Positions 1 through 64,000 of a DNA stretch of 64,000 nucleotides are shown piece by piece. The notes beneath the pieces were generated by a model. The model ran no database searches and had not been told where the DNA came from. It worked only from the letters and a program-made list of their open reading frames with translations. The translations under genes were made by a program, and so were the position numbers. Origin of the DNA: Bacteroidetes bacterium HGW-Bacteroidetes-5 (GTDB lineage Bacteria; Bacteroidota; Bacteroidia; Bacteroidales; UBA932); assembly GCA_002842515.1 (NCBI GenBank), contig PHDC01000001.1, positions 1,426,001 to 1,490,000 on the forward strand, in the 5' to 3' direction. Numbering within the stretch: position 1 is the stretch's first letter; the number at the start of each line of letters is the position of its first letter.

Positions 1-556
1 TTGAATCCAGGACCTCTTCCCAGTGAGAGATATTCATTTTTGTTCTGTATGATAATCCATCTGCACATCTTACCCACACTTCGTAATCTCTCGATTCAAT
101 GAATATTATTGAATCAACCGGTATTGAGATCTTTTTACGATCGGAGGTAAATTCAATAACTCTGTTCTCTTCGACTCTCTCTGCAGGCAGATATTTTATC
201 TCGATTAACTTCTCCAATGAAAGGAGGCAGATCATTATAAGCCACAAAAAGAATGGGTTGAATAATATTTCCGACTCTTTGTTCAATCCGAAATTGAAAA
301 GATAATTTTGAACAAATATAATTGACAAATATTCTATTAGTAACGTAATAATTGCCAGATAGATTGAGTGCAGCATTGCTGTTCTTCTGTCATTTTTCGA
401 GATCTCTTTGATTAGAAGTTTTGCGGCAATCACTCCGGGCAAAAGAGCAATTGCAAGAAGTAATGAGGAGTAGTAATCTTTAGTAACACTCCTTAGAACG
501 CCACTCAGAAGCAATACCGAAGCAACCCAGAATATTAAATTGTAATACCTTCTCAT
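1..556 (-). CDS. Membrane-bound LytTR-family transcriptional regulator (C-terminus cut by window edge)
   Basis: Translating the minus strand from the ATG at 554-556 gives an open frame of about 185 codons that runs off the left edge. The N-terminal ~110 residues hold several hydrophobic segments, starting with RRYYNLIFWVASVLLLSG, so the protein is probably inner-membrane anchored. From about residue 130 the sequence reads as a LytTR DNA-binding domain, with the typical pattern KKISIPVDSIIFIESRDYEV followed by LSYRTKMNISHWEE. Membrane-tethered LytTR proteins are common in Bacteroidota and usually regulate nearby genes. The small membrane gene at 728 is divergent and could be a target or partner; that is inference. 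The true stop is not visible. Confidence 0.85.
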   Translation of the reverse strand, partial: MRRYYNLIFWVASVLLLSGVLRSVTKDYYSSLLLAIALLPGVIAAKLLIKEISKNDRRTAMLHSIYLAIITLLIEYLSIIFVQNYLFNFGLNKESEILFNPFFLWLIMICLLSLEKLIEIKYLPAERVEENRVIEFTSDRKKISIPVDSIIFIESRDYEVWVRCADGLSYRTKMNISHWEEVLDS

Positions 557-695
557 AACTCAAAATTACTCTATTTTCCATTCAATTTTAAAGAATCTGC
601 CCAATAATATCTTCAAACATTGAAACCAGTGGGATTCAACAGCTGGAGAGAGGGATAATGAACAGACAATTTATAAAACATAAGCATAATCGGGA

Positions 696-703
696 TAACT
701 TTG
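696..703 (+). promoter_or_regulatory. -7 promoter element (TAnnTTTG)
   Basis: TAACTTTG matches the Bacteroidota -7 consensus exactly and lies 25 bases before the ATG at 728. No clear -33 TTTG is seen at the usual distance. Confidence 0.5.
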
Positions 704-727
704 AATTAAATTTTAATCTTAAATATC

Positions 728-1045
728 ATGCGTTTATTTGAACTATTTATCGAGGGAGGATCTCTCTATATGACAATTCTCACCATAGAATTTATTTTGT
801 TAATCCTCGCTGCCTGGAAAGCCCCTGCCTGGGTAAAGGAGATTGGAATTATTGCTGTATTAACAGGTATTATTTCAATTTTGACTGGATTTTGGGGATT
901 TGTTGAAGCAGTACAAAAAGCAGGAATGATTCCGGCAGTTGTGATTCTAGGTGGATTTAAAGTCGCAATGATCCCTCTTTTGTATGGGATAGCTATTTAT
1001 TTTATATCGTTAGTTATCCGAATCATTCAGAAGCCCCGCATTTAA
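728..1045 (+). CDS. Small TolQ/MotA/ExbB-like membrane protein
   Basis: This 105-residue protein is almost entirely hydrophobic, with about three membrane segments (roughly residues 12-30, 38-58 and 70-97). The start FELFIEGGSLYMTILTIEFI and the last segment, with a glycine-proline pattern (GGFKVAMIPLLYGIAIYF), resemble the pore-forming helices of the MotA/TolQ/ExbB family. It lacks the long cytoplasmic insert of full-length members. No TolR/ExbD-like partner is next to it. It stands alone, divergent from the membrane LytTR regulator and convergent with the kinase that ends at 1059. A proton-channel role is not shown; the name reflects resemblance only. Confidence 0.6.
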   Translation: MRLFELFIEGGSLYMTILTIEFILLILAAWKAPAWVKEIGIIAVLTGIISILTGFWGFVEAVQKAGMIPAVVILGGFKVAMIPLLYGIAIYFISLVIRIIQKPRI

Positions 1046-1058
1046 ACCCACAAAGTAG

Positions 1059-3365
1059 CTATTTGGAGTGACTCAGGTTCTTTTTAATTATTGTGAGCAG
1101 GTCACTAATGCATATCGGTTTGGAGATATAGTCGTTGCACCCGGCCTCGATAGATTTCTCCCTGTCCCCGGACAAACCGTATGCAGTTTGAGCAATAATA
1201 ACAACATCTTTATTAAAAGTCCTTATCTGCCTGGTGGCCTCATAGCCGTTTATTCCCGGCATTTGAATATCCATAAAAACTAAATCTATATCCGGATTAG
1301 CTCTGCAAATGTTTACGGCTTCTATGCCAGATCTCGTTTTTAGCATCTCTTTGCAGATCTTTCTAACCCCTAACTCTAAAAGAAGCTCAGATGTTTCATC
1401 ATCTTCGGCAATTAATATTTTAAGTTTATCAATGCTCTCTTCCATATTATTATCTATTTTAAGATTTTTGGAAAGTCCTTTTGATTTTTTGTCTTTATCC
1501 AATGGTAATGTGAAGAAAAATGTTGATCCTTTGCCCTCAACGCTCTCAACCCAAATTTTCCCGCCGAGCATCTCAACATACGCTTTAGAGATGGATAGCC
1601 CAAGCCCGGCGCCCTGTGATGCCTTAATATTTAGAATATCCGCCTGAACAAAGCGTTCAAAAATAGCCTTTTGCCGGTTTGCAGGGACTCCAGATCCTGT
1701 ATCTTTTACAAAAAACTCCAGATACTCTTCACCTTTTGTGAATCCGAGCTCAATTGTTCCCTTTGAGGTAAATTTAATTGCATTCTTTACCAGGTTCGAG
1801 AGTATTCCTAAGAGTTTCTCTCTGTCTGTATTGATAACAGTATCTTTTACAAATAGTGGCTTTTTGCACAGGAACAGAATCCTCTTAGCCTCAGCTTCGG
1901 CGATAAAGAGATTGTACACATAATCTATCTGTTCGTTTATATTTGTCCGGGTTGAATTGATATTCATCAGCCCGGATTCAATCTTGGCAATCTCTGTGAT
2001 ATCATTTATTATGTTAAGCATTCTCGCCCCGCTTTTCTCAATAATCTGAATATACTCCTGTTGTTGATCTCCTGTCAGCCCCGGCTCTTTTAGCAAGTTA
2101 GAAAAACCCAGGATTCCGTTCATTGGGGTTCGTATTTCGTGACTCATATTGGCAAGAAATGCAGATTTTAATCTATCGCTCTCTTCTGCTCTCTCTTTGG
2201 CCTCGTTTAGTTCGGCCGCCATTCTCTTTTCAAGGGTTACATCTTTATTTATGGCAAGATAATTTACAACCTCTCCCCTGTCATTTATTATAGGTGAAAT
2301 TGTAGTTGCCTGCCAATAAAGCTCTCCATCCTTTCTCCTGTTACGAAGCTCCCCCACCCATATTTTTCCTGAACTGATTGTGTTCCACAAATATGAATAG
2401 TACTCCGGCGTGTGCTCTCCGGATTTGAGCACTCTAGTATTACACCCTGTAAGCTCCTCATTTGCATACCCTGTAAGTTCCGATGCGGCAGGGTTTGCAT
2501 ACTCAATTGTACCGGTTATATCTGTAATTATAATGGCATTTGAACTCTGCTCCACAGCACGGGAGAGCTTAAATAACTGCTCGCCGGACTTTTTGCTGTT
2601 GGTTATATTGACATTGAATCCATACCAGGTCACACTCCCATCCGGAAGTCTTTCAGGTGTCGAATTTGATAAAATCCACTGAACAGGTTTGCCGGGTATC
2701 TGAACCCTAAACTCACAGGTAAAAAAGGTGAGGTGTTTGGCAGAGTACTCTATGTCTTGGGTAACTCTAGCTGCGTCATCAGGGTGAATCACTTTTGCTA
2801 TTGGTCCGAAGTCATCTGTGACATCTTCCGGAGAGCATCCAAAAATATTAATAATTCCCGCAGATGCTATTGGAACAGTATATTTGCCATCGGGACTTCG
2901 AGTAAACTGATAAATAAGGTCCGGAACATTTGCAGATAACTTCCTGAACTGAATATCCTTCTCTCTTACCTTATTCTCTGCAAGTTTACGATCTGTGATA
3001 TCCAGAGCTGTGAAGGTAACCCCTTTACCGTGATCATTGGGGTCAATAGGAGTAGAGGACAGAAGTATATCTATTATAGTCCCATCTTTTTTACGCCATT
3101 TTGTCTCTACACTCCCACTCCCGTTCTCCCGGATCTGCCTGTATTTCTCTTCCCCTACTATGTCATACTCCTCTTTGGAAGAGTATAATAATAAAGAACT
3201 ATTACCTAAAATCTCCTCCTTGGAATAGCCGGTAATCTCAAGAAATTTTGGATTGACTTCAATAAAGACTCTCTCAACTAAAAATCCTATCCCAATAGGA
3301 GCGGCGAGAAAGATGCTTTGAAGTCTGTTAAATGCCTCTCCTCTGATTTCATCCTTTAAATTCAT
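1059..3365 (-). CDS. Hybrid histidine kinase: PAS-PAS-PAS-HisKA-HATPase-receiver
   Basis: A cytoplasmic sensor kinase with its own receiver. No membrane segment is seen. Counting from the ATG at 3365 (768 residues), three PAS domains occupy roughly residues 20-125, 140-260 and 265-380. The HisKA dimerisation domain follows, with phospho-acceptor His409 in the MSHEIRTPMNGILGF motif. The ATPase domain has the N box NLVKNAIKF (Asn528), and the G boxes DTGSGVP and GAGLGLSISK. A C-terminal receiver carries the acidic pair EDDE, phospho-acceptor Asp699 (VFMDIQMPG) and Lys749 (ISKP). An in-frame TTG at 3420-3422 would add 19 residues; the ATG is preferred because it starts just before the first PAS domain. 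No effector gene lies beside it, so the target is unknown. Confidence 0.9.
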   Translation of the reverse strand: MNLKDEIRGEAFNRLQSIFLAAPIGIGFLVERVFIEVNPKFLEITGYSKEEILGNSSLLLYSSKEEYDIVGEEKYRQIRENGSGSVETKWRKKDGTIIDILLSSTPIDPNDHGKGVTFTALDITDRKLAENKVREKDIQFRKLSANVPDLIYQFTRSPDGKYTVPIASAGIINIFGCSPEDVTDDFGPIAKVIHPDDAARVTQDIEYSAKHLTFFTCEFRVQIPGKPVQWILSNSTPERLPDGSVTWYGFNVNITNSKKSGEQLFKLSRAVEQSSNAIIITDITGTIEYANPAASELTGYANEELTGCNTRVLKSGEHTPEYYSYLWNTISSGKIWVGELRNRRKDGELYWQATTISPIINDRGEVVNYLAINKDVTLEKRMAAELNEAKERAEESDRLKSAFLANMSHEIRTPMNGILGFSNLLKEPGLTGDQQQEYIQIIEKSGARMLNIINDITEIAKIESGLMNINSTRTNINEQIDYVYNLFIAEAEAKRILFLCKKPLFVKDTVINTDREKLLGILSNLVKNAIKFTSKGTIELGFTKGEEYLEFFVKDTGSGVPANRQKAIFERFVQADILNIKASQGAGLGLSISKAYVEMLGGKIWVESVEGKGSTFFFTLPLDKDKKSKGLSKNLKIDNNMEESIDKLKILIAEDDETSELLLELGVRKICKEMLKTRSGIEAVNICRANPDIDLVFMDIQMPGINGYEATRQIRTFNKDVVIIAQTAYGLSGDREKSIEAGCNDYISKPICISDLLTIIKKNLSHSK

Positions 3366-3506
3366 AACGTTATCTGTCGTTAAAACCCGCTTATTGACCT
3401 CTACCTTAATCACAATAATCAATAAATATAAGAAATGCTTTAGTTATTCCCAATTATTTAATATTGAAAGCCCTATTTTTTGTAACTTTCCACAAACAAT
3501 ATCGAA

Positions 3507-4184
3507 ATGGAGAGAGTAGTAAATTATTTGAATAACCTTAGTAAGAACAACCACAAGGCTTGGTTTGACACTCATAAAAAAGAGTTTCTGGAGGCACAGA
3601 CGGTTTTTAATGACTTTGTAGACAGGCTTTTAAAAGGGATGTCCGAATTTGACCCCCAGGTTAAAAACCTTACGGTAAAAGATTGCACATATAGAATCTA
3701 CCGGGATGTCCGTTTTTCAAACGACAAAACTCCTTACAAGAGCCATATGGGGGCATTTTTATCTCCTCACGGTAAAAACTCCGGTTACTCGGGCTACTAT
3801 TTTCATATTGAGGCATCCGGTGCCAATTACATTGGCGGACATATACTCAGTACCGGAATTTATCGCCCCGCCCCAAAAGTTCTTAAGAGTATTCGTGAAG
3901 AGATTATGCTTAACGGAGAGAAATTCTTAGAGGCTGTTTCTGTAGCAAAAGGCTTCAATCTGGACAGCGGTGATGCATTAAAGAGAGTACCCTCAGGTTT
4001 TCCTGCAGATTCTCAATTTGCAGAGTTTTTTAAATTGAGAAACTACTTTCTCGTTAAATATGTAGACAACAACTTCCTGTTCAGCAATAATCTGTTGGAA
4101 AACACTATTTTAGAGTACAAAAAGACATTGCTTTTCAACAACTTACTAAATACGTGTGTAGATTACTCCAACAACATAGAGTGA
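3507..4184 (+). CDS. DUF2461 family protein
   Basis: This 225-residue protein matches the DUF2461/TIGR02453 family over its whole length. The signs are an N-terminal FLxxLxxNNxxxWFxxHK-like pattern (YLNNLSKNNHKAWFDTHKKE), the central RDVRFSNDKTPYKSHMGA block, and the GGHILSTGIYRPAPKVLKSIR region. The family is widespread in Bacteroidota and fungi, and its biochemical function is not established. The gene is monocistronic here, between a divergent kinase and a class V aminotransferase. No signal peptide or membrane segment is visible. Confidence 0.9.
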   Translation: MERVVNYLNNLSKNNHKAWFDTHKKEFLEAQTVFNDFVDRLLKGMSEFDPQVKNLTVKDCTYRIYRDVRFSNDKTPYKSHMGAFLSPHGKNSGYSGYYFHIEASGANYIGGHILSTGIYRPAPKVLKSIREEIMLNGEKFLEAVSVAKGFNLDSGDALKRVPSGFPADSQFAEFFKLRNYFLVKYVDNNFLFSNNLLENTILEYKKTLLFNNLLNTCVDYSNNIE

Positions 4185-4287
4185 TCTTCTTTCAAAAGCA
4201 GATTACCCTTACTTACACATTTTGCTTTTTAAGTTAAAATTTATAAGAATATCTATTGTTTTTTAGTGGAAAAGATAGTTTTTTCAC

Positions 4288-4295
4288 TATTTTTG
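4288..4295 (+). promoter_or_regulatory. -7 promoter element (TAnnTTTG)
   Basis: TATTTTTG matches the Bacteroidota -7 box and ends 21 bases before the ATG at 4317. It lies downstream of an in-frame GTG at 4266, which argues that the GTG is not transcribed and that 4317 is the true start. Confidence 0.5.
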
Positions 4296-4316
4296 CAACC
4301 CTTAAAGAGAAACATA

Positions 4317-5783
4317 ATGAGTTTAGAAAAACATTTCTCCTATTTCCGTGAGAACACAATCGGTTGGAATGCTACCTTGATTACACCTTATGGTGAAAAA
4401 CCTCTGGTATATGCAGATTGGATTGCCAGCGGCAGGCTTTATGCTCCAATCGAAGAGCTTATTCAAAAGAGAATCGGCCCTATGGTTGCTAACACCCACT
4501 CTGAGTCAAGTGATACCGGAATGATTATGACCAACATCTACAAGATGTCTCATAAGATTATCAAGAATCACGTAAATGCATCTGCAGATGATATCATTAT
4601 GACCTACGGTTTTGGGATGACAACTGCAATTAACAAACTCCAGCGAATATTAGGACTGAGAATTCCGGAGAGGTCGAAACAGTTTTGCGGAATGAAGCCG
4701 GAAGAGCGTCCTGTTGTTTTTCTTACCCATATGGAGCACCACTCCAACCACACATCCTGGCTTGAGACAATTGCAGATGTTGTGGTTTTAGAGCCTAACG
4801 AAGATCTTATGGTAGATCCCGAAGCTCTTCGCCGCGAAATTGTTAAATATAAAGATCGTCCGCTAAAGATAGGTTCGTTTTCGGCTTGCTCAAATGTAAC
4901 CGGAATCAACCCTCCATACTACCAGCTATCTCGCATAATGCACGAAAACGGCGGACTCTGTTTTGTGGACTTTGCAGCATCTGCACCATATACAGAGATC
5001 AATATGCACCCTGCCGATCCTATGGAACGACTCGATGCCATCTTCTTTTCTCCTCATAAATTTCTTGGCGGCCCTGGCAGCTCCGGAGTTTTGATAATGA
5101 ACTCTGCACTACACCTGAACAACGCACCAGACACATCGGGTGGGGGCACTGTAGACTGGACAAACAGATGGGGTAAGTACAAATATGTAGATGACATTGA
5201 GGCTCGCGAAGATGGCGGAACGCCGGGATTTCTTCAGTCTATAAGGGCAGCTCTCTCAATAAAGGTTAAAGAGCAGATGGGCTGCAAAAACATAAAGGAG
5301 AGGGAAGATGAGATGCTAAAAAAGGTTTTTGAGGCTTTCCGTAAAATCCCGGGAATTAACATTCTTGCAGATAACGATGAGGAGAGAATCGGGGTTATCT
5401 CATTCTATCTAACCGGAGTCCATTTTAACCTGGTTGTACGGCTTCTAAATGACCATTTCGGCATTCAGGTAAGGGGAGGATGCTCTTGCGCAGGAACATA
5501 CGGCCACTACCTTCTTCACGTAGATTACGCAACATCGTGTGCAATCACAACTAAAATTGACCACGGAGATCTCTCTGAGAAACCGGGCTGGATAAGACTC
5601 TCTCTCCATCCTACAATGACAGATAAAGAGGTAGATTATATAATAGATGCAGTACGCGAAGTTGCTGCAAATGCCGACCAGTGGAGCAAAGATTATCGCT
5701 ACGATGCCCATATTAACGATTTCGTTCATATCTCTTTTCCAAGAAAGGCTCCCGAAGATTACCACACCTGGTTCGTAGTTTGA
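4317..5783 (+). CDS. Class V aminotransferase-fold PLP-dependent enzyme (cysteine desulfurase-like)
   Basis: A PLP enzyme of fold type I, 488 residues from the ATG at 4317. The PLP-binding lysine is in the FFSPHKFLGGPGSSG motif, and the cofactor aspartate region reads GGLCFVDFAASAPY. A histidine-rich segment (HMEHHSNHTSWLE) is typical of the CsdA/SufS-like branch. Near the C-terminus VRGGCSCAGTYGHYLL offers cysteines near the usual active-site loop. It is longer than classical SufS/IscS (about 400 residues), because of an extended C-terminal part. The substrate is unknown; desulfurase or selenocysteine lyase activity would be a guess. It is probably monocistronic. Confidence 0.8.
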   Translation: MSLEKHFSYFRENTIGWNATLITPYGEKPLVYADWIASGRLYAPIEELIQKRIGPMVANTHSESSDTGMIMTNIYKMSHKIIKNHVNASADDIIMTYGFGMTTAINKLQRILGLRIPERSKQFCGMKPEERPVVFLTHMEHHSNHTSWLETIADVVVLEPNEDLMVDPEALRREIVKYKDRPLKIGSFSACSNVTGINPPYYQLSRIMHENGGLCFVDFAASAPYTEINMHPADPMERLDAIFFSPHKFLGGPGSSGVLIMNSALHLNNAPDTSGGGTVDWTNRWGKYKYVDDIEAREDGGTPGFLQSIRAALSIKVKEQMGCKNIKEREDEMLKKVFEAFRKIPGINILADNDEERIGVISFYLTGVHFNLVVRLLNDHFGIQVRGGCSCAGTYGHYLLHVDYATSCAITTKIDHGDLSEKPGWIRLSLHPTMTDKEVDYIIDAVREVAANADQWSKDYRYDAHINDFVHISFPRKAPEDYHTWFVV

Positions 5784-5804
5784 TATTTTAACTACTCAGT
5801 TACA

Positions 5805-5833
5805 TTTGGTACCGATATTATTTATTAACTTTG
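5805..5833 (+). promoter_or_regulatory. Promoter of cstA: -33 TTTG and -7 TAACTTTG
   Basis: TTTG at 5805-5808 and TAACTTTG at 5826-5833 are separated by 17 bases. This is close to the Bacteroidota sigma-ABfr promoter layout. The predicted leader to the ATG at 5880 is about 40 bases. Confidence 0.55.
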
Positions 5834-5879
5834 GAGTCAGTTCCGAAAGATTCCCTGTTTTTATCTAAATTATCTCATA

Positions 5880-7586
5880 ATGAGTGTACTGATTGTAGTA
5901 ATTGGCGCAGGAGTTATCCTGTTTATCTCCTATTTGACATACGGAAAATTCTTAAGTAAAAAGGTCTTTGTACTGGATGACACAAAGGTCACCCCTTCGG
6001 TTGAGCTCAATGATGGTCAAGACTATGTGCCGGCAAAAAAAAGTATGCTTCTGGGGCAGCACTTCTCTGCCATTGCCGCTGCCGGGCCTATAAACGGGCC
6101 TATTTTAGCCAGTGTGATGTTCGGTTGGCTACCGGCGATGCTTTGGGTACTTATAGGTTCAATTTTCATAGGTGGAGTGCACGATATGGGCTCATTGGTG
6201 GCATCAGTGCGCAACAAAGCCAGGTCAATAACAGAGGTGATGAAGCTTCACGTCTCTTCCAGGGCTTGGATTCTCTTTATGATCTTTATATGGGTTGCGT
6301 TGGTATACGTTATAATTGCATTTACAGATATAACCGCAAGTTCGTTTGTGGGAATTGTAACTCTTGAATCGGGAGAGAGGGTAAACGGTGGTGCGGTTGC
6401 TTCATCTTCCGTTATGTATCTAATTCTGCCCATAATAATGGCTTTGCTTATGAAGTTCGGCAAGATGAAGGAGTGGTTATCCCTGGTAATCTTTCTTCCT
6501 CTGGTAGGAGTGGCAATCTGGGCCGGTCAGTTTATCCCCCTCAACCTTCCGATTGCAGATCCTGCATCTGCCCAAAAAATTTGGGGTGTAATAATTCTTG
6601 TATATTGTGTTGTAGCTTCGCTCTTACCTATGTGGCTCCTTCTCCAGCCGAGAGGTACCCTGGGAGGATACTTCCTATATGCATCTCTTCTTATTGCTGC
6701 CGCTGGGCTTATCTTCGGAGGATACTCAATAAACTATCCGGCATTTATTAACTTTGGGGCAGATGGATCTATGGGTTCGTCATTCTGGTTTCCTATGTTT
6801 CCAATTCTATTTATAACGATTGCCTGCGGTGCCTGCTCGGGGTTTCACGCATTGGTCTCTTCCGGCACCACAAGTAAACAGCTTAGAAAAGAGAGCGATG
6901 CAAAACCGATAGGTTACGGAGCAATGCTGCTGGAGGGGATGGTTGCCGTTGTATCCATAGCATTTGTTATGATTCTTACCCGGGATTCAGATATGATTAA
7001 AAGGGCTCCCAATTTTATCTATGCGGCAGGTATAGGAAGGTTTATGGAGATTCTTGGCATATCTGCCACATTTGGAATTACATTCGGGCTGATGGCCTTT
7101 ACAACATTTGTTTACGACACTTTGGATGTGTGCACTCGCCTTGGCAGATATATTATTGAGGAGCTTACCGGATTAAAGGGTTGGGCGGGTAAGTTGGTTG
7201 GGACCCTCTTGACTGCGGGTGTTCCGGTTTTCTTTATTTTTCAGACAATGACAGATTCAAAAGGGAACTCAATACCCGCCTGGAAGATATTTTGGAGCAC
7301 ATTTGGGGCATCCAATCAGCTTCTTGCTGCTCTGGCTCTTGTCGCAGTAACAATATGGCTTATGCATACCAGAAAAGGCTCTAAGGTGTGGCTTGCCGCA
7401 TTCATTCCTGCAGTAATAATGTTTGTGATGTCAAACTGGGCGCTGGTAATTGCCGTCTATAATGGTTGGGTATTAAAAACCACCCATCCATCTATTCCCT
7501 GGGTCTCCCTGTTCCTTATAATACTATCTGTTCTGGTTGCGATTGAGACGATATCTTCCTATATTAGAAGCAGGAAATCGATATAA
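5880..7586 (+). CDS. cstA: Carbon starvation protein CstA family transporter
   Basis: An inner-membrane protein of 568 residues with about 14-16 hydrophobic segments. The N-terminus shows the CstA signature YGKFLSKKVF, the TPSVELNDGQDYVPAKK stretch, and GQHFSAIAAAGPINGPI at about residues 59-75. The region CGACSGFHALVSSGTTSKQL near residue 320 is also a CstA hallmark. Family members import peptides or pyruvate during carbon limitation in enterobacteria; the substrate here is not shown by the sequence. It has its own promoter-like site and ends 17 bases from the convergent gene at 7604. It is shorter than E. coli CstA (about 700 residues), as is usual for the Bacteroidota and Firmicutes forms. 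Confidence 0.9.
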   Translation: MSVLIVVIGAGVILFISYLTYGKFLSKKVFVLDDTKVTPSVELNDGQDYVPAKKSMLLGQHFSAIAAAGPINGPILASVMFGWLPAMLWVLIGSIFIGGVHDMGSLVASVRNKARSITEVMKLHVSSRAWILFMIFIWVALVYVIIAFTDITASSFVGIVTLESGERVNGGAVASSSVMYLILPIIMALLMKFGKMKEWLSLVIFLPLVGVAIWAGQFIPLNLPIADPASAQKIWGVIILVYCVVASLLPMWLLLQPRGTLGGYFLYASLLIAAAGLIFGGYSINYPAFINFGADGSMGSSFWFPMFPILFITIACGACSGFHALVSSGTTSKQLRKESDAKPIGYGAMLLEGMVAVVSIAFVMILTRDSDMIKRAPNFIYAAGIGRFMEILGISATFGITFGLMAFTTFVYDTLDVCTRLGRYIIEELTGLKGWAGKLVGTLLTAGVPVFFIFQTMTDSKGNSIPAWKIFWSTFGASNQLLAALALVAVTIWLMHTRKGSKVWLAAFIPAVIMFVMSNWALVIAVYNGWVLKTTHPSIPWVSLFLIILSVLVAIETISSYIRSRKSI

Positions 7587-7603
7587 CTAAAGTTTCTGCA
7601 ATA

Positions 7604-9061
7604 CTAATCGGACTCAATTCTCTCAATTCCGTCTCGGTTGAGCACCAGACGGTAGTGGCGAAACTCATTCTGGGTTTCGTTCTGCTTTTGAATAATCAGG
7701 TTGAGATAGTATAGCTTTTTCCCTTTGATGGTTTGATAACCCGCTTGGTCATCCGGAAAGTAGAGAGTAAACTCCGGATTATCCATATTCCTCAAAAAAT
7801 GGGAGGTATTCAGGCGTATGATTGAATTTACGCCGGAAAAGAAGTAGGGACTTGTCGAGTTGAGTTTCTCCCTGTCTATATGCATATGCATCCTATAGAG
7901 AATAATCTTCTCACTGTCGGTTTTATATGTTGCGTCAATGATTGCAGATCTGTTCCGAAGCTTGATAATCTCTTTCGGAATCTTTGAGTCCTGTATAAAG
8001 TCCATACTCTCCTTTGCCCACCCGATATCGGTATCGTTAATGTTCATTGCTATTTTGTGGTCAAAATATTTAGAGCTCATCTTATGGGCAAAATAGTATC
8101 TTGCCAGCTCTTTTATTCTGTCCTTTAACATATAACTCACTACCAGTGCAACAAACAGAGGCATAGTGAAACTTCCGAACTGCTTTTGTACCGAAAAGGC
8201 TATTATAGTTGCAAAGATCATTGATATTCCGGCTGCTATGCTATAGAGGAACTGCTCTGTGAGGACACCGTCCCTGCGTTTTTTTACATTCAGATAGAGA
8301 TGGCTCTCTGCATACTTTTTAAGCAGACCAAGACGATGAACAAAGTCACTGGAGATGTTCTTCTGTTCACTCTCCACCACCTGGTATCCCCTGCTCTTTT
8401 TGAACTCGATAATCTCATTTACCATAGAGAGAATAGCTGCTTTATAGTTCTCAAAAAGCTCTTTATCTGCACCTTTAATCCCCCTCATCAGCAGGAAGCT
8501 GTACTTCTCGATTACATTACACATAAACTCCTCTCCGTAACGGTAGAAGTCTATAAGTCCAGGTTCAATATTGGGAACATTAATTATCGGATAGAGATCT
8601 CTGTATTTTTCAAAGATGCTCTTCACATTTTTAATATAATTGCTAACTAGGTAGTTAAGATCGTCTGCTTTTGCAGATTTCATATGATTTACCTCATCTC
8701 TGAGAGAGCTTTTAAGTATTGAAAGAAACATCTTTATCTGATACTCATACTCTTCTGAGTTGGTTCTGGTTGGTTGTGAGGTAATCTTCCTGAATGCTTT
8801 CTCCAGGTATATAAAGGGGGAATTTTCTGCCCAAACTATATTCCGTAAAAGATATACGGGGGTAATGAGCCGGATATTTGACCTTAAGTCCCTGTAAAAA
8901 TCTTTCTTCGAGTAATTAAACCTATTTATATCCAGGCTATTCGGGACAAAAAGCCAGATATTAAACGCAAAATCATTCAATTTCAGCTTCTTTCTTGCTC
9001 CAAAACTCACCTTTATCTCTGCCGAAAATCTGTCGTGCAGTTTAACCTGTTCGTCTATCAT
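7604..9061 (-). CDS. Conserved membrane protein of unknown function
   Basis: I do not recognise this 485-residue protein. Two hydrophobic segments at about residues 271-290 (FLYSIAAGISMIFATIIAFS) and 296-312 form a central hairpin. It separates a charged, helical N-terminal region (1-260) from a C-terminal soluble domain (about 313-485) rich in beta-type sequence. There is no signal peptide. It starts 10 bases after the SLC13 permease stop, so the two are almost certainly co-transcribed. An accessory or regulatory role beside that permease is possible but is not supported by any motif I can see. Confidence 0.7.
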   Translation of the reverse strand: MIDEQVKLHDRFSAEIKVSFGARKKLKLNDFAFNIWLFVPNSLDINRFNYSKKDFYRDLRSNIRLITPVYLLRNIVWAENSPFIYLEKAFRKITSQPTRTNSEEYEYQIKMFLSILKSSLRDEVNHMKSAKADDLNYLVSNYIKNVKSIFEKYRDLYPIINVPNIEPGLIDFYRYGEEFMCNVIEKYSFLLMRGIKGADKELFENYKAAILSMVNEIIEFKKSRGYQVVESEQKNISSDFVHRLGLLKKYAESHLYLNVKKRRDGVLTEQFLYSIAAGISMIFATIIAFSVQKQFGSFTMPLFVALVVSYMLKDRIKELARYYFAHKMSSKYFDHKIAMNINDTDIGWAKESMDFIQDSKIPKEIIKLRNRSAIIDATYKTDSEKIILYRMHMHIDREKLNSTSPYFFSGVNSIIRLNTSHFLRNMDNPEFTLYFPDDQAGYQTIKGKKLYYLNLIIQKQNETQNEFRHYRLVLNRDGIERIESD

Positions 9062-9071
9062 TTTTTGTAGT

Positions 9072-10670
9072 TTAAAAGAATACTCCGTTTGGCGTATAAC
9101 CTAACCAGTGAAGAAGTGTCTCTCCCCAGACAATTATCATAACCCAGCTAATAACCAGCATTGTAAAGCCGAATTTAAAAGTGTCGGTTATACTGTATTG
9201 ATTTGTAGTGTAGAGCAATGCCGCAGGTTTACTGTTGAAAGGCAAAACATACACGTGCTCTATAAGAAGTGCTATAGGGAATGATAGGCTCATTATCGGG
9301 TACCCGAATTTTTGTGAGATACCTATTGCAATTGGCACAAAAATGAGGGCTCTCATCGTTTTTGACTGGAATATTAGCCCACTGAATATCATAACAAATG
9401 TAAGGCTCAAATAGAGAACCCAGAAGGGTGTCTGTTCGGAAATTCCAAAATGGCTAAAGAGTGAGTCTACCATTACTGCAGGAAGATCCGTAACCTCCAG
9501 TCCCGAACCTAAAGTATATGCTCCTGCAGAGAATAACATAAGGTGCCAGGGAATATCCACATCATTCCATTTTACTATTCCTATTCCCGGAAGCAGAGCT
9601 ACCACTGCCCCCATAAATGCAACTGCAGTCTGAGATATTCCGTGCTGTTTGTCTGTCGCCCAAAGTAAGAGAACAACAACAAAAATCGCAATCGCTTTAA
9701 ATTCGTCAAATTTCATTTTTCCTAACAGATGGTACTCCTCTTTGAGTCGCTCCATCCCACCCTCAATTTGAGGAATCTGCTCTCCGGGTTTCATAGGAAA
9801 AATTATCTTCGTTCCCACAACCCATCCAATCAATATTAATATCATACATAATGGGAAAGCGGCAAAGAACCAATCCTGGAATCCGAACATAGACATCCCC
9901 ATAGAGCCCGCAATGAGTGAACCGGCAAGCAGGTTTGCTCCAGATCCTGTTATGAACCCGCTGGCACCCATATTGATCTGGAATAGATTCTGAAGCACTA
10001 TATTCCTTCCGAAGTTGTTTCTTTTATCCGGAGATGCACCATAGATTGCAGCAATAACCATAAATATCGGGAGAAGAATTGTGGCCTTTGCGGTTGTTGC
10101 CGAAATGAATACAGAAAGAACAACATTTATAACAATAAAGCTGAAAAATATCCAGGTGGCATTTTTGCCGAACCGAATTACAAACCATAATGCAAACCTC
10201 TTGGCAACTCTTGTTTTAACAAGCATACTTGCAAGTACAAACGAGAGTATATTGAGCCACATTACAGGGTGTCCCAGCTGGGCATATGCCAGTTTCTCCG
10301 ATGTTACTCCGGTAAGGACCATTGTTATAATCACCAGAAGAGATGTTAGGTAGTTTGGAATTGCCTCAGTAATCCACAAAACAATTGAGGCCGCAAAAAT
10401 TGCAAGCATTGCATAGTTAATTCGGGAGAAATTCTGTGTCCCTAAATCGTTAAACCGTTTTAGAGACTCTTTCCCCAGCAGGCCCGGGTCTATGTCGTTT
10501 AAAAATGAGATATCCATAAAGTAATAAATCCCAAGAAAAACGATAATAGCCAGAGGCCCTCCAACTATCTCCATCCACTTTTCAAAACCCGCTTTTTTAC
10601 TTTTTTTTAGCTTCTCGACACGATAATTATTCATATCGAGTATGTCGTGCGTACTCTTTATAGTGCTCAT
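9072..10670 (-). CDS. SLC13/DASS family permease (divalent anion or dicarboxylate:sodium symporter)
   Basis: A 532-residue inner-membrane transporter with about 11-13 hydrophobic segments. Features of the DASS family include the SNT-like helical hairpin tip SATTAKATILLPI at about residue 190, GSGANLLAGSLI at about residue 240, and a second half with FSAGAYTLGSGLEVTDLPAVM. The canonical SNT triplet is read here as SAT. Known substrates of the family are succinate, malate, citrate, sulfate or phosphate; the sequence does not let me choose. It lies downstream of the phosphate block, behind a hairpin terminator, and upstream of the unknown gene ending at 7604. Confidence 0.88.
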   Translation of the reverse strand: MSTIKSTHDILDMNNYRVEKLKKSKKAGFEKWMEIVGGPLAIIVFLGIYYFMDISFLNDIDPGLLGKESLKRFNDLGTQNFSRINYAMLAIFAASIVLWITEAIPNYLTSLLVIITMVLTGVTSEKLAYAQLGHPVMWLNILSFVLASMLVKTRVAKRFALWFVIRFGKNATWIFFSFIVINVVLSVFISATTAKATILLPIFMVIAAIYGASPDKRNNFGRNIVLQNLFQINMGASGFITGSGANLLAGSLIAGSMGMSMFGFQDWFFAAFPLCMILILIGWVVGTKIIFPMKPGEQIPQIEGGMERLKEEYHLLGKMKFDEFKAIAIFVVVLLLWATDKQHGISQTAVAFMGAVVALLPGIGIVKWNDVDIPWHLMLFSAGAYTLGSGLEVTDLPAVMVDSLFSHFGISEQTPFWVLYLSLTFVMIFSGLIFQSKTMRALIFVPIAIGISQKFGYPIMSLSFPIALLIEHVYVLPFNSKPAALLYTTNQYSITDTFKFGFTMLVISWVMIIVWGETLLHWLGYTPNGVFF

Positions 10671-10702
10671 TCTAAATCAAGTTAAACATTATAACAAAAT
10701 AA

Positions 10703-10731
10703 CCACCCGGAAAGCTACTCTCCCCGGGTGG
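10703..10731 (-). terminator. Hairpin terminator behind the CYTH gene
   Basis: CCACCCGG (10703-10710) pairs with CCGGGTGG (10724-10731) around a 13-base loop. Read on the minus strand, the stem is followed by the T-rich TTATTTTGTTATA. This is a plausible Rho-independent terminator closing the phosphate/CYTH block before the SLC13 gene. Confidence 0.7.
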
Positions 10732-10746
10732 GTCTCTATGCACATT

Positions 10747-11217
10747 TCACCATTTGGTATAAGGGTTCTTCATAAGCATTGAGTTGTAATACTTAGAGTC
10801 CCCGGTCACCTCTTCTGCTATCCAATCCGGCTTGGTGAATGCCTGATCTTCGGATTTTAGCTCTACCTCTGCCACAATCAATCCACTGTTTTCGCCGTAG
10901 AACTCATCTACCTCAAAAGTGTGAATCCCGGATTTTACCTCATAGCGTGTTTTATCAATAACACCCGGCTCACATATTTTGAGTAACTCCTCTACCTCTG
11001 ATACAGGAATCTCTCTCTCCCACTCATAACGGGAAGCTCCGCTCTCATTACCAATCCCTTTTATGGTAAGATAGCCAGATTTCCCCTTTATGCGCACCCT
11101 CACCGTACGCTCTGGTACAGATGAGAGATAGCCCTGTGTGATTCGAGTCTCCTTAGAGGCAACCTTTTTGAAATCATCAGATTTCACCAGAAATTTTCTC
11201 TCTATCTCCTGTGCCAT
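10747..11217 (-). CDS. CYTH domain protein (triphosphate tunnel metalloenzyme)
   Basis: A 156-residue single-domain protein beginning MAQEIERKFLV, which gives the ExExK metal/triphosphate signature of the CYTH superfamily (Glu4, Glu6, Lys8). Further tunnel residues fit: RVRIKG and YLTIKG in the middle, EWEREI, FEVDEFYG and the acidic strand VAEVELKSED. Bacterial CYTH proteins of this size include tripolyphosphatases, thiamine triphosphatases and class IV adenylate cyclases. Tripolyphosphate or polyphosphate-related hydrolysis is the most economical guess, given the phosphate-transport neighbours. Its ATG lies one base after the stop of the preceding CYTH-like gene, so the pair is co-transcribed. 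Confidence 0.88.
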   Translation of the reverse strand: MAQEIERKFLVKSDDFKKVASKETRITQGYLSSVPERTVRVRIKGKSGYLTIKGIGNESGASRYEWEREIPVSEVEELLKICEPGVIDKTRYEVKSGIHTFEVDEFYGENSGLIVAEVELKSEDQAFTKPDWIAEEVTGDSKYYNSMLMKNPYTKW

Positions 11218-11218
11218 A

Positions 11219-11863
11219 CTATTCGTTTGCTAAAGGTTTATTAATCATTCCTATTACCCGTTTGATAGCCTGCAGATAGTTGATGTTTTCTACACCCTCA
11301 AGCCCGACATCTTTAACAGTTTTAAGTATATCCTCTACCTCTGTAGATTCAGAGTTAATTGTCACAAGCTTTGCTCCGTTAATAAGGACAACTCCTGTCT
11401 CACAAATGGTATTGTTTACCATATAACCGAAACGCTGTTTGTATACTCTCACGGCCTGAAGATCGGGATGATTATTGATAATTTCCATAAACTCTTCATA
11501 AGTGTAAGTATCCTTTTTAAGCTCATCCATCTTAACCTGGAAAGCCGGGAAAACCTCTTTTTTAAGAACATCTGCAGATATTGGAAACTCCCCCTTCATA
11601 AGAGGATTCCACTGCTCCAGACCATCCACTGTCTGAACAAATGTTTTGATATCCATCTTCCCGTCGCGAATCTTGGTATTATTTATGTCGTTTGTGCGGG
11701 AAACAATATATATCTCTTCACTTGTCCTCTCCCAAACCTTCTCCGGTACGGGAACACTCAGCCGTGCCATTCTCATAAAGGCACTGTCAAAATTCTGACC
11801 GAATGTTCTGTACTCGAATCTTGGTTTTGATATCTCTCCTATTTTCAACTCTTCTTTACTCAT
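11219..11863 (-). CDS. Uncharacterised protein, possible divergent CYTH-like domain
   Basis: A 214-residue soluble protein without a signal peptide. I do not recognise a named family. The order FEYRTFG, EEIYIVSRTND, TKIRDGKMDIKTFV and later an acidic SESTEVED strand recalls the strand order of a CYTH tunnel. The ExExK signature is absent, however: the first strand reads EYRTF. It could be a catalytically altered paralogue or a partner of the bona fide CYTH protein encoded one base downstream. The LTD lipoprotein gene is 26 bases upstream. The fold assignment is inference. Confidence 0.6.
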   Translation of the reverse strand: MSKEELKIGEISKPRFEYRTFGQNFDSAFMRMARLSVPVPEKVWERTSEEIYIVSRTNDINNTKIRDGKMDIKTFVQTVDGLEQWNPLMKGEFPISADVLKKEVFPAFQVKMDELKKDTYTYEEFMEIINNHPDLQAVRVYKQRFGYMVNNTICETGVVLINGAKLVTINSESTEVEDILKTVKDVGLEGVENINYLQAIKRVIGMINKPLANE

Positions 11864-11889
11864 ATTAATAATAATTTGAAAAAGAGACT

Positions 11890-12714
11890 CTAATTTGCGT
11901 TGTTGTTAGAGCTTCCTTTAGTTGGGTTAGTAAATATTAATAGTGTAGATGAACCATCCGGCTTACGACCGTAAGATTTCTTCCCTGCAAGTGCGATTGT
12001 GCCAAAGTCCAGTGATGCAACAAGCACTCCGGATGGGTTCTCCAGATATATGGCATCGCCACCTGTACTCAATCCAAACTGAACTGTCTCTTCATTATAC
12101 TCGGTTGAGATAACAAGAAACCCTTTTGCTGCTATAGTAAGATTTCCCAGTACCCTTTTTGGTTTTGTCGTTCCGTAGATACCTCCGTCAGAAACTAGAT
12201 AGCCTGTAAGGTTAACAGGTATCTCAGAGTTGTTGTAGATCTCAAACCAGTCGGGGTCTGTTGCATCTTTAGTTCCATCTGCAAAAACCTCATTAATAAA
12301 AAGACTTATAACAGTAGATGCTCCAACGGTATAGGTTGCTAATGCCGTAGGTGCTGTAGCCGGGTATTTTGATTTAAGACCATCCTGATTTGTTGCTTCT
12401 ACATAGTATTGAACAACTGTGTTCAAAGGGTGTACAGGAATCGTTCCGGTATATACAAAGTTTGCTCCGGCAGTCATTGCCACCGATGTAAATGTTGATG
12501 CTGTTGAGATCTTATACATAAGATTTACAGATGTTACCCCTTTAAGGTCTGTAACTTTTGCGGTAACTGTAACGCTCTCTGTAGATTTTGGAGCAGCAGG
12601 GCTACCCGTAACATTCGATATAGTGGCCGGTCCTTCAAAAACCAGGTCTTTAACACAAGAGGTAGAGAGGATAAACGAAGCCAAAGGTATCAATATCAAT
12701 AATTTATTTTTCAT
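11890..12714 (-). CDS. Lipoprotein with C-terminal lamin-tail domain
   Basis: A 274-residue exported lipoprotein. The signal peptide ends in a lipobox, FILSTSC, placing the lipidated cysteine at about residue 20. Residues 35-130 look like an Ig/fibronectin-type beta domain (VTVTAKVTDLKGVTSVNLMY, YYVEATNQDGLKSKYP). Residues 137-270 form a lamin-tail domain: INEVFADG, DWFEIYNNS, VNLTGYLVSD, GDAIYLENPSG and SYGRKPDGS are its usual strands. In bacteria such domains occur on surface enzymes and adhesins. The gene follows the phosphate porin by 19 bases and is probably in the same operon. Its specific role is unknown. Confidence 0.85.
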   Translation of the reverse strand: MKNKLLILIPLASFILSTSCVKDLVFEGPATISNVTGSPAAPKSTESVTVTAKVTDLKGVTSVNLMYKISTASTFTSVAMTAGANFVYTGTIPVHPLNTVVQYYVEATNQDGLKSKYPATAPTALATYTVGASTVISLFINEVFADGTKDATDPDWFEIYNNSEIPVNLTGYLVSDGGIYGTTKPKRVLGNLTIAAKGFLVISTEYNEETVQFGLSTGGDAIYLENPSGVLVASLDFGTIALAGKKSYGRKPDGSSTLLIFTNPTKGSSNNNAN

Positions 12715-12733
12715 TGTATTTCTGTTTTAAAAT

Positions 12734-14098
12734 TTAAAAAGCTATCTGAAATCTTACTCCAAGCATTCCATAATCGTCACCTGCATTACCTGCTGCAGTT
12801 GCAACCTTGGTAGGGTCCTTTGTAAGGTTACCCTCTACATCTTTACCAACAAACAGTTTCTTCTTTCCGCTTGCATATCTGTCGTGGTTAACATAGCTGT
12901 AGTTAATCTGGAATTTGAAGTTATAACCTGTATATATGTTAAGTCCTGCTGTAACTCCCTCTGCAGAACCTCCATATACATCTTTATCATTTAAGTTAAC
13001 ATAATCGTAGCGCAAAACAAGTTCAATATCTCCCCATTTACGACCAAAATCCGGCTGAGTAAACTCCCCTTCACCCTTATTGTAGACCTGTCTTCCTCCT
13101 AAGAGCATATAACCTCCCTCAATATGGAATCCGCCAAAATTGAGAGTCTCAAGGTTGTTCTTTCTGATTAGATTGTTATTCATAATTTCACTCTGCAAAA
13201 AGAACCCTTTGTAGAATGTTGCCATCTCTATATTTGTAAAGCTCTCGTGGTCCATATTTGGAATCAAGTCTGTATCCAGATACTTCTTTCTGTTGATATT
13301 ACTCAATGACCGTGAGCTATACCTTGCCATACCCCACTCACCCGGAGCATAGCTTGTTTTAGGTGTTCTGTAAGAGTATGCAAATCCAAGGTGAACCCCA
13401 TAGTCTGTTTTGTGGTTAAATGGCTGGTAAACAAACTTTCCGGTTAATGAGATACCCTCATCACGCCCAAAATCTTTATTGTTATCCTCTGTATAGATAG
13501 CCTTCTCTGCATCCTCTATCTCTTGAAAGAAGATACCTCCAACTGCAAGAAACTTCTTTCCTGAGTATGATGTCTCCCATCCAATATGTCTGGATGGTGC
13601 AAAAGTCCCCACCTCAAGAGAGCGCTCCATAAACTTTATGTATCTTGAAGTTGTAGTCTGAGTCATTGAGAATGGCTCTTTGAAGTTACCGACTCTGCTA
13701 GAAAGCCCGTTAAGAAAATCATACTGGAGATAAGCATCATTAAGCTCCAGAACACCATTTGCAACATTAATATCCAACTCTCCGTATAGGTGTTTGTTAA
13801 TAATAGCCTTAACTGCAAATCTGGCTCTTCTTATCTTGGCACCATCACCAATTTCATTAAGTGTATTCTTAGAGAACAATTGGGCGTCTGCCTGGATTCT
13901 TACATCAAACCAGAGCTTGTAGTCCTGCTCTTTAGATTCAAATACAAGAATGCCGTTACGGGCCTCTGCCGAGAGAGGTTTCCTCTCTTTAATGAGTTTG
14001 CCGTACTGGTCATAGCGCACATCTTTTTGTGGCGGTTCCTGAGCAACTGCTACCCCGAACAGAAGCAGCAGAGTTAGTGTAAATAATGATTTTTTCAT
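12734..14098 (-). CDS. Phosphate-selective porin O/P family outer-membrane protein
   Basis: A 454-residue beta-barrel protein with a signal peptide cleaved after about residue 19 (FGVAVAQ). The mature protein alternates short beta strands with loops and ends in MLGVRFQIAF; the terminal phenylalanine is the usual outer-membrane assembly signal. The barrel signatures FDVRIQADAQLF, KIRRARFAVKAI, GRVGNFKEPFS-like (SSRVGNFKEPFS) and SLEVGTFAPSRHIGWE fit the OprO/OprP family, which takes up phosphate or polyphosphate. It lies 68 bases downstream of the PiT phosphate transporter gene on the same strand, which supports a phosphate role. No TonB plug domain is present. Confidence 0.88.
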   Translation of the reverse strand: MKKSLFTLTLLLLFGVAVAQEPPQKDVRYDQYGKLIKERKPLSAEARNGILVFESKEQDYKLWFDVRIQADAQLFSKNTLNEIGDGAKIRRARFAVKAIINKHLYGELDINVANGVLELNDAYLQYDFLNGLSSRVGNFKEPFSMTQTTTSRYIKFMERSLEVGTFAPSRHIGWETSYSGKKFLAVGGIFFQEIEDAEKAIYTEDNNKDFGRDEGISLTGKFVYQPFNHKTDYGVHLGFAYSYRTPKTSYAPGEWGMARYSSRSLSNINRKKYLDTDLIPNMDHESFTNIEMATFYKGFFLQSEIMNNNLIRKNNLETLNFGGFHIEGGYMLLGGRQVYNKGEGEFTQPDFGRKWGDIELVLRYDYVNLNDKDVYGGSAEGVTAGLNIYTGYNFKFQINYSYVNHDRYASGKKKLFVGKDVEGNLTKDPTKVATAAGNAGDDYGMLGVRFQIAF

Positions 14099-14166
14099 CT
14101 TAGATTTTGTTAAGTGTTACATAAATTTTATTTAATAAATGGATAGTATTTTTTAGTTAAATTAAG

Positions 14167-15915
14167 TTAAGCAGTCTTAACAAACTCTACAAGATTCTCA
14201 TCCTGAGAAAGATTTAATTTTTTTCTAAGCCTGTGCCTGCTGATCTCTACACTCTTTACCGATATGTTTAAAATCGGGGCTATCTCTTTAGATGAAAATC
14301 CAATTCTGAGCAACATCATTAGCCTTCTGTCCTGAACTGTGAGATTTGGAAATTTCTGAACAAGTCTGTTAGAGAAGTCTGCATAGACGTGCTCTGCCTG
14401 AGTGTAGATTCGCTCAACCTCGTTTGTAAAACTCATCTTTTGCTTTATTCTGCGTATCTCTGCCATAAGCATTTCGTTCTTCTCTTTTGGATCCTGAATG
14501 TTAATAGCAGATTCCAGAGTCCTCGATATTGAACTTAAAAGTTGCCGCTGCTCTCCGATACTTAACGAATAGGTTATAAGCTCTCTTTTCCGCTCTTCAA
14601 GCCTGGTAACCAACGAGTCATTCTCCAGTTGAATAGTGCTCACCTCCATATCACTTAGAGACTTTCTGATATCGGTATAATTTACAAGCTCAGTCCACCT
14701 CTTCTCATTCTCCCTTAGTTTTAGACGGTTTCTCTGGTATCTGTAAAAAAGAATAACTATTGTTATCAGCAGTAAAAAGAGCAGAACTATGATGAGAATA
14801 TTAACCGTCTCCAGAGGAACATTTATTGAAGATGATTTCACGGGACCGGGTTCAAGCACACTTCCGGCAATATTTTTCTTCGTTACAGAAATGCCAAATA
14901 CACTCTGAATGAAAAAAAGGCTGAAAAATGTTGTTACTCCCGAGAGAATCGGGGTTAAAATCCACCCTGCAATAATATTTCGGATCATCTTGAATTTAAT
15001 CTCCTGTACACCTTTAACTAAACCTATTCCCAAAACCGAACCGACTACCACCTGGGTACTGGATACCGGAACCATAGGTATGGCCGGCAACCCTATACTC
15101 ACAAAAAGATTTGACAGAGATGTAGATGAAAAAATAAACAGCACCAGAGCCTGTGCCAGTACCACAACTATTGCACTCTCCGGAGTCATTGCCAAAATTC
15201 CGGTTCCAATGGTCTCCATAACCTTTTTGCTATAGGTTAGTATCCCGATTGCAATAGAGATCCCCCCTAAAAGGAATAGGACAGTAATTGAACTAAACGA
15301 AAAACTTCCAATGTTTATTTCAAAGGAGATTGTCTTTACAAATACTCCCATAACATTTGCAATATTATTTGCACCAAGGCTATATGCTCCAAATGCCCCT
15401 GCAATAATAAGTCCGTTACGGATAACTGTGTCTAGTTTAAGGAGGTGAATGTGACTTCGTCTAATATATCTCCTTAAAAGCATATAAAGAAGTGCAGAGA
15501 ATATGGCTCCGAGAATTGGACCACTTATCCAGCTGCCCACAATAACAGAGAGCACGCTATAGTCTACCGGGTTCGCCGTGAAATAGCACCACCCCATAAT
15601 AGCTCCTACTATTGCCTGTCCTGTAGAAACAGGCAACTTAAACCTTGTCATTATTGCAACAATCAGCCCCGAACACAACGCCACGGTAAAGGCACCGCCA
15701 ACAGCATCAACGGAACCCAGCTCCGATAGTGTGTTGGTGGTTCCCGTACCCTGCAAAACAGCACCAAGTATTACAAAAATTCCGGCTATCAAAGCTGCTT
15801 TTGAGAACTTGATCATCCTTGACCCGACTGCCGTTCCAAAAATATTGGCAGCGTCATTGGCACCAAGGGACCAACCCAAAAACAGACCACTCGATATAAA
15901 GATAAGTATCAGCAT
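14167..15915 (-). CDS. PiT-family phosphate transporter fused to a LuxR-type HTH domain
   Basis: A 582-residue protein in two parts. Residues 1-340 are a PiT inorganic-phosphate permease, with the duplicated signatures GANDAAN (18-24) and GANNIAN (181-187) and about ten membrane segments. A further membrane helix at 371-391 is followed by a basic, coiled-coil-like linker (about 395-510). Residues 513-580 form a LuxR/GerE-type helix-turn-helix: FPNLTVQDRRLMMLLRIGF, then SSKEIAPILNISVKSVEISR and HRLRKKLNL. This module is common at the C-terminus of Bacteroidota sensor-regulators. Ordinary PiT proteins end after the permease. The simplest reading is a phosphate transporter that also contacts DNA, a possible transceptor. 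The gene follows the DUF47 gene with a 3-base gap. Confidence 0.9.
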   Translation of the reverse strand: MLILIFISSGLFLGWSLGANDAANIFGTAVGSRMIKFSKAALIAGIFVILGAVLQGTGTTNTLSELGSVDAVGGAFTVALCSGLIVAIMTRFKLPVSTGQAIVGAIMGWCYFTANPVDYSVLSVIVGSWISGPILGAIFSALLYMLLRRYIRRSHIHLLKLDTVIRNGLIIAGAFGAYSLGANNIANVMGVFVKTISFEINIGSFSFSSITVLFLLGGISIAIGILTYSKKVMETIGTGILAMTPESAIVVVLAQALVLFIFSSTSLSNLFVSIGLPAIPMVPVSSTQVVVGSVLGIGLVKGVQEIKFKMIRNIIAGWILTPILSGVTTFFSLFFIQSVFGISVTKKNIAGSVLEPGPVKSSSINVPLETVNILIIVLLFLLLITIVILFYRYQRNRLKLRENEKRWTELVNYTDIRKSLSDMEVSTIQLENDSLVTRLEERKRELITYSLSIGEQRQLLSSISRTLESAINIQDPKEKNEMLMAEIRRIKQKMSFTNEVERIYTQAEHVYADFSNRLVQKFPNLTVQDRRLMMLLRIGFSSKEIAPILNISVKSVEISRHRLRKKLNLSQDENLVEFVKTA

Positions 15916-15918
15916 AGC

Positions 15919-16566
15919 TTATACTACTCTTTTGATAGCCATTATAGATAGCAGATCGGCAACCTTCTCGGCTGTGTCTGAAATCATCTCTATATGTAGT
16001 GTGAAGTAGCGGAGATGAAATTTTTCGCTCAACTTAAGTTCCGGCATTTCGCGGAAAATTCGTCTGCGAATAATATCTGCCAACAGGTCGGCCTCCTTTT
16101 CATAAAAATAGACTCTGTGGATTTTCTCATTCACATTAACAGGATCTGTAAAGTAGCTCTTCGCTGCCGGGATTACGGACTCGGCTGCAGAGACCGATAT
16201 TTGTGTGAGCCGTATAAAATCCGGAATTAGCTCTGCAGGAATATGAGGCTGCTCAACATCAAACTGAAAAAGATTCTTTTTAGCCTGATCAATAATATTG
16301 TCCAACTCCTCAAGCAATCTCATAAAATCTCCTCTAAGTTCGGGCATTAGTGATTGAGAGAAAAGGGTATTCTCAATTTTTCTTCTCAGTTTATCTGACT
16401 CCAGTTCTGAATTTGCCAAAGACTGAAGGTTTGAGTTGAAGTTCTCTGTACTGGCGTAGAGGTAGTTTTTTACACCCTCTTTAAAAAGCAGTAGACTTTG
16501 ATCTACACAATTAAGAAATTGATCGATCAGCTCAATGGATTTGTTCGCTTTTGCAAAAAGTAACAT
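15919..16566 (-). CDS. DUF47 family PhoU-like protein (PiT accessory)
   Basis: A 215-residue helical cytoplasmic protein of the DUF47/TIGR00153 family, which is related to PhoU. Typical features are the acidic helix LLEELDNIIDQAKKN in the centre, and the second bundle with KIHRVYFYEKEADLLADIIRRR and the C-terminal DTAEKVADLLSIMAIKR. DUF47 genes are almost always paired with pit genes and are thought to control or stabilise the transporter. The PiT-HTH gene begins 3 bases downstream, so the two form an operon led by this gene. Its upstream region carries the repeated TGTAGAGTT motif. Confidence 0.9.
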   Translation of the reverse strand: MLLFAKANKSIELIDQFLNCVDQSLLLFKEGVKNYLYASTENFNSNLQSLANSELESDKLRRKIENTLFSQSLMPELRGDFMRLLEELDNIIDQAKKNLFQFDVEQPHIPAELIPDFIRLTQISVSAAESVIPAAKSYFTDPVNVNEKIHRVYFYEKEADLLADIIRRRIFREMPELKLSEKFHLRYFTLHIEMISDTAEKVADLLSIMAIKRVV

Positions 16567-16664
16567 ACTCTCAATTTTTTTAGTAATACCCCACGCAAGT
16601 TACAATATATTCAAACCCATAATTCATATCTCAATAAATGTTGGGATTGGAGGTTAAATGTTCT

Positions 16665-16829
16665 TGTAGAGGTATTGATTATTATTATTCCGTTATTTGA
16701 TAATTGTTTAAATATAGATATTTTATTGTTTGTAGAGTTAGATATTTATTAATGCAAGTTTATGTAGAGTTTATGTATAGGTATATTCAGGTCCGTTTAT
16801 TGCCTTGTTTCGCTTGTTACAACTCTACA
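16665..16829. repeat. Repeated TGTAGAGTT motif, candidate operator array
   Basis: The 9-mer TGTAGAGTT occurs at 16731-16739 and 16763-16771, and as its reverse complement AACTCTACA at 16821-16829. A shorter copy, TGTAGAG, lies at 16665-16671. Overlapping the third site, GTTTATGTAGA (16758-16768) is followed directly by GTTTATGTATA (16769-16779), an 11-base tandem repeat. Clustering of this kind in one promoter region suggests regulator binding sites. Confidence 0.45.
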
Positions 16830-16931
16830 GCATAAAAAAAGTGTGTTACAATCTCCTCTTATAAACCGTAAAAACCGGCCATTCTATTTGGCATATACGA
16901 GGTTTCTAAAAGAGCTTAAATAAAATATCAT

Positions 16932-16939
16932 TAGCTTTG
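16932..16939 (+). promoter_or_regulatory. -7 promoter element (TAnnTTTG)
   Basis: TAGCTTTG matches the -7 consensus 28 bases before the ATG at 16968. An alternative in-frame TTG at 16947 would lie almost at the transcription start, which favours the ATG. Confidence 0.4.
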
Positions 16940-16967
16940 CGATAAGTTGCGAGAAACGATTTTATGT

Positions 16968-17762
16968 ATGGACAGAGAGAAGATATTCAAACGATTATTC
17001 TATTTTTTAAAGACACGCTATATCTATCTGAGAGGATTCCGGGTTAAGGAGATCTCAGATTCTAAAAGTATTCCGATAATAATCAATAACTTCAACAGGG
17101 TTACCACCTTGAAGGAGTTGATCTCTTTTCTGGAGGAAAGAGGGTATAAAAACATCTTTATTATTGATAATGCCTCTACCTATCCGCCACTTTTAGAGTA
17201 TTACAAGCAGACTCCCTATAAAGTCTTTATGCTGGATAAGAACATAGGTTATAAAGCACTTTGGAGAACTCCAATCTACAAGCAGTTTCAAGATAACCTT
17301 TTTGTCTATACCGACTCAGATGTTGTCCCGTGTGAAGAGTGCAAAGATGACTTTATGGATCTGTTTCGTTCAATTATGAAAAGACACCCTTTCGCAACAA
17401 AAGTTGGTTTCGGTCTTAGAATAGACGATCTTCCGGACCATTTCAGCCAGAAACAATCTGTGATTGAGTGGGAGAAGAGACATTGGGAGATTGAGAGTGA
17501 GAGAGATGTTTTCCGCGCACCTATCGATACCACCTTTGCTCTGTACAGACCCTACACAAGAGCTTATTCAAACTGGTATATTGAGAGTTACAGAACAGGC
17601 GGAAGCTATGTTGCCAGACATATTCCCTGGTACACAAACTCCGCTAACCCATCTCAAGAGGAGCTCTACTATATTAAAAGTTGCATTAGATCTTCTCACT
17701 GGACAGCATTGCAACAGAGCGAATTTAAGATAGAGCCGGTAAACGGGGAAATAGAGGCTTAA
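16968..17762 (+). CDS. GT2-like glycosyltransferase
   Basis: A 264-residue cytoplasmic protein with a GT-A nucleotide-sugar binding fold. The first strand is IPIIINNFNRVTTLKELISF at about residue 34, then IFIIDNASTYPPL. The acidic metal motif appears as VYTDSDVVP at about residue 117. A start at the ATG 16968 is chosen over the TTG at 16947 because of the promoter position. The sequence after the DxD resembles small Bacteroidota transferases that act on cell-surface glycans; the donor and acceptor are unknown. It lies 35 bases before metH, so the two may share a transcript although their functions are unrelated. Confidence 0.8.
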   Translation: MDREKIFKRLFYFLKTRYIYLRGFRVKEISDSKSIPIIINNFNRVTTLKELISFLEERGYKNIFIIDNASTYPPLLEYYKQTPYKVFMLDKNIGYKALWRTPIYKQFQDNLFVYTDSDVVPCEECKDDFMDLFRSIMKRHPFATKVGFGLRIDDLPDHFSQKQSVIEWEKRHWEIESERDVFRAPIDTTFALYRPYTRAYSNWYIESYRTGGSYVARHIPWYTNSANPSQEELYYIKSCIRSSHWTALQQSEFKIEPVNGEIEA

Positions 17763-17797
17763 GTGGATTAAAGTAAAAAAACAACAAGAGAGTCAAA

Positions 17798-20700
17798 ATG
17801 AAACAGAGAGGGGAAGAGTTAAAAATAATCACTCCCGAGGATCTCCTTAAGAAGAGAATCCTCGTTCTTGACGGAGCAATGGGAACAATGATTCAGCGGT
17901 TTAAACTTACCGAAGCGGATTATCGCGGGGAGAGGTTTAAAGATCATCCGATGCCGCAAAGAGGGAATAATGACCTGCTCTCGCTAACAAGAGGTGATAT
18001 AATAAAGGGAATTCATCTTGATTACCTTAACTCCGGTGCAGATATTATAACTACAAACAGCTTTAACTCAAACAGAATCTCTATGGCCGACTATGGGATG
18101 GAGAGTCTTGTATATGAACTGAATTTCGCATCTGCCTCGCTTGCAAAAGCGGCTGTTAGGGAGTACGAGATCCTCTCATCAAAAGATGAAGCGAAATCGG
18201 GCTCTTTGGAACCCCATTTTGTTGCAGGAACTCTGGGCCCTACAAACCGAACGGCATCTATGTCATCCGATGTTAATGACCCCGGAGCAAGGGCGGTATC
18301 TTTTGACGATTTGGTTGATGCCTATAGTGAACAGGCGAGAGGTTTGATAGATGGGGGTGCAGATATTCTGCTCATTGAGACAATCTTTGATGTTCTCAAT
18401 GCCAAAGCTGCACTCTTTGCTCTGGACTGCATCTTTGAAGAGATGGGTCTAAGGTTACCAGTTATGGTGTCGGGTACAATAACCGATGCCAGCGGAAGAA
18501 CACTTACCGGCCAGACACTGGAGGCTTTTCTGGTCTCAGTCTCACACTACCCACTATTGAGTGTCGGGCTTAACTGCGCTCTCGGAGCAGAGCAGCTTCG
18601 ACCATTTGTCGGGGAGCTATCTGCAAAATCTCCTTTCTTTGTATCTGCCCACCCGAACGCAGGGCTCCCCAATCAGTTTGGGGAGTACGACCAGGCGGCA
18701 CACTATATGGCCTCTGTTGCAGAGGAGTTTATGAAGCAGGGGTGGATAAATATCATTGGAGGGTGCTGCGGTACAACACCGTCTCATATAGCGAAGATTG
18801 CAGAGGCAGCAAGGAGACACTCTCCCAGAGTAATTCCTGCTTTGGAGCGCTATACAAAACTGAGCGGGCTGGAGGCTCTCACAATCACTCCCGAAACAAA
18901 TTTTGTAAACATAGGAGAGAGAACAAATGTCTCAGGTTCAAAGAAATTCGCCAGACTTATAAAGGAGGAGAGATATTCAGATGCTCTTGCAATTGCACGG
19001 GATCAGGTAGATGGCGGGGCGCAAATCATTGATGTCTGTATGGACGAAGCGATGCTGGACTCACAAAAAGCGATGGTCCGCTTTGTAAATCTTATAATGG
19101 CCGAGCCGGATATCTCCAGACTTCCCTTAATGATAGACTCATCTAAATGGGAGGTAATTGAGAGCGCCCTTAAGTGCATCCAGGGCAAATCGGTTGTAAA
19201 CTCAATCAGTCTTAAAGAGGGTGAGGAGGTTTTTCTGGAGCGTGCAAAAACAATCAGAAGGTTTGGTGCGGCAGCGGTTGTTATGCTCTTTGACGAGAAG
19301 GGGCAAGCAGATACATTTGCCCGGAGGATAGAAGTTGCACAGAGATGTTACTCACTCCTCACAGAGAAGCTTAACTTCCCACCGGAGGATATCATATTTG
19401 ACCCTAATGTTCTTGCGGTTGCAACAGGAATTGAGGAGCACAATAACTATGCAGTTGACTTTATTAAAACAACCTCCTGGATAAAGCAAAATCTGCCATA
19501 CGCCAAGGTGAGCGGCGGAATAAGTAATCTCTCATTCTCTTTTAGGGGGATGGACACTGTCCGCGAAGCTATGCACTCCGTCTTTCTCTACCACGCAATA
19601 AAGGCCGGGCTGGATATGGGCATAGTAAACCCCGGAATGCTCCAGGTCTACAGCGAAATCCCGCCTGATCTTCTAACCTTAACAGAAGATGTCGTTCTCA
19701 ACCGACGCAAAGATGCCACCGACCGCCTAGTCTCTGTGGGGGAGAACCTTGCCAAGGGTCGTGGGGCTTTGTTGATTTCCAAAGATTTAGACTGGCGCAA
19801 ACTTCCCGTAAAGGAGAGAATAAAACACGCCCTTATTCGCGGGCTGGATGAATTTATTGAAGAGGATGTAGAGGAGGCACGCTCTCTTTATAAAAGATCT
19901 ATAGAGCTGATAGAGGGCCCTTTAATGGGTGGGATGAATGAGGTTGGAGATCTTTTTGGTTCGGGGAAGATGTTTCTCCCACAGGTTGTAAAGAGTGCCA
20001 GAGTTATGAAAAAAGCTGTAACCCGCCTGGCTCCCTACATTGAACTGGAGAGCAATGGTGAGGAGAACAAAAGCGCAGGTAAACTGCTTCTTGCAACCGT
20101 GAAAGGGGATGTTCACGATATTGGGAAAAATATTGTAAGCGTGGTTCTCTCTTGTAACAACTATAAGATTATTGACCTGGGTGTTATGGTCTCTGCAGAG
20201 AAAATCATAGATACCGCAATAGATGAAAATGTAGATTTTATCGGACTGAGCGGCTTAATAACCCCATCACTGGAGGAGATGGTTCACGTTGCCTCAGAGC
20301 TGGAGCGAAGAGGTGTAAAGATTCCTCTCCTGGTTGGAGGAGCTACAACTTCGGAGATACACGCAGCAGTAAAAATTGCTCCCAAATACTCCTGTTCAGT
20401 AATACACGTTAAGGACGCATCAAAAGCCGCAGGGGTTCTCTCTTCCCTAAAGGGGGCAAACAGTTTAGATTATAAATCTGCCATATTACGAAAATATGAC
20501 TCTCTGCGAGAGGTTCATAACTCCGCTAAAGAGGCCCGGCAACTTATCTCCTATGAACAGGCAAAAAGAAACTCTTTAAAAATTAACTGGAGTGAAACCA
20601 CTCTTTGTCCACCTGCAAAAAGAGCTCTTCAACAGATAGATAGTGTAGATTTGCATACCCTTATCGATTATATCGACTGGACATTTTTCTTCTTCGCCTG

Positions 20701-21523
20701 GAAAATGTCGGGCAGATATCCTGCAATCTTCAAAGATCCGGTAAAGGGAGAGGAGGCGAAAAAGCTATATGAAGATGCACAGATCTATTTGAAGGAGATT
20801 GCAGATAAAAGCTTAATAACAGTAAAAGCTGTTTATGGTATATTCCCTGCCGCATCCAGCGGAGATGACATTATTCTGGAAGATGACAACCAACAGATAA
20901 CCAAGTTGCATTTCCTTCGCAACCAGGAACTTAAAGATAAAGGCATCCCTAACCTCTCTCTTGCAGATTTTATAAAGCCTATAGAAGATCTATCTGCAAG
21001 CGAAAACTTAGAGCCCCCTCAGTTGAAAGACAATATAGGGGCATTCGTGGTATCTGCAATAATTGATGATTCCGGGATGAGCCTTTACAAAGAGGACGAC
21101 TATGCAACAATTATGATAAGAATCCTTAGCGACAGGCTGGCTGAGGCTTCGGCCGAGTGGCTTCACGAGAAGATTCGTAAGCAATTTTGGGGATATGCAA
21201 AGGAGGAGAATCTCCCGCTGGAGATGATGCTCTCATCTAAATACCAGGGTATACGGCCGGCACCGGGGTACCCTGCCTGCCCCGAGCATACCGAAAAGCA
21301 GACAATTTTTGACATCTTACAAGCTGAAAAGAGAATCGGGGTTAAACTTACAGAGAGCTATACAATGGTGCCGGCCGCATCTGTTTGCGGATACATCTTC
21401 TCACATCCGGCATCTTCATACTTCAATGTCGGGAAGATAGGAGATGACCAGCTTCGGGACTACGCAGCTAGAAAGGGCATCACTCTTGATGAGGCAACCA
21501 GGTGGCTGGCTCCAAATCTTTAG
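17798..21523 (+). CDS. metH: Cobalamin-dependent methionine synthase
   Basis: Full-length MetH of 1241 residues, which transfers the methyl group of methyl-tetrahydrofolate to homocysteine through cobalamin. The homocysteine domain (about 15-340) has the zinc cysteines Cys260 (GLNC) and Cys323/Cys324 (GGCCGTTP). The pterin domain starts with [17 protein letters not shown] near residue 368. The cap and B12 domains span about 660-900, with the cobalamin base-off motif DVHDIG (Asp771, His773, Gly776). The reactivation domain ends the protein with [15 protein letters not shown] near residue 1152 and the S-adenosylmethionine-binding region after it. metF and ahcY follow on the same strand, making a methyl-cycle operon. 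Only 35 bases precede the gene, too few for a cobalamin riboswitch. Confidence 0.97.
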
Positions 21524-21592
21524 CCCGATTTTGTTGATTTATCAAGGAAAATTTTTAAATTTAAATAATGAACCACTGTAACCATAAAACAA

Positions 21593-22546
21593 ATGACAGT
21601 AATTGAAAAAATAAACAACGCAAAAAGCCCCCTTTTTACATTTGAACTGCTGCCCCCATTGAAAGGGCACAGTATTGATAAGATATATGCCTCAATAGAG
21701 GGTTTATTGGAGTTTGAGCCAGCATATATCAACTTTACATCCCACAGAAACGAAACTCTATACCGTGAGAGGGCCGACGGAACGCTTGAACGCAGGGTGG
21801 CCCGAATCCGCCCCGGAACAATAGCTCTGGCTGCTGCCGTTAAATATAAATACAACATTACCGTAGTACCCCACCTGCTCTGTGGTGGTTTTACAAAGGA
21901 GGAGACAGAGAACGCGCTTATTGAGATGAACTTTTTGGGTATCCACGATGTTTTGGCCCTTAGAGGAGACCCTGTAAAAGGGACCCGAATGTTTATACCG
22001 GAGAGAGATGGCCATCGCAATACAAACGAACTTATTGAACAGGTTGTAAATCTTAACAAAGGGAGGTATCTGGACTCATCTATGGAGAGTGCCTCGCCAA
22101 CCTCTTTCTGTATTGGCGTTGCAGGATATCCGGAGAAACACTTTGAGGCTCCAAACCTTGAGGTAGATATGGCGTATCTGAAACAAAAGGTAGATGCAGG
22201 CGCGCATTACATAGTAACCCAGATGTTCTTTGATAACGAAAAGTTTTACCGGTTCAGGGATCTGTGTCACAAAATTGGAATTACGGTTCCAATCATCCCC
22301 GGTATTAAACCAATATCTGCACTCAACGACATTAAACTTCTGCCTCAGACCTTCAATATTGATGTTCCACAAGATCTCTTTAAAGCTGTAGTTAAGTGTA
22401 AGGAAGACAAAGAGGCCAGAGAGGCGGGGATAGAGTGGGCAACTATGCAGTCGAAGGATCTTATAAAAAACGGAGTTCCCGGAATTCACTTCTATACCCT
22501 GGGAAGGTCCGACAATGTTGCAAGAATCGTAAAATCTTCATACTAA
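21593..22546 (+). CDS. metF: 5,10-methylenetetrahydrofolate reductase
   Basis: A 317-residue flavoprotein of the MetF family, which reduces methylene-tetrahydrofolate to methyl-tetrahydrofolate, the substrate of the MetH protein encoded upstream. Recognisable blocks are FELLPPLKG at the N-terminus, VVPHLLCGGFTKEETENAL near residue 90, and DVLALRGDPVKG near residue 120. Further on are the FCIGVAGYPEKH region, KVDAGAHYIVTQMFFDNEKF and VPIIPGIKPIS. The length is typical for the bacterial enzyme. The gap from metH is 69 bases and that to ahcY 26, consistent with one operon. Confidence 0.95.
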   Translation: MTVIEKINNAKSPLFTFELLPPLKGHSIDKIYASIEGLLEFEPAYINFTSHRNETLYRERADGTLERRVARIRPGTIALAAAVKYKYNITVVPHLLCGGFTKEETENALIEMNFLGIHDVLALRGDPVKGTRMFIPERDGHRNTNELIEQVVNLNKGRYLDSSMESASPTSFCIGVAGYPEKHFEAPNLEVDMAYLKQKVDAGAHYIVTQMFFDNEKFYRFRDLCHKIGITVPIIPGIKPISALNDIKLLPQTFNIDVPQDLFKAVVKCKEDKEAREAGIEWATMQSKDLIKNGVPGIHFYTLGRSDNVARIVKSSY

Positions 22547-22572
22547 GAATAAAACCTAACAAGAATTTTTAA

Positions 22573-23988
22573 ATGAGTATCAACAATAATTTTAAAGACT
22601 ATAAGGTAGCAGATATTACCCTTTCAGGTTTTGGCAGACGCGAGATTGAGATCGCCGAGAAAGAGATGCCCGGGTTGATGTCGCTGCGTAAAAAATATGG
22701 TGCCACAAAACCGCTTTCAGGAGCAAGGGTTATGGGTTCACTACATATGACCATTCAGACGGCAGTGCTCATAGAGACTCTTAAAGAGCTAGGTGCAGAT
22801 GTCCGCTGGTGCAGCTGCAACATCTTCTCAACACAGGATCACGCAGCTGCTGCCATCGCAGCGTCAGGAGTTCCGGTTTTTGCCTGGAAAGGAGAGACTC
22901 TTGCAGATTACTGGTGGTGCACCGAAAGGGCTCTCGATTTTGGCAACGGATTGGGACCAAATCTAATTGTAGATGACGGAGGTGATGCAACAATTATGAT
23001 TCACCGGGGCTATATGGCAGAGAGTGATGCATCTGTGTTGTATGCTCCTGCACAGGCACAAGATGAGATTGAACTCAACAATATATTAAAAGATGTTCTG
23101 GCCTCTGACCCCGGTCGCTGGCACAGACAGGCTCCCCAGATAAAAGGGGTTTCGGAGGAGACCACTACCGGAGTTCACCGCCTGTACCAAATGCTGGAGC
23201 AGGGAAAACTGCTCTTCCCGGCATTTAATGTCAACGACTCTGTAACAAAATCAAAATTTGACAACCTCTACGGATGTCGAGAGTCACTTGCAGATGGAAT
23301 TAAAAGGGCAACCGATGTAATGATTGCCGGGAAGGTTGTGGTAGTTGCCGGCTACGGAGATGTGGGAAAAGGTTGCGCCCGATCTATGCACAGCTACGGA
23401 GCAAGGGTAATTATTACAGAGATTGACCCTATATGCGCACTTCAGGCTGCAATGGAGGGTTACGAGGTCAAGACTATGGAAGAGGCTGTATTAGAGGGAA
23501 ATATCTTCGTAACATCCACCGGGAATAAAGATATAATAACAGCAGAGCATATGGCTGTTATGAAAGATCAGTCAATTGTTTGCAATATTGGCCACTTTGA
23601 CGATGAGATTCAGGTAGCACGGCTGGAGAGATGGAGCGGAATTAAAAAAATAAACATCAAACCTCAGGTAGACAGATACCTCTACCCGGACGGCCACTCA
23701 ATCTTTCTGCTGGCTCAGGGGCGTCTTGTTAATCTTGGTTGCGCAACAGGTCACCCGTCATTTGTTATGAGTAACTCATTTACGAACCAAGTGCTGGCAC
23801 AGATGGAGCTTTGGAACAACAACTATAAAATTGATGTCTACCGCCTTCCAAAACATCTTGACGAAGAGGTGGCCAGACTGCATCTGGAACAGCTCGGGGT
23901 CAAACTCACTGTGCTTACCCCGGAGCAGTCAGACTATCTGGGAATCCCTGTTGAGGGACCCTACAAACCGGAGCACTACAGGTATTAA
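22573..23988 (+). CDS. ahcY: S-adenosylhomocysteine hydrolase
   Basis: A 471-residue NAD-dependent adenosylhomocysteinase, which cleaves S-adenosylhomocysteine to adenosine and homocysteine and so feeds MetH. The substrate-binding part includes [30 protein letters not shown] and [13 protein letters not shown]. The Rossmann NAD motif is [19 protein letters not shown] near residue 255. The C-terminus ends in the family-typical [10 protein letters not shown], whose lysine and tyrosine reach into the neighbouring subunit. It is the third gene of a methionine-cycle operon with metH and metF. The next glycosyltransferase gene starts 28 bases later. Confidence 0.97.
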
Positions 23989-24016
23989 AAAATTAAGTTT
24001 TAACCCAGAGATATCT

Positions 24017-24910
24017 ATGAACAACAGACCATTGGTCTCCATAATAACAGTCAATTACAACCAGAGCGTCGTAACGGGTGAGTTGTTGCTATCTCTTCGA
24101 GCAATAACATACCCCAATTATGAAATTATTGTTGTAGATAATGGCTCTGTTGAAAATCCCGACCATCTTAAAGAGAGCTTCCCGGAGATTTATTTAGTTA
24201 AGACCGGAGAGAATCTGGGTTTTGCCGGAGGGAATAACTTTGGGGTAAGGGTATCTAAGGGAAAATATCTGATGTTTCTTAATAACGACACAGAGGTCTT
24301 GCCGGGCTTTCTGGAGCCCTTGGTAGAGATGATGGAAGATGACTCAACAATCGGAATGGTCAGCCCAAAAATCAAATATTTCAAGAATCCGGATATTGTC
24401 CAATATGCAGGATTTACTAAAATGAACCCATACACAATTCGCAACAGCGGTGTTGGCTATCTGCAACCGGACAGCTCTGTATTTGACAATATCTCTCAAA
24501 CAGAGTTTATCCACGGAGCTGCAATGATGGTTCCAAGATCCCTGGTTGAAAGAGTCGGACATATGCCTGAGATCTATTTCCTTTATTATGAGGAGTATGA
24601 CTGGTGCGAGATGTTTAAACGTGCGGGATATAAAATCTGCTACCACCCCGGCTCAATTGTACTACATAAGGAGTCTGTAACCACAGGTGTTGAGAGCCCT
24701 TTAAAAACTTACTATATAAACAGAAGCCGTCTTATATTTACCCGTAGAAACTTCTCCGGATTTCAACTAATTATAAGTCTTCTTTTCCAGACAATAATCT
24801 CGTTCCCGAAGAATAGTCTGGTTTTTCTTCTAAAAGGTGAGTTCAAAAATATGATCGCGTATTGGAGGGCCTATCTATGGAATATTACCCATTTAAAACT
24901 CAGGTTATGA
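24017..24910 (+). CDS. GT2 family glycosyltransferase (rhamnosyltransferase-like)
   Basis: A 297-residue transferase with a GT-A domain. VSIITVNYNQSVVTGELLLS at the N-terminus and EIIVVDNGSVENP form the nucleotide-binding strands. GGNNFGVRVSKGKYLMFLNN followed by DTEV holds the metal site, and YYEEYDWCEMFKRAGYKICY is the acceptor-site region typical of the RfbF/WcaA-like branch. The ATG at 24017 is chosen because an upstream extension would overlap the ahcY coding sequence. Its stop overlaps the next gene by four bases (ATGA), a sign of translational coupling. The C-terminal hydrophobic stretch may be peripheral to the membrane. Confidence 0.9.
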   Translation: MNNRPLVSIITVNYNQSVVTGELLLSLRAITYPNYEIIVVDNGSVENPDHLKESFPEIYLVKTGENLGFAGGNNFGVRVSKGKYLMFLNNDTEVLPGFLEPLVEMMEDDSTIGMVSPKIKYFKNPDIVQYAGFTKMNPYTIRNSGVGYLQPDSSVFDNISQTEFIHGAAMMVPRSLVERVGHMPEIYFLYYEEYDWCEMFKRAGYKICYHPGSIVLHKESVTTGVESPLKTYYINRSRLIFTRRNFSGFQLIISLLFQTIISFPKNSLVFLLKGEFKNMIAYWRAYLWNITHLKLRL

Positions 24911-26046
24911 AAATAGGGATTGAAGCACAAAGAGTTTTCCGCGCTAAAAAGCACGGAATGGATATGGTTGCCCTGGAGTTAATTAAAAACCTGCAGATTA
25001 TTGACAAAGAGAACGAGTATGTAGTTTTTGTAAAACCCGATACCGACAGAGAGTGTATCCCCGACTCTCCCAACTTTAAGATTGTCGAACTTAAAGGCGG
25101 ACCCTACCCCACTTGGGAACAGTTTGCTCTCGGGAGGGCAGCATCTAAAGAGGGTTGCCAGATTCTCCACTGCACAAGCAATACTGCACCCGTAAAATGC
25201 AAAATTCCCCTGATAATAACCCTTCACGATATAATCTATCTCGAGAGTATATCGCTATTTAAAAAAAGCGGCACCTGGTATCAGAAACTTGGGAATATGT
25301 ACCGTCGGTTTGTTGTGCCTGCTGTTGCAAAGAGAAGCTCTCGCGTGGTCACCGTCTCCAACTTTGAGAAAGAGCGTATCCGTAGCTTTATGGGCCTTAA
25401 AGATAACCTTGTTGCAATTTACAATGGAGTGGGGAGCCATTTTACAAAGATTAACGATGAGAAAATTCTCGCAAGGGCAAAATCTAAATACAACCTTCCC
25501 GATAATTTTCTCTTCTTTCTCGGTAACACAGATCCAAAGAAGAATACTCCAATTGTTTTAAAGGCTTTTGCTACATTCAATGCAAACTCCGAAGTAAAAT
25601 ACAAGCTGGTAATGCTAGATTTTGGTGAGAGCGCGCTTATGCAAATACTTAACGAGATAGGTTCGCCTCAAATAAGAGGGGATATTCAACTCATCGGTTA
25701 TGTACCTAACGGGGAGCTGCCGGCCATAATAAACCAGTGTAAGGTTTTCCTCTACCCATCTCTGAGAGAGAGCTTTGGAATCCCAATTCTGGAGGGGATG
25801 GCGTGTGGCGTTCCTGTAATCACATCCACAACATCTTCAATGCCGGAGGTGGCCGGCGACGCAGCTCTGCTGGTTAATCCGGAAAATAGCCTGGAGATTG
25901 CAAATGCTATTTCAAGAATACTATCAGACAATCAACTTCGGGAGTCACTTTGCCAAAAAGGTATTGAAAGAGCCTCCCACTTCTCCTGGAGAGAGATGGC
26001 AAAAAACTATCTGGAACTCTATAAATCTGTTATCAAAGAACTATAG
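24907..26046 (+). CDS. GT4 family glycosyltransferase
   Basis: A 379-residue retaining glycosyltransferase with the GT-B fold. The N-terminus KIGIEAQRVFRAKKHGMDMV resembles mannosyltransferases that bind acceptor near a glycine-rich loop. The C-terminal domain has the NLPDNFLFFLGNTDPKKN donor-site strand and the EX7E motif in RESFGIPILEGMACGVPVIT. The ATG at 24907 overlaps the preceding stop codon by four bases and is therefore preferred over an ATG 45 bases upstream. It belongs to a three-gene glycosyltransferase run behind the methyl-cycle genes. The sugar donor is not known. Confidence 0.9.
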   Translation: MKIGIEAQRVFRAKKHGMDMVALELIKNLQIIDKENEYVVFVKPDTDRECIPDSPNFKIVELKGGPYPTWEQFALGRAASKEGCQILHCTSNTAPVKCKIPLIITLHDIIYLESISLFKKSGTWYQKLGNMYRRFVVPAVAKRSSRVVTVSNFEKERIRSFMGLKDNLVAIYNGVGSHFTKINDEKILARAKSKYNLPDNFLFFLGNTDPKKNTPIVLKAFATFNANSEVKYKLVMLDFGESALMQILNEIGSPQIRGDIQLIGYVPNGELPAIINQCKVFLYPSLRESFGIPILEGMACGVPVITSTTSSMPEVAGDAALLVNPENSLEIANAISRILSDNQLRESLCQKGIERASHFSWREMAKNYLELYKSVIKEL

Positions 26047-26062
26047 ATTAATAATTACCATA

Positions 26063-27232
26063 ATGAGAACACTTGAAATTCTCTTTTTTGCCGCTCTGTT
26101 TATTGTATTCTATACATATATAGGGTATGGTATTCTACTATATCTTCTGGTACGAATCAAAAGATTGTTAAGCCCTTCTCCCCCGAAAGAGACATCTCTA
26201 TTTGAGCCCGAAGTTACAATCCTCATTGCAGCCTATAACGAGAAGGATTTTGTAAAGCTAAAAGTTGAGAACACACGCGATTTGGACTACCCCAAGGAGA
26301 AGCTTCGGCACATTTGGGTAACAGACGGCTCTAATGACACTACCCCGGAACTGTTAAAAGAGTACCCCGAGGTTACAGTGCTTCACCTGGATGAGAGAAG
26401 GGGCAAAATTGCTGCAATGAACAGGGCTATGAAGTTTATTGAGACACCTTATGTAATCTTTTCCGATGCAAACACAATGCTCTCCAGGGGCTCTGTAAGA
26501 GTTATTGCAGATCTTTTCCGGAACCCAAAAACAGGATGTGTCTCAGGCGAGAAGCGAATTAGAAGTTCTGCTACCGATGGTGCTGCAGGAGCAGGAGAGG
26601 GAATCTACTGGAGATATGAGTCTACCTTGAAAAAATGGGATGCAGAGCTCTACTCTGCCGTTGGAGCGGCCGGCGAACTCTTTGCAATTAGAACGGAGCT
26701 TTTCCGTGAGGTGGAGCCGGATACACTACTGGATGATTTTATCATCTCCCTGAGGGTCGCAATGAGTGGTTACAAGATAGATTACAACCCCGATGCATAT
26801 GCAATAGAGTCGCCTTCGGATAGTGTCAGGGAGGAGTTAAAGCGGAAGATTCGAATTGCTGCCGGCGGAATCCAGTCAATAGTGCGTCTTTTACCGCTGC
26901 TCAACATCTTTAAGTATGGAACACTTTCGTTTCAGTATATATCACACAGGGTTTTACGCTGGACATTAGCTCCTGCTCTACTCCCGCTAATCTTTATTCT
27001 TAATGCAGCTCTTGCGTGGAGTTCGCCAATCTACCTAGCTCTTTTTATTGCCCAGATTATCTTTTACACTATGGCTATTTTCGGATGGATACTTCAAAGC
27101 AGAGAGATAAAGGTGAAGGCTCTTTTTGTCCCCTACTACTTCCTTATAATGAACTATGCTGTTTACCGGGGTTTCTTCAGGTATATGGCAGGCAAGCAGA
27201 GTGTAAACTGGGAGCGGGCTAAGAGAGGGTGA
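26063..27232 (+). CDS. Membrane-anchored GT2 family glycosyltransferase
   Basis: A 389-residue processive-type glycosyltransferase. A membrane helix at residues 4-30 is followed by a GT-A domain (VTILIAAYNEKDFVKLKVEN, then WVTDGSNDTTPELL). It holds the metal motif VIFSDANTMLSRG and the acceptor region DTLLDDFIISLRV. Three more hydrophobic segments lie at about 315-385. The architecture matches poly-N-acetylglucosamine or hyaluronan synthase-like enzymes, although the QxxRW motif is not clear. The ATG at 26063 sits 16 bases after the previous stop. Its last 14 bases overlap the end of the convergent pabC-like gene. Confidence 0.88.
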   Translation: MRTLEILFFAALFIVFYTYIGYGILLYLLVRIKRLLSPSPPKETSLFEPEVTILIAAYNEKDFVKLKVENTRDLDYPKEKLRHIWVTDGSNDTTPELLKEYPEVTVLHLDERRGKIAAMNRAMKFIETPYVIFSDANTMLSRGSVRVIADLFRNPKTGCVSGEKRIRSSATDGAAGAGEGIYWRYESTLKKWDAELYSAVGAAGELFAIRTELFREVEPDTLLDDFIISLRVAMSGYKIDYNPDAYAIESPSDSVREELKRKIRIAAGGIQSIVRLLPLLNIFKYGTLSFQYISHRVLRWTLAPALLPLIFILNAALAWSSPIYLALFIAQIIFYTMAIFGWILQSREIKVKALFVPYYFLIMNYAVYRGFFRYMAGKQSVNWERAKRG

Positions 27233-27803
27233 TGCTCACAGGGGTCATATCCAACATCGCATTTACAATAAAAATAGTCCGGAATTTATCTATCTCGCTC
27301 TCCTGTATGACTCTCTCCCGTATAGCACCGCTAATAAGCAGAGAGCCTCTCTTTGTCCCTTTTAAAAGAGGATCTTTAGGGGTGAAGTAGTTGGTGCCGT
27401 CTCCAAAAACTACATTACAATATGAGCTGTCTGTTACAAGACCCTCTTTTACTATAAGAATATCGTCACAATCTCCCCTCTTTTCAAAAAGGGCATTAAT
27501 TGCATCTCTGTTTTCATATTTAAATTTGTAATCAATATCACCGCCATCAATCATCCGAAGCGTTTTAATATCCCTTGGGATGTATGGTTCCAGTGAGTAA
27601 TCTATAATATCCTTTGAGTAGATAACCCTAAATTTATAGACTCCTTTTAGTGGCAGACTAATATTAAAATCTAACAACTCTTCAAGAGGGAGCTCTTTGA
27701 TTATTCCAAAATTATGAAGCATCGTCTGGGAAGATCTCTTTTTGTGAAGATCAAGGTTTTGGGCGACGCCGTCAACCACTTTAATTGTCTCAATAAAATT
27801 CAT
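27219..27803 (-). CDS. pabC: Class IV aminotransferase, probable aminodeoxychorismate lyase
   Basis: A 194-residue PLP enzyme of the branched-chain aminotransferase/PabC fold. The PLP lysine is probably in the DYKFKYENRDAINALFEKRG segment near residue 98. A conserved DDILIVKEGLVTDSSYCNVV loop binds the cofactor phosphate, and KGTKRGSLLISGAIRERVI follows. It is shorter than E. coli PabC (about 270 residues), a length seen in Bacteroidota proteins encoded beside pabB. Its start overlaps the pabB stop by four bases, so the two are translationally coupled. The expected reaction is conversion of aminodeoxychorismate to p-aminobenzoate and pyruvate for folate synthesis. Confidence 0.8.
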   Translation of the reverse strand: MNFIETIKVVDGVAQNLDLHKKRSSQTMLHNFGIIKELPLEELLDFNISLPLKGVYKFRVIYSKDIIDYSLEPYIPRDIKTLRMIDGGDIDYKFKYENRDAINALFEKRGDCDDILIVKEGLVTDSSYCNVVFGDGTNYFTPKDPLLKGTKRGSLLISGAIRERVIQESEIDKFRTIFIVNAMLDMTPVSITLS

Positions 27804-28852
27804 AATTTTAGTTTTAATCTACTCTCAAAGGGGAAGTAGATCTTTGCTGTCATTTCGTTATACTCATCATCGCAGTTACTGTTTACCGTTATCCCACCTC
27901 CGCTTCTGTACCAGGTTTTTCCATCTTCGTCCATCTCAATAAAACGTATCATCACTGCCGAATCAAAAACAGATCCGTCAAAATACCCGAAAATTCCCGT
28001 ATAGAACCCCCTACTCTCACCCTCTGCCTGCTCGATAAGTTTGAGAGTAGATTTTTTTGGCGCTCCCGATACTGATCCTGCAGGGAGAAGTCTAAAAATA
28101 AGCTCGCCCAAATTATCCAAATAGCCCTCTGGCAGCTCACCTCTAATATCGGAACTTACCTGAAGAATTTCACCCCTGTCGGTTTTAACTCTGTCTATGT
28201 AGCGGAAACTCTCTACCCATACCCTCTGTGAGACTATCCCCAGGTCGTTCCGGATCAAATCTGTTATGGTGTTATGTTCGCTACTCTCTTTGTAATCCGA
28301 TAGAATTCTCTCCCTGGCCTGTGGAACAGATGCCATAATGGTACCCTTCATTGGTCTGGAGGATATAACCCCATTGTCAATCCGAACAAATCTCTCCGGG
28401 CTGAAGCATACGAATTTGCCAGGCAGGCATATCGCAAACGGAGATTGAGATTCATAGAAGATCTCCTCAAAGGTTAGGGAGGTCTCTACCTCCGTTTTAC
28501 AGGTTAGGTTAATCAGATATGTGTCTCCTCGATTTAGTCCGTCAAGAACAGTGTTGAACTTCTCTCTATACTCTTGAATGGGAACAGGATTTAAGATTTT
28601 AAGAGTTTTTTCTCGCTTTTTTGGAAGTTGAGCAATACTCCAGGCAGATCTATTGCATATACTACCCACCCGGAACAGTATCTCGCTGCAGTTAATTGGA
28701 TCTTCAATAAAGATTCCTCTCTCCAGCTCAAAATCTACAGCAAAAAGAAACGAACCTCTTCGTGATGCAGTATAATTTATATGCTCACAAACCTCGGCTG
28801 CCGAAATAACGGTTGCCCGGGAATCTTTTGGAAGATTTGATTTATAAGGCAT
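27800..28852 (-). CDS. pabB: Aminodeoxychorismate synthase component I
   Basis: A 350-residue chorismate-binding enzyme. The catalytic core shows SSRPMKGTIMASVPQARERI, then EHNTITDLIRNDLGIVSQRV and the active-site strand RLLPAGSVSGAPKKSTLKLI. It ends with GFYTGIFGYFDGSVFDSAVM and SGGGITVNSNCDDEYNE. These fit PabB rather than anthranilate synthase TrpE, and a pabC-like gene overlaps its 3' end. The glutaminase partner gene (pabA, 28931) is encoded divergently 78 bases away. The N-terminal region is short compared with enterobacterial PabB (about 450 residues), as is common in this phylum. Confidence 0.92.
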   Translation of the reverse strand: MPYKSNLPKDSRATVISAAEVCEHINYTASRRGSFLFAVDFELERGIFIEDPINCSEILFRVGSICNRSAWSIAQLPKKREKTLKILNPVPIQEYREKFNTVLDGLNRGDTYLINLTCKTEVETSLTFEEIFYESQSPFAICLPGKFVCFSPERFVRIDNGVISSRPMKGTIMASVPQARERILSDYKESSEHNTITDLIRNDLGIVSQRVWVESFRYIDRVKTDRGEILQVSSDIRGELPEGYLDNLGELIFRLLPAGSVSGAPKKSTLKLIEQAEGESRGFYTGIFGYFDGSVFDSAVMIRFIEMDEDGKTWYRSGGGITVNSNCDDEYNEMTAKIYFPFESRLKLKL

Positions 28853-28918
28853 TTAAAGAGTTTTTGAAAAGGATGTTTGACTTTTTCCGGAAAGTGTTAA
28901 CAAATGTACTAAATTATA

Positions 28919-28926
28919 TACTTTTG
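28919..28926 (+). promoter_or_regulatory. -7 promoter element (TAnnTTTG) directly before pabA
   Basis: TACTTTTG matches the -7 consensus and ends only 4 bases before the GTG start at 28931, so the message would have almost no leader. No -33 element is evident. Confidence 0.45.
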
Positions 28927-28930
28927 CTGG

Positions 28931-29512
28931 GTGAAAAGGACTCTGATTATAGATAACTACGACTCATTTGTCTACAATGTTCTTCATCTGGTAAAGAAGG
29001 TGACTGATACTCCTGCAGATATCTTTTTCAATGATCAAATTCCATTCGACAAACTGGATAGCTATAGCCATATTATTCTCTCTCCCGGTCCGGGAGTCCC
29101 TTCGCAGGCAGGAGATCTGCTCAAACTCATAGATACCTGCAGAGAGAGTCACTCAATTTTGGGAATCTGTCTGGGACACCAGGCCATTGCTCAACACTTT
29201 GGAGCCCGACTAATAAACCTGAGCCACCCTCTTCACGGTCATAAATCTATTCTAACCATAGAGGATAGTAATGACCCCCTGGTTGGGAAATTAAATAAAG
29301 AGAACCCTTGTACAGTTGCCCTCTATCACTCCTGGGCAGTAGATAGAGAGGGTTTCCCCTCTGTTCTCTCAATCGGCTCCTGCAACGAGGATAAAATAAT
29401 AATGTCTCTTTTTCACAAATCGCTTCCAATTTTTGGGGTTCAATTCCATCCGGAATCTGTTATTACAAATTTCGGTGAACAGATACTATCTAACTATTTT
29501 TTCGGTAACTGA
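28931..29512 (+). CDS. pabA: Aminodeoxychorismate/anthranilate synthase glutamine amidotransferase component
   Basis: A 193-residue class I glutamine amidotransferase that supplies ammonia to PabB. The oxyanion region LSPGPGVPSQAGD and the nucleophile Cys80 in GICLGHQAIAQHF are present. His173 and Glu175 in VQFHPESV complete the triad. The frame has no in-frame ATG before the conserved LIIDNYDSF strand; translation probably starts at the GTG 28931. A TrpG role is possible in principle, but pabB and pabC lie next door and no trp gene is present. It is divergent from pabB-pabC, an uncommon arrangement. Its last 23 bases overlap the convergent ABC permease gene. Confidence 0.9.
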   Translation: MKRTLIIDNYDSFVYNVLHLVKKVTDTPADIFFNDQIPFDKLDSYSHIILSPGPGVPSQAGDLLKLIDTCRESHSILGICLGHQAIAQHFGARLINLSHPLHGHKSILTIEDSNDPLVGKLNKENPCTVALYHSWAVDREGFPSVLSIGSCNEDKIIMSLFHKSLPIFGVQFHPESVITNFGEQILSNYFFGN

Positions 29513-30641
29513 GTACTGCCCATAGACTAAAAGCACCAGCAAATCCAAACATTATAAAAATATGTTTGTAGAGATCTGCAAGGCCGCTCCCCTTTAGAAA
29601 AACCATCCGCATTATCTCTGTAAAATACTTCATCGGGTTGATGGAGTTTATTACCTGTGCCCATACGGGCATACTGCTGACAGGAGTAAAAAGGCCACTC
29701 ATTAGAATCATTACGAGCATAAAGAAGAACATCACAAACATCGCCTGCTGCATAGTCCGGGAGTTGTTGGATATAACCAATCCTAAGCCGGAGACTACAA
29801 TAAGGAACAGAAATGATAGAATATAGAACTCAAAAATACTCCCTACAGGAACTATCCCATAGAGAACTTTTGCCAAAATAAGGGTATTGGTGAGTATTAT
29901 AAATCCTATAACCCAGTAGGGGATGAGCTTGGAAAAAATAAAGGTGATCTTTCTAACCGGAGTAACATTTATCTGCTCAATCGTACCCGCCTCCTTCTCC
30001 GAAACAATGTTAAGAGCAGGCAGAAACCCTCCTATTATTGTAATTATTATTACTATAAGGCCGGGAACCATAAAAAGCTTATAGTCCATTGATGGGTTAA
30101 ATTTGCTTAGAGAGACTATCTCTATTGAAGACGGCATTGCAGATGAAGCCGGCATTGCAGATGACACTACAGATGAGGAACCCCTGTTGACGATTTTGCT
30201 CTCCATAAGTTCGGCCGAGAATTCATTTACAACACTTGCCAGATATGAGGCGGCAATGCTCCCTCTCATACCATCTACCGCATTAGAGGAGATCGAGAGC
30301 TCTCTGTTGACTCCATTCACCAGGTCTTTTTCAAAATCTAACGGTATCTCCAATATAATATCACTCTCTCCTCTCTCAATAGTTGAGATTGCCTCACTAA
30401 AGCTCTCCTTGTAGATAGCTTCGGAAAAATATTCCGAACCTGAGGCTTTTTGAGTAAGCGCCCTCGAATATGAGCTATTGTCATTATCAACTACGCATAA
30501 ACGGATATCTTTTACATCCAGATTCGCTGCCCAGGGCATCAATACCATCATCACAACCGGATAGACAAGTATAAGCTTAGGGAGAAATCTGTTTCTCACT
30601 ATCTGTTTAAACTCCTTTTCCAATAAAAATCTGAACATCAT
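29490..30641 (-). CDS. ABC-2 type transporter permease
   Basis: A 383-residue inner-membrane permease of the ABC-2/YhhJ type. There is one membrane helix near residue 20-40, a large periplasmic domain (about 45-180) and five more helices in the C-terminal half. The family motif EKEAGTIEQINVTPVRKITF lies at the cytoplasmic loop. The final helices run through ALNIVSEKE and FFFMLVMILMSGLFTPVSSM. The ATG at 30641 is chosen; a TTG 15 bases upstream is also in frame. It is the last gene of the export operon, with a 24-base gap from its paralogue. The pair probably forms a heterodimeric channel. Confidence 0.9.
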   Translation of the reverse strand: MMFRFLLEKEFKQIVRNRFLPKLILVYPVVMMVLMPWAANLDVKDIRLCVVDNDNSSYSRALTQKASGSEYFSEAIYKESFSEAISTIERGESDIILEIPLDFEKDLVNGVNRELSISSNAVDGMRGSIAASYLASVVNEFSAELMESKIVNRGSSSVVSSAMPASSAMPSSIEIVSLSKFNPSMDYKLFMVPGLIVIIITIIGGFLPALNIVSEKEAGTIEQINVTPVRKITFIFSKLIPYWVIGFIILTNTLILAKVLYGIVPVGSIFEFYILSFLFLIVVSGLGLVISNNSRTMQQAMFVMFFFMLVMILMSGLFTPVSSMPVWAQVINSINPMKYFTEIMRMVFLKGSGLADLYKHIFIMFGFAGAFSLWAVLSYRKNS

Positions 30642-30665
30642 AAATATATTTAGCAATGTGACTCT

Positions 30666-31775
30666 CTACTGCAGCCTGTCTTTGAAACTTCTTAAACTGG
30701 CAGTAAGATAGATGGCTGCCATCACAAGCAGAACAGACAATTCGGTTAAGACAGAGTTTAAGGGTAAACCCTGAATCATAAGTTTTCTTACAGCCTCTAT
30801 ATACCATTTTGCAGGGATAAATTGAGCAATAACCTGTAAAATATCCGGCATATTTGATATCGGATAGATCATTCCGGAGAGCAACATAACAGGCATCATC
30901 AATACCAGTCCCGATATTAACATAGCTGCCACCTGTGTACTTGCAATGGATGAGATGAGCAGACCCATTGATAGTGAAACAAAAATGAATACCAAAGATA
31001 CTATCACCAGCCAAAAGAGGCTGCCGGTTACCGGGACTCCAAGCAGAAAGACAGAGAGAAACAATATTGTTGTCAGGTTGACCATCGAAAGTACAAAATA
31101 TGGGACAGCCTTAGATAGTATCAAAAAGATAGGGCGTACCGGAGATACGAGAAGAACCTCCATTGTGCCTGTCTCCTTTTCTCTTACAATAGATATTGAG
31201 GTCATCATTGCACAGATGAGCATCAGTATTAACCCCATTACTCCGGGAACAAAATTGTATGAGCTTTTCATTTGAGGGTTGTAGAGGAGCCTTACATTCG
31301 GGATTGCAACTCCTCCCGAGTTGAAAATTTTTCCGGAAATCTCCAATTCTGCCGAACGGATAATTGAAGATGCATACAGAATAATTGATGAGGCCATATT
31401 GGGGTCTGTTCCGTCTGCAGTGAGCCCCAATCTGGCACTACCAGTATGCATCAATCTCTCCCGGAATCTTTCGCTATAGCTAAGAATAAGAGATACCTCG
31501 CCTCTTTTTAAAAGAGCATCTGAGTCCTTCTCTGTTGAAACCATCATATACGGACTAAAATACTCCCCTGCCGTCAATCTCTCTGTTATCATTGTTGTTG
31601 CTGCATCCCGGGATGGATCCATTATTGCAACTTTGACATTTTTTACCTCATTTGTAAGGGCAAATCCAAATAAAATAATTTGAACAACAGGCATAAGGAG
31701 CAAAATAAGAATGCTCCTCCCATCTCTGAATATATGGAGAAACTCCTTCCTGACAAATATGTAAAATTGTCTCAT
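30666..31775 (-). CDS. ABC-2 type transporter permease
   Basis: A 369-residue paralogue of the permease encoded downstream, with the same layout. An N-terminal helix (ILILLLMPVVQIILFGFALT) is followed by a periplasmic domain to about residue 165. Five C-terminal helices follow, with the loop motif EKETGTMEVLLVSPVRPIFL. Its ATG overlaps the stop of the preceding ATPase gene by four bases, so expression is coupled. The system resembles the YbhFSR-type exporters that expel drugs or cell-envelope compounds together with an HlyD protein and TolC; the substrate is unknown. Confidence 0.9.
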   Translation of the reverse strand: MRQFYIFVRKEFLHIFRDGRSILILLLMPVVQIILFGFALTNEVKNVKVAIMDPSRDAATTMITERLTAGEYFSPYMMVSTEKDSDALLKRGEVSLILSYSERFRERLMHTGSARLGLTADGTDPNMASSIILYASSIIRSAELEISGKIFNSGGVAIPNVRLLYNPQMKSSYNFVPGVMGLILMLICAMMTSISIVREKETGTMEVLLVSPVRPIFLILSKAVPYFVLSMVNLTTILFLSVFLLGVPVTGSLFWLVIVSLVFIFVSLSMGLLISSIASTQVAAMLISGLVLMMPVMLLSGMIYPISNMPDILQVIAQFIPAKWYIEAVRKLMIQGLPLNSVLTELSVLLVMAAIYLTASLRSFKDRLQ

Positions 31776-32524
31776 CCTTTAGAGCTTGCCAATTGATAAA
31801 AAACCTCATCCATACTTTTTACGCCATACTTTAATTTAAGATTCGCCGGTGTATCTAAAGCGTCAATAGTACCATCCTTCATTATTGATATCCGACTGCA
31901 GTACTCTGCCTCATCCATATAGTGAGTCGTTACAAAGATTGTTATTCCCCGCTCTGCCGCCCCATAGATAAGCTCCCAAAATTGACGCCGGGCCTTGGGG
32001 TCTACCCCGCCGGTGGGTTCGTCCAGAAATACGATTCCGGGATTGTGTATTATTGCCACAGAGAATGCCAGCTTCTGTTTCCATCCTGCAGGCAGTGATT
32101 TTACCATTGTGTTTCTCTCTTGTGTGAAGCCGAGTTCGTGAAGCATTCTCTCGGTAGTTTCCGAAATCTCTCTCTCTTTTAATCCATAAATACCTCCGAA
32201 AAGCCGAAAGTTCTCCCAAACACGCAGGTCATCATAAAGTGAGAACCGCTGGCTCATATATCCAATGCTGGCTTTAACTCTCTCCGGCTCTTTTGAAATG
32301 TCGAATCCTGCCACAAATCCTCGTCCGGATGTCGGTTTAAGAAGACCGCACAGCATCTTCATAGCAGTAGTCTTTCCGGCACCGTTTGCTCCGAGAAATC
32401 CGAAAATCTCACCTTTATTCACCTCAAATGATATAGAGTTCACGGCAGTGAATTTCCCGAAAATCTTTGTCAGATTCTCTACATAAATCACCGGCTTTAT
32501 ATTATTTTCCAAATGGCTATTCAT
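31772..32524 (-). CDS. ABC transporter ATP-binding protein
   Basis: A 250-residue nucleotide-binding protein. Walker A is GANGAGKTT, the Q loop region reads GYMSQRFSLYDDL, and Walker B is IVFLDEPTGGVDP. The switch histidine is in FVTTHYMDEAEYCSR. The signature motif is LPAGWKQKLA rather than the canonical LSGGQ, as seen in the second ATPase of YbhF-like systems. The ATG at 32524 follows the stop of the first ATPase gene by one base. Upstream in-frame starts would overlap that gene. It presumably pairs with the ATPase encoded at 32526-33461. Confidence 0.92.
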   Translation of the reverse strand: MNSHLENNIKPVIYVENLTKIFGKFTAVNSISFEVNKGEIFGFLGANGAGKTTAMKMLCGLLKPTSGRGFVAGFDISKEPERVKASIGYMSQRFSLYDDLRVWENFRLFGGIYGLKEREISETTERMLHELGFTQERNTMVKSLPAGWKQKLAFSVAIIHNPGIVFLDEPTGGVDPKARRQFWELIYGAAERGITIFVTTHYMDEAEYCSRISIMKDGTIDALDTPANLKLKYGVKSMDEVFYQLASSKG

Positions 32525-32525
32525 A

Positions 32526-33461
32526 TCAGTTTTTATTTGCGGAGAACTCCATATAGCAATCCTCAATAGTTGGGGCTATTACCTTTATGTGGAAGTTCCT
32601 ATGTCCCGTTGCTTCAAGTTTTTTGGCCAGGGAGTCTATATAATTTATATTGTAAAGGTTTTTGTCAATGGCTATATGATGTTCTTGACCAAAGGAATAT
32701 ATGCTTTTAATTTCACCATAACTTCTTATATCTTTAAGTAGTGAATGCATATCCTCTCCCCAAATTGCAAGAAGAGTATTTTGGTAGGAGTCAATAACAC
32801 CACGGGGTGAGTCACTGCTCAAAACTCTACCCTCTTTAATAAGAGCAACTCTGTCACACAGGAGCGCCTCATCCATATATGAGGTGGATACAACAATTGT
32901 TATCCCATCTGTTTTTAGCCTCTCCAGCATTTGCCAAAACTCTCTTCTTGAGACCGGATCTACCCCGGTTGTCGGCTCATCCAGGAACAGGACAGAGGGC
33001 TTGTGTATTAGTGCGCAACTAAGGGCAAGCTTTTGCTTCATACCGCCTGACAGTCGGGAGGCTCTTCTATCACCAAAAGGTGCAATATCCTTAAAAATGT
33101 TCTCAATAAGCGAGTAGTTATCGGACACCTTCACACCAAAGACAGATGCAAAGAAGGATAGGTTCTCCTGTACCGTCAAATCTCCGTAGAGAGAGAATCT
33201 TCCGGGCATATAACCTATTATCTTCCTTATGGATTTATAATCTTGCCTAACATCCAGACCTTCTATTGCTGCAGTTCCGCTATCGGGAAGTATCAGAGTC
33301 GTGAGGATACGAAAAAGAGTGCTCTTGCCTGCTCCGTCCGGCCCGATGAGACCAAACATCTCCCCCTTTTTTACAGAGAGAGATATATCCTCCAGTGCTT
33401 TAACTGAAGAGTAGTTTTTGGATACCCCTTTTACCTCTACAGATATATCGCTGTTTTTCAA
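32526..33461 (-). CDS. ABC transporter ATP-binding protein
   Basis: A 311-residue ATPase with Walker A GPDGAGKST, signature LSGGMKQKLALSCALIHKPS, Walker B VLFLDEPTTGVDP and a C-terminal extension of about 85 residues (from residue ~225) of the kind found on ABC-2 exporters. The H loop position reads VSTSYMDEALLCDR, with serine-tyrosine where a histidine is usual. It may therefore be the less active half of the ATPase pair. In the proteobacterial YbhF protein the two ATPases are fused; here they are separate genes one base apart. It follows the HlyD gene by 26 bases. Confidence 0.92.
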   Translation of the reverse strand: MKNSDISVEVKGVSKNYSSVKALEDISLSVKKGEMFGLIGPDGAGKSTLFRILTTLILPDSGTAAIEGLDVRQDYKSIRKIIGYMPGRFSLYGDLTVQENLSFFASVFGVKVSDNYSLIENIFKDIAPFGDRRASRLSGGMKQKLALSCALIHKPSVLFLDEPTTGVDPVSRREFWQMLERLKTDGITIVVSTSYMDEALLCDRVALIKEGRVLSSDSPRGVIDSYQNTLLAIWGEDMHSLLKDIRSYGEIKSIYSFGQEHHIAIDKNLYNINYIDSLAKKLEATGHRNFHIKVIAPTIEDCYMEFSANKN

Positions 33462-33487
33462 AACCTGATTTTTAAACCTGTTAGCAA

Positions 33488-34393
33488 CTATTGGTTACTT
33501 TTTTTGAACTTAACATCACCGTACATTCCCATTTTAATGTATCCGTCATTTTTTACGGAGATCTTTACTGCATAAACCAGATTGGATCTCTGGTCCCTGC
33601 TCTGAATATTTTTCGGGGTAAACTCTGCCTCCTGAGATATCCAGGAGATAACTCCTTTATACTCCTTTATAGTCTCTTCGTCGAAACCGGTGTACAATGC
33701 AACCTCATCTCCCACTTTTATCCCGGAGAGATCTTTTGCAGAAACATAGGCCCTAAGTATAAGATTGTCCATATCTGCCATCTTTAAAAGCGGCTGCCCT
33801 ATACCCCGAAACTCTCCCCGATTGACATATTTAACAGAAATTGTACCTGATATTGGAGCTACAATAATACTTTTCCTAATTAGGTCCTCTGTCTGGGCAA
33901 CCTGAATCTCTATTGCAGCTCCCTCTTTATCTGCAGATAGATTCCCATTCTCCAGAGCAGAACGCTGGGCTTCAATTTGCCTCTGCAGAGTATGTATTTG
34001 AGCCTCTATGTCTTCCAGGGTTTTTCTATTTCCGGCATCAGCTTTTACCAGCTTTTGTGCCCTCTCTCTCTCCACTTCAAGGTTAGTTACCTGCTGTTTT
34101 AATACGGCAATCTGTTTAGATACATCTGCCCTTCTTGCTCTTACGGCCTGGTTGCCAACAAGAAGTCTTCTCTTTTGTAAACTTAGCTGAATTGTATCTA
34201 TGTAGCCTAAGACCGAGCCGCTATCTACTTTGACACCCTCTTCAGCCCAAAGCTCCATAACTTTTCCGTTTGCCTCGGACGATATAATAAGCTCCGTCGC
34301 TTCAAACCTTCCGGAAGCATCATACTTTTTGTCGTTATCCCTGCAAGCTGTAAGAGCAGGTAAAAGGATAAGGATTGTAAATAACCTCTTCAT
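33488..34393 (-). CDS. HlyD/MFP family periplasmic adaptor lipoprotein
   Basis: A 301-residue membrane-fusion protein. The signal peptide ends in a lipobox, LPALTAC, so it is probably a lipoprotein of the inner membrane. A biotinyl-lipoyl half-domain is at about residues 35-65 (ISSEANGKVMELWAEEGVKV). A coiled-coil hairpin spans about 75-160 (ADVSKQIAVLKQQVTNLEVE). The second lipoyl half and beta barrel follow (VAPISGTISVKYVNRGEFRG, then AYVSAKDLSGIKVGDEV). It links the ABC permeases to the TolC-like protein encoded just upstream, 6 bases away. The architecture matches E. coli YbhG/YhiI. Confidence 0.92.
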   Translation of the reverse strand: MKRLFTILILLPALTACRDNDKKYDASGRFEATELIISSEANGKVMELWAEEGVKVDSGSVLGYIDTIQLSLQKRRLLVGNQAVRARRADVSKQIAVLKQQVTNLEVERERAQKLVKADAGNRKTLEDIEAQIHTLQRQIEAQRSALENGNLSADKEGAAIEIQVAQTEDLIRKSIIVAPISGTISVKYVNRGEFRGIGQPLLKMADMDNLILRAYVSAKDLSGIKVGDEVALYTGFDEETIKEYKGVISWISQEAEFTPKNIQSRDQRSNLVYAVKISVKNDGYIKMGMYGDVKFKKSNQ

Positions 34394-34399
34394 ATAATA

Positions 34400-35686
34400 C
34401 TAGTTGTTAAGTGTATATTTTAATTCGGTGTATGCCATAATAAGCTCGATCTCCCTTCTTCGTAAAGTACTTCGTGCAATATCAAGCATATTAAGCTCTC
34501 TCAGATACTCCGAAACCGAAATGGTTCCACTCTCGAGCTTCTTCTCTGCAGCGTCCTTTAGAGAGCTCCTCAACTCTATAGTCTTGCGGTCATCTTCCAA
34601 CAGCTCCTGCAGCTTCAAAATTTTGCTGTTGACTCCGGTACTTTTGAGTCGGATATTGTATAGAAAAACCTCTCTTTGTGTGTCAATTTCGTTCTGCTTT
34701 ACAGAGATCAATCTCAATTCGTCTCTTTTAGTATAGAGAGATCCGAAGTTCCAGACTAGCTTTATTCCTGCAATATAAAAACCGGCAAATTCATCTTTCA
34801 ACATATTCAGTCCCGGCCTTCCGTACCCCGCCTGAAGATATGCTCCCAATTTAGGCTGAGACCTCGAATCGATCACTGCTCTCTCCGTCTCCAGGATGTT
34901 TTTACGGGAAACTAAAAGATTGAGTTCGGGTCGCATAACCTCTTTATTATTAACGGAGTTAACCGGAGGCATCACAAGCGTAGAGTTTTGATTAAACTCT
35001 ACACCTGTAATTTGTGAAAGCATAGTCAAAAAGGACTCTTTGTCGCTAACTAGTTCTCTCATCCTCTGCCTGAGAGAGATCTGCTCTACCTCAATTGCAC
35101 TTAAATCACTTCTGTTTGCCACACCTGCAGATATGTATGACTCTACCCGCTCCTTTGCCCTGTTAAGTTCCCTCTCTGCAATTAGCAGCTCCTGAATATA
35201 CCCTTCAGCCAAAAGAATTCCAAAATAGATGTTTTGAACCCGCTCTCTTAAAGAGTAGAGCTCTACCTCAATCTCCATTCTCTGCGATACTGCATTTGCC
35301 TCACTCTGCTTTTTGTAAGCCCCCGATAGCCCCCCGTCCCATATTGTCTGCTCAACATTAACTAGTGCCGAATACTGATCTTTGCTCATCGGGTCTATTA
35401 CAGCTCCCGGAATCACAACCGGAATTGATGTGACATCGGACTGATAGCTCCCTTTAACAGAGAGACCCGCCTGAGGCAGGTGGCTTTTGGCTATATTTCG
35501 TATAGTATACTCTTTTGCCTGTTCAATAAGATTATATCTTTTAATTAAAGGGTAATTTTCTGTGGCCAGAGCCACACACTCCTCCAGTGAATATTTTTTA
35601 TTAGTCTGCTCTGCTCCCATTGTTTGTTCCCCTGACGTCACTAATGAGAGTAGTGTCAACATTGCCGAAAATAGTAGTACCTGCAT
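34400..35686 (-). CDS. TolC family outer-membrane efflux protein
   Basis: A 428-residue outer-membrane factor with a signal peptide (LLFSAMLTLLSLV). Two outer-membrane efflux repeats follow: the first begins YSLEECVALATENYPLIKRY, and the second is in the region after residue 230. Long helical stretches (RVESYISAGVANRSDLSAIE, RRREIELIMAYTELKY) form the periplasmic tunnel. It is the first structural gene after tetR, 18 bases away, and is followed by hlyD and the ABC genes. It therefore serves as the exit duct of this exporter. Confidence 0.92.
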   Translation of the reverse strand: MQVLLFSAMLTLLSLVTSGEQTMGAEQTNKKYSLEECVALATENYPLIKRYNLIEQAKEYTIRNIAKSHLPQAGLSVKGSYQSDVTSIPVVIPGAVIDPMSKDQYSALVNVEQTIWDGGLSGAYKKQSEANAVSQRMEIEVELYSLRERVQNIYFGILLAEGYIQELLIAERELNRAKERVESYISAGVANRSDLSAIEVEQISLRQRMRELVSDKESFLTMLSQITGVEFNQNSTLVMPPVNSVNNKEVMRPELNLLVSRKNILETERAVIDSRSQPKLGAYLQAGYGRPGLNMLKDEFAGFYIAGIKLVWNFGSLYTKRDELRLISVKQNEIDTQREVFLYNIRLKSTGVNSKILKLQELLEDDRKTIELRSSLKDAAEKKLESGTISVSEYLRELNMLDIARSTLRRREIELIMAYTELKYTLNN

Positions 35687-35704
35687 ATTATCAACTTTTA
35701 AATA

Positions 35705-36355
35705 TTACAAAATGTTTTCCTTAATGCATATCCCACCCCATACTGTTAGGAAGACCTCTTCGTTCCTCTTTTTTGTAAACTTTACAAACTCTTCGAAGGA
35801 GTAATCTCTTACATGAGAGATCAGGGGTTGCGCGATGTAGACAAAAAGATTAAGCGACAGTATATTCAGGAATAGATCAAACGCAGATATCTCCCTTACC
35901 CTGCCCGCTGCAATCTCTTTTTTCAATTCAGTATCTATTCCGGATAACAAAGAGCCAACGGTATCTTTAATTTTTTCTGCAATAACTCTGAATCTGACCG
36001 GATTTGTGGTCATCTCGTTAATTAATAAAAATGGGAGACGGGGGTTTTGAGATATTATCTCTGCGTGGCTTTCGATTATGCTTCTTACTACATCCTTGAA
36101 GTTTGCAGATCTCTCTTTGGATAGAACGACTGCAGAGATAAAGATGACGAACTTCTTCTCAAAAAGCTTTTCGAAGAGTCGCTCTTTTGTTCGAAAATAG
36201 TAGTGTATAAGAGCCTGATTACAACCGACTCTTTTTGCAATCTCTGTTGTAGAGGTCATCGCATACCCCTTCTCCAGAAATATATCTTCGGCAACATTAA
36301 GTATCATCTGCTCTACATTCTCACTCTTTTCACGACGCACTTTTTTATTAGCCAT
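35705..36355 (-). CDS. TetR/AcrR family transcriptional regulator
   Basis: A 216-residue repressor-type protein. The N-terminal helix-turn-helix is MTSTTEIAKRVGCNQALIHY followed by YFRTKERLFEKLF (about residues 33-65). The rest is a helical ligand-binding domain without recognisable specificity. It heads the seven-gene minus-strand operon tetR-tolC-hlyD-ABC-ABC-permease-permease. The most likely role is autorepression relieved by the exported compound. A 6-4-6 palindrome lies 15 bases upstream of its start codon. E. coli CecR with ybhGFSR is a functional analogue of the layout. Confidence 0.9.
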   Translation of the reverse strand: MANKKVRREKSENVEQMILNVAEDIFLEKGYAMTSTTEIAKRVGCNQALIHYYFRTKERLFEKLFEKKFVIFISAVVLSKERSANFKDVVRSIIESHAEIISQNPRLPFLLINEMTTNPVRFRVIAEKIKDTVGSLLSGIDTELKKEIAAGRVREISAFDLFLNILSLNLFVYIAQPLISHVRDYSFEEFVKFTKKRNEEVFLTVWGGICIKENIL

Positions 36356-36370
36356 ATTTAATACACTTGT

Positions 36371-36386
36371 TTAATAGACTTATTAA
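36371..36386. promoter_or_regulatory. Palindrome, candidate TetR operator
   Basis: TTAATA (36371-36376), spacer GACT, TATTAA (36381-36386) is a perfect inverted repeat centred about 23 bases upstream of the tetR ATG. TetR-family proteins often bind such sites near their own promoters. Confidence 0.4.
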
Positions 36387-36443
36387 TGATCTGCAAATAT
36401 CTACACAATTATCGGTATATGCAAAATAAATCGTACTTTTATG

Positions 36444-36451
36444 TAAATTTG
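36444..36451 (+). promoter_or_regulatory. -7 promoter element (TAnnTTTG)
   Basis: TAAATTTG matches the -7 consensus and ends 25 bases before the ATG of the first LruC gene. Confidence 0.45.
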
Positions 36452-36476
36452 CATCCCGGTTTAAAATTGAAATAAA

Positions 36477-37613
36477 ATGATATACAGAATATTATTATTA
36501 TTGACAATCATAGTCTCATCCTGTATAAAAATTCCTAAGGATAGCTATGTATCAGAACTAAAGGTTCCGTTTGAGTTTGACTGGAAGACCATTGAGACTC
36601 AAACCGTAAAAATTGTAGAGGTGTCAAACGTAGTAAATGATAAAGGAGACACAATTGCAACCCTCTTACCTCCCGGAGATTATAACCTTACTGTGGTAAA
36701 AAACAGTGCTCTCTCCATAGTTAAGAGTAATACCGCACCTGCCACAAAAGCGATTGGCGGGTCGGTCAAAGATGCTGTCTATTTTCCTTCTAAAGGAAAT
36801 TACGCCACAATAATGTTTGAAGATCTCTTCCCATCTAAGGGGGATATGGATATGAATGATGCTGTCTTTGGCATTAACATTGAATTTTATGTGGATAATC
36901 AGGCAAGGGTTAGGGCGTTCCGGATTAATATTCAGCCCAGGGCTATTGGTAGTTCGTACACCTCTATCGGTCTTGCCGCCTCAATTTACACATTCCCGGG
37001 GAGATCCTTTGTAGAGAATATCTCCCACTCCTCAAACTCTTATGTAAACGATCTGTTTAGGGTTAATGCTGCGGGGGGCGAATACTCGGTTGAGCAGGGA
37101 AATCTTTTTGATGTTATTCCCATAACCGGGAATTTTCGAGCCTATTTCAACAACACTACAGATCTTTTTCTTAATGTAAGAAATATTGACCCATTTACCA
37201 CAACCCAGGAGTTTTATATAGATGTCGAACTGAAATCCAATGCGGTGTTTCCTTTTTCATCTTTAACCCTGCTTGAGCCGGCTGCCACGGGAATGGTTAA
37301 CATAGATATCTTTGGGATATTCGGCGGGAGAGGTAAAGAGGTTCACTTCAAGAATGGTCGCCCTACCAACTACTTTTACTATCCATACTTTATTAGTGCC
37401 AATACTACAAATTTTGCCACAGTAGATAATTGGGTATGGGCTGTGCTGAGCGACCAATCCATTAGACACCCTCAGGAGTTCAAAAAAATATACAACGCCT
37501 ACCCAAATTTCAAGAGTTGGGCAGAGAGTGGTGGCGGTGGCGGCTCCGGGTGGTACGCTCCTGCTGTACTGGATAGCCTCTGGACAAGCGGCAACTTTGA
37601 TTATGTTAATTAG
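36477..37613 (+). CDS. LruC domain-containing lipoprotein (short form)
   Basis: A 378-residue exported protein. The signal sequence ends in a lipobox-like TIIVSSC, so Cys16 is probably lipidated. A short N-terminal domain carries the motif FEFDWKTIETQTVKI. From about residue 100 the LruC/DUF4842 domain begins with FPSKGNYATIMFEDLFPSKG and DMDMNDAVFGINIEF. It ends near EFKKIYNAYPNFKSWAES with a final WTSGNFDYVN tail. The acidic GDMDMND motif is the family hallmark and may bind calcium. LruC proteins are surface lipoproteins of unknown role, first noted in Leptospira and abundant in Bacteroidota. The neighbour at 37711 has the same ends around a long insert. Confidence 0.9.
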   Translation: MIYRILLLLTIIVSSCIKIPKDSYVSELKVPFEFDWKTIETQTVKIVEVSNVVNDKGDTIATLLPPGDYNLTVVKNSALSIVKSNTAPATKAIGGSVKDAVYFPSKGNYATIMFEDLFPSKGDMDMNDAVFGINIEFYVDNQARVRAFRINIQPRAIGSSYTSIGLAASIYTFPGRSFVENISHSSNSYVNDLFRVNAAGGEYSVEQGNLFDVIPITGNFRAYFNNTTDLFLNVRNIDPFTTTQEFYIDVELKSNAVFPFSSLTLLEPAATGMVNIDIFGIFGGRGKEVHFKNGRPTNYFYYPYFISANTTNFATVDNWVWAVLSDQSIRHPQEFKKIYNAYPNFKSWAESGGGGGSGWYAPAVLDSLWTSGNFDYVN

Positions 37614-37661
37614 TTACACAAAAAAAATCAAAAAAAAGAGCACCACTTATTAAAATTAAGC

Positions 37662-37669
37662 TATATTTG
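37662..37669 (+). promoter_or_regulatory. -7 promoter element (TAnnTTTG)
   Basis: TATATTTG matches the -7 consensus 41 bases before the ATG at 37711. A perfect 12-base palindrome, CAACAATTGTTG, follows at 37683-37694 within the predicted leader. Confidence 0.45.
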
Positions 37670-37710
37670 CAAATAATTTTATCAACAATTGTTGAAAACT
37701 CTTTAAGACT

Positions 37711-40131
37711 ATGAAAATAAAAATCTTACCTATTCTTTTATCTGCTTTATTAATCTCTTGTGTTAAGATGCCGGAGTCAAATGTAAAGCCAATAGAGGAT
37801 CTGGTTATACAACCGGACTTTGACTGGAAGACAGTCAAAGAGTTAAATATTACTGTTACCGTTACCCCCGTGGATGCCCAAAGTGCAGACAAGGCTCATG
37901 TAATAAGGATATATAACTCTCCGCTACTTAACACCGGCGCGCTAATGGCAACCGGAGTTGCAAAACCTAATGCATCCTATATTGTAAAGCTATCTGTTTC
38001 GGCACCCGTAGAGAATCTCTATGTTCACGAAACAAAGCCTAACGGGTTGGTGAAAGTCTCAAAACTCCCCATCTCCTCCTCGACACTAAGTATTGCTTTT
38101 GATAAAAGGTCGGATAGTGACCTCTTTTTTACAAAAAGCACCTTTATGACTGGTAATAATGCGCTTTTTACATCTCCGACAATTGCCATACCTACAGGTT
38201 ATGATCAGATAGTAAATAACAACAATACACTCAATACACTCGGGTTTAACACCGGTGAGAGCTCTGCTTACGGTAATACATATAAATCCTATCTAATTCC
38301 TACCGGGTTTACAAGAACCGCTGCGATTAACTTTAGCAACTACAGGTCTCACGCCATTATCTATGTGCAGGGAACCTTAAATATCAATGCAGAAATTAAT
38401 CTTAACAACTCCTCTATTGTGGTTCTTTCCGGTGGCCGGGTTGTTTGCGAAGGTATCAATACAGGAAGCTTTACAAATACCAGCTCAAATCCAATTCCAA
38501 TAGTTTATCTTCAGGAGAACGCTACAATTACCTCAGAGAAGCATATCTCTTTAAATAGCAGCGTAATAACCGTAAACAAGGGTACACTGATTGTCGACGG
38601 GAACAATTTTGATCTCGATATGAACAACGGAAGCAAAGTTTACAACGAGGGTACAATAAGAATACTAAACAGTAAATCACAACTGCTCATTACCAATAGT
38701 GCTCAGCTTTTTAACTCTGGATTAATTGAGTCTCCGGATGTTCAGATGTCTGTAAACAGTACAACCCTAAATGATGTTACAGGTGTAATTAACATTAAGA
38801 AGTGGTACCAGACAAACGGCACAGTACTTACAAACCACGGAGAGATTGTTGCAACCACCTATTTTAAAACCTCCGGCGGTGGTACGGTCTATAACTTCTG
38901 CAAAATCCTTGCAGAGCTTTCGGATTTAACTCAGATTACAGCATTTCTTGAGCCGGGATCATACTGGAGTTCTCAGGATTTCAAGGTAAATAACTCAGAT
39001 ATCACTATGGTTGGCGGCAGTATGTTCCAGACAGCAAAAGTAACGGACATCTTTAAAATGAACCTTCACTCCTCATCTGCCTCTTTCTCACTTTTTAAAA
39101 ACACCGGAAATATGCCTGACCTTAGGTGGGCTCAAACAACATTCAGCGGAAATATTGAGTATGTTCAAACAACTCTCACAGAGGGAACAGGAACAAACGG
39201 AAGAGGATTATATGAGGCATCTTTTGTAAACGGAGCCATTTTAACCAAGACTCAGACCAAAAACATACCCGGAACCACCTGTAACGGATCATTCGGACAG
39301 ATAATCCCGGATGACGACGATGATGATGATCCCGAAACTCCGGACCCTCTCTATGGTGTATTCTTTCCTTCGCAAACCGGCTGGGGAACATATGCCTTTG
39401 AAGATCAGTGGCCTCAAAAGGGTGATTACGACCTTAACGATTTAGTTACTGCTTTCCGAGTTAGCTTCTACTCTAACTCCTCTAACCAGATAGTTGAGCT
39501 TCACTTTGACTACAAGATTGCTGCGGTTGGTGCAACATATAATATTGGAGCAGCATTCCAGATGGATAATGTATTGGCATCAAATATAACCTCAGTATCC
39601 GGAAGTCTGCTTGGAGGAAGCACATCTCCATTCCCTGTAGACGCTAGAGGAACAGAATCGGGAATAAGCACTGCTGTTATCCCTGTATTCAACCACACAA
39701 AAACTGTTGTTTCATACAGCGGATTCCTCAATACAGAGAGAGGCTCATTTACTCCGACAGAGGAGAAAAAAGTTGTGGTTAAATTTACAAACCCTGTCCC
39801 GCAATCACAACTCTCAATGGAGTCATTCAACTTCTTTATAGTTGTCAATCAAAGAAGCCGGGAGATTCACCTTCCGGGCTTTCTCGGGACATCAAAATTT
39901 GATGTCTCGCTTGCAGCCGGTGTATCGCTTCATCCAAGCGATAACTTCAAAGATGCACAGGGTATGATGTGGGGCCTTATGTTCCCGGAATATTTCAGCT
40001 ACCCTCTTGAGAGAAAGGCAATAATAAATGCATATACACATTTTGCTGCCTGGGCAACATCTTCCGGAGCCCAATATCCGGACTGGTTTATGGATAAAGA
40101 GGGATACAGGAACGATAGTCTTATCTATTAG
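37711..40131 (+). CDS. LruC domain-containing lipoprotein (long form with beta-helix-like insert)
   Basis: An 806-residue exported lipoprotein. The lipobox is ALLISC (Cys16), followed by DFDWKTVKELNITVT, the same N-terminal motif as in the shorter neighbour. Residues about 215-410 consist of short repeating strands rich in Asn, Ser, Val and Ile (LNINAEINLNNSSIVVLSGG, GSKVYNEGTIRILNSKSQLL), suggestive of a right-handed parallel beta-helix. An acidic linker DDDDDDDPETPDP near residue 533 leads to the LruC/DUF4842 domain (GWGTYAFEDQWPQKGDYDLN). The two proteins are probably paralogues, one with the extra helix domain. A strong hairpin terminator follows the gene. Confidence 0.9.
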   Translation: MKIKILPILLSALLISCVKMPESNVKPIEDLVIQPDFDWKTVKELNITVTVTPVDAQSADKAHVIRIYNSPLLNTGALMATGVAKPNASYIVKLSVSAPVENLYVHETKPNGLVKVSKLPISSSTLSIAFDKRSDSDLFFTKSTFMTGNNALFTSPTIAIPTGYDQIVNNNNTLNTLGFNTGESSAYGNTYKSYLIPTGFTRTAAINFSNYRSHAIIYVQGTLNINAEINLNNSSIVVLSGGRVVCEGINTGSFTNTSSNPIPIVYLQENATITSEKHISLNSSVITVNKGTLIVDGNNFDLDMNNGSKVYNEGTIRILNSKSQLLITNSAQLFNSGLIESPDVQMSVNSTTLNDVTGVINIKKWYQTNGTVLTNHGEIVATTYFKTSGGGTVYNFCKILAELSDLTQITAFLEPGSYWSSQDFKVNNSDITMVGGSMFQTAKVTDIFKMNLHSSSASFSLFKNTGNMPDLRWAQTTFSGNIEYVQTTLTEGTGTNGRGLYEASFVNGAILTKTQTKNIPGTTCNGSFGQIIPDDDDDDDPETPDPLYGVFFPSQTGWGTYAFEDQWPQKGDYDLNDLVTAFRVSFYSNSSNQIVELHFDYKIAAVGATYNIGAAFQMDNVLASNITSVSGSLLGGSTSPFPVDARGTESGISTAVIPVFNHTKTVVSYSGFLNTERGSFTPTEEKKVVVKFTNPVPQSQLSMESFNFFIVVNQRSREIHLPGFLGTSKFDVSLAAGVSLHPSDNFKDAQGMMWGLMFPEYFSYPLERKAIINAYTHFAAWATSSGAQYPDWFMDKEGYRNDSLIY

Positions 40132-40155
40132 AGTTTTTCTCTACCAAGAGATTAT

Positions 40156-40195
40156 AACCTGCGCTAAAGTTTTTTCAGAAATTTTAGCGCAGGTT
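40156..40195. terminator. Strong hairpin terminator shared by convergent genes
   Basis: AACCTGCGCTAAA (40156-40168) pairs perfectly with TTTAGCGCAGGTT (40183-40195) around a 14-base loop and is followed by TTATT on the plus strand. It lies 24 bases after the LruC stop. The last codons and the stop of the convergent GT2 gene lie inside it. Confidence 0.75.
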
Positions 40196-41147
40196 TTATT
40201 ATAGTAGATTTTAAATAAATAGATATCGGGAAAAGAAGTACAAAAAGTGACTTAGTCTTTATCTCGCCTATGTATCCGTTTTTGAGAATAAACTTCAAGA
40301 CAAAAAACCTTGTTTTGAACGGCAGTTGGCCTGCCTGATATGCAACTCCGCTTAATATGTTAAATACCAATTTGTCTATTACCTGTGCCGAATAGCTGAC
40401 CGTTCTCTCTTTTGTCTTCTCCAGCTCTTTTACTATCGTAAAGTAGGAGTTTATGTTTTTAAGTGAGAACTTTGTGGTCATTGTTGAGTTTGCCCTTAAT
40501 CTTCGTCTGAAAAAATCTTCGGGAATATATCCAACCCTCTTTGCAAAAAGGTATAACTGAGAAAAGAAGAGCTCATCTTCGTGGATAATTCTCGGATAAA
40601 AATGCAACCCATTCTCTGTTGCAATCTCCTTTCTAAACAGATGCATCCAGGGGGCAACACGAAACAGATCTTTGGAAAGCAGAATATTCATAATTTCTGC
40701 TCCGTTGTATATACCCTCTCCAACTACACCCTTTCTGTTGTAGTGGAAACTTTGGGCATTGAGGTTGGTATCATCACTGAAAGAGACAGCATCAAAAAAC
40801 ACCATATCCAGCGAATCCTTAACTGCTCTTTTATAACAACTCTCCAACGCCTGAGGCTCAAGAATGTCGTCGCTGTCCATAAAGAATAGAAACTCCCCTT
40901 TTGAGATTCCCAATGCCCGCTCTCTGGCTATAGAGGAGCCGCTGTTTGGCTGATCTATCAGAATAACTCTGGGGTCTGACCTCTCAAACTCTCGCAGGAT
41001 TTTTAGACTGTTGTCTGTAGATCCGTCATTAACAATGATTAACTCTATATTCTTGAAGGTTTGATTAAGAATAGAGCCAACTGCTTCATTGAGATAGATA
41101 TCTGTATTATAAACTGGAATTATTACACTTATTGCCGGCGTACTCAT
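40164..41147 (-). CDS. GT2 family glycosyltransferase
   Basis: A 327-residue glycosyltransferase of the WcaA type. ISVIIPVYNTDIYLNEAVGS, then LIIVNDGSTDNSLKIL, and the metal motif FLFFMDSDDILEP are all in the first 100 residues. HEDELFFSQLYLFAKRVGYI is the acceptor-side acidic motif. The C-terminal 70 residues are basic and may contact the membrane. It follows the methyltransferase gene by 36 bases on the same strand. The stop codon lies within the hairpin terminator shared with the LruC gene. Confidence 0.92.
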   Translation of the reverse strand: MSTPAISVIIPVYNTDIYLNEAVGSILNQTFKNIELIIVNDGSTDNSLKILREFERSDPRVILIDQPNSGSSIARERALGISKGEFLFFMDSDDILEPQALESCYKRAVKDSLDMVFFDAVSFSDDTNLNAQSFHYNRKGVVGEGIYNGAEIMNILLSKDLFRVAPWMHLFRKEIATENGLHFYPRIIHEDELFFSQLYLFAKRVGYIPEDFFRRRLRANSTMTTKFSLKNINSYFTIVKELEKTKERTVSYSAQVIDKLVFNILSGVAYQAGQLPFKTRFFVLKFILKNGYIGEIKTKSLFVLLFPISIYLKSTIIKPALKFLKKL

Positions 41148-41183
41148 TACTCTTTGAAGGGATTAGCCTTATTTATTAGAAAT

Positions 41184-41939
41184 TCAGTCGTGATAAACAA
41201 TAGAGTCTTCCTGAGGAAAGATCGTCCTCTTTATTTTGTCCTTAAGAAACCACATAAATGCCTTGAATGTTAAAAGCAGCTCTTTTCCTATCGGGAAAGG
41301 GGGAAATAGCTTGTGTACCATCTCCTGTGTCCATACAGTAGTAAAGTATTTTTTATACTCCGGCTGTTCCGGATTAACAATAAATTCAAAATTGTCCCTC
41401 CACTCTATCTTCACATTCTGAAGATTGTTCCGGTACATAACAAAGAGACGAAATGGCAGAGAGTAGTAGGGTAAATAGGCAGAGAACAAACCACCTACTA
41501 TTGGATTAAACCCGTTTGTAATCTTTGATTTATCGTATATTAAAAGCTTATTGTCTATTAGCAGTAGAACCCACCTGTGTGATGCCTTAGGAGAGAAAAT
41601 CTCCCCAATAAGGCTGGGTGTCTCTATGTAACCTCTTTTAGCTACCCGAAACATCTCCTTCAAAAAGAGTTCCGGATCCTCTGCGTGCTCTAAAACGTGA
41701 GTAGAGATTACATAATCAAACTCATTGTCTTTGAATGGTAGATTCTCTCCGGCACCCTCTACTAATACCTGATGTGGAAAGACCCTCAAAGAGCCGTGCC
41801 TCTGGCTATCGTCAAAGAGAAATTTATCTACCAACACATTTGCCCTTCTTGTGGGATCATTCCCCGGGCCAACATCTAAAACCCTGAAGGATTTTTTTAT
41901 TTTAAGATTGTTTTTGTTGTATGGCTTTTTTACTATCAT
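41184..41939 (-). CDS. Class I SAM-dependent methyltransferase
   Basis: A 251-residue methyltransferase of the Methyltransf_11 type. Motif I is FRVLDVGPGNDPTRRANVLV (residues about 19-38). An acidic strand VEGAGENLPFKDNEFDYVIS and the post-motif HVLEHAEDPELFLKEMFRVA follow. The C-terminal part is less typical. The ATG at 41939 is preferred because the 35 residues upstream in frame do not belong to the fold. The location between glycosyltransferase genes suggests methylation of a surface glycan or its precursor; this is inference. It shares a 126-base divergent promoter region with the first GT4 paralogue. Confidence 0.88.
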   Translation of the reverse strand: MIVKKPYNKNNLKIKKSFRVLDVGPGNDPTRRANVLVDKFLFDDSQRHGSLRVFPHQVLVEGAGENLPFKDNEFDYVISTHVLEHAEDPELFLKEMFRVAKRGYIETPSLIGEIFSPKASHRWVLLLIDNKLLIYDKSKITNGFNPIVGGLFSAYLPYYSLPFRLFVMYRNNLQNVKIEWRDNFEFIVNPEQPEYKKYFTTVWTQEMVHKLFPPFPIGKELLLTFKAFMWFLKDKIKRTIFPQEDSIVYHD

Positions 41940-42029
41940 AGCAGATTCGTTGCATAAAAGTAGATAAAAATTTGTATCTATGACAATTCTAAGAGTGAAT
42001 TTATTCATTCGTTTTAATGAAGAATTAAC

Positions 42030-42037
42030 TATATTTG
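42030..42037 (+). promoter_or_regulatory. -7 promoter element (TAnnTTTG) of the first tandem GT4 gene
   Basis: TATATTTG ends 28 bases before the ATG at 42066. A short inverted repeat, TTCATT (42004-42009) and AATGAA (42016-42021), sits near the expected -33 position. Confidence 0.45.
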
Positions 42038-42065
42038 TATACACTCCTCTATTTTAATTTTTTAA

Positions 42066-43220
42066 ATGGCCATAAAAATCGCATACTGTATACCATCTCT
42101 ATTCTCTGTGGGTGGAATGGAGAAGGTTTTGACCCTTAAGGCCAACTATTTTACGGAGGTATTTGGATATGATGTCACAATCATTCTCACTGACGGGAAG
42201 AACTTGAGCTACGCTTTCCCACTTTCAGACAAAGTTAAAGTGATTAACCTGGATATAAACTATAAGGACATCTGGAGTTATAAGTTTTTTCGTAAATTTA
42301 TCTCATATTCATATAAGCAGCGCATCTTCCAAAAAAGACTTACAAAGGTTCTCTTTGAAATTAGACCGGACATTACTGTCTCGATGCTAAGGCGAGAGAT
42401 TAACTTCATTACCAAAATAAAAGATGGCAGCAAAAAGGTTGGAGAGTTGCACTTTAACAGGATAAACTATAGAGATTTCAACACACAGGGGAACTCACAA
42501 GGTTTTAAAAGCATAATGTCAAAGTTATGGATGGAGCAACTGATACACAATCTTAAAAAGGTAGATAAGTTTGTCGTACTCAGCTATGAAGATATGGCAA
42601 GATGGGTAGAGCTAAACAATGTTTGTGTAATCTATGATCCTTTAGCCGAATTTCCGGAATACACCTCAGATTGTACTTCAAAAAAGGTGATTGCTGCAGG
42701 TAGGTTTGTTAATCAAAAGGGGTTTGATATGCTTCTGGATAGCTGGAAAATTGTAAGTAAAAAACACCCGGATTGGATATTGGATATCTATGGCAGCGGT
42801 AACACTGCTCCTTTATTGAAGCAGAGAAAGAGAAATAACATAGAGAAGAGCTGTTTCCTGCACAATGCAGTTCTGAATATTAATGAAAAATATAGGGAGA
42901 GCTCTATTTTTGCTTTCAGCTCCAGGTTTGAAGGGTTTGGAATGGTAATTACAGAGGCAATGTCTTGCGGTATACCTCCTGTTGCTTTTGCGTGTCAGTC
43001 AGGACCAAAAGAGATTATAACAGACGGAGTTAATGGGATTCTTGTCCCACCGGAGGATGTAACCCAGCTTGCTAATAAGATTTGCTACTTGATTGAAAAT
43101 GAAGATGTCAGAAAAGAGATGGGGGCAGCAGCGAGGCGAAGAGCAGAGGATTTCCGCATAGAGAAGATTGCCAAAGAGTGGGACAATCTTTTCCGAAATC
43201 TATTAAGTGAAGACAATTAA
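42066..43220 (+). CDS. GT4 family glycosyltransferase, tandem paralogue 1
   Basis: A 384-residue GT-B glycosyltransferase. The N-terminal glycine-rich loop reads PSLFSVGGMEKVLTLKANYF. The donor domain has KKVIAAGRFVNQKGFDMLLD and the EX7E motif in SSRFEGFGMVITEAMSCGIP. The protein aligns end to end with the next two gene products, with well over half of the positions identical by eye. The most variable stretches are about residues 60-95, 150-180 and 255-285, which probably include the acceptor site. Such enzymes add sugars to lipid-linked glycans on the cytoplasmic side of the membrane. Confidence 0.92.
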   Translation: MAIKIAYCIPSLFSVGGMEKVLTLKANYFTEVFGYDVTIILTDGKNLSYAFPLSDKVKVINLDINYKDIWSYKFFRKFISYSYKQRIFQKRLTKVLFEIRPDITVSMLRREINFITKIKDGSKKVGELHFNRINYRDFNTQGNSQGFKSIMSKLWMEQLIHNLKKVDKFVVLSYEDMARWVELNNVCVIYDPLAEFPEYTSDCTSKKVIAAGRFVNQKGFDMLLDSWKIVSKKHPDWILDIYGSGNTAPLLKQRKRNNIEKSCFLHNAVLNINEKYRESSIFAFSSRFEGFGMVITEAMSCGIPPVAFACQSGPKEIITDGVNGILVPPEDVTQLANKICYLIENEDVRKEMGAAARRRAEDFRIEKIAKEWDNLFRNLLSEDN

Positions 43221-43261
43221 ATAGGGAAATAGAGTTAAACATAAGAAAAAAGAACTAAAAT

Positions 43262-44425
43262 ATGTCCTATAAACTTTTAATTTGCTTACCATCTCTCCAT
43301 CTTGTAGGTGGAATGGAGAAGGTTCTTACGGTAAAAGCAAACTACTTTGCAGAGGTATATGGTTATGATGTTACTATCGTCTTAACCGACGGCAAAGATA
43401 TATCTCCGTATTTCCCCCTATCAAATAAAGTTAAAATCCTGCATCTGGATATAAACTTTGAAAAAATCCGCCTATACCCAATTTACTTTAAAATCCCAAT
43501 ATATCTCTATAAACAGTACATCTATAAAAGAAAACTGACAAAGGTTCTGATGAGTACCCGACCGGATATTACAATCTCAATGTTGAGGCGGGAGGTAAAT
43601 TTCTTTGCAGATATTAATGATGGAAGTAAGAAAATTGGAGAGCTTCAATTTAACAAGCTCAACTACAGAGACTTCAACACCAAAGGTGAGGATGCCGGGA
43701 TTAAAGGCTTTTTCGCAAAACTCTGGATGAACCAGTTGGTCACAAATCTTAGGAAGGTTGATAAGTTTGTCGTATTAAGCGAAGAGGATAAAAAAAACTG
43801 GACAGAGCTGAACAATGTTGTGGTAATACACAACCCAATAGAGTGTATTCCGGAAGAGTCCTCAAACTGTACATCCAAAAAGGTAATAGCAGCCGGAAGG
43901 TTTGTTAGTCAGAAGGGATTCGATATGCTATTAGATAGCTGGAAGATTGTAAGCGAACGGCATCCGGATTGGACACTATCTATTTACGGGAACGGCTCAA
44001 AGGACTCTTTTAAAAAACAAATTACAGACAACGGAATTGAGAATAGTTGCTTTTTATACGATGCCGTTCTAAACATCAACGAGAAGTTTATTGAAAGCTC
44101 CATCTTTGCATTCAGCTCCAGATTCGAGGGGTTCGGGATGGTTATAACAGAGGCTATGTCCTGCGGAATTCCTCCCGTTGCATTTGCCTGCCCGTGTGGA
44201 CCCAAAGACATAATTTCAGATGGTGTTGACGGAATTTTAGTAACACCCGAAAATATTGACGAGCTTGCAGAGAAGATCTGCTTTTTAATTGAGAACGAAG
44301 ATATACGGAGAGAAATGGGTCGCAGAGCGAGGATTCGCGCAGAGCAGTTCAGGATTGAGATTATCGCCAAAGAGTGGAACACCCTTTTCAAAAACTTGTT
44401 GACAAATAATAGCGAATCATTTTAA
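43262..44425 (+). CDS. GT4 family glycosyltransferase, tandem paralogue 2
   Basis: A 387-residue paralogue of the proteins encoded on either side. It keeps PSLHLVGGMEKVLTVKANYF, the KKVIAAGRFVSQKGFDMLLD strand and the EX7E block SSRFEGFGMVITEAMSCGIP. It is closest by eye to paralogue 1 in the C-terminal donor domain and to paralogue 3 in the N-terminal domain (DINFEKIRLYPIYFK versus DIDFENIRLYPIYLK), a hint of recombination between copies. It starts 41 bases after paralogue 1 with no recognisable promoter between, so the two are probably co-transcribed. Confidence 0.92.
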   Translation: MSYKLLICLPSLHLVGGMEKVLTVKANYFAEVYGYDVTIVLTDGKDISPYFPLSNKVKILHLDINFEKIRLYPIYFKIPIYLYKQYIYKRKLTKVLMSTRPDITISMLRREVNFFADINDGSKKIGELQFNKLNYRDFNTKGEDAGIKGFFAKLWMNQLVTNLRKVDKFVVLSEEDKKNWTELNNVVVIHNPIECIPEESSNCTSKKVIAAGRFVSQKGFDMLLDSWKIVSERHPDWTLSIYGNGSKDSFKKQITDNGIENSCFLYDAVLNINEKFIESSIFAFSSRFEGFGMVITEAMSCGIPPVAFACPCGPKDIISDGVDGILVTPENIDELAEKICFLIENEDIRREMGRRARIRAEQFRIEIIAKEWNTLFKNLLTNNSESF

Positions 44426-44446
44426 TTTTTTTATTTAAAAATATAC

Positions 44447-44454
44447 TATATTTG
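44447..44454 (+). promoter_or_regulatory. -7 promoter element (TAnnTTTG) of the third tandem GT4 gene
   Basis: TATATTTG ends 31 bases before the ATG at 44486. The sequence around it resembles the site before paralogue 1 (CTATATTTG in both), so the promoter may have been duplicated with the gene. Confidence 0.45.
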
Positions 44455-44485
44455 AGTCAGTTTTAACCAACTAAAGCATATCTAG

Positions 44486-45637
44486 ATGGCCATTAAAGTT
44501 GTCTTCTGTTTGCCTTCTCTTCACCTGGTAGGTGGAATGGAGAAGGTCCTCACAATTAAAGCAAACTATTTCGCGGAGGTTTTTGGTTATGACGTTACAA
44601 TTGTCTTAACAGATTGTAAGGATAAGGCTCCATACTTTCCTCTTTCAGATAAAGTGAAGGTTGTCAATTTAGATATCGATTTTGAAAATATAAGGTTATA
44701 CCCGATATATTTAAAAGTACTTCTCTACTCGTGCAAACAGCTCCTTTATAGAAAGAGACTTACAAAACTTTTAATGAGTTTAAGGCCGGACATTACAGTC
44801 TCAATGCTACGGAGAGAGATTAACTTCATTACCCGGATAAAGGACGGAAGCAAAAAGATTGGGGAGATGCAATTCAACAGACTCAACTACAGAGATTTTG
44901 ACTATAGTGGCAAACACTCCTCAATAAAACATTTTCTCTCCAAACTTTGGATGAATCAGCTCATTTTTAATCTTAAAAAAGTAGATAAGTTTGTGGTTCT
45001 AAGCTGGGAGGACTTAGAGAGGTGGCCGGAGCTAAATAATATAGTTGTTATTCACAATCCGATAGAGAAGTTACCGGAGAGGGTATCTGACTGCACCTCA
45101 AAAAAGGTGATTTCGGCAGGGAGGTATGTAGGTCAAAAGGGTTTTGATATGCTTCTGGACAGCTGGAAGATAGTAAGCTCAAAACATCCGGAGTGGAGTC
45201 TAAACATTTACGGAGCAGGAGATAGAACTCTCTTTAATGAGCAGATAACTATAAACGGTATTGAGGGGAGCTGTAATATTAACGGTCCCGTAAGAGACCT
45301 TACCGACCAGTTCTGCGACAGCTCAATTTTTGCCTTCAGCTCAAGATTTGAAGGTTTTGCTCTTGTCCTCACTGAGGCAATGTCCTACGGAGTTCCTCCT
45401 GTTGCATTTTCCTGCCCGTGCGGCCCGAAAGACCTGATTACAGATGGTGTAAACGGCTTGCTGGTCACCCCGCAAAATGTTGATGAATTGGCAGAAAAAA
45501 TCTGTTATCTAATAGAGAACGAAGAGATTCGCAAAGAGATTGGAAGAAATGCGCGCGAAAGGGCAAAGGATTTTACTGTAGACCATATGGCAAAAGAGTG
45601 GGATAAACTCTTTAAATCCCTTTTGTACTCTGCATAA
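44486..45637 (+). CDS. GT4 family glycosyltransferase, tandem paralogue 3
   Basis: A 383-residue paralogue. It has PSLHLVGGMEKVLTIKANYF, KKVISAGRYVGQKGFDMLLD and SSRFEGFALVLTEAMSYGVP, where the EX7E motif is kept but the following MSCG cysteine is replaced by tyrosine. The segment at about 255-275 (SCNINGPVRDLTDQFCDSSI) differs from the other two (CFLHNAVLNINEKYRESSI in paralogue 1). It has its own -7-like box. The end of the gene overlaps the convergent GT4 gene by 26 bases. Confidence 0.92.
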   Translation: MAIKVVFCLPSLHLVGGMEKVLTIKANYFAEVFGYDVTIVLTDCKDKAPYFPLSDKVKVVNLDIDFENIRLYPIYLKVLLYSCKQLLYRKRLTKLLMSLRPDITVSMLRREINFITRIKDGSKKIGEMQFNRLNYRDFDYSGKHSSIKHFLSKLWMNQLIFNLKKVDKFVVLSWEDLERWPELNNIVVIHNPIEKLPERVSDCTSKKVISAGRYVGQKGFDMLLDSWKIVSSKHPEWSLNIYGAGDRTLFNEQITINGIEGSCNINGPVRDLTDQFCDSSIFAFSSRFEGFALVLTEAMSYGVPPVAFSCPCGPKDLITDGVNGLLVTPQNVDELAEKICYLIENEEIRKEIGRNARERAKDFTVDHMAKEWDKLFKSLLYSA

Positions 45638-46757
45638 AAACATCATCTACAACCCTCTTCATCTGCACATCCCAGGAGAGTTTTCCGGTTATGCTCTCTC
45701 TAATTTGAACCGGGGTAAGATTAAGTCCCTTCTTAAATTCAATTATCCTATTGATATCAATGGCCGATTCATCTGCAGTGGCTTTTAGAATGTATGGCAT
45801 ATGTTCAAAATCCTCGTCAATCTCTGAATAGATGAAGGGAATTCCCCGTGCGGCATACTCCCGGTTTTTGAGGGTCTTTATATGGGTTATACCGGTTCGG
45901 TGTCTTGCCAGGCTTGCAATGCCAAAATCTGCAATATCAAAAAATTTATCCAACTCATCTGAGCGCCTGTTCCCGTGAAAATGGACATAATCCCCCATTC
46001 CACACTTTGCCGTAATCTCTTTAAGGTGTGCAAGATCTGCTTCGGCACCGGCTCCAACTATGTGAAAATGAATGTCCGGCCCGAGCTTATTATTTTTGTA
46101 GTAGTTTACCAACCCAGCTATAACCCTGTCGTATCCGTGCCAGAAGTGAACCTCGGCAACACCCAACAGGTTAAAGGTATCGTCCGCTCCAAAAACTCTT
46201 TTTGTCAAACCTACACTATCAAAATCGATTGCATTGGAGATATTAATTGTCTTTACCCCATCAATAAATTCAAGGTTTGTAAAGGTTACTATCCTATCAA
46301 GGCGCCCTTTGAGAAAGCGTCTGAATATCCGATTAATAAAAAAGATGGGTTTGTACATATAGTACTCCCTCTGAGTCTCTTTATCGTAAGGATATGTCGG
46401 ATACTCCATCACAACTTTGACTCCTCTCCTCTTTAACTTTGATAACATCCTTAAAAAAAGCGGGTTTGTGTTATAGAAGCTCCTGATATAGACAAATTCG
46501 ATATTGTTGGAGATAATATAATTGGTTAAATTTTTGAAAGCAAGCCACTTTCCGAATTTTGAAATGAACCCGTTCCCAAAATTATCTATTTCGGTACCCG
46601 AACAGACTCTTCTCTGAACTCTCTCGTCATCTATATCTATGTAGCAGAACTGCATCTTAAGACCACTGCGTTCAAGGGCTTCAATTTGGCAGATTATCTT
46701 TTTGCTAATCCCACTAAACTCCTTTAATCCAAAGAAGTGAATAAATAGTCCCTTCAT
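45612..46757 (-). CDS. GT4-like glycosyltransferase
   Basis: A 381-residue GT-B-like glycosyltransferase unrelated in detail to the tandem trio. The N-terminal loop is FFGLKEFSGISKKIICQIEA. The middle has VVMEYPTYPYDKETQREYYM, and the donor domain has LLGVAEVHFWHGYDRVIAGL and HFHIVGAGAEADLAHLKEIT. The usual EX7E block is weak: the corresponding region reads KTLKNREYAARGIPFIYSEI, which keeps one glutamate. It follows a GT2 gene by 5 bases, forming a two-gene unit. The acceptor and donor are unknown. Confidence 0.82.
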   Translation of the reverse strand: MKGLFIHFFGLKEFSGISKKIICQIEALERSGLKMQFCYIDIDDERVQRRVCSGTEIDNFGNGFISKFGKWLAFKNLTNYIISNNIEFVYIRSFYNTNPLFLRMLSKLKRRGVKVVMEYPTYPYDKETQREYYMYKPIFFINRIFRRFLKGRLDRIVTFTNLEFIDGVKTINISNAIDFDSVGLTKRVFGADDTFNLLGVAEVHFWHGYDRVIAGLVNYYKNNKLGPDIHFHIVGAGAEADLAHLKEITAKCGMGDYVHFHGNRRSDELDKFFDIADFGIASLARHRTGITHIKTLKNREYAARGIPFIYSEIDEDFEHMPYILKATADESAIDINRIIEFKKGLNLTPVQIRESITGKLSWDVQMKRVVDDVFMQSTKGI

Positions 46758-46762
46758 ATAAA

Positions 46763-47608
46763 CTATTTTGAGATTGGTTTTTCGTCTGAATCTCCGGTAA
46801 AGAAGAAATATCTTTTAAATCCTTTAATGGATTCCCCGACTCTTTTTAGGAGGGCCTTAAAGATTGGACCGTCTGCTCCAATTGATTTTGTACAGGTAAT
46901 CGCTCTGGTTTTGCACCCTCTTTTAAAAGATATCTTTCCAAACTGTTTTAGGTCATATGCCATTGAGCCATCTTCCCCTCTGGTTATATGAACTCTGTAA
47001 CCGCCAATCTTACGGGCCAACTCAACGGAGTGTCCAAAAACTGCACCTCTAACACACCAAACAGGGTTCTTAAATGAGAGTAAAAAGAGATGAACATCTC
47101 TAATAAATTCATAAACTGACAACCAATATTTTGGATACTCTTTGCTTGGCACATAGCTGTATGAGGCAGAAACCGCTACTACACCGGGTCTCTCCAGCGC
47201 TTCTATCATCTTCTCTACATATTTTTTCGGGTACATTGTATCCGAATCAATACAAAGATAGTACTTGCCCCTTGCCTCTGTAAGCCCCCTATTTCTTGCA
47301 TAGCCCGGTCCTTTGTTGGTCTCGGTAAAATAGGGGAGATTAACAGCCTTGTAAACATCGGGAGTTGCGTCTGTCGAGTTGTTGTCAATTCCGATTATTT
47401 CAATAGGATATTTACAACTGGACTCACTGAGAGACCATATACAACTCAGAAGCCGAATCTCTTCATTATATGCAATTATAGCCACAGTAGCAACCGGATT
47501 ATCGCTCTGAACTCTATGAAGATTTGATTTAATCTCCTCGATAATCTCCTGTGGGGCTTGAGAAAAGGGTTTCTCAAATACCGGCAGATATTTTTTGTAC
47601 CAGCTCAT
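46763..47608 (-). CDS. GT2 family glycosyltransferase
   Basis: A 281-residue transferase. The GT-A domain begins at about residue 40 with VATVAIIAYNEEIRLLSCIW, then IEIIGIDNNSTDATPDVYKA, GPGYARNRGLTEARGKYYLC and the metal motif IDSDTMYP. ITRGEDGSMAYDLKQFGKIS is the acceptor-side region. It has no membrane helix except a weak hydrophobic stretch near residue 180. A -7-like box in reverse orientation (47703-47710, CAAATTTA on the plus strand) lies about 95 bases upstream. The gene leads a two-gene unit with the GT4-like gene ending at 45612. Confidence 0.9.
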   Translation of the reverse strand: MSWYKKYLPVFEKPFSQAPQEIIEEIKSNLHRVQSDNPVATVAIIAYNEEIRLLSCIWSLSESSCKYPIEIIGIDNNSTDATPDVYKAVNLPYFTETNKGPGYARNRGLTEARGKYYLCIDSDTMYPKKYVEKMIEALERPGVVAVSASYSYVPSKEYPKYWLSVYEFIRDVHLFLLSFKNPVWCVRGAVFGHSVELARKIGGYRVHITRGEDGSMAYDLKQFGKISFKRGCKTRAITCTKSIGADGPIFKALLKRVGESIKGFKRYFFFTGDSDEKPISK

Positions 47609-47777
47609 CTTTTTTCCGTTTATATTACTATTTAATCTCTGTTAAATCTATTCTAATACAATCTCATAGTGGCAACCCTGCTCATATGCAACTGTACCTG
47701 TACAAATTTACCCTTTTTTAGCTATTATTAATTAAATTATTAGGTAGACAAAACAAAAAAAATGTTTTTTAATTTTT

Positions 47778-47785
47778 TATATTTG
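47778..47785 (+). promoter_or_regulatory. -7 promoter element (TAnnTTTG) of the GT11 gene
   Basis: TATATTTG ends only 10 bases before the ATG at 47796, so the transcript would have a very short leader. Confidence 0.45.
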
Positions 47786-47795
47786 TAAAAAAAGT

Positions 47796-48707
47796 ATGGT
47801 CTACACTACTCTAACAGACAGAATTGGGAATAACCTGTTTCAGATTGCTACCGGCGCATCTCTGGCCCATAGAAATAACTGTGACTATATAGTATGTATC
47901 TCGGAAATTGATGTTCCGGACGGCATCTCTTTAAAGGAGTATGTCAATCAGTTTCGCTCAAATATACTACGAAATGTAAAATTTATGGATGGTATTCCGG
48001 AAGATTCCACCGAGTACATTCAGCCCTGTTTTGAGTACCGGGAAATTGAGTACTTTGATAAGATTCGCCTGAGCGGCTACTTTCAAAGTGAGAAATTTTT
48101 TGACAAAGATTATGTCCGGGAGCTCTTTTCTCCGGATGAAGAGACTCTTTATCACATAAATACAACATACGGACACCTTTTTAAAGAGGAGATTATATCC
48201 ATTAATGTCAGAAGAGGAGATTATCTTACAAGACCGTTAAGGCAGCCAATCTGTGAAATGCCCTATTTTAAAAGAGCAATTAACTATTTTGGAAAGGATA
48301 AAAGATATCTTTTAATTAGTGATGACATTGATTGGTGCAAAAGCAAGTTCAAAGGGAGCAACTTCTATTTTATCGACGACGAGCCACCGATAATAGATCT
48401 ATATCTGCAAACTATGTGTACCCACAACATCATAAGTAACTCCACATTCAGTTGGTGGGGAGCCTGGCTCAACCCAAATCCATCAAAAATTGTAGTAGCT
48501 CCAATAAAGTGGTTTGGGGTACAGATGAACAATTTTAACACCCGGGATTTGATCCCCCAAGAGTGGGTAAGAGTGGCAAACCCGAGAACTCTATCTCTAA
48601 AACTGAAGATATCTTACAGATATTTTATAGACCTCTTTATCAGGGCTAACTGGAAATATATCCGGATAAGAAATCGTATTAAAAATCACCCTCTATTTTC
48701 TAAATAG
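47796..48707 (+). CDS. GT11 family alpha-1,2-fucosyltransferase
   Basis: A 303-residue inverting transferase. The GDP-fucose motif reads INVRRGDYL (Arg139-Arg140-Gly141-Asp142-Tyr143), which is motif I of GT11. Motif III is SNSTFSWWGAWLNPNP (214-229). The N-terminus RIGNNLFQIATGASLA fits the RxGNQLFQ pattern with Asn in place of Gln. The enzyme transfers fucose in alpha-1,2 linkage to galactose or a related acceptor in surface glycans or O-antigen. It lies in the opposite orientation to the flippase operon, with only 13 bases between the two stops. No GDP-fucose synthesis genes are in the window. Confidence 0.9.
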   Translation: MVYTTLTDRIGNNLFQIATGASLAHRNNCDYIVCISEIDVPDGISLKEYVNQFRSNILRNVKFMDGIPEDSTEYIQPCFEYREIEYFDKIRLSGYFQSEKFFDKDYVRELFSPDEETLYHINTTYGHLFKEEIISINVRRGDYLTRPLRQPICEMPYFKRAINYFGKDKRYLLISDDIDWCKSKFKGSNFYFIDDEPPIIDLYLQTMCTHNIISNSTFSWWGAWLNPNPSKIVVAPIKWFGVQMNNFNTRDLIPQEWVRVANPRTLSLKLKISYRYFIDLFIRANWKYIRIRNRIKNHPLFSK

Positions 48708-48720
48708 ATCCGAGAAAATC

Positions 48721-50214
48721 TCACTTTCTTTTAAGAATTTTATTAAGAAGCTCTCTAACTCCAATGAGCTTATCTATCTCAATATAGGAGTATATTACCG
48801 AGATTAGAGCCAGAGAAGATGCTATTGGATAGGTATATCCCAACGGAGCATAGTGTATTACCAGATATAGGGCCAGCATCAGTAAGATGCTAGTGAACAA
48901 GATTTTTCGTAAAGCTTTGTCTATTGAGAAGTTGTATAGCTTTTTTGTTACGATATTTATCACTATAAAATAGACAATGTGCATAGAGAGGTATGCCCAG
49001 GAGAGCCCGGTTAGTCCGTTGATCTTATAACCGATTACACTAAAAAGTAAAATGCTGGCGTTCATATATATCCCCTCAAGAAAAAAGAAGACCTTCTTAT
49101 CTCCCTTGGAAAAAGATATTGCCCCTATTGAGTATGAAGCTGCCTTAAACATCATCCCAAAGGCAATCACTCTAAGGAAGCCAACTATCGGCAAAAACTC
49201 TGAGGAGTATAATAACCTTATCACCAGAGGCGCTGCCACTGAAAGAATAATAAGAACAGGAGTGGCAATTAGCATTGTAATCTCTCCCTGCTGGTTAACC
49301 ATCTGTTTTACCTTTTCGTTATTATCGCTAATTGCAGATAGCCTCGGGTAGTAGTCAATTGCCATTGCCGTAAAAACAAGACCGATAGACTGGGATGTTA
49401 TTGCCATTCCCGCCTGATAAAGCCCTAAATCTGCAATGGAGCCGGAGTTACTGATGTATGTATTTATTAGGTAGTGCACCAATGAGCCGATAGAGACCGA
49501 GATCATCATTGCAACACCCAGCTTAACCATATCCAACCCTTGTGTATAACTCTCTTTCCAACTCACACTTACGCTCTTTATCTCTATTTTTGAAGTGTAA
49601 TATATACTAAACAGAAAAGTAATAAATGCAGATACAATAAGGGCCGGAACAACTCCTTTTATACCGAAGATATAGTAAAACGGGACAGAGACAATAAGGC
49701 CTACCAAGGAGCCGGTTAGAGTGTGCAGTGCATATTTTTTAAGATTTCTGGTTCCCTGTAAAATTGAGGCATTCCCTGCCGAGAGAGATCCAAACAGAAG
49801 CATAAAGGCCAGGAACATAAAAGGAACTGTGTACTCGTAACTCTTAAAAGTATATATGCTTAAAAGTGGAGAGAAGATCAATACTCCTGCAAATCCTAAA
49901 AAAGCAGTAGCGTATAACCATCTTTTAAATATTTTTATGATTATTGAGAGTCTCTCTAGATCTCCGGACTCTTTGGCCTTTGCAATATCTCTTACAGCCG
50001 TAAAGCTGAGTCCCAGCCCGGAGATATTGCTAATCATAGAGACCGATGAGATAAAGAGGGAGTTGAGCCCTACACCTGCCGCACCAAGCAAAACGGCAAT
50101 TACCTTCCCTCTTACAAGATTTAGGATAACCTGAATAACCTGAACCCCGCCAAAGAGTGAGGTGGCTTTAAAAATTGATCTGTATGATGTTCCTTCTCCC
50201 AAAGCTTGGGTCAC
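48721..50214 (-). CDS. Polysaccharide flippase (Wzx-type O-antigen translocase)
   Basis: A 497-residue membrane protein with about 12-14 hydrophobic helices, of the MATE-like oligosaccharide flippase superfamily. The N-terminal YRSIFKATSLFGGVQVIQVI and GKVIAVLLGAAGVGLNSLFI are typical of O-antigen translocases. It moves undecaprenyl-linked repeat units across the inner membrane. Its start overlaps the stop of the preceding GT2 gene by four bases. It is the last gene of the seven-gene assembly operon that begins with the receiver gene at 57340. Confidence 0.9.
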   Translation of the reverse strand: MTQALGEGTSYRSIFKATSLFGGVQVIQVILNLVRGKVIAVLLGAAGVGLNSLFISSVSMISNISGLGLSFTAVRDIAKAKESGDLERLSIIIKIFKRWLYATAFLGFAGVLIFSPLLSIYTFKSYEYTVPFMFLAFMLLFGSLSAGNASILQGTRNLKKYALHTLTGSLVGLIVSVPFYYIFGIKGVVPALIVSAFITFLFSIYYTSKIEIKSVSVSWKESYTQGLDMVKLGVAMMISVSIGSLVHYLINTYISNSGSIADLGLYQAGMAITSQSIGLVFTAMAIDYYPRLSAISDNNEKVKQMVNQQGEITMLIATPVLIILSVAAPLVIRLLYSSEFLPIVGFLRVIAFGMMFKAASYSIGAISFSKGDKKVFFFLEGIYMNASILLFSVIGYKINGLTGLSWAYLSMHIVYFIVINIVTKKLYNFSIDKALRKILFTSILLMLALYLVIHYAPLGYTYPIASSLALISVIYSYIEIDKLIGVRELLNKILKRK

Positions 50215-51368
50215 CCTTTTTGGGTGTGAATAAATTTCTTTGAAGCACCTCGTGTTCTAAAAATATTGAAAAACATTAATACAAATAGTATCGGCAGTTT
50301 TCTTAAAGCTTTTAGGCTCCGTTTAGTGACTAAGTAATCTGGTATTGCCATTGCAAAGGTAAATACGAGCACAATAAGCAACAGCCACCATTTAATTGAG
50401 TATGTCCAACTAAAAATAGTAAGGGCAGAGGCAAATATCGAGATAAGGCCAAGTATTAGAACTCTCGGCAACAAAGCCCATTGAAATATTTTATCTGCAT
50501 AATCTATGTTTAAACTGAGTAGTGCCCCCGGTATATCTTTAATCCCCTTTGCAAAAGAGAGAAACTGTGCTGCGAGCCATCTTCTCCTCTGGTTGTAAAA
50601 ACCGCCTGTTTTTTGGGTCTTCTGGTCAAAAACCTTAACATTATCTAGATAGTCAATAAATACTCTCTCTTTAAAAAGCAAAACTTCCAGCTCTTTATCC
50701 TCTCCTGCCGTTTTTAGGTGTACTACATTTTTCCTAAAGAGTTTAAAATCAAACGCCATACCGGACCCTATCAGAGCAGATGAGAGCCCCATATTAACGT
50801 GTCCTCTTCTAAAGATTGAGTTGTTGATCTCTTCACTGATAGCATCCATAATTGCCACATCTGTATCCAGGTTCTTTGGGAGCCTGTGCGCCTGCATTGC
50901 AAGAGAGCCGGAGAAGTAACAGTCATTTAGCTCATTCAGAAAGTTTGGCTCAACAACATTATCGGCATCGAGAATAACCACAATATTGTAATTCTCATTT
51001 GGAAGATTATCCATTGCAAAGTTAAGTGCCAGCGCTTTTGAACTGTTTTGAGCATTAAGCTCTAAAAGTGTTAACGGAAGAGCAGATAGTACTCTGTTTG
51101 TATCCTCCTCCATTTTATCTGAAATCACAACCAGATCAAACTTATCTTTCGGATACTCCTGGTTCAAAATTGAGTTAACCGACTCCATAATAACCCTATC
51201 TTCCTTGTAAGCAGGAATTAGAATCAAAAAATTAAACTTCTTTGTACTCGCCGGATATTTTTTCTTTAATCCCCATAAAGAGAAAAACGCAAAAATTGCC
51301 AGATAGGCAACCGATATCGCCATTAAAATAAACAGAAGTCTGTCAACAAAAATTAATCCCCATTCCAT
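50211..51368 (-). CDS. Membrane-anchored GT2 family glycosyltransferase
   Basis: A 385-residue glycosyltransferase with an N-terminal membrane helix (LLFILMAISVAYLAIFAFFS) and three helices at the C-terminus (about 295-360). The GT-A domain has FLILIPAYKEDRVIMESVNS, LDADNVVEPNFL as the metal motif, and an acceptor region AGEDKELEVLLFKERVFI. The QRRRW motif (FYNQRRRWLAAQF, near residue 263) is that of processive synthases such as cellulose or hyaluronan synthase. It may extend a homopolymer or add single residues to a lipid carrier. It sits between the ligase/polymerase gene and the flippase gene in the assembly operon. Confidence 0.9.
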   Translation of the reverse strand: MEWGLIFVDRLLFILMAISVAYLAIFAFFSLWGLKKKYPASTKKFNFLILIPAYKEDRVIMESVNSILNQEYPKDKFDLVVISDKMEEDTNRVLSALPLTLLELNAQNSSKALALNFAMDNLPNENYNIVVILDADNVVEPNFLNELNDCYFSGSLAMQAHRLPKNLDTDVAIMDAISEEINNSIFRRGHVNMGLSSALIGSGMAFDFKLFRKNVVHLKTAGEDKELEVLLFKERVFIDYLDNVKVFDQKTQKTGGFYNQRRRWLAAQFLSFAKGIKDIPGALLSLNIDYADKIFQWALLPRVLILGLISIFASALTIFSWTYSIKWWLLLIVLVFTFAMAIPDYLVTKRSLKALRKLPILFVLMFFNIFRTRGASKKFIHTQKG

Positions 51369-51387
51369 ATTGTAATATTTTCGTTGG

Positions 51388-52857
51388 TTAAACTTTAACG
51401 CTATCTCCGGCTATACGATTATCTTCAAGCTCTTTGTCGTATACAGGACTTAAGAAAATAAAGGTCATCACTAAGTATATAAGTATCGAATTTGGAAACT
51501 GCCCAAATATCTCAAGACTATAAGCTGCCAGAGACACCCCGAAAAGCGCACATACAAATGCCGTTATTATCCCTCTCAATTCCGGGTCCTTTAGTTTTAA
51601 AAGAACCAGATAGACTCCGCTTCCAATTATATAGAGTAGCATAAGGATATACATGAACATCCCGACCAACCCTGTCTCTACCCAAAGAAGTACATACCAG
51701 GAGTCGTGGGGAATTTTTGAGAGTACTGGGTGGGGAGTGTAGTAAACCGCGTTACCCCGTTTCATCCCGATACCTACCCCCAGTGGTTTCCCGATCATCG
51801 CAGTCCTTAACAGCTGCTGGTTTTCAAGTCTTACATTTAGGGATGCGTCATCGGGGTTAAAGACAGATCTCATCCTTCTTATATAGGTGTTTCCGTGTCC
51901 AATGTATGTAAAGTTGAGAAACCAAAAGCCAAGCAAAAGAAAGGCAAAGGTTGGAATTATAACCTTTAGGTTTCTGGATAGAGCTGTATAGAGTGTCAGT
52001 CCGGAAAAAGGAATAATTAGTGAGCCTCGGGTACCTGAGATAATCATTCCGTAAGCACAGGCACCGGCTACCACAAGATAGAAATTTCTCAATCTATTAT
52101 TTTTAACCTGAAATGCGGTAATTGCAAAAATCAACATCGAGAAGGCAATTCCCGAACCAAAGTTACCGGCATCTGTAAAGAAGGAGAAGTATCTTATCCC
52201 GGTGTGAATAATATGTGTTCTTGCACCCCCCTCTGCCAACCAAGCTCTTTCGGCAAAGTCAAACCCGAATGTCTTCTGCATAAATGCCTTGAAAACGGCA
52301 AGAAGACAGAAAACGGCCCATATAAAAAGGATTTTTTTAAGGTCTTTGTAACTTCTTAAAATAATTGAAGCTAATGCCGTAACCAATAGGAAATAGACGC
52401 TGATACCTCGCACATTTACCAGCCAGGCAATAGGGCTGGAGGATTCGGGATTCAATATCTGAAACAGACAAAAGAGAAACCATAGAAACGCCACCGTAGT
52501 TAATCTGTTAAGTGCATTACTAAGCTTTGTCTCTTTCCCGCTTCTAAAAACCTGCAAGGAGATTACAATAACAGTAAAAGCAATTATTATATCCATCGCA
52601 ATTCCGGGAGCAACATTGACATAGCGAGAGAGTCCCGAAACGAAATAGTTGGCCGTAAAGATGAGCATAAATGAGTAATAGGGCTTGTCTATGAGAAGCA
52701 GCACGGCAATTATACCCAGCGGGACAAGTGAAATTGCAAGCCCAACTATATGGCTGATATTTAAAGTGACCCTTAAAAAAAGTGCTACCAGAAATATGAG
52801 AACTGCAAATACAAATGCCTTATTAAAATTGTCAGATATTGTTTTCCTTAAGTCCAC
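51388..52857 (-). CDS. O-antigen ligase/polymerase family protein
   Basis: A 489-residue protein with about 12 hydrophobic helices. The large periplasmic loop near residues 320-400 contains NVRLENQQLLRTAMIGKPLG and HPVLSKIPHDSWYVLLWVET, the pattern of the Wzy_C/O-antigen ligase domain. The sequence does not separate a Wzy-type polymerase from a WaaL-type ligase. In an operon with a co-polymerase and a flippase, a polymerase is the more economical reading. It starts 7 bases after the co-polymerase stop. Confidence 0.87.
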   Translation of the reverse strand: MDLRKTISDNFNKAFVFAVLIFLVALFLRVTLNISHIVGLAISLVPLGIIAVLLLIDKPYYSFMLIFTANYFVSGLSRYVNVAPGIAMDIIIAFTVIVISLQVFRSGKETKLSNALNRLTTVAFLWFLFCLFQILNPESSSPIAWLVNVRGISVYFLLVTALASIILRSYKDLKKILFIWAVFCLLAVFKAFMQKTFGFDFAERAWLAEGGARTHIIHTGIRYFSFFTDAGNFGSGIAFSMLIFAITAFQVKNNRLRNFYLVVAGACAYGMIISGTRGSLIIPFSGLTLYTALSRNLKVIIPTFAFLLLGFWFLNFTYIGHGNTYIRRMRSVFNPDDASLNVRLENQQLLRTAMIGKPLGVGIGMKRGNAVYYTPHPVLSKIPHDSWYVLLWVETGLVGMFMYILMLLYIIGSGVYLVLLKLKDPELRGIITAFVCALFGVSLAAYSLEIFGQFPNSILIYLVMTFIFLSPVYDKELEDNRIAGDSVKV

Positions 52858-52864
52858 AATTTCT

Positions 52865-55021
52865 CTACTTAGAAGTTAAGCCAAACTGCATAAACCTGTA
52901 AACTATAGTTCTAAATTTAGTAAATGGAGGTAACATTCCAAGGAAACTCTCCGCCTCTTCCCGTTTGGTATTTGTCAAATATAGCATAAGAGGGCTGTTG
53001 TTACTCTGCTCTTTAAGCCTGTCAAACGCAATTTTATCTATATCTCGCCAAACTTTATCTGCTCTCAGGATAACAAGATTAAGCGATGCCTCTCTTAATA
53101 GCCCCACAGGGATTGCCGATTTTCGTATAGACTGGTGCTCTACCAGAATAATATCTTCGTTTTCATAGTCGTACAACTCCGAAAGGTTGTTCGAGAGGAT
53201 GTACTCTCTGGTCTTATCATCCAGATTTTCGTGCCAGGATATGAGTCTTACCCTTAGACCCCTCTCTGTCCAATACTCATTTAGCTGTGAGATTAGAGTG
53301 CTCTTGCCCGTTAACTCCTCTGTGCTGATAAAGTTAATTATGTTTGGTCTCTCTTTAGGGTTGAGATATGGTACAATTGAGTTGGCCATATAGTTTGTGG
53401 CTATTCTCATATATTCATTGTTATAACCCCTGTACCTAATCTTACTCTTACCCGGGAACGCTCCAAGCACGGTTGCAGGAATCATCCTCTCTGCCCTAAG
53501 CCTGTCTCTAACAGTTCTGTCAAAGAACTCCAGAATAATGAAATAACCGATTACCAAGGCTATTGTACCGAAGAATGTGATGATTACAATGAGCCTACGT
53601 GCATTTTTAATAGGTGATACCGGGAATAGCGGCGGATTAATTGGCTTAAAAGTTGCTGCCGTCATCTCTAAGTTTTTCTGTCTCATTAAAGCAGTGTTCA
53701 AACTCTGCAAAACTGAGAGGTAGGAGTTCTCCGTGAAGCCGATATCCCTCTCCATTCTTTTAAGGGTAGAGCCGATTGGAGAAAAGTAGACATACTGCTC
53801 ATCCAGGCTTCTTCTAACCTCCTCCATAACCGTGAGCTCTGCTGCAGATTTCTCTCTTTGAATAAGTTGCACAATCCACTCCTCAACAAAGGATGTTACA
53901 GCAATACCCTCTTTTGTATACCTTAGCTCCTGATCTTTTGTTGTGAAAGATTTGAGATCATTCTCGGCATTCTTAAGCTCCAGTTTGTACTGCTCTATGA
54001 CAGGGATATACGTTGAGATAGAGTCTCTCTGGAAGAGCTCAAGTCGTGCAATCTTCTCGCTAAGCGAAGATATTGTGGTTATTTTATTAATGAAGAGAGA
54101 GTTATTCTCTATCATCTTTGTCTGCTCCTTAATCTTCTCGTCCAGATTTCTTACCAACTCACTGGAACTGGTATATTTAAGGAGGATATCATAATAGAGG
54201 AGATCGTAGTCCCTGGCCAAAGCGGTAATCTGCTTTGTCTGCTCTCCGTAATTTATAACCTTTTTATCTATATAATATTGAGTGAGTGAGTCTTCTGACA
54301 TCCTCAACTTCTTGGCAAGCTCTGCAAGAACGCGTCTGAAGTACTCAATAACATTGTTTGTCTCTCCAAACCTTAAAAATTCATACTGCTTTACAAACTC
54401 TTCCAGCAACAGTAGCAGGGTGTTGTGAGCAACTCCCGGGTCATTTGCAGAGTAGGCAATCTCGAGCATATCACTGTTAAAAATCCGTCGAACCTGAATC
54501 CTGCTTAGTGCTGTATAGCTGTAATATGGGTGATACCAGTTAAATAGACCGTATACAAAGTTAGATGGCGATGCCTTTTCATAATTATTGAGATTCTCAA
54601 TAGTCTTCTGCTCCGAAGTTTTATCTATGAGTGCTCTCACCTCTTTTGGGGTTATTCGAAGAACATTTCTATAGTTCTCTGCTTTGATAAAGTTATTGTC
54701 TACCAAAGAGTCTCCCTTCATCATATGTTGAGCATAAAGTCTTATCGAGACCTCTCTGAGAGTTGCTTTGGACTTTATTATACTCATAATATTGTCCATA
54801 CCATTACTAACACTGTTCCAGTCTACCCTGCTGACCCCCTCTGTGCCGGATTCGATTGTAAATCCCGATGCAATCCCGGTATAGATGGTTGTATTAACCT
54901 CATATGTCCGTTCCAGATTTCTAGTCTGATATATTGCTATCAAAGTAGTTATCAGCGGGATAATTATAAGCCAGTACCTTATCCGGTACAGCATTTTTAT
55001 TATTTGAGATAAAATCTCCAT
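52865..55021 (-). CDS. Polysaccharide co-polymerase (Wzc/GumC-like) with a decayed kinase domain
   Basis: A 718-residue inner-membrane protein. Two membrane helices flank the periplasmic domain: about residues 15-32 (YWLIIIPLITTLIAI) and 475-495 (LIVIITFFGTIALVIGYFII). The periplasmic part has a Wzz-type start and long coiled coils (about 225-440). A cytoplasmic domain of about 220 residues follows, in the position of the BY-kinase of Wzc. Its P-loop reads STEELTGKST, lacking the leading glycine, and the Walker A-prime position reads IILVEHQSI instead of an aspartate motif. No tyrosine cluster ends the protein. It therefore probably regulates chain length without kinase activity. Confidence 0.85.
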   Translation of the reverse strand: MEILSQIIKMLYRIRYWLIIIPLITTLIAIYQTRNLERTYEVNTTIYTGIASGFTIESGTEGVSRVDWNSVSNGMDNIMSIIKSKATLREVSIRLYAQHMMKGDSLVDNNFIKAENYRNVLRITPKEVRALIDKTSEQKTIENLNNYEKASPSNFVYGLFNWYHPYYSYTALSRIQVRRIFNSDMLEIAYSANDPGVAHNTLLLLLEEFVKQYEFLRFGETNNVIEYFRRVLAELAKKLRMSEDSLTQYYIDKKVINYGEQTKQITALARDYDLLYYDILLKYTSSSELVRNLDEKIKEQTKMIENNSLFINKITTISSLSEKIARLELFQRDSISTYIPVIEQYKLELKNAENDLKSFTTKDQELRYTKEGIAVTSFVEEWIVQLIQREKSAAELTVMEEVRRSLDEQYVYFSPIGSTLKRMERDIGFTENSYLSVLQSLNTALMRQKNLEMTAATFKPINPPLFPVSPIKNARRLIVIITFFGTIALVIGYFIILEFFDRTVRDRLRAERMIPATVLGAFPGKSKIRYRGYNNEYMRIATNYMANSIVPYLNPKERPNIINFISTEELTGKSTLISQLNEYWTERGLRVRLISWHENLDDKTREYILSNNLSELYDYENEDIILVEHQSIRKSAIPVGLLREASLNLVILRADKVWRDIDKIAFDRLKEQSNNSPLMLYLTNTKREEAESFLGMLPPFTKFRTIVYRFMQFGLTSK

Positions 55022-55074
55022 TGCACACTTTTTTAAAGTTAGATTCTCTTACTATCTATTAGCAAGCAACTTGC

Positions 55075-55797
55075 CTAACGGTTCATAATCTTTGTTCCGG
55101 ACATAACCTCCATCTTGAGTATAGCGGCATTCAGCTCAGATTTAATCCTCTCAAGCTGCAGAACGGCCTGTACCTGCTGCCCTTTTGCGTTACTCAGTGC
55201 TCCCGGATTATTACTCCCACCTAATATAAACTCCTTCTCTGCAACCTGAAACTGAGCATCTGTAAGAATATACATCTGAATTGCCTGGTTAAGGTTTCCC
55301 AACATCTCCTGTGTCTTGGCATAAAGCTCAATAAGTCTCAGTTTTTGCTCGTCGTACCACAACTCTCTCTCTGTGCGGGTCTCCTCAATTTTGAGCTGCT
55401 GTCGTCTAATTCTGTTCCCTCTGTCAAAGAGCTGGTCCAGCGGAATCCGAAGCAGAGCTCCTGCACTATACCACATCTGTGCACTTCCGGAATATTGATA
55501 AATCATTGGATAATCAATCCCTATATTTGAGTAAGCATTCATTGCCATTACTCCATACTGATAAGATGCATAAAAACTTATATACTCCTGCCATCTCCTT
55601 CTCTCAGTTTTGAGCATCAACTCCTCTCCCTCCATTCTGTAGTTATAGAACTGGACTGTTGAACTGTTTCTTATACCTTCAAAGAGAGTCTCTATCGGAG
55701 GAAGAGTAAGAGAGAGGTACTCCTCTTGAATGTTGGTCTGAGCGTTTGCTCTTGTAAACCCCAGTATCAGTAATGCAATTATAATAATTCTCTTCAT
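55075..55797 (-). CDS. Short TolC-like exported protein
   Basis: A 240-residue exported protein with signal peptide IIIIALLILGFTRANA. The rest is helical with the pattern of an outer-membrane efflux repeat: GALLRIPLDQLFDRGNRIRR, then QQLKIEETRTERELWYDEQK and LSNAKGQQVQAVLQLERIKS. TolC proteins carry two such repeats in about 430 residues, so this is about half. It is intact, not a fragment with a broken frame. An ATG five codons upstream (55812) is also possible. Its position between the sugar-phosphate transferase and the co-polymerase genes is where a Wza-type exporter gene is often found; no such gene is present here. Confidence 0.75.
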   Translation of the reverse strand: MKRIIIIALLILGFTRANAQTNIQEEYLSLTLPPIETLFEGIRNSSTVQFYNYRMEGEELMLKTERRRWQEYISFYASYQYGVMAMNAYSNIGIDYPMIYQYSGSAQMWYSAGALLRIPLDQLFDRGNRIRRQQLKIEETRTERELWYDEQKLRLIELYAKTQEMLGNLNQAIQMYILTDAQFQVAEKEFILGGSNNPGALSNAKGQQVQAVLQLERIKSELNAAILKMEVMSGTKIMNR

Positions 55798-55814
55798 ATC
55801 TCTAAATCTCATTT

Positions 55815-56978
55815 TTATACATTCTCCTTCTGAATGAAAGCTGTAAACGTTTTAAAAATAATTCTCATATCCATCCAGAATGAGTAGTTTTTAACATAGA
55901 AAATATCCAACTGTTTCCTCTCTTCCGGAGAGAGTTTCCCGGCATCTCCTCTCTTCTCTACCTGCCATAAACCGGTAAGTCCGCTTGGCCCCAGGAATCT
56001 GTCAATGTATTGGTCTGAAGTTAGTTTTTCTGCTTCATAGAGTGGTAACGGGCGATTTCCCACAATAGACATATCTCCTTTAAGGATATTTATAAGTTGT
56101 GGAAGCTCATCTATGCTGTATTTTCGTATGAATTTCCCAACTTTTGTAATCCTTGGGTCGTTCTCATATTTTACAAAATTATTCTTGTCTTTAAGGTTCT
56201 TCTCCCTCAAAAAGGAGACCTCGGTGACTACATCATCGTCCGAAACAAAGAAATTTTCTCCGGTTCCCTCTCCGGAAACCGGAATCAGAACCTCATCACT
56301 ATAGTTGTAGTAACTCTCCTGCTCAACCTCTTTGTATTGATTCATACTCATAAACTCCTTAAGTCTTTGGTCTGCATCTTTATACATAGACCTAAACTTA
56401 AGAAAATCAAACACAATGTAGTTGCTCCCCACTCTTTTTGATTTGTAAACCACTGGACCTCTGCTCTCTATTAATATTGCAATTGCAACAATAATTAAAA
56501 TTGGCGATAAAACAATTATCGCCAAAAGGGAGAAGATGATATCAAACACTCTTTTCCATAGTGGGCAAACATAACTCCCTAGCGGCATCATATCCTTTGA
56601 TGATGAGACAATCAATGCCTGATTCCGAAATACAAAATCTATTCCGTTACGAAGTCGCTCTTCTGATACCGTTGGAGGAATTGTGTCGTTTATTCCCATT
56701 CTCTGGTATGCAGATATTTCGTCTTTGTTGATGTTTTCTGTTACCAGCACTATATATGCATAAGGGAAGCTACTTTTAAGGTATCCTATTTGCAGATTAT
56801 CTGTCTCCTGACTCCCTTTTTCAAACAGAATCATAATTGCACAATCTCCCTCTCTCTCAAGAATCTTACTCTCAGCCTCCTTGTGACCGGAAGCCACGAC
56901 CAGCTCCCTTTTTAAGAGGGATAAGAAGTGGTAGATTGTCTGTTCACTTCTTCCCACGTATATGGTAAAAACTTTCAA
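55815..56978 (-). CDS. Initiating sugar-phosphate transferase with N-terminal receiver-like domain
   Basis: A 387-residue protein. Residues 138-387 are a bacterial sugar transferase (WcaJ/PglC type) that starts repeat units on undecaprenyl phosphate. It shows a membrane hairpin at about 145-172, KFRSMYKDAD, DPRITKVGKFIRKYSIDELP (Asp-Glu pair 290-291) and IVGNRPLP. An insert of about 55 residues (210-265) precedes the DPR motif. Residues 1-120 follow the strand order of a response-regulator receiver but lack its acidic pair, its phospho-acceptor (ILFEKG) and its lysine (TIPPTVSEERL). The start overlaps the stop of the true receiver gene by four bases, so the two are made together. Confidence 0.88.
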   Translation of the reverse strand: MKVFTIYVGRSEQTIYHFLSLLKRELVVASGHKEAESKILEREGDCAIMILFEKGSQETDNLQIGYLKSSFPYAYIVLVTENINKDEISAYQRMGINDTIPPTVSEERLRNGIDFVFRNQALIVSSSKDMMPLGSYVCPLWKRVFDIIFSLLAIIVLSPILIIVAIAILIESRGPVVYKSKRVGSNYIVFDFLKFRSMYKDADQRLKEFMSMNQYKEVEQESYYNYSDEVLIPVSGEGTGENFFVSDDDVVTEVSFLREKNLKDKNNFVKYENDPRITKVGKFIRKYSIDELPQLINILKGDMSIVGNRPLPLYEAEKLTSDQYIDRFLGPSGLTGLWQVEKRGDAGKLSPEERKQLDIFYVKNYSFWMDMRIIFKTFTAFIQKENV

Positions 56979-57340
56979 GATACAATTTTTTTAAGTCTTA
57001 CTTTCAACTCCATAGGGTTAAATGGTTTAGAGATATAGTCATCTGCACCTCTCTCCAGTAGTGCAATCTTCTGCGAAGTGCTGTCTTCGCTGGATAGAAT
57101 TACAAACGGTATGGCCTTAAAAATATCATTCTTCTTAACATAGTCCAGAAAATCAACACCGGACATATTTGGCATATTGATATCTGAAATTATAAGATCC
57201 GGCAGATTTCCCTCCTGCAGCCAAGCAATTGCCCTAATTGGGTCCTCAAAATATACACACTCAAATGTCTCTGATATGTATACCTGTATAACCTTTGCGA
57301 TTGTGGGCTTGTCATCCACTATCAATACTTTCTTTTTCAC
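56975..57340 (-). CDS. Stand-alone response-regulator receiver (CheY-like)
   Basis: A 121-residue single-domain receiver. The acidic pair is VDDKP, the phospho-acceptor Asp53 is in LIISDINMPNMSG, the switch threonine position is VILSSEDS (serine), and Lys105 lies in YISKPFNP. There is no output domain. It is the first gene of the polysaccharide assembly operon and overlaps the sugar-phosphate transferase gene by four bases. The receiver-histidine kinase encoded at 58539 is the nearest candidate phosphodonor. It may act by protein contact with the pseudo-receiver of the transferase; that is inference. Confidence 0.9.
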   Translation of the reverse strand: MKKKVLIVDDKPTIAKVIQVYISETFECVYFEDPIRAIAWLQEGNLPDLIISDINMPNMSGVDFLDYVKKNDIFKAIPFVILSSEDSTSQKIALLERGADDYISKPFNPMELKVRLKKIVS

Positions 57341-57532
57341 GGCATTCTTATGGTTAAAGTAATATTTTTCTGTTGTAAAAGTATGGATAATAAAATTTTA
57401 ATACATTCCTGCACTTTGTTAATTATCAACAACCCATTTTTTTTTATTAACATAAGTGAATTAATAGTTTTAGTTTGAAAATAAAACGACTATTTTTACA
57501 TCAATTATTAATAGTTACAATTTATAACCACT

Positions 57533-58570
57533 ATGGGAGTAAAGGCAGTTAAAGTTTTTTTTAACGGTTGGGTTGTAGTTATAGGACTTTTATCTCTTGC
57601 CGTAGCATTTATAATCTCTTCTGCAGATAGGATTGATCCTGAGATATATGTGTGGCATCAGTATCCGGTAATGTTCTCCCCTCTTATTGTTCTGTTTAAC
57701 TTTTCTCTACTGGTTTATTGGCTTGTAAGAAGGAAGTTTTGGGCAATTATCCCTGTTTTAGCTCTGGTTTTAAATTTAAAGTTCATCACATCAATTGTGG
57801 GTCTAAACTTCGGCGATAACGATGTTAACAACTTTACAGGCAAAAAAATAACAGTTTCTACATTCAATGTTAACTACTTCAGCTATAAAAAAGATGTCAA
57901 TGCTCCCCGAATTGCAACAGAGATGGCAAATAAAGGGGTAGATATCCTTGCTATGCAGGAGTTTGAGCCAACTGTCTATTTCAATATCGATGAACTTCGG
58001 GGAGAGTTCGACTGCCTCCCCTATTCATCTATAAACCTTGATAAAGATCGCATAGGAATAGCCATTTTTAGCAAGCACCCAATTATCCGGAGTGAGAAAA
58101 TTAACTTTGAAAACACCGGTAATGGTGCTTTATGGGCCGATATCCTGATTCACGGAGATACTCTCAGGTTTATCTGCAACCACCTTCAGACAACGGGTTA
58201 CTACTCTACTTACGGACAGGGGATAAAATCTGTATTTAAGAAGATGGAGGAGAACTTTATTCGCCGGGCAAACCAGGTTAAGGTTGTAAGAGCGCTCATA
58301 GATAGTACAAGATATCCTGTTATTGTCTGTGGTGACTTTAACGACACCCCGCACAGTTTTGTCTATAGCTCTATGAAGGGAGATAATTTGCAAGATGCTT
58401 TTGAAAAGGCCAGATTTCAGATGGGAGGTACTTTTTTCCGAACATTGGGTCTTCTTCGGATAGATTATATTTTTCATAGCAAAGAGCTGGAGACACTCAC
58501 ATATTTTAGTGAACGATCCGACCTAAGCGACCATTTACCTATTTACTCGGTGTTGGGATATAAAAACTGA
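57533..58570 (+). CDS. Endonuclease/exonuclease/phosphatase family protein with membrane anchor
   Basis: A 345-residue protein. Three hydrophobic helices occupy about residues 10-95. The catalytic EEP domain follows (about 100-345). Its motifs are STFNVNYFSYKKD at the first strand, AMQEFEPTVYF with the metal-binding glutamate, VIVCGDFNDTPHSFVY, and SDHLPIYSVLG with the catalytic Asp-His. Membrane EEP proteins are frequent in Bacteroidota, and their substrates (nucleic acid, phosphoinositide or other phosphodiester) are mostly unknown. It lies between two minus-strand signalling/polysaccharide operons, and its end overlaps the convergent kinase gene by 32 bases. Confidence 0.9.
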   Translation: MGVKAVKVFFNGWVVVIGLLSLAVAFIISSADRIDPEIYVWHQYPVMFSPLIVLFNFSLLVYWLVRRKFWAIIPVLALVLNLKFITSIVGLNFGDNDVNNFTGKKITVSTFNVNYFSYKKDVNAPRIATEMANKGVDILAMQEFEPTVYFNIDELRGEFDCLPYSSINLDKDRIGIAIFSKHPIIRSEKINFENTGNGALWADILIHGDTLRFICNHLQTTGYYSTYGQGIKSVFKKMEENFIRRANQVKVVRALIDSTRYPVIVCGDFNDTPHSFVYSSMKGDNLQDAFEKARFQMGGTFFRTLGLLRIDYIFHSKELETLTYFSERSDLSDHLPIYSVLGYKN

Positions 58571-59666
58571 ACACAGAACCCTTTCCCTCCTCTGATGTAA
58601 ACCAAAGCTCCCCTCCATTTCTCTTCACAAATTCGTTACACAACAGTAACCCTAACCCGGACCCCTCTTCATTTCCGGTTCCAAAACTTGTAAAGTGAGT
58701 ATCAGCCTTAAAGAGAAGTTTCTGTTTCTCTTTATTGATTCCTGCACCTTGGTCTATTACATCAACTATAACTTTATCCTCCTCCTCTTTAACTACAACC
58801 TCTACTTCAGATCCATCATAGCTGAATTTCACTGCGTTACTGAGAAGATTTCTAAGCGCTGTTTTAGCCATATCTATATCTAACCTGGCAATCCTGGAGG
58901 TATTACCCGTAAGATTAACGGTAATGTTCTTTAATTTAGCAACCCCTCTTATAACCTCAACTACTCCTCTTACAAGATTCATTACATCCACATCGTCCTG
59001 ATAAACTGTACTCAGGCGCCCTGTCTGGCTCTTTGTCCATTTAAGCAGATTATCCAGAAGGGTGAAACTATCGTCAGTAAGACGATTTGCCATAATCAGA
59101 AGATCGTACATATCCGGGTCCAGAGTCTCCTTTTGGATTCCGTTAATGAGAACCTCCATTACCATCCTGATTGAAGCAATAGGAGATCGTAAATCGTGTG
59201 CAATGACCGAATAGAGCTTGTCTCTTCCTAAGATTGTCCGTTTTAACTCCTCTGTCTGGCTGGATATGGTCCTCTTGGCGTGAATGAGGGAGATCTGGTG
59301 GTTAATCCGGGTAAGAAGTTCATCTTTGTTGAATGGCTTGGAGACATAGTCTGCCGCTCCTAACTTAAAACCCTGTACAATATCTTCGGTTGAGTTAAGC
59401 GCTGAGAGGAAAATTATCGGAATCTCTGCCTTATCCGGCATCTCTTTTAGCTGGCGTGCCACCTCGTGACCGTCCATTATAGGCATCATAATATCTAAAA
59501 GGATAAGGTCCGGGTTTTGTTTTATTATTATATCAAGAGCCTCTTTACCATTGTATGCTGTAAGAGTTTTGTAACCGGCTTTTGATATTAGAAGCTTCAA
59601 AAGAAGCACATTGGCGTCAACGTCGTCTACAATAAGAATTGTAAAATCTGAATTAGTTATATCCAT
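58539..59666 (-). CDS. Receiver-histidine kinase
   Basis: A 375-residue cytoplasmic protein. An N-terminal receiver (about 8-122) has VDDVDAN, phospho-acceptor Asp58 in LILLDIMMPIMDG and Lys110 in YVSKPFN. A short coiled coil leads to the HisKA domain with His157 in SVIAHDLRSPIASIR. The ATPase domain shows NLLSNAVKFSYDGSE, DQGAGINKEKQK and EGSGLGLLLCNEF. No sensor or membrane domain is present, so the input is probably phosphorylation from another kinase or protein contact. It begins 4 bases after the uxs stop, so it belongs to the ugd-uxs transcript. That is an unusual place for a kinase. Confidence 0.93.
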   Translation of the reverse strand: MDITNSDFTILIVDDVDANVLLLKLLISKAGYKTLTAYNGKEALDIIIKQNPDLILLDIMMPIMDGHEVARQLKEMPDKAEIPIIFLSALNSTEDIVQGFKLGAADYVSKPFNKDELLTRINHQISLIHAKRTISSQTEELKRTILGRDKLYSVIAHDLRSPIASIRMVMEVLINGIQKETLDPDMYDLLIMANRLTDDSFTLLDNLLKWTKSQTGRLSTVYQDDVDVMNLVRGVVEVIRGVAKLKNITVNLTGNTSRIARLDIDMAKTALRNLLSNAVKFSYDGSEVEVVVKEEEDKVIVDVIDQGAGINKEKQKLLFKADTHFTSFGTGNEEGSGLGLLLCNEFVKRNGGELWFTSEEGKGSVFSFYIPTPSK

Positions 59667-59670
59667 CTGC

Positions 59671-60606
59671 TTATAAATCTATATTTTTGAAGTAATCTAT
59701 AGTCAACTTTAGCCCTTCGTTGAGTTCTATCACGGGTTTCCAGTCTAAAATTTTCTTTGCAAGAGAGATGTCCGGCTGCCTCTGTTTTGGATCGTCAGAG
59801 GGCAAATCTCTGTATACAAATTTTGAGGATGAACCGGTAATTTTTATAACTTTTTCTGCCAGCTCCTTAATGGTAAATTCATTTGGATTACCCACATTAA
59901 CAGGCCCAATAACAGAGTCGCCGGTAGCCATAAGCCTGGTCATTCCCTCCACAAGGTCATCTACATATTGAAAACTTCTGGTCTGACTGCCATCTCCGTA
60001 AAGTGTTATATCCTTGTTGTGCAAAGCCTGTACAATAAAATTTGAAACAACCCTGCCGTCGTTAGGGTGCATATTCGGGCCATAGGTATTAAAAATTCTT
60101 ATGATTTTTATTCTTACCCCATTCTGCCTGTGATAGTCCATAAAAAGTGACTCAGCACATCTTTTTCCTTCGTCATAACAAGATCTTATGCCTATTGGGT
60201 TTACATTCCCCCAGTAACTCTCCCTCTGAGGATGAACAATAGGGTCTCCATATACTTCGCTGGTTGAGGCCTGAAGAATTTTAGCATTCACCCTCTTAGC
60301 CAATCCAAGCATATTTATTGCACCCATAACGGATGTCTTAATAGTTTTTATTGCATTGTACTGATAATGAACCGGAGATGCGGGACAAGCAAGATTGTAT
60401 ATCTCATCTACCTCTGCGTGAAAAGGGTTAATAACATCGTGCCTGACAAGTTCAAACCGTGGATTACCAATAAGATGCATTACATTTCTCTTGGCTCCGG
60501 TGAAGAAGTTGTCAAGGCAAATTACATCATTTCCTTCGTTTATTAGCCTCGTACAAAGGTGAGAGCCTATAAAGCCGGCCCCTCCGGTTACCAATACTCT
60601 TTTCAT
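59671..60606 (-). CDS. uxs: UDP-glucuronate decarboxylase (UDP-xylose synthase)
   Basis: A 311-residue short-chain dehydrogenase/reductase. The NAD motif is [14 protein letters not shown]. The catalytic residues are in [10 protein letters not shown] (Ser-Glu) and [11 protein letters not shown] (Tyr and Lys). This YDEGKR form, together with [20 protein letters not shown], identifies UDP-glucuronate decarboxylase rather than a 4-epimerase. It makes UDP-xylose from the product of the Ugd protein encoded directly upstream, with a four-base gene overlap. UDP-xylose would be a donor for the glycosyltransferases of the neighbouring locus. Confidence 0.92.
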
Positions 60607-61928
60607 AATTTATGTGTTTTTCCTATTGAGATACATTCAAATCCCTCCTCTTTTAGCTCTTTGGCATCGTAGATATTTCTTCCGTCTACAACAATATTTC
60701 CTCTCATTGTAAGTTTAATCTGAGACCAGTGTGGCAGGCGAAACTGCTTCCACTCGGTCATTAGGGCAATAGCATCTGCGTCTTTAACAGTGAAGTAAAT
60801 ATTCTCACAATAGGTTACAGAATCTCCCAGTTTATGTTTGGCCTCCTCCATTGAAACCGGGTCAAATACCTTCACTGATGCCCCCTCGGCAAGAAGTTTA
60901 TTGATAACCACAATTGACGGCGCTTCACGCATATCATCGGTGTCCGGTTTGAAAGATAGACCCCACATTGCAATAATCTTACCTTTAAGATCTCCGTTGA
61001 ATGCCTTTTTCAGCTTTTTGTATACAATCTCTTTCTGCCTTTCGTTAACCTCCTCTACAGCCTTTACCACATTCATCTCCGCACCCAACTCTTTTCCTGT
61101 TTGAATAAGTGCCTGCACATCTTTTGGAAAACAAGAGCCCCCGTAACCGGCACCGGCATAAAGGAAGCTTGTGCCAATCCTTTTATCACTCCCTATTCCT
61201 CTGCGAACCTCATCAACATTTGCTCCCGCTATTTCGCAAAGTGCCGCAATTTCGTTCATAAAGCTGATTCTGGTTGCCAGCATTGCGTTGGCTGCATATT
61301 TTGTCATCTCTGCAGATGACACATCCATAAATATTATTGGGAAACCATTAAGCATAAATGGTTTATACAGTTTTTCCATTAAAGATCTTGCTCTCTCACT
61401 CTCTACCCCTACCACAACCCTGTCCGGGCTCATAAAATCTTTTATTGCTGCTCCCTCTTTCAAAAACTCGGGATTTGAGGCTACATCAAACTCAATTTTA
61501 ACTCCTCTTTTATTTAGCTCCTGCTCTATTGCTGCCCTTACTTTGGGAGCTGTTCCCACCGGTACCGTACTCTTTGTAACCAGTAAAACATAATCCTTCA
61601 TATTTTTACCCACTGTTCTTGCAACATCCAAAACATATTTAAGATCTGCACTGCCATCCTCGTCAGGAGGTGTCCCTACTGCGCTGAATACAACTGAAAC
61701 ATCATCTAAAACATCCACAAGATTGTTGGAGAAAAAAAGCCTGCCCTCTGCAACATTCTTATCTACAAGTTCTTTGATTCCCGGCTCATAAATGGGCATA
61801 ATGCCCTCTTTAAGCTTAGAAATCTTGTTTTTGTCTATATCAACACAAACAACATCAAGTCCCATTTCGGCAAAACAGGCTCCTGTAACCAAGCCTACAT
61901 ATCCGGTTCCAACTATTGCAATTTTCAT
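60603..61928 (-). CDS. ugd: UDP-glucose 6-dehydrogenase
   Basis: A 441-residue dehydrogenase that oxidises UDP-glucose to UDP-glucuronate with two NAD. The Rossmann motif is [20 protein letters not shown]. The substrate region has [20 protein letters not shown]. The catalytic cysteine is in [14 protein letters not shown] near residue 260. The ATG at 61928 places the Rossmann strand at the N-terminus as in all homologues; a longer in-frame start would add 13 residues across a hairpin. It is the first gene of the ugd-uxs-kinase operon and overlaps uxs by four bases. Confidence 0.95.
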
Positions 61929-61950
61929 AAAGTATTGGGTATTAAAAGAG

Positions 61951-61989
61951 TTATCTTTGTTTTGCACTTTTCAGGCAAAACAAAGATAA
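61951..61989. promoter_or_regulatory. Perfect 15-bp inverted repeat with a -7 box in each arm, in front of ugd
   Basis: TTATCTTTGTTTTGC (61951-61965) is the exact reverse complement of GCAAAACAAAGATAA (61975-61989); the loop is nine bases. Each arm contains TATCTTTG, a TAnnTTTG -7 box: one reads toward ugd on the minus strand (61988 to 61981), the other toward the aminotransferase gene on the plus strand (61952-61959). A TTG at 62008-62006 on the minus strand lies 17 bases from the ugd-directed box. It may be an operator, a promoter with a structured leader or a terminator of the gene ending at 62018. Confidence 0.6.
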
Positions 61990-62017
61990 TAAAAAAAAAT
62001 AGACACAATTTTAGTTT

Positions 62018-63181
62018 TTATCTTCTCAAAGAGGCGATCTCCTTTATTGCATCTATCGCAGTATCAACTTCCTCTTTGGTAGTGAACGCACCGATACTCA
62101 TCCGGACAGTACCGTGCATATCAAAAGTTCCAATCTGCACGTGAACCAAAGGTGCACACTGTAGCCCTGTTCTTACAGCAATGTTGTAGTCTACATCAAG
62201 CATAGTGCCCACATCTCCGGCTTCGAAGCCTTCAATATTAAATGACAGTACGGGATTTTTGTTCTCCCTGCCATTTGCGCAATAAGTAGTGACTCCCTCA
62301 ATCTGTTTAACGCCGTTACAGAGTCTCTCCCAAAGATCCATCTCTCTTTCGTGAATCTTCATAATACCCTCTTTGGTTATCCACTTCACCCCTGCATAGA
62401 GTCCTGCTACTCCAAGCAGGTTTAGAGTGCCGTACTCAAGTCTGTAAGGGTACTCCTCTAGATGCCCTTTGTAGGCAGATCTTACACCTGTTCCTCCGGC
62501 TCTGGTATGTTTGATTGTAACACCCTCCCTCACATAGGATCCGCCAATTCCGGTCGGTCCCATTAGACATTTATGTCCTGTAAAACAGTAGACATCAATG
62601 TTTGAGGCCTGCATATCTATATCTACCGATCCTGCACCCTGACTTCCGTCAACTACAAACAAAACTCCCTTATCCTTGCAAATCTTGCCAATCTCTGTAA
62701 TAGGCTGAATAGTCCCAAGAACATTTGAACAATGAGTTACTATTACAAACTTTGTATTCTCCTTTATTGCACTCTTGATATCCTGCGGGTCTACATACCC
62801 CTCCATATTGAAAGGAACATAGGTAACCTCGATAAGACCACTCTGTTCGTGAACATAAAGCGGTCTTAATACCGAGTTGTGCTCCAACATTGTTGTAACT
62901 ACGTGATCTCCTTTTTCTACAAGACCATTGATTATTAGATTTAGCGAATCTGTGGCATTGTAGCTGAAAGTAAGCCTGTTATGATCTTCTCCCCCATTAA
63001 AAAGCTTTGTAAGCATTTTCCTGGTGTTATTTACAACCTCCTCTGTCTCCAGTGCCGCATCAAATCCCGATCTTCCGGGACTTACTCCCTTAGTACGATA
63101 GAAGGAGTCCATAAAATTGTAAACTTCATCGGGTTTTGGAAAACTTGTCGCAGAGTTGTCCAGGTAGATAAGTTTTGACAT
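62018..63181 (-). CDS. Class V aminotransferase, cysteine desulfurase family
   Basis: A 387-residue PLP enzyme. The start YLDNSATSFPKPDEVYNFMD, the SPGRSGFDAALETEEVV region and the histidine block TTMLEHNSVLRPLYVHE are typical of the EF2568-like branch of cysteine desulfurases (TIGR01977). The PLP lysine is in CFTGHKCLMGPTGIGG. The C-terminal loop reads AVRTGLQCAPLVH, with Cys in the expected active-site position. It may deliver sulfur to an iron-sulfur or other pathway; the next gene upstream encodes an iron-sulfur oxidoreductase subunit. No other suf or isc gene is in the window. Confidence 0.87.
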   Translation of the reverse strand: MSKLIYLDNSATSFPKPDEVYNFMDSFYRTKGVSPGRSGFDAALETEEVVNNTRKMLTKLFNGGEDHNRLTFSYNATDSLNLIINGLVEKGDHVVTTMLEHNSVLRPLYVHEQSGLIEVTYVPFNMEGYVDPQDIKSAIKENTKFVIVTHCSNVLGTIQPITEIGKICKDKGVLFVVDGSQGAGSVDIDMQASNIDVYCFTGHKCLMGPTGIGGSYVREGVTIKHTRAGGTGVRSAYKGHLEEYPYRLEYGTLNLLGVAGLYAGVKWITKEGIMKIHEREMDLWERLCNGVKQIEGVTTYCANGRENKNPVLSFNIEGFEAGDVGTMLDVDYNIAVRTGLQCAPLVHVQIGTFDMHGTVRMSIGAFTTKEEVDTAIDAIKEIASLRR

Positions 63182-63214
63182 AGTAAAAAATATTAATAGC
63201 GTTATTTATTTTTG

Positions 63215-64000
63215 TTATTTACTTATTACAAGAGCGTCGGCAACAACCTCTGCAATTGTCTTTATTGTAACTCCCAATTTGTAGGTGTGGTTAATTTGAA
63301 GGAGCTGGTCTACACAATTATGGCAAGGTGTAATTACAATCTTTGCACCTGTTGCTTTAATCTGGTTCGCCTTAATCTCTCCAATTTTCAACCTTCTGTC
63401 GTTGTATTCACTCATAGCAAGGGCGCCACCGCCTCCACCGCAACAGAAGTTATCCTCTCCATAAGGGGTCATCTCTGTTATATCCGAAACAGAACTTTCT
63501 ACAACAAATCTTACCTCTTTCATCAATCCTCCATTTCTTACCAGATTACACGGATCGTGAATCGTGTGCTTCTCATTGACAAGTGACTTATCTAGTTTAA
63601 TCCTTCCTGACCTGATATACTCTCCGATTAATTCAACAACAGTAATATTGTCAAAATCATAACTTTTTTTGAGATAATTGGGACCCTCCCATCTGTGAGC
63701 TCTTGAGCCGTGCCCGCACTCCCCGAGTATAAGTCTTTTCCCTCTTAAATTCTTTATCTCGTCATAAAGATATCCGGCAATCTGTGCAGCCTCAACTTTG
63801 TTTCCGTTAAAAAAGCCATAGTTGGTAACATCATAGAACTTTGATGATAGTGTCCAACTCTCGCCTGCAGCGTAAAATACTTTTGCGATAGCGCTTATTG
63901 AGAGGGGAAAAAATTTTGGCTCCCTTGGGTTAAGTGTGTAGAATACCTCCTTATCAAATTCGTTAAGGGGAATTCTTGCATTCTCGTCTCCCATTTCGTC
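63215..64000 (-). CDS. CCG-domain iron-sulfur oxidoreductase (HdrB/GlcF-like), 5' part outside the window
   Basis: The frame stays open to the window edge, so the 262 visible residues are probably the C-terminal part of a longer protein. An internal ATG at 63994 would give 259 residues. The cysteine-rich domain found in heterodisulfide reductase, GlcF, GlpC and LutA is visible: ILGECGHGSRAHR in the first repeat, HDPCNLVRNGG in the second, then NFCCGGGGGALAM and TPCHNCVDQ. The first repeat lacks the full CCG motif. The redox partner is not visible. An amino-terminal 2x[4Fe-4S] domain would be expected beyond the edge. Confidence 0.8.
   Translation of the reverse strand, partial: DEMGDENARIPLNEFDKEVFYTLNPREPKFFPLSISAIAKVFYAAGESWTLSSKFYDVTNYGFFNGNKVEAAQIAGYLYDEIKNLRGKRLILGECGHGSRAHRWEGPNYLKKSYDFDNITVVELIGEYIRSGRIKLDKSLVNEKHTIHDPCNLVRNGGLMKEVRFVVESSVSDITEMTPYGEDNFCCGGGGGALAMSEYNDRRLKIGEIKANQIKATGAKIVITPCHNCVDQLLQINHTYKLGVTIKTIAEVVADALVISK

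Follow-up and report, generated by a model that had tools for sequence, protein, structure and literature searches.

The permease-HTH gene and its operon

The window analyzed here is a stretch of 64,000 nucleotides from Bacteroidetes bacterium HGW-Bacteroidetes-5 (contig PHDC01000001.1), and coordinates without a locus label refer to it. On its minus strand, a single open frame of 582 aa (14167–15915) joins a PiT permease to a helix-turn-helix (HTH) domain. The PHO4/PiT permease domain spans residues 18–328 (14932–15864, minus strand) and holds the motifs GANDAAN (residues 18–24; 15844–15864, minus strand) and GANNIAN (residues 181–187; 15355–15375, minus strand). This is followed by an extra C-terminal membrane helix (residues 371–391; 14743–14805, minus strand), predicted to put the tail in the cytoplasm, by a long helix continuous with it that may form a coiled-coil-like linker (residues 392–471; 14503–14742, minus strand), and by an HTH of the GerE/LuxR type (residues 524–577; 14185–14346, minus strand). 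The protein scored 184.8 bits against the PiT/PHO4 profile (curated cut-off 33.7) and 36.8 bits against the GerE/LuxR-type HTH profile (curated cut-off 23.5). It was assigned the PiT fold, it keeps all of the permease motifs GANDAAN, PVST, GANNIAN and PVSST, and the sole PDB sequence match of its permease half is a phosphate transporter. Hydropathy reaches its maximum (3.45) at residues 373–391, followed by a K/R-rich stretch, and AlphaFold places a helix at residues 368–471, with block pLDDT values of 73–89 from residue 371 onward. A sequence-only reading of this DNA had proposed that a complete PiT permease, a membrane helix, a linker and a C-terminal HTH lie in one frame; the profile matches, the motifs and the AlphaFold helix all agree with that architecture.

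The first gene of the operon (15919–16566, minus strand) encodes a 215-aa accessory protein of the PhoU_div type (DUF47, "PitR"-like; Pfam PF01865, 5.6e-21), and in our own reading the PhoU_div (DUF47) proteins are the PitR group. The third gene, after the fusion, encodes a Porin_O_P outer-membrane porin of 454 aa (12734–14098, minus strand; PF07396, 1.9e-39) and is followed by a gene for a lipoprotein-like protein with a lamin-tail domain (LTD; 11890–12714, minus strand; PF00932, 9.1e-15). LTD-bearing nucleases are described as part of the phosphate response of Flavobacterium (PMC8115612). PhoU_div adjoins the fusion upstream in all 98 non-redundant loci (99 kept loci minus the chimeric L089), and Porin_O_P lies downstream in 86 of them, with eight of the twelve loci lacking it ending within 650 bases; as the seed profiles were taken from the same locus set, these counts describe conservation within the family.

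Elsewhere, the window genome encodes another PiT, which has no tail and is accompanied by a PhoU_div gene of its own (L003), as well as an NptA-type transporter that contains a PhoU domain and a response regulator scoring 323.8 bits, above the Bacteroidota PhoB cut-off of 270. No match to PF12849 (PstS) was found in this genome, which is 93% complete. The idea that the fusion replaces Pst was nevertheless dropped, since PF12849 is present in 17 of 27 genomes with the fusion; the figure for the order sample is 271 of 393, and there is no association.

Distribution and divergence of the fusion

When the family was searched with the window protein alone, at least 11 of its 149 genomes gave full-length fusions; for the order the count was 27 of 393, including one copy with an in-frame stop and one partial copy that likewise contains a stop. 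Scanning 84,980 species genomes gave 316 relatives of the query. Among the best 80 of these 316, which were kept and whose names are record labels, mostly of metagenome-assembled genomes, most are labelled Bacteroidales or Bacteroidetes, the others being Paludibacter, Chitinophagaceae, Flavobacteriaceae, Lutibacter, Maribacter and a few names from outside the Bacteroidota. In a plasmid collection, 11 records matched and none covered 80% of the query. For the comparisons below, 15 copies at 97% identity or more were removed and 99 fusion loci kept; L089 (chimeric contig) and L098 (run of N) were left out of the trees and identity counts, and rows at 80% identity or more were also removed from the permease tree, leaving 75 fusions.

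Comparison of the window copy with L041 and L042 (approximately 97% identity) gave dN/dS values of 0.03–0.04 for the permease and 0.02–0.04 for the tail, ratios that indicate purifying selection on both halves and strong selection on the tail. The HTH positions are invariant across the fusion types. These types were assigned by eye from a table of motifs: type A, seven intermediates (type I) with partly eroded motifs, and type B, a clade of 20 relatives in which GANDAAN, and with it the duplicated GANDxAN signature, is absent. The PiT fold is kept in the single type B member that was modelled. The two main types differ in opposite directions, the PiT half being more conserved than the tail in type A (63% vs 35%), while type B has a conserved tail and a diverging permease. 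The type B pair L010/L011 shows no contrast between permease and tail (0.12 vs 0.129), and of the other three pairs compared two share one member.

Quick trees were built of the tail and of the PiT half, both with long-branch warnings or weak forks: in the former a single clade of types A and B was not rejected (p 0.79), and in the latter six changes between tail and no tail were counted, with tail-less close PiTs interleaved among the fusions. Two PiTs (L149:2747–4150 and L155:3042–4295) appear by eye to have an extra hydrophobic stretch followed by a short stub, as if a tail had been lost. One family contains both type A (window, G012) and type B (G010, from the genus of the window), a hint of horizontal transfer or operon replacement.

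From the loss of its motifs, transport has probably been lost in type B, and we propose that the permease there is a receptor-like domain, as if the protein were a pure sensor. As the permease motifs of the window copy are intact, it is probably also a transporter, and would then be a transceptor, as the sequence-only reading had suggested. It could be argued that the window protein too is a receptor only, its PiT domain sensing phosphate without net transport; the tail-less PiT (L003) and the NptA-type transporter could supply phosphate in its place, and the architecture may not need the transport motifs, to judge from type B. Given that GANDAAN, PVST, GANNIAN and PVSST are all kept, and that dN/dS of the PiT half against L041/L042 is as low as 0.03–0.04, we regard this as somewhat unlikely for the window copy.

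The upstream array of CTCTACA-type half-sites

Upstream of the PhoU_div gene lies a candidate operator whose core is a direct repeat, CTATACA-N4-CTCTACA (16763–16780, minus strand; half-sites 16774–16780 and 16763–16769). A further CTCTACA half-site (16731–16737, minus strand) lies 32 bp away from the closer of the two tandem half-sites, and another (16665–16671, minus strand) is the nearest to the gene, with half-sites at a similar distance in a number of relatives. Taken in this order, the four half-sites on the operon strand lie 214, 203, 171 and 105 nt before the PhoU_div start codon; one half-site on the opposite strand was found at 16823–16829. The region 16567–16967, proposed at the outset for a binding test with the isolated tail, was well chosen, and the conserved upstream sites narrow the candidate region to 16665–16780. 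Farther upstream than the half-sites, at 16830–16870, two TTGTAACA-like elements on the minus strand were noted by eye, which resemble the PstS motif described below.

The aligned upstream regions of eleven relatives share a conserved block around CTATACATAAACTCTACA. For a wider set, 93 fusion loci were used, leaving out 17 duplicate loci and loci with less than 150 nt upstream. CTCTACA was the top-ranked 7-mer both in type A/I regions (36 of 74 loci, 2.25 expected from shuffles) and in type B regions (15 of 19, 0.43 expected), with a bias toward the coding strand (36:10 and 15:1 loci, respectively). It was found in none of 19 regions upstream of tail-less PhoU_div-PiT pairs, one of them with a porin gene (L144); these regions represent 17 distinct ones, two genomes being counted twice (L141/L155 and L143/L156). 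The relaxed half-site C[ACT][ACT]TACA was defined after the 7-mer ranking, on mutually related loci, with the tail-less set, the PstS sets and the phasing as controls. It occurs in 89 of the 93 fusion regions and by chance elsewhere as well (5/20 and 3/21 PstS regions, 4/12 tail-less regions). Among half-site pairs 7–60 bp apart, 106 of 128 sit near multiples of 10.75 bp, a spacing that would put the half-sites on one face of the helix. Two or more half-sites were counted in 59 of 70 fused and 0 of 12 tail-less regions (Fisher 1.6e-8), a contrast that cannot reach significance on the tree, where supported branches offer three independent contrasts. Some relatives have a TAnnTTTG element approximately 31–37 nt before the start, with half-sites near 66, 121, 165 and 176 nt further upstream (67, 121, 163 and 174 nt in L061), though the fit across relatives is not uniform; no convincing -7 element could be assigned upstream of the operon in the window.

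In the 2.8-Mb window genome, the core repeat at the promoter of the fusion operon is the only perfect match to CTHTACANNNNCTHTACA, the tandem CTHTACA-N4-CTHTACA; the reversed control pattern also gave one perfect match. With one mismatch allowed, 19 sites were found against 15 for the control, all 19 within ORFs of at least 150 aa and five with a same-strand ORF start within 350 nt. No further regulon target is claimed for this genome, as these sites are inside ORFs and their number is near that of the control. Across the 149 family genomes, perfect tandems occur at 39 places in 30 genomes, and the reversed control likewise at 39; their number is thus at chance level and their position alone is telling. 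The tandem lies just upstream of the fusion operon in four of 11 genomes with the fusion (G000, G012, G029 and G092). Counted over upstream regions, the exact 11-bp tandem was present in 8 of 74 of type A/I, 7 of 19 of type B and none of 19 tail-less ones, and the fusion loci without it mostly use wider half-site spacings. A looser tandem in 18 genomes with the fusion matched at 46 places (69 for the control), two of these at the fusion promoter. The exact tandem was not found at the NptA gene or the second PiT. A perfect site seen in four of eight loci examined was dismissed as a target, being inside an ORF of 718–731 aa. In G012, another perfect tandem (L215:3010–3027) lies just upstream of a TonB-dependent receptor gene, which is followed by DUF4876 and DUF6850 genes; it is possibly a second target of the regulator or a chance match.

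Pho boxes are laid out as 11-bp direct repeats, and the repeat upstream of the fusion operon was at first read as a PhoB box. On that account PhoB would bind the CTCTACA array, and the fusion tail would regulate something else or merely modulate the permease. The window genome does encode a response regulator of the Bacteroidota PhoB type (323.8 bits vs 270), the operon is a phosphate operon, and the array is in part an 11-bp direct repeat, as is the CGTAACA motif upstream of PstS genes. However, the account was dropped as a first reading when 20 upstream regions of PstS genes from the order gave a different top motif, CGTAACA (9/20, 0.67 expected), with some copies repeated at 11 bp, and no CTCTACA. 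These 20 regions belong to longer PstS frames, which replaced a first PstS-like set (40 loci, frames of 273–306 aa) that had given no usable motif and CTCTACA in 0 of 40. The genomes with the fusion provided 30 PstS loci, or 21 after removing five short loci and four with short-frame PstS-like genes; CTCTACA is absent from the 21 and from the four short-frame loci. C[GT]TAACA occurs in just one of the 21, so that the box bound by PhoB in these genomes may be a different one. The fusion upstream regions have CTCTACA-type half-sites in 89 of 93 cases and, less often, C[GT]TAACA (18 of 93). CTCTACA is also missing from the 19 tail-less PhoU_div-PiT regions, and the exact tandem from NptA and the second PiT. 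As PstS upstream regions lack CTCTACA, we think that the array is more probably read by the fusion tail; PhoB is the chief competitor, and its binding to the array appears unlikely. Taken on their own, the 20 PstS regions (L265–L284) contain CGTAACA or CTTAACA in 10 cases, sometimes every 11 bp, and this is a candidate Pho box of the Bacteroidales.

A proposed PiT-derived regulator and its relation to known systems

We consider it likely that the fusion is a PiT-derived, membrane-tethered one-component transcription factor that activates its own phosphate operon. In this model, the PiT core would act as the sensor, responding to phosphate occupancy or turnover and probably modulated from the cytoplasmic side by the co-encoded PhoU_div protein. 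The phosphate state would rearrange the last membrane helix together with the long helix that continues it, and this would control the pairing of GerE heads on the helically phased CTCTACA-type half-sites, approximately 100–215 nt upstream of the PhoU_div gene. The most likely outcome would be activation of PhoU_div, PiT-HTH and porin when phosphate is scarce, the direction and the signal being guesses; activation is favored over blocking because the half-sites lie upstream of the promoter. The porin would then serve phosphate entry, the PiT uptake and PhoU_div control. The sequence-only reading had suggested a membrane-held transcription factor of this kind, and the idea has gained good support from the conserved operon, the operator-like array upstream of it, the purifying selection seen in permease and tail alike, and a sister clade whose conserved half is the signalling half.

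The substrate may be questioned, since the sole NCBIfam permease model matched by the protein is a sulfate permease and a gene of a Na/sulfate symporter Pfam family lies nearby (9072–10670), so that something other than phosphate could be carried, for example sulfate as in the CysP-type PiT proteins. This is improbable, as the match to the CysP-type model (NF053884) is 69.4 bits against a cut-off of 400, the operon partners are PhoU_div and Porin_O_P, and the permease half has a phosphate transporter as its single PDB sequence match. It could also be that the protein is purely a transporter regulated from elsewhere, its tail an accident or a structural appendage that does not bind DNA. The intact PiT core of the window copy, the better conservation of that half in type A (63% vs 35%) and the existence of several tail-less close PiTs that share the upstream gene would suit such a protein; strong purifying selection on the tail (dN/dS 0.02–0.04), the HTH positions invariant across types and the conservation of the tail in type B while the permease diverges make it highly improbable. 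Joining of two genes by a sequencing or assembly artefact can practically be discounted: most carriers are metagenome assemblies, and the set includes a chimeric contig (L089) and a copy interrupted by a stop (L074/L118), but separate assemblies carry an intact frame, as does, for type B, the complete genome of Bacteroidales bacterium CF (CP006772, L101), and the conservation of the frame refutes a frameshift or chimera. A frameshift hiding a stop codon, which had been named as grounds for abandoning the fusion, is likewise contradicted by the recurrence of the fusion in the family and order genomes. In the contig taken as chimeric, an ORF (L089:1569–5891) links the end of a fusion gene to a large protein unrelated to it, and the locus was excluded; the copies at L074:4899–6731 and L118 (G222) have one in-frame stop in the permease part and may be a pseudogene or an assembly error.

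Each half of the protein is already known on its own. With PiT/SLC20 permeases such as TmPiT (PDB 6l85) the fusion has in common the fold, the duplicated GANDxAN motifs and the neighboring PhoU_div gene; it differs by the added C-terminal membrane helix, long helix and GerE HTH, and in type B by the missing motifs. The tail resembles that of the membrane-tethered GerE regulators of the Bacteroidota (TPR-TM-GerE proteins, those annotated as triple-tyrosine or propeller proteins, and the BT3442 family), in line with the earlier remark that sensor proteins of this phylum carry such tails, but the sensor of the fusion is a polytopic permease. Positions 361–552 of the NCBIfam BT3442 model align to fusion residues 372–574, the TM-linker-HTH part alone, with 33.2 bits against an equivalog cut-off of 940. 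The tail also aligns with the TPR protein L002 and the annotated plasmid matches H2 and H5, and proteins of approximately 930–1000 aa (L016–L029) carry it. That PiT plus tail is not an established design holds in so far as a full-text search of open-licence papers turned up no PiT permease reported to bear such a DNA-binding tail; it is no singleton, however, given the many Bacteroidota records.

Fusions of a transporter and a signalling domain are known from the SLC5-type sensor kinases CbrA and CrbS (PMC8871633). As far as that source describes them, these also join a secondary-transporter domain to a signalling output, but the output is a histidine kinase that needs a response regulator, whereas in the fusion the DNA-binding domain is itself the output and the transporter belongs to the PiT family. 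In Staphylococcus aureus, the PhoU-like PitR is encoded beside the PiT permease PitA, and its loss is reported to derepress transporter genes controlled by PhoPR (PMC13170248); in that account the signal goes to a two-component system, while the fusion has its DNA-binding head in the permease polypeptide. Phosphate genes of the Bacteroidota, among them porin O and TonB receptors, are described as responding to phosphate limitation through PhoBR (PMC3547664, PMC8115612). The motif seen here at PstS, CGTAACA, differs from the CTCTACA of the fusion operon; 11-bp direct repeats occur at both.

A broader reading is that a Bacteroidota-wide family of phosphate transporters with their own DNA-binding domain directly switches its own operon through a dedicated phased operator, and forms an evolutionary series within one operon context: a working permease with HTH (type A, including the window copy), seven partly eroded intermediates, and type B, with the permease decayed to a pure receptor and the signalling tail conserved. 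We give this whole series about an even chance of being correct. In the best-studied bacteria, phosphate sensing via a transporter depends on a two-component system together with an adaptor of the PhoU type. If the model is right, a permease bearing its own transcription factor would reduce this chain to a single polypeptide. It would also make it testable whether transport itself signals, types A and B being natural versions with and without transport motifs that apparently share the same operator. Moreover, it would supply a circuit by which anaerobic Bacteroidales, gut lineages among them, control phosphate, and would show a transporter in the course of becoming a receptor. In one genome (G066), a frame with a run of N inside its PhoU_div part (L158:6195–7199) has PhoU_div fused straight to the GerE tail without a permease and is followed by a porin gene.
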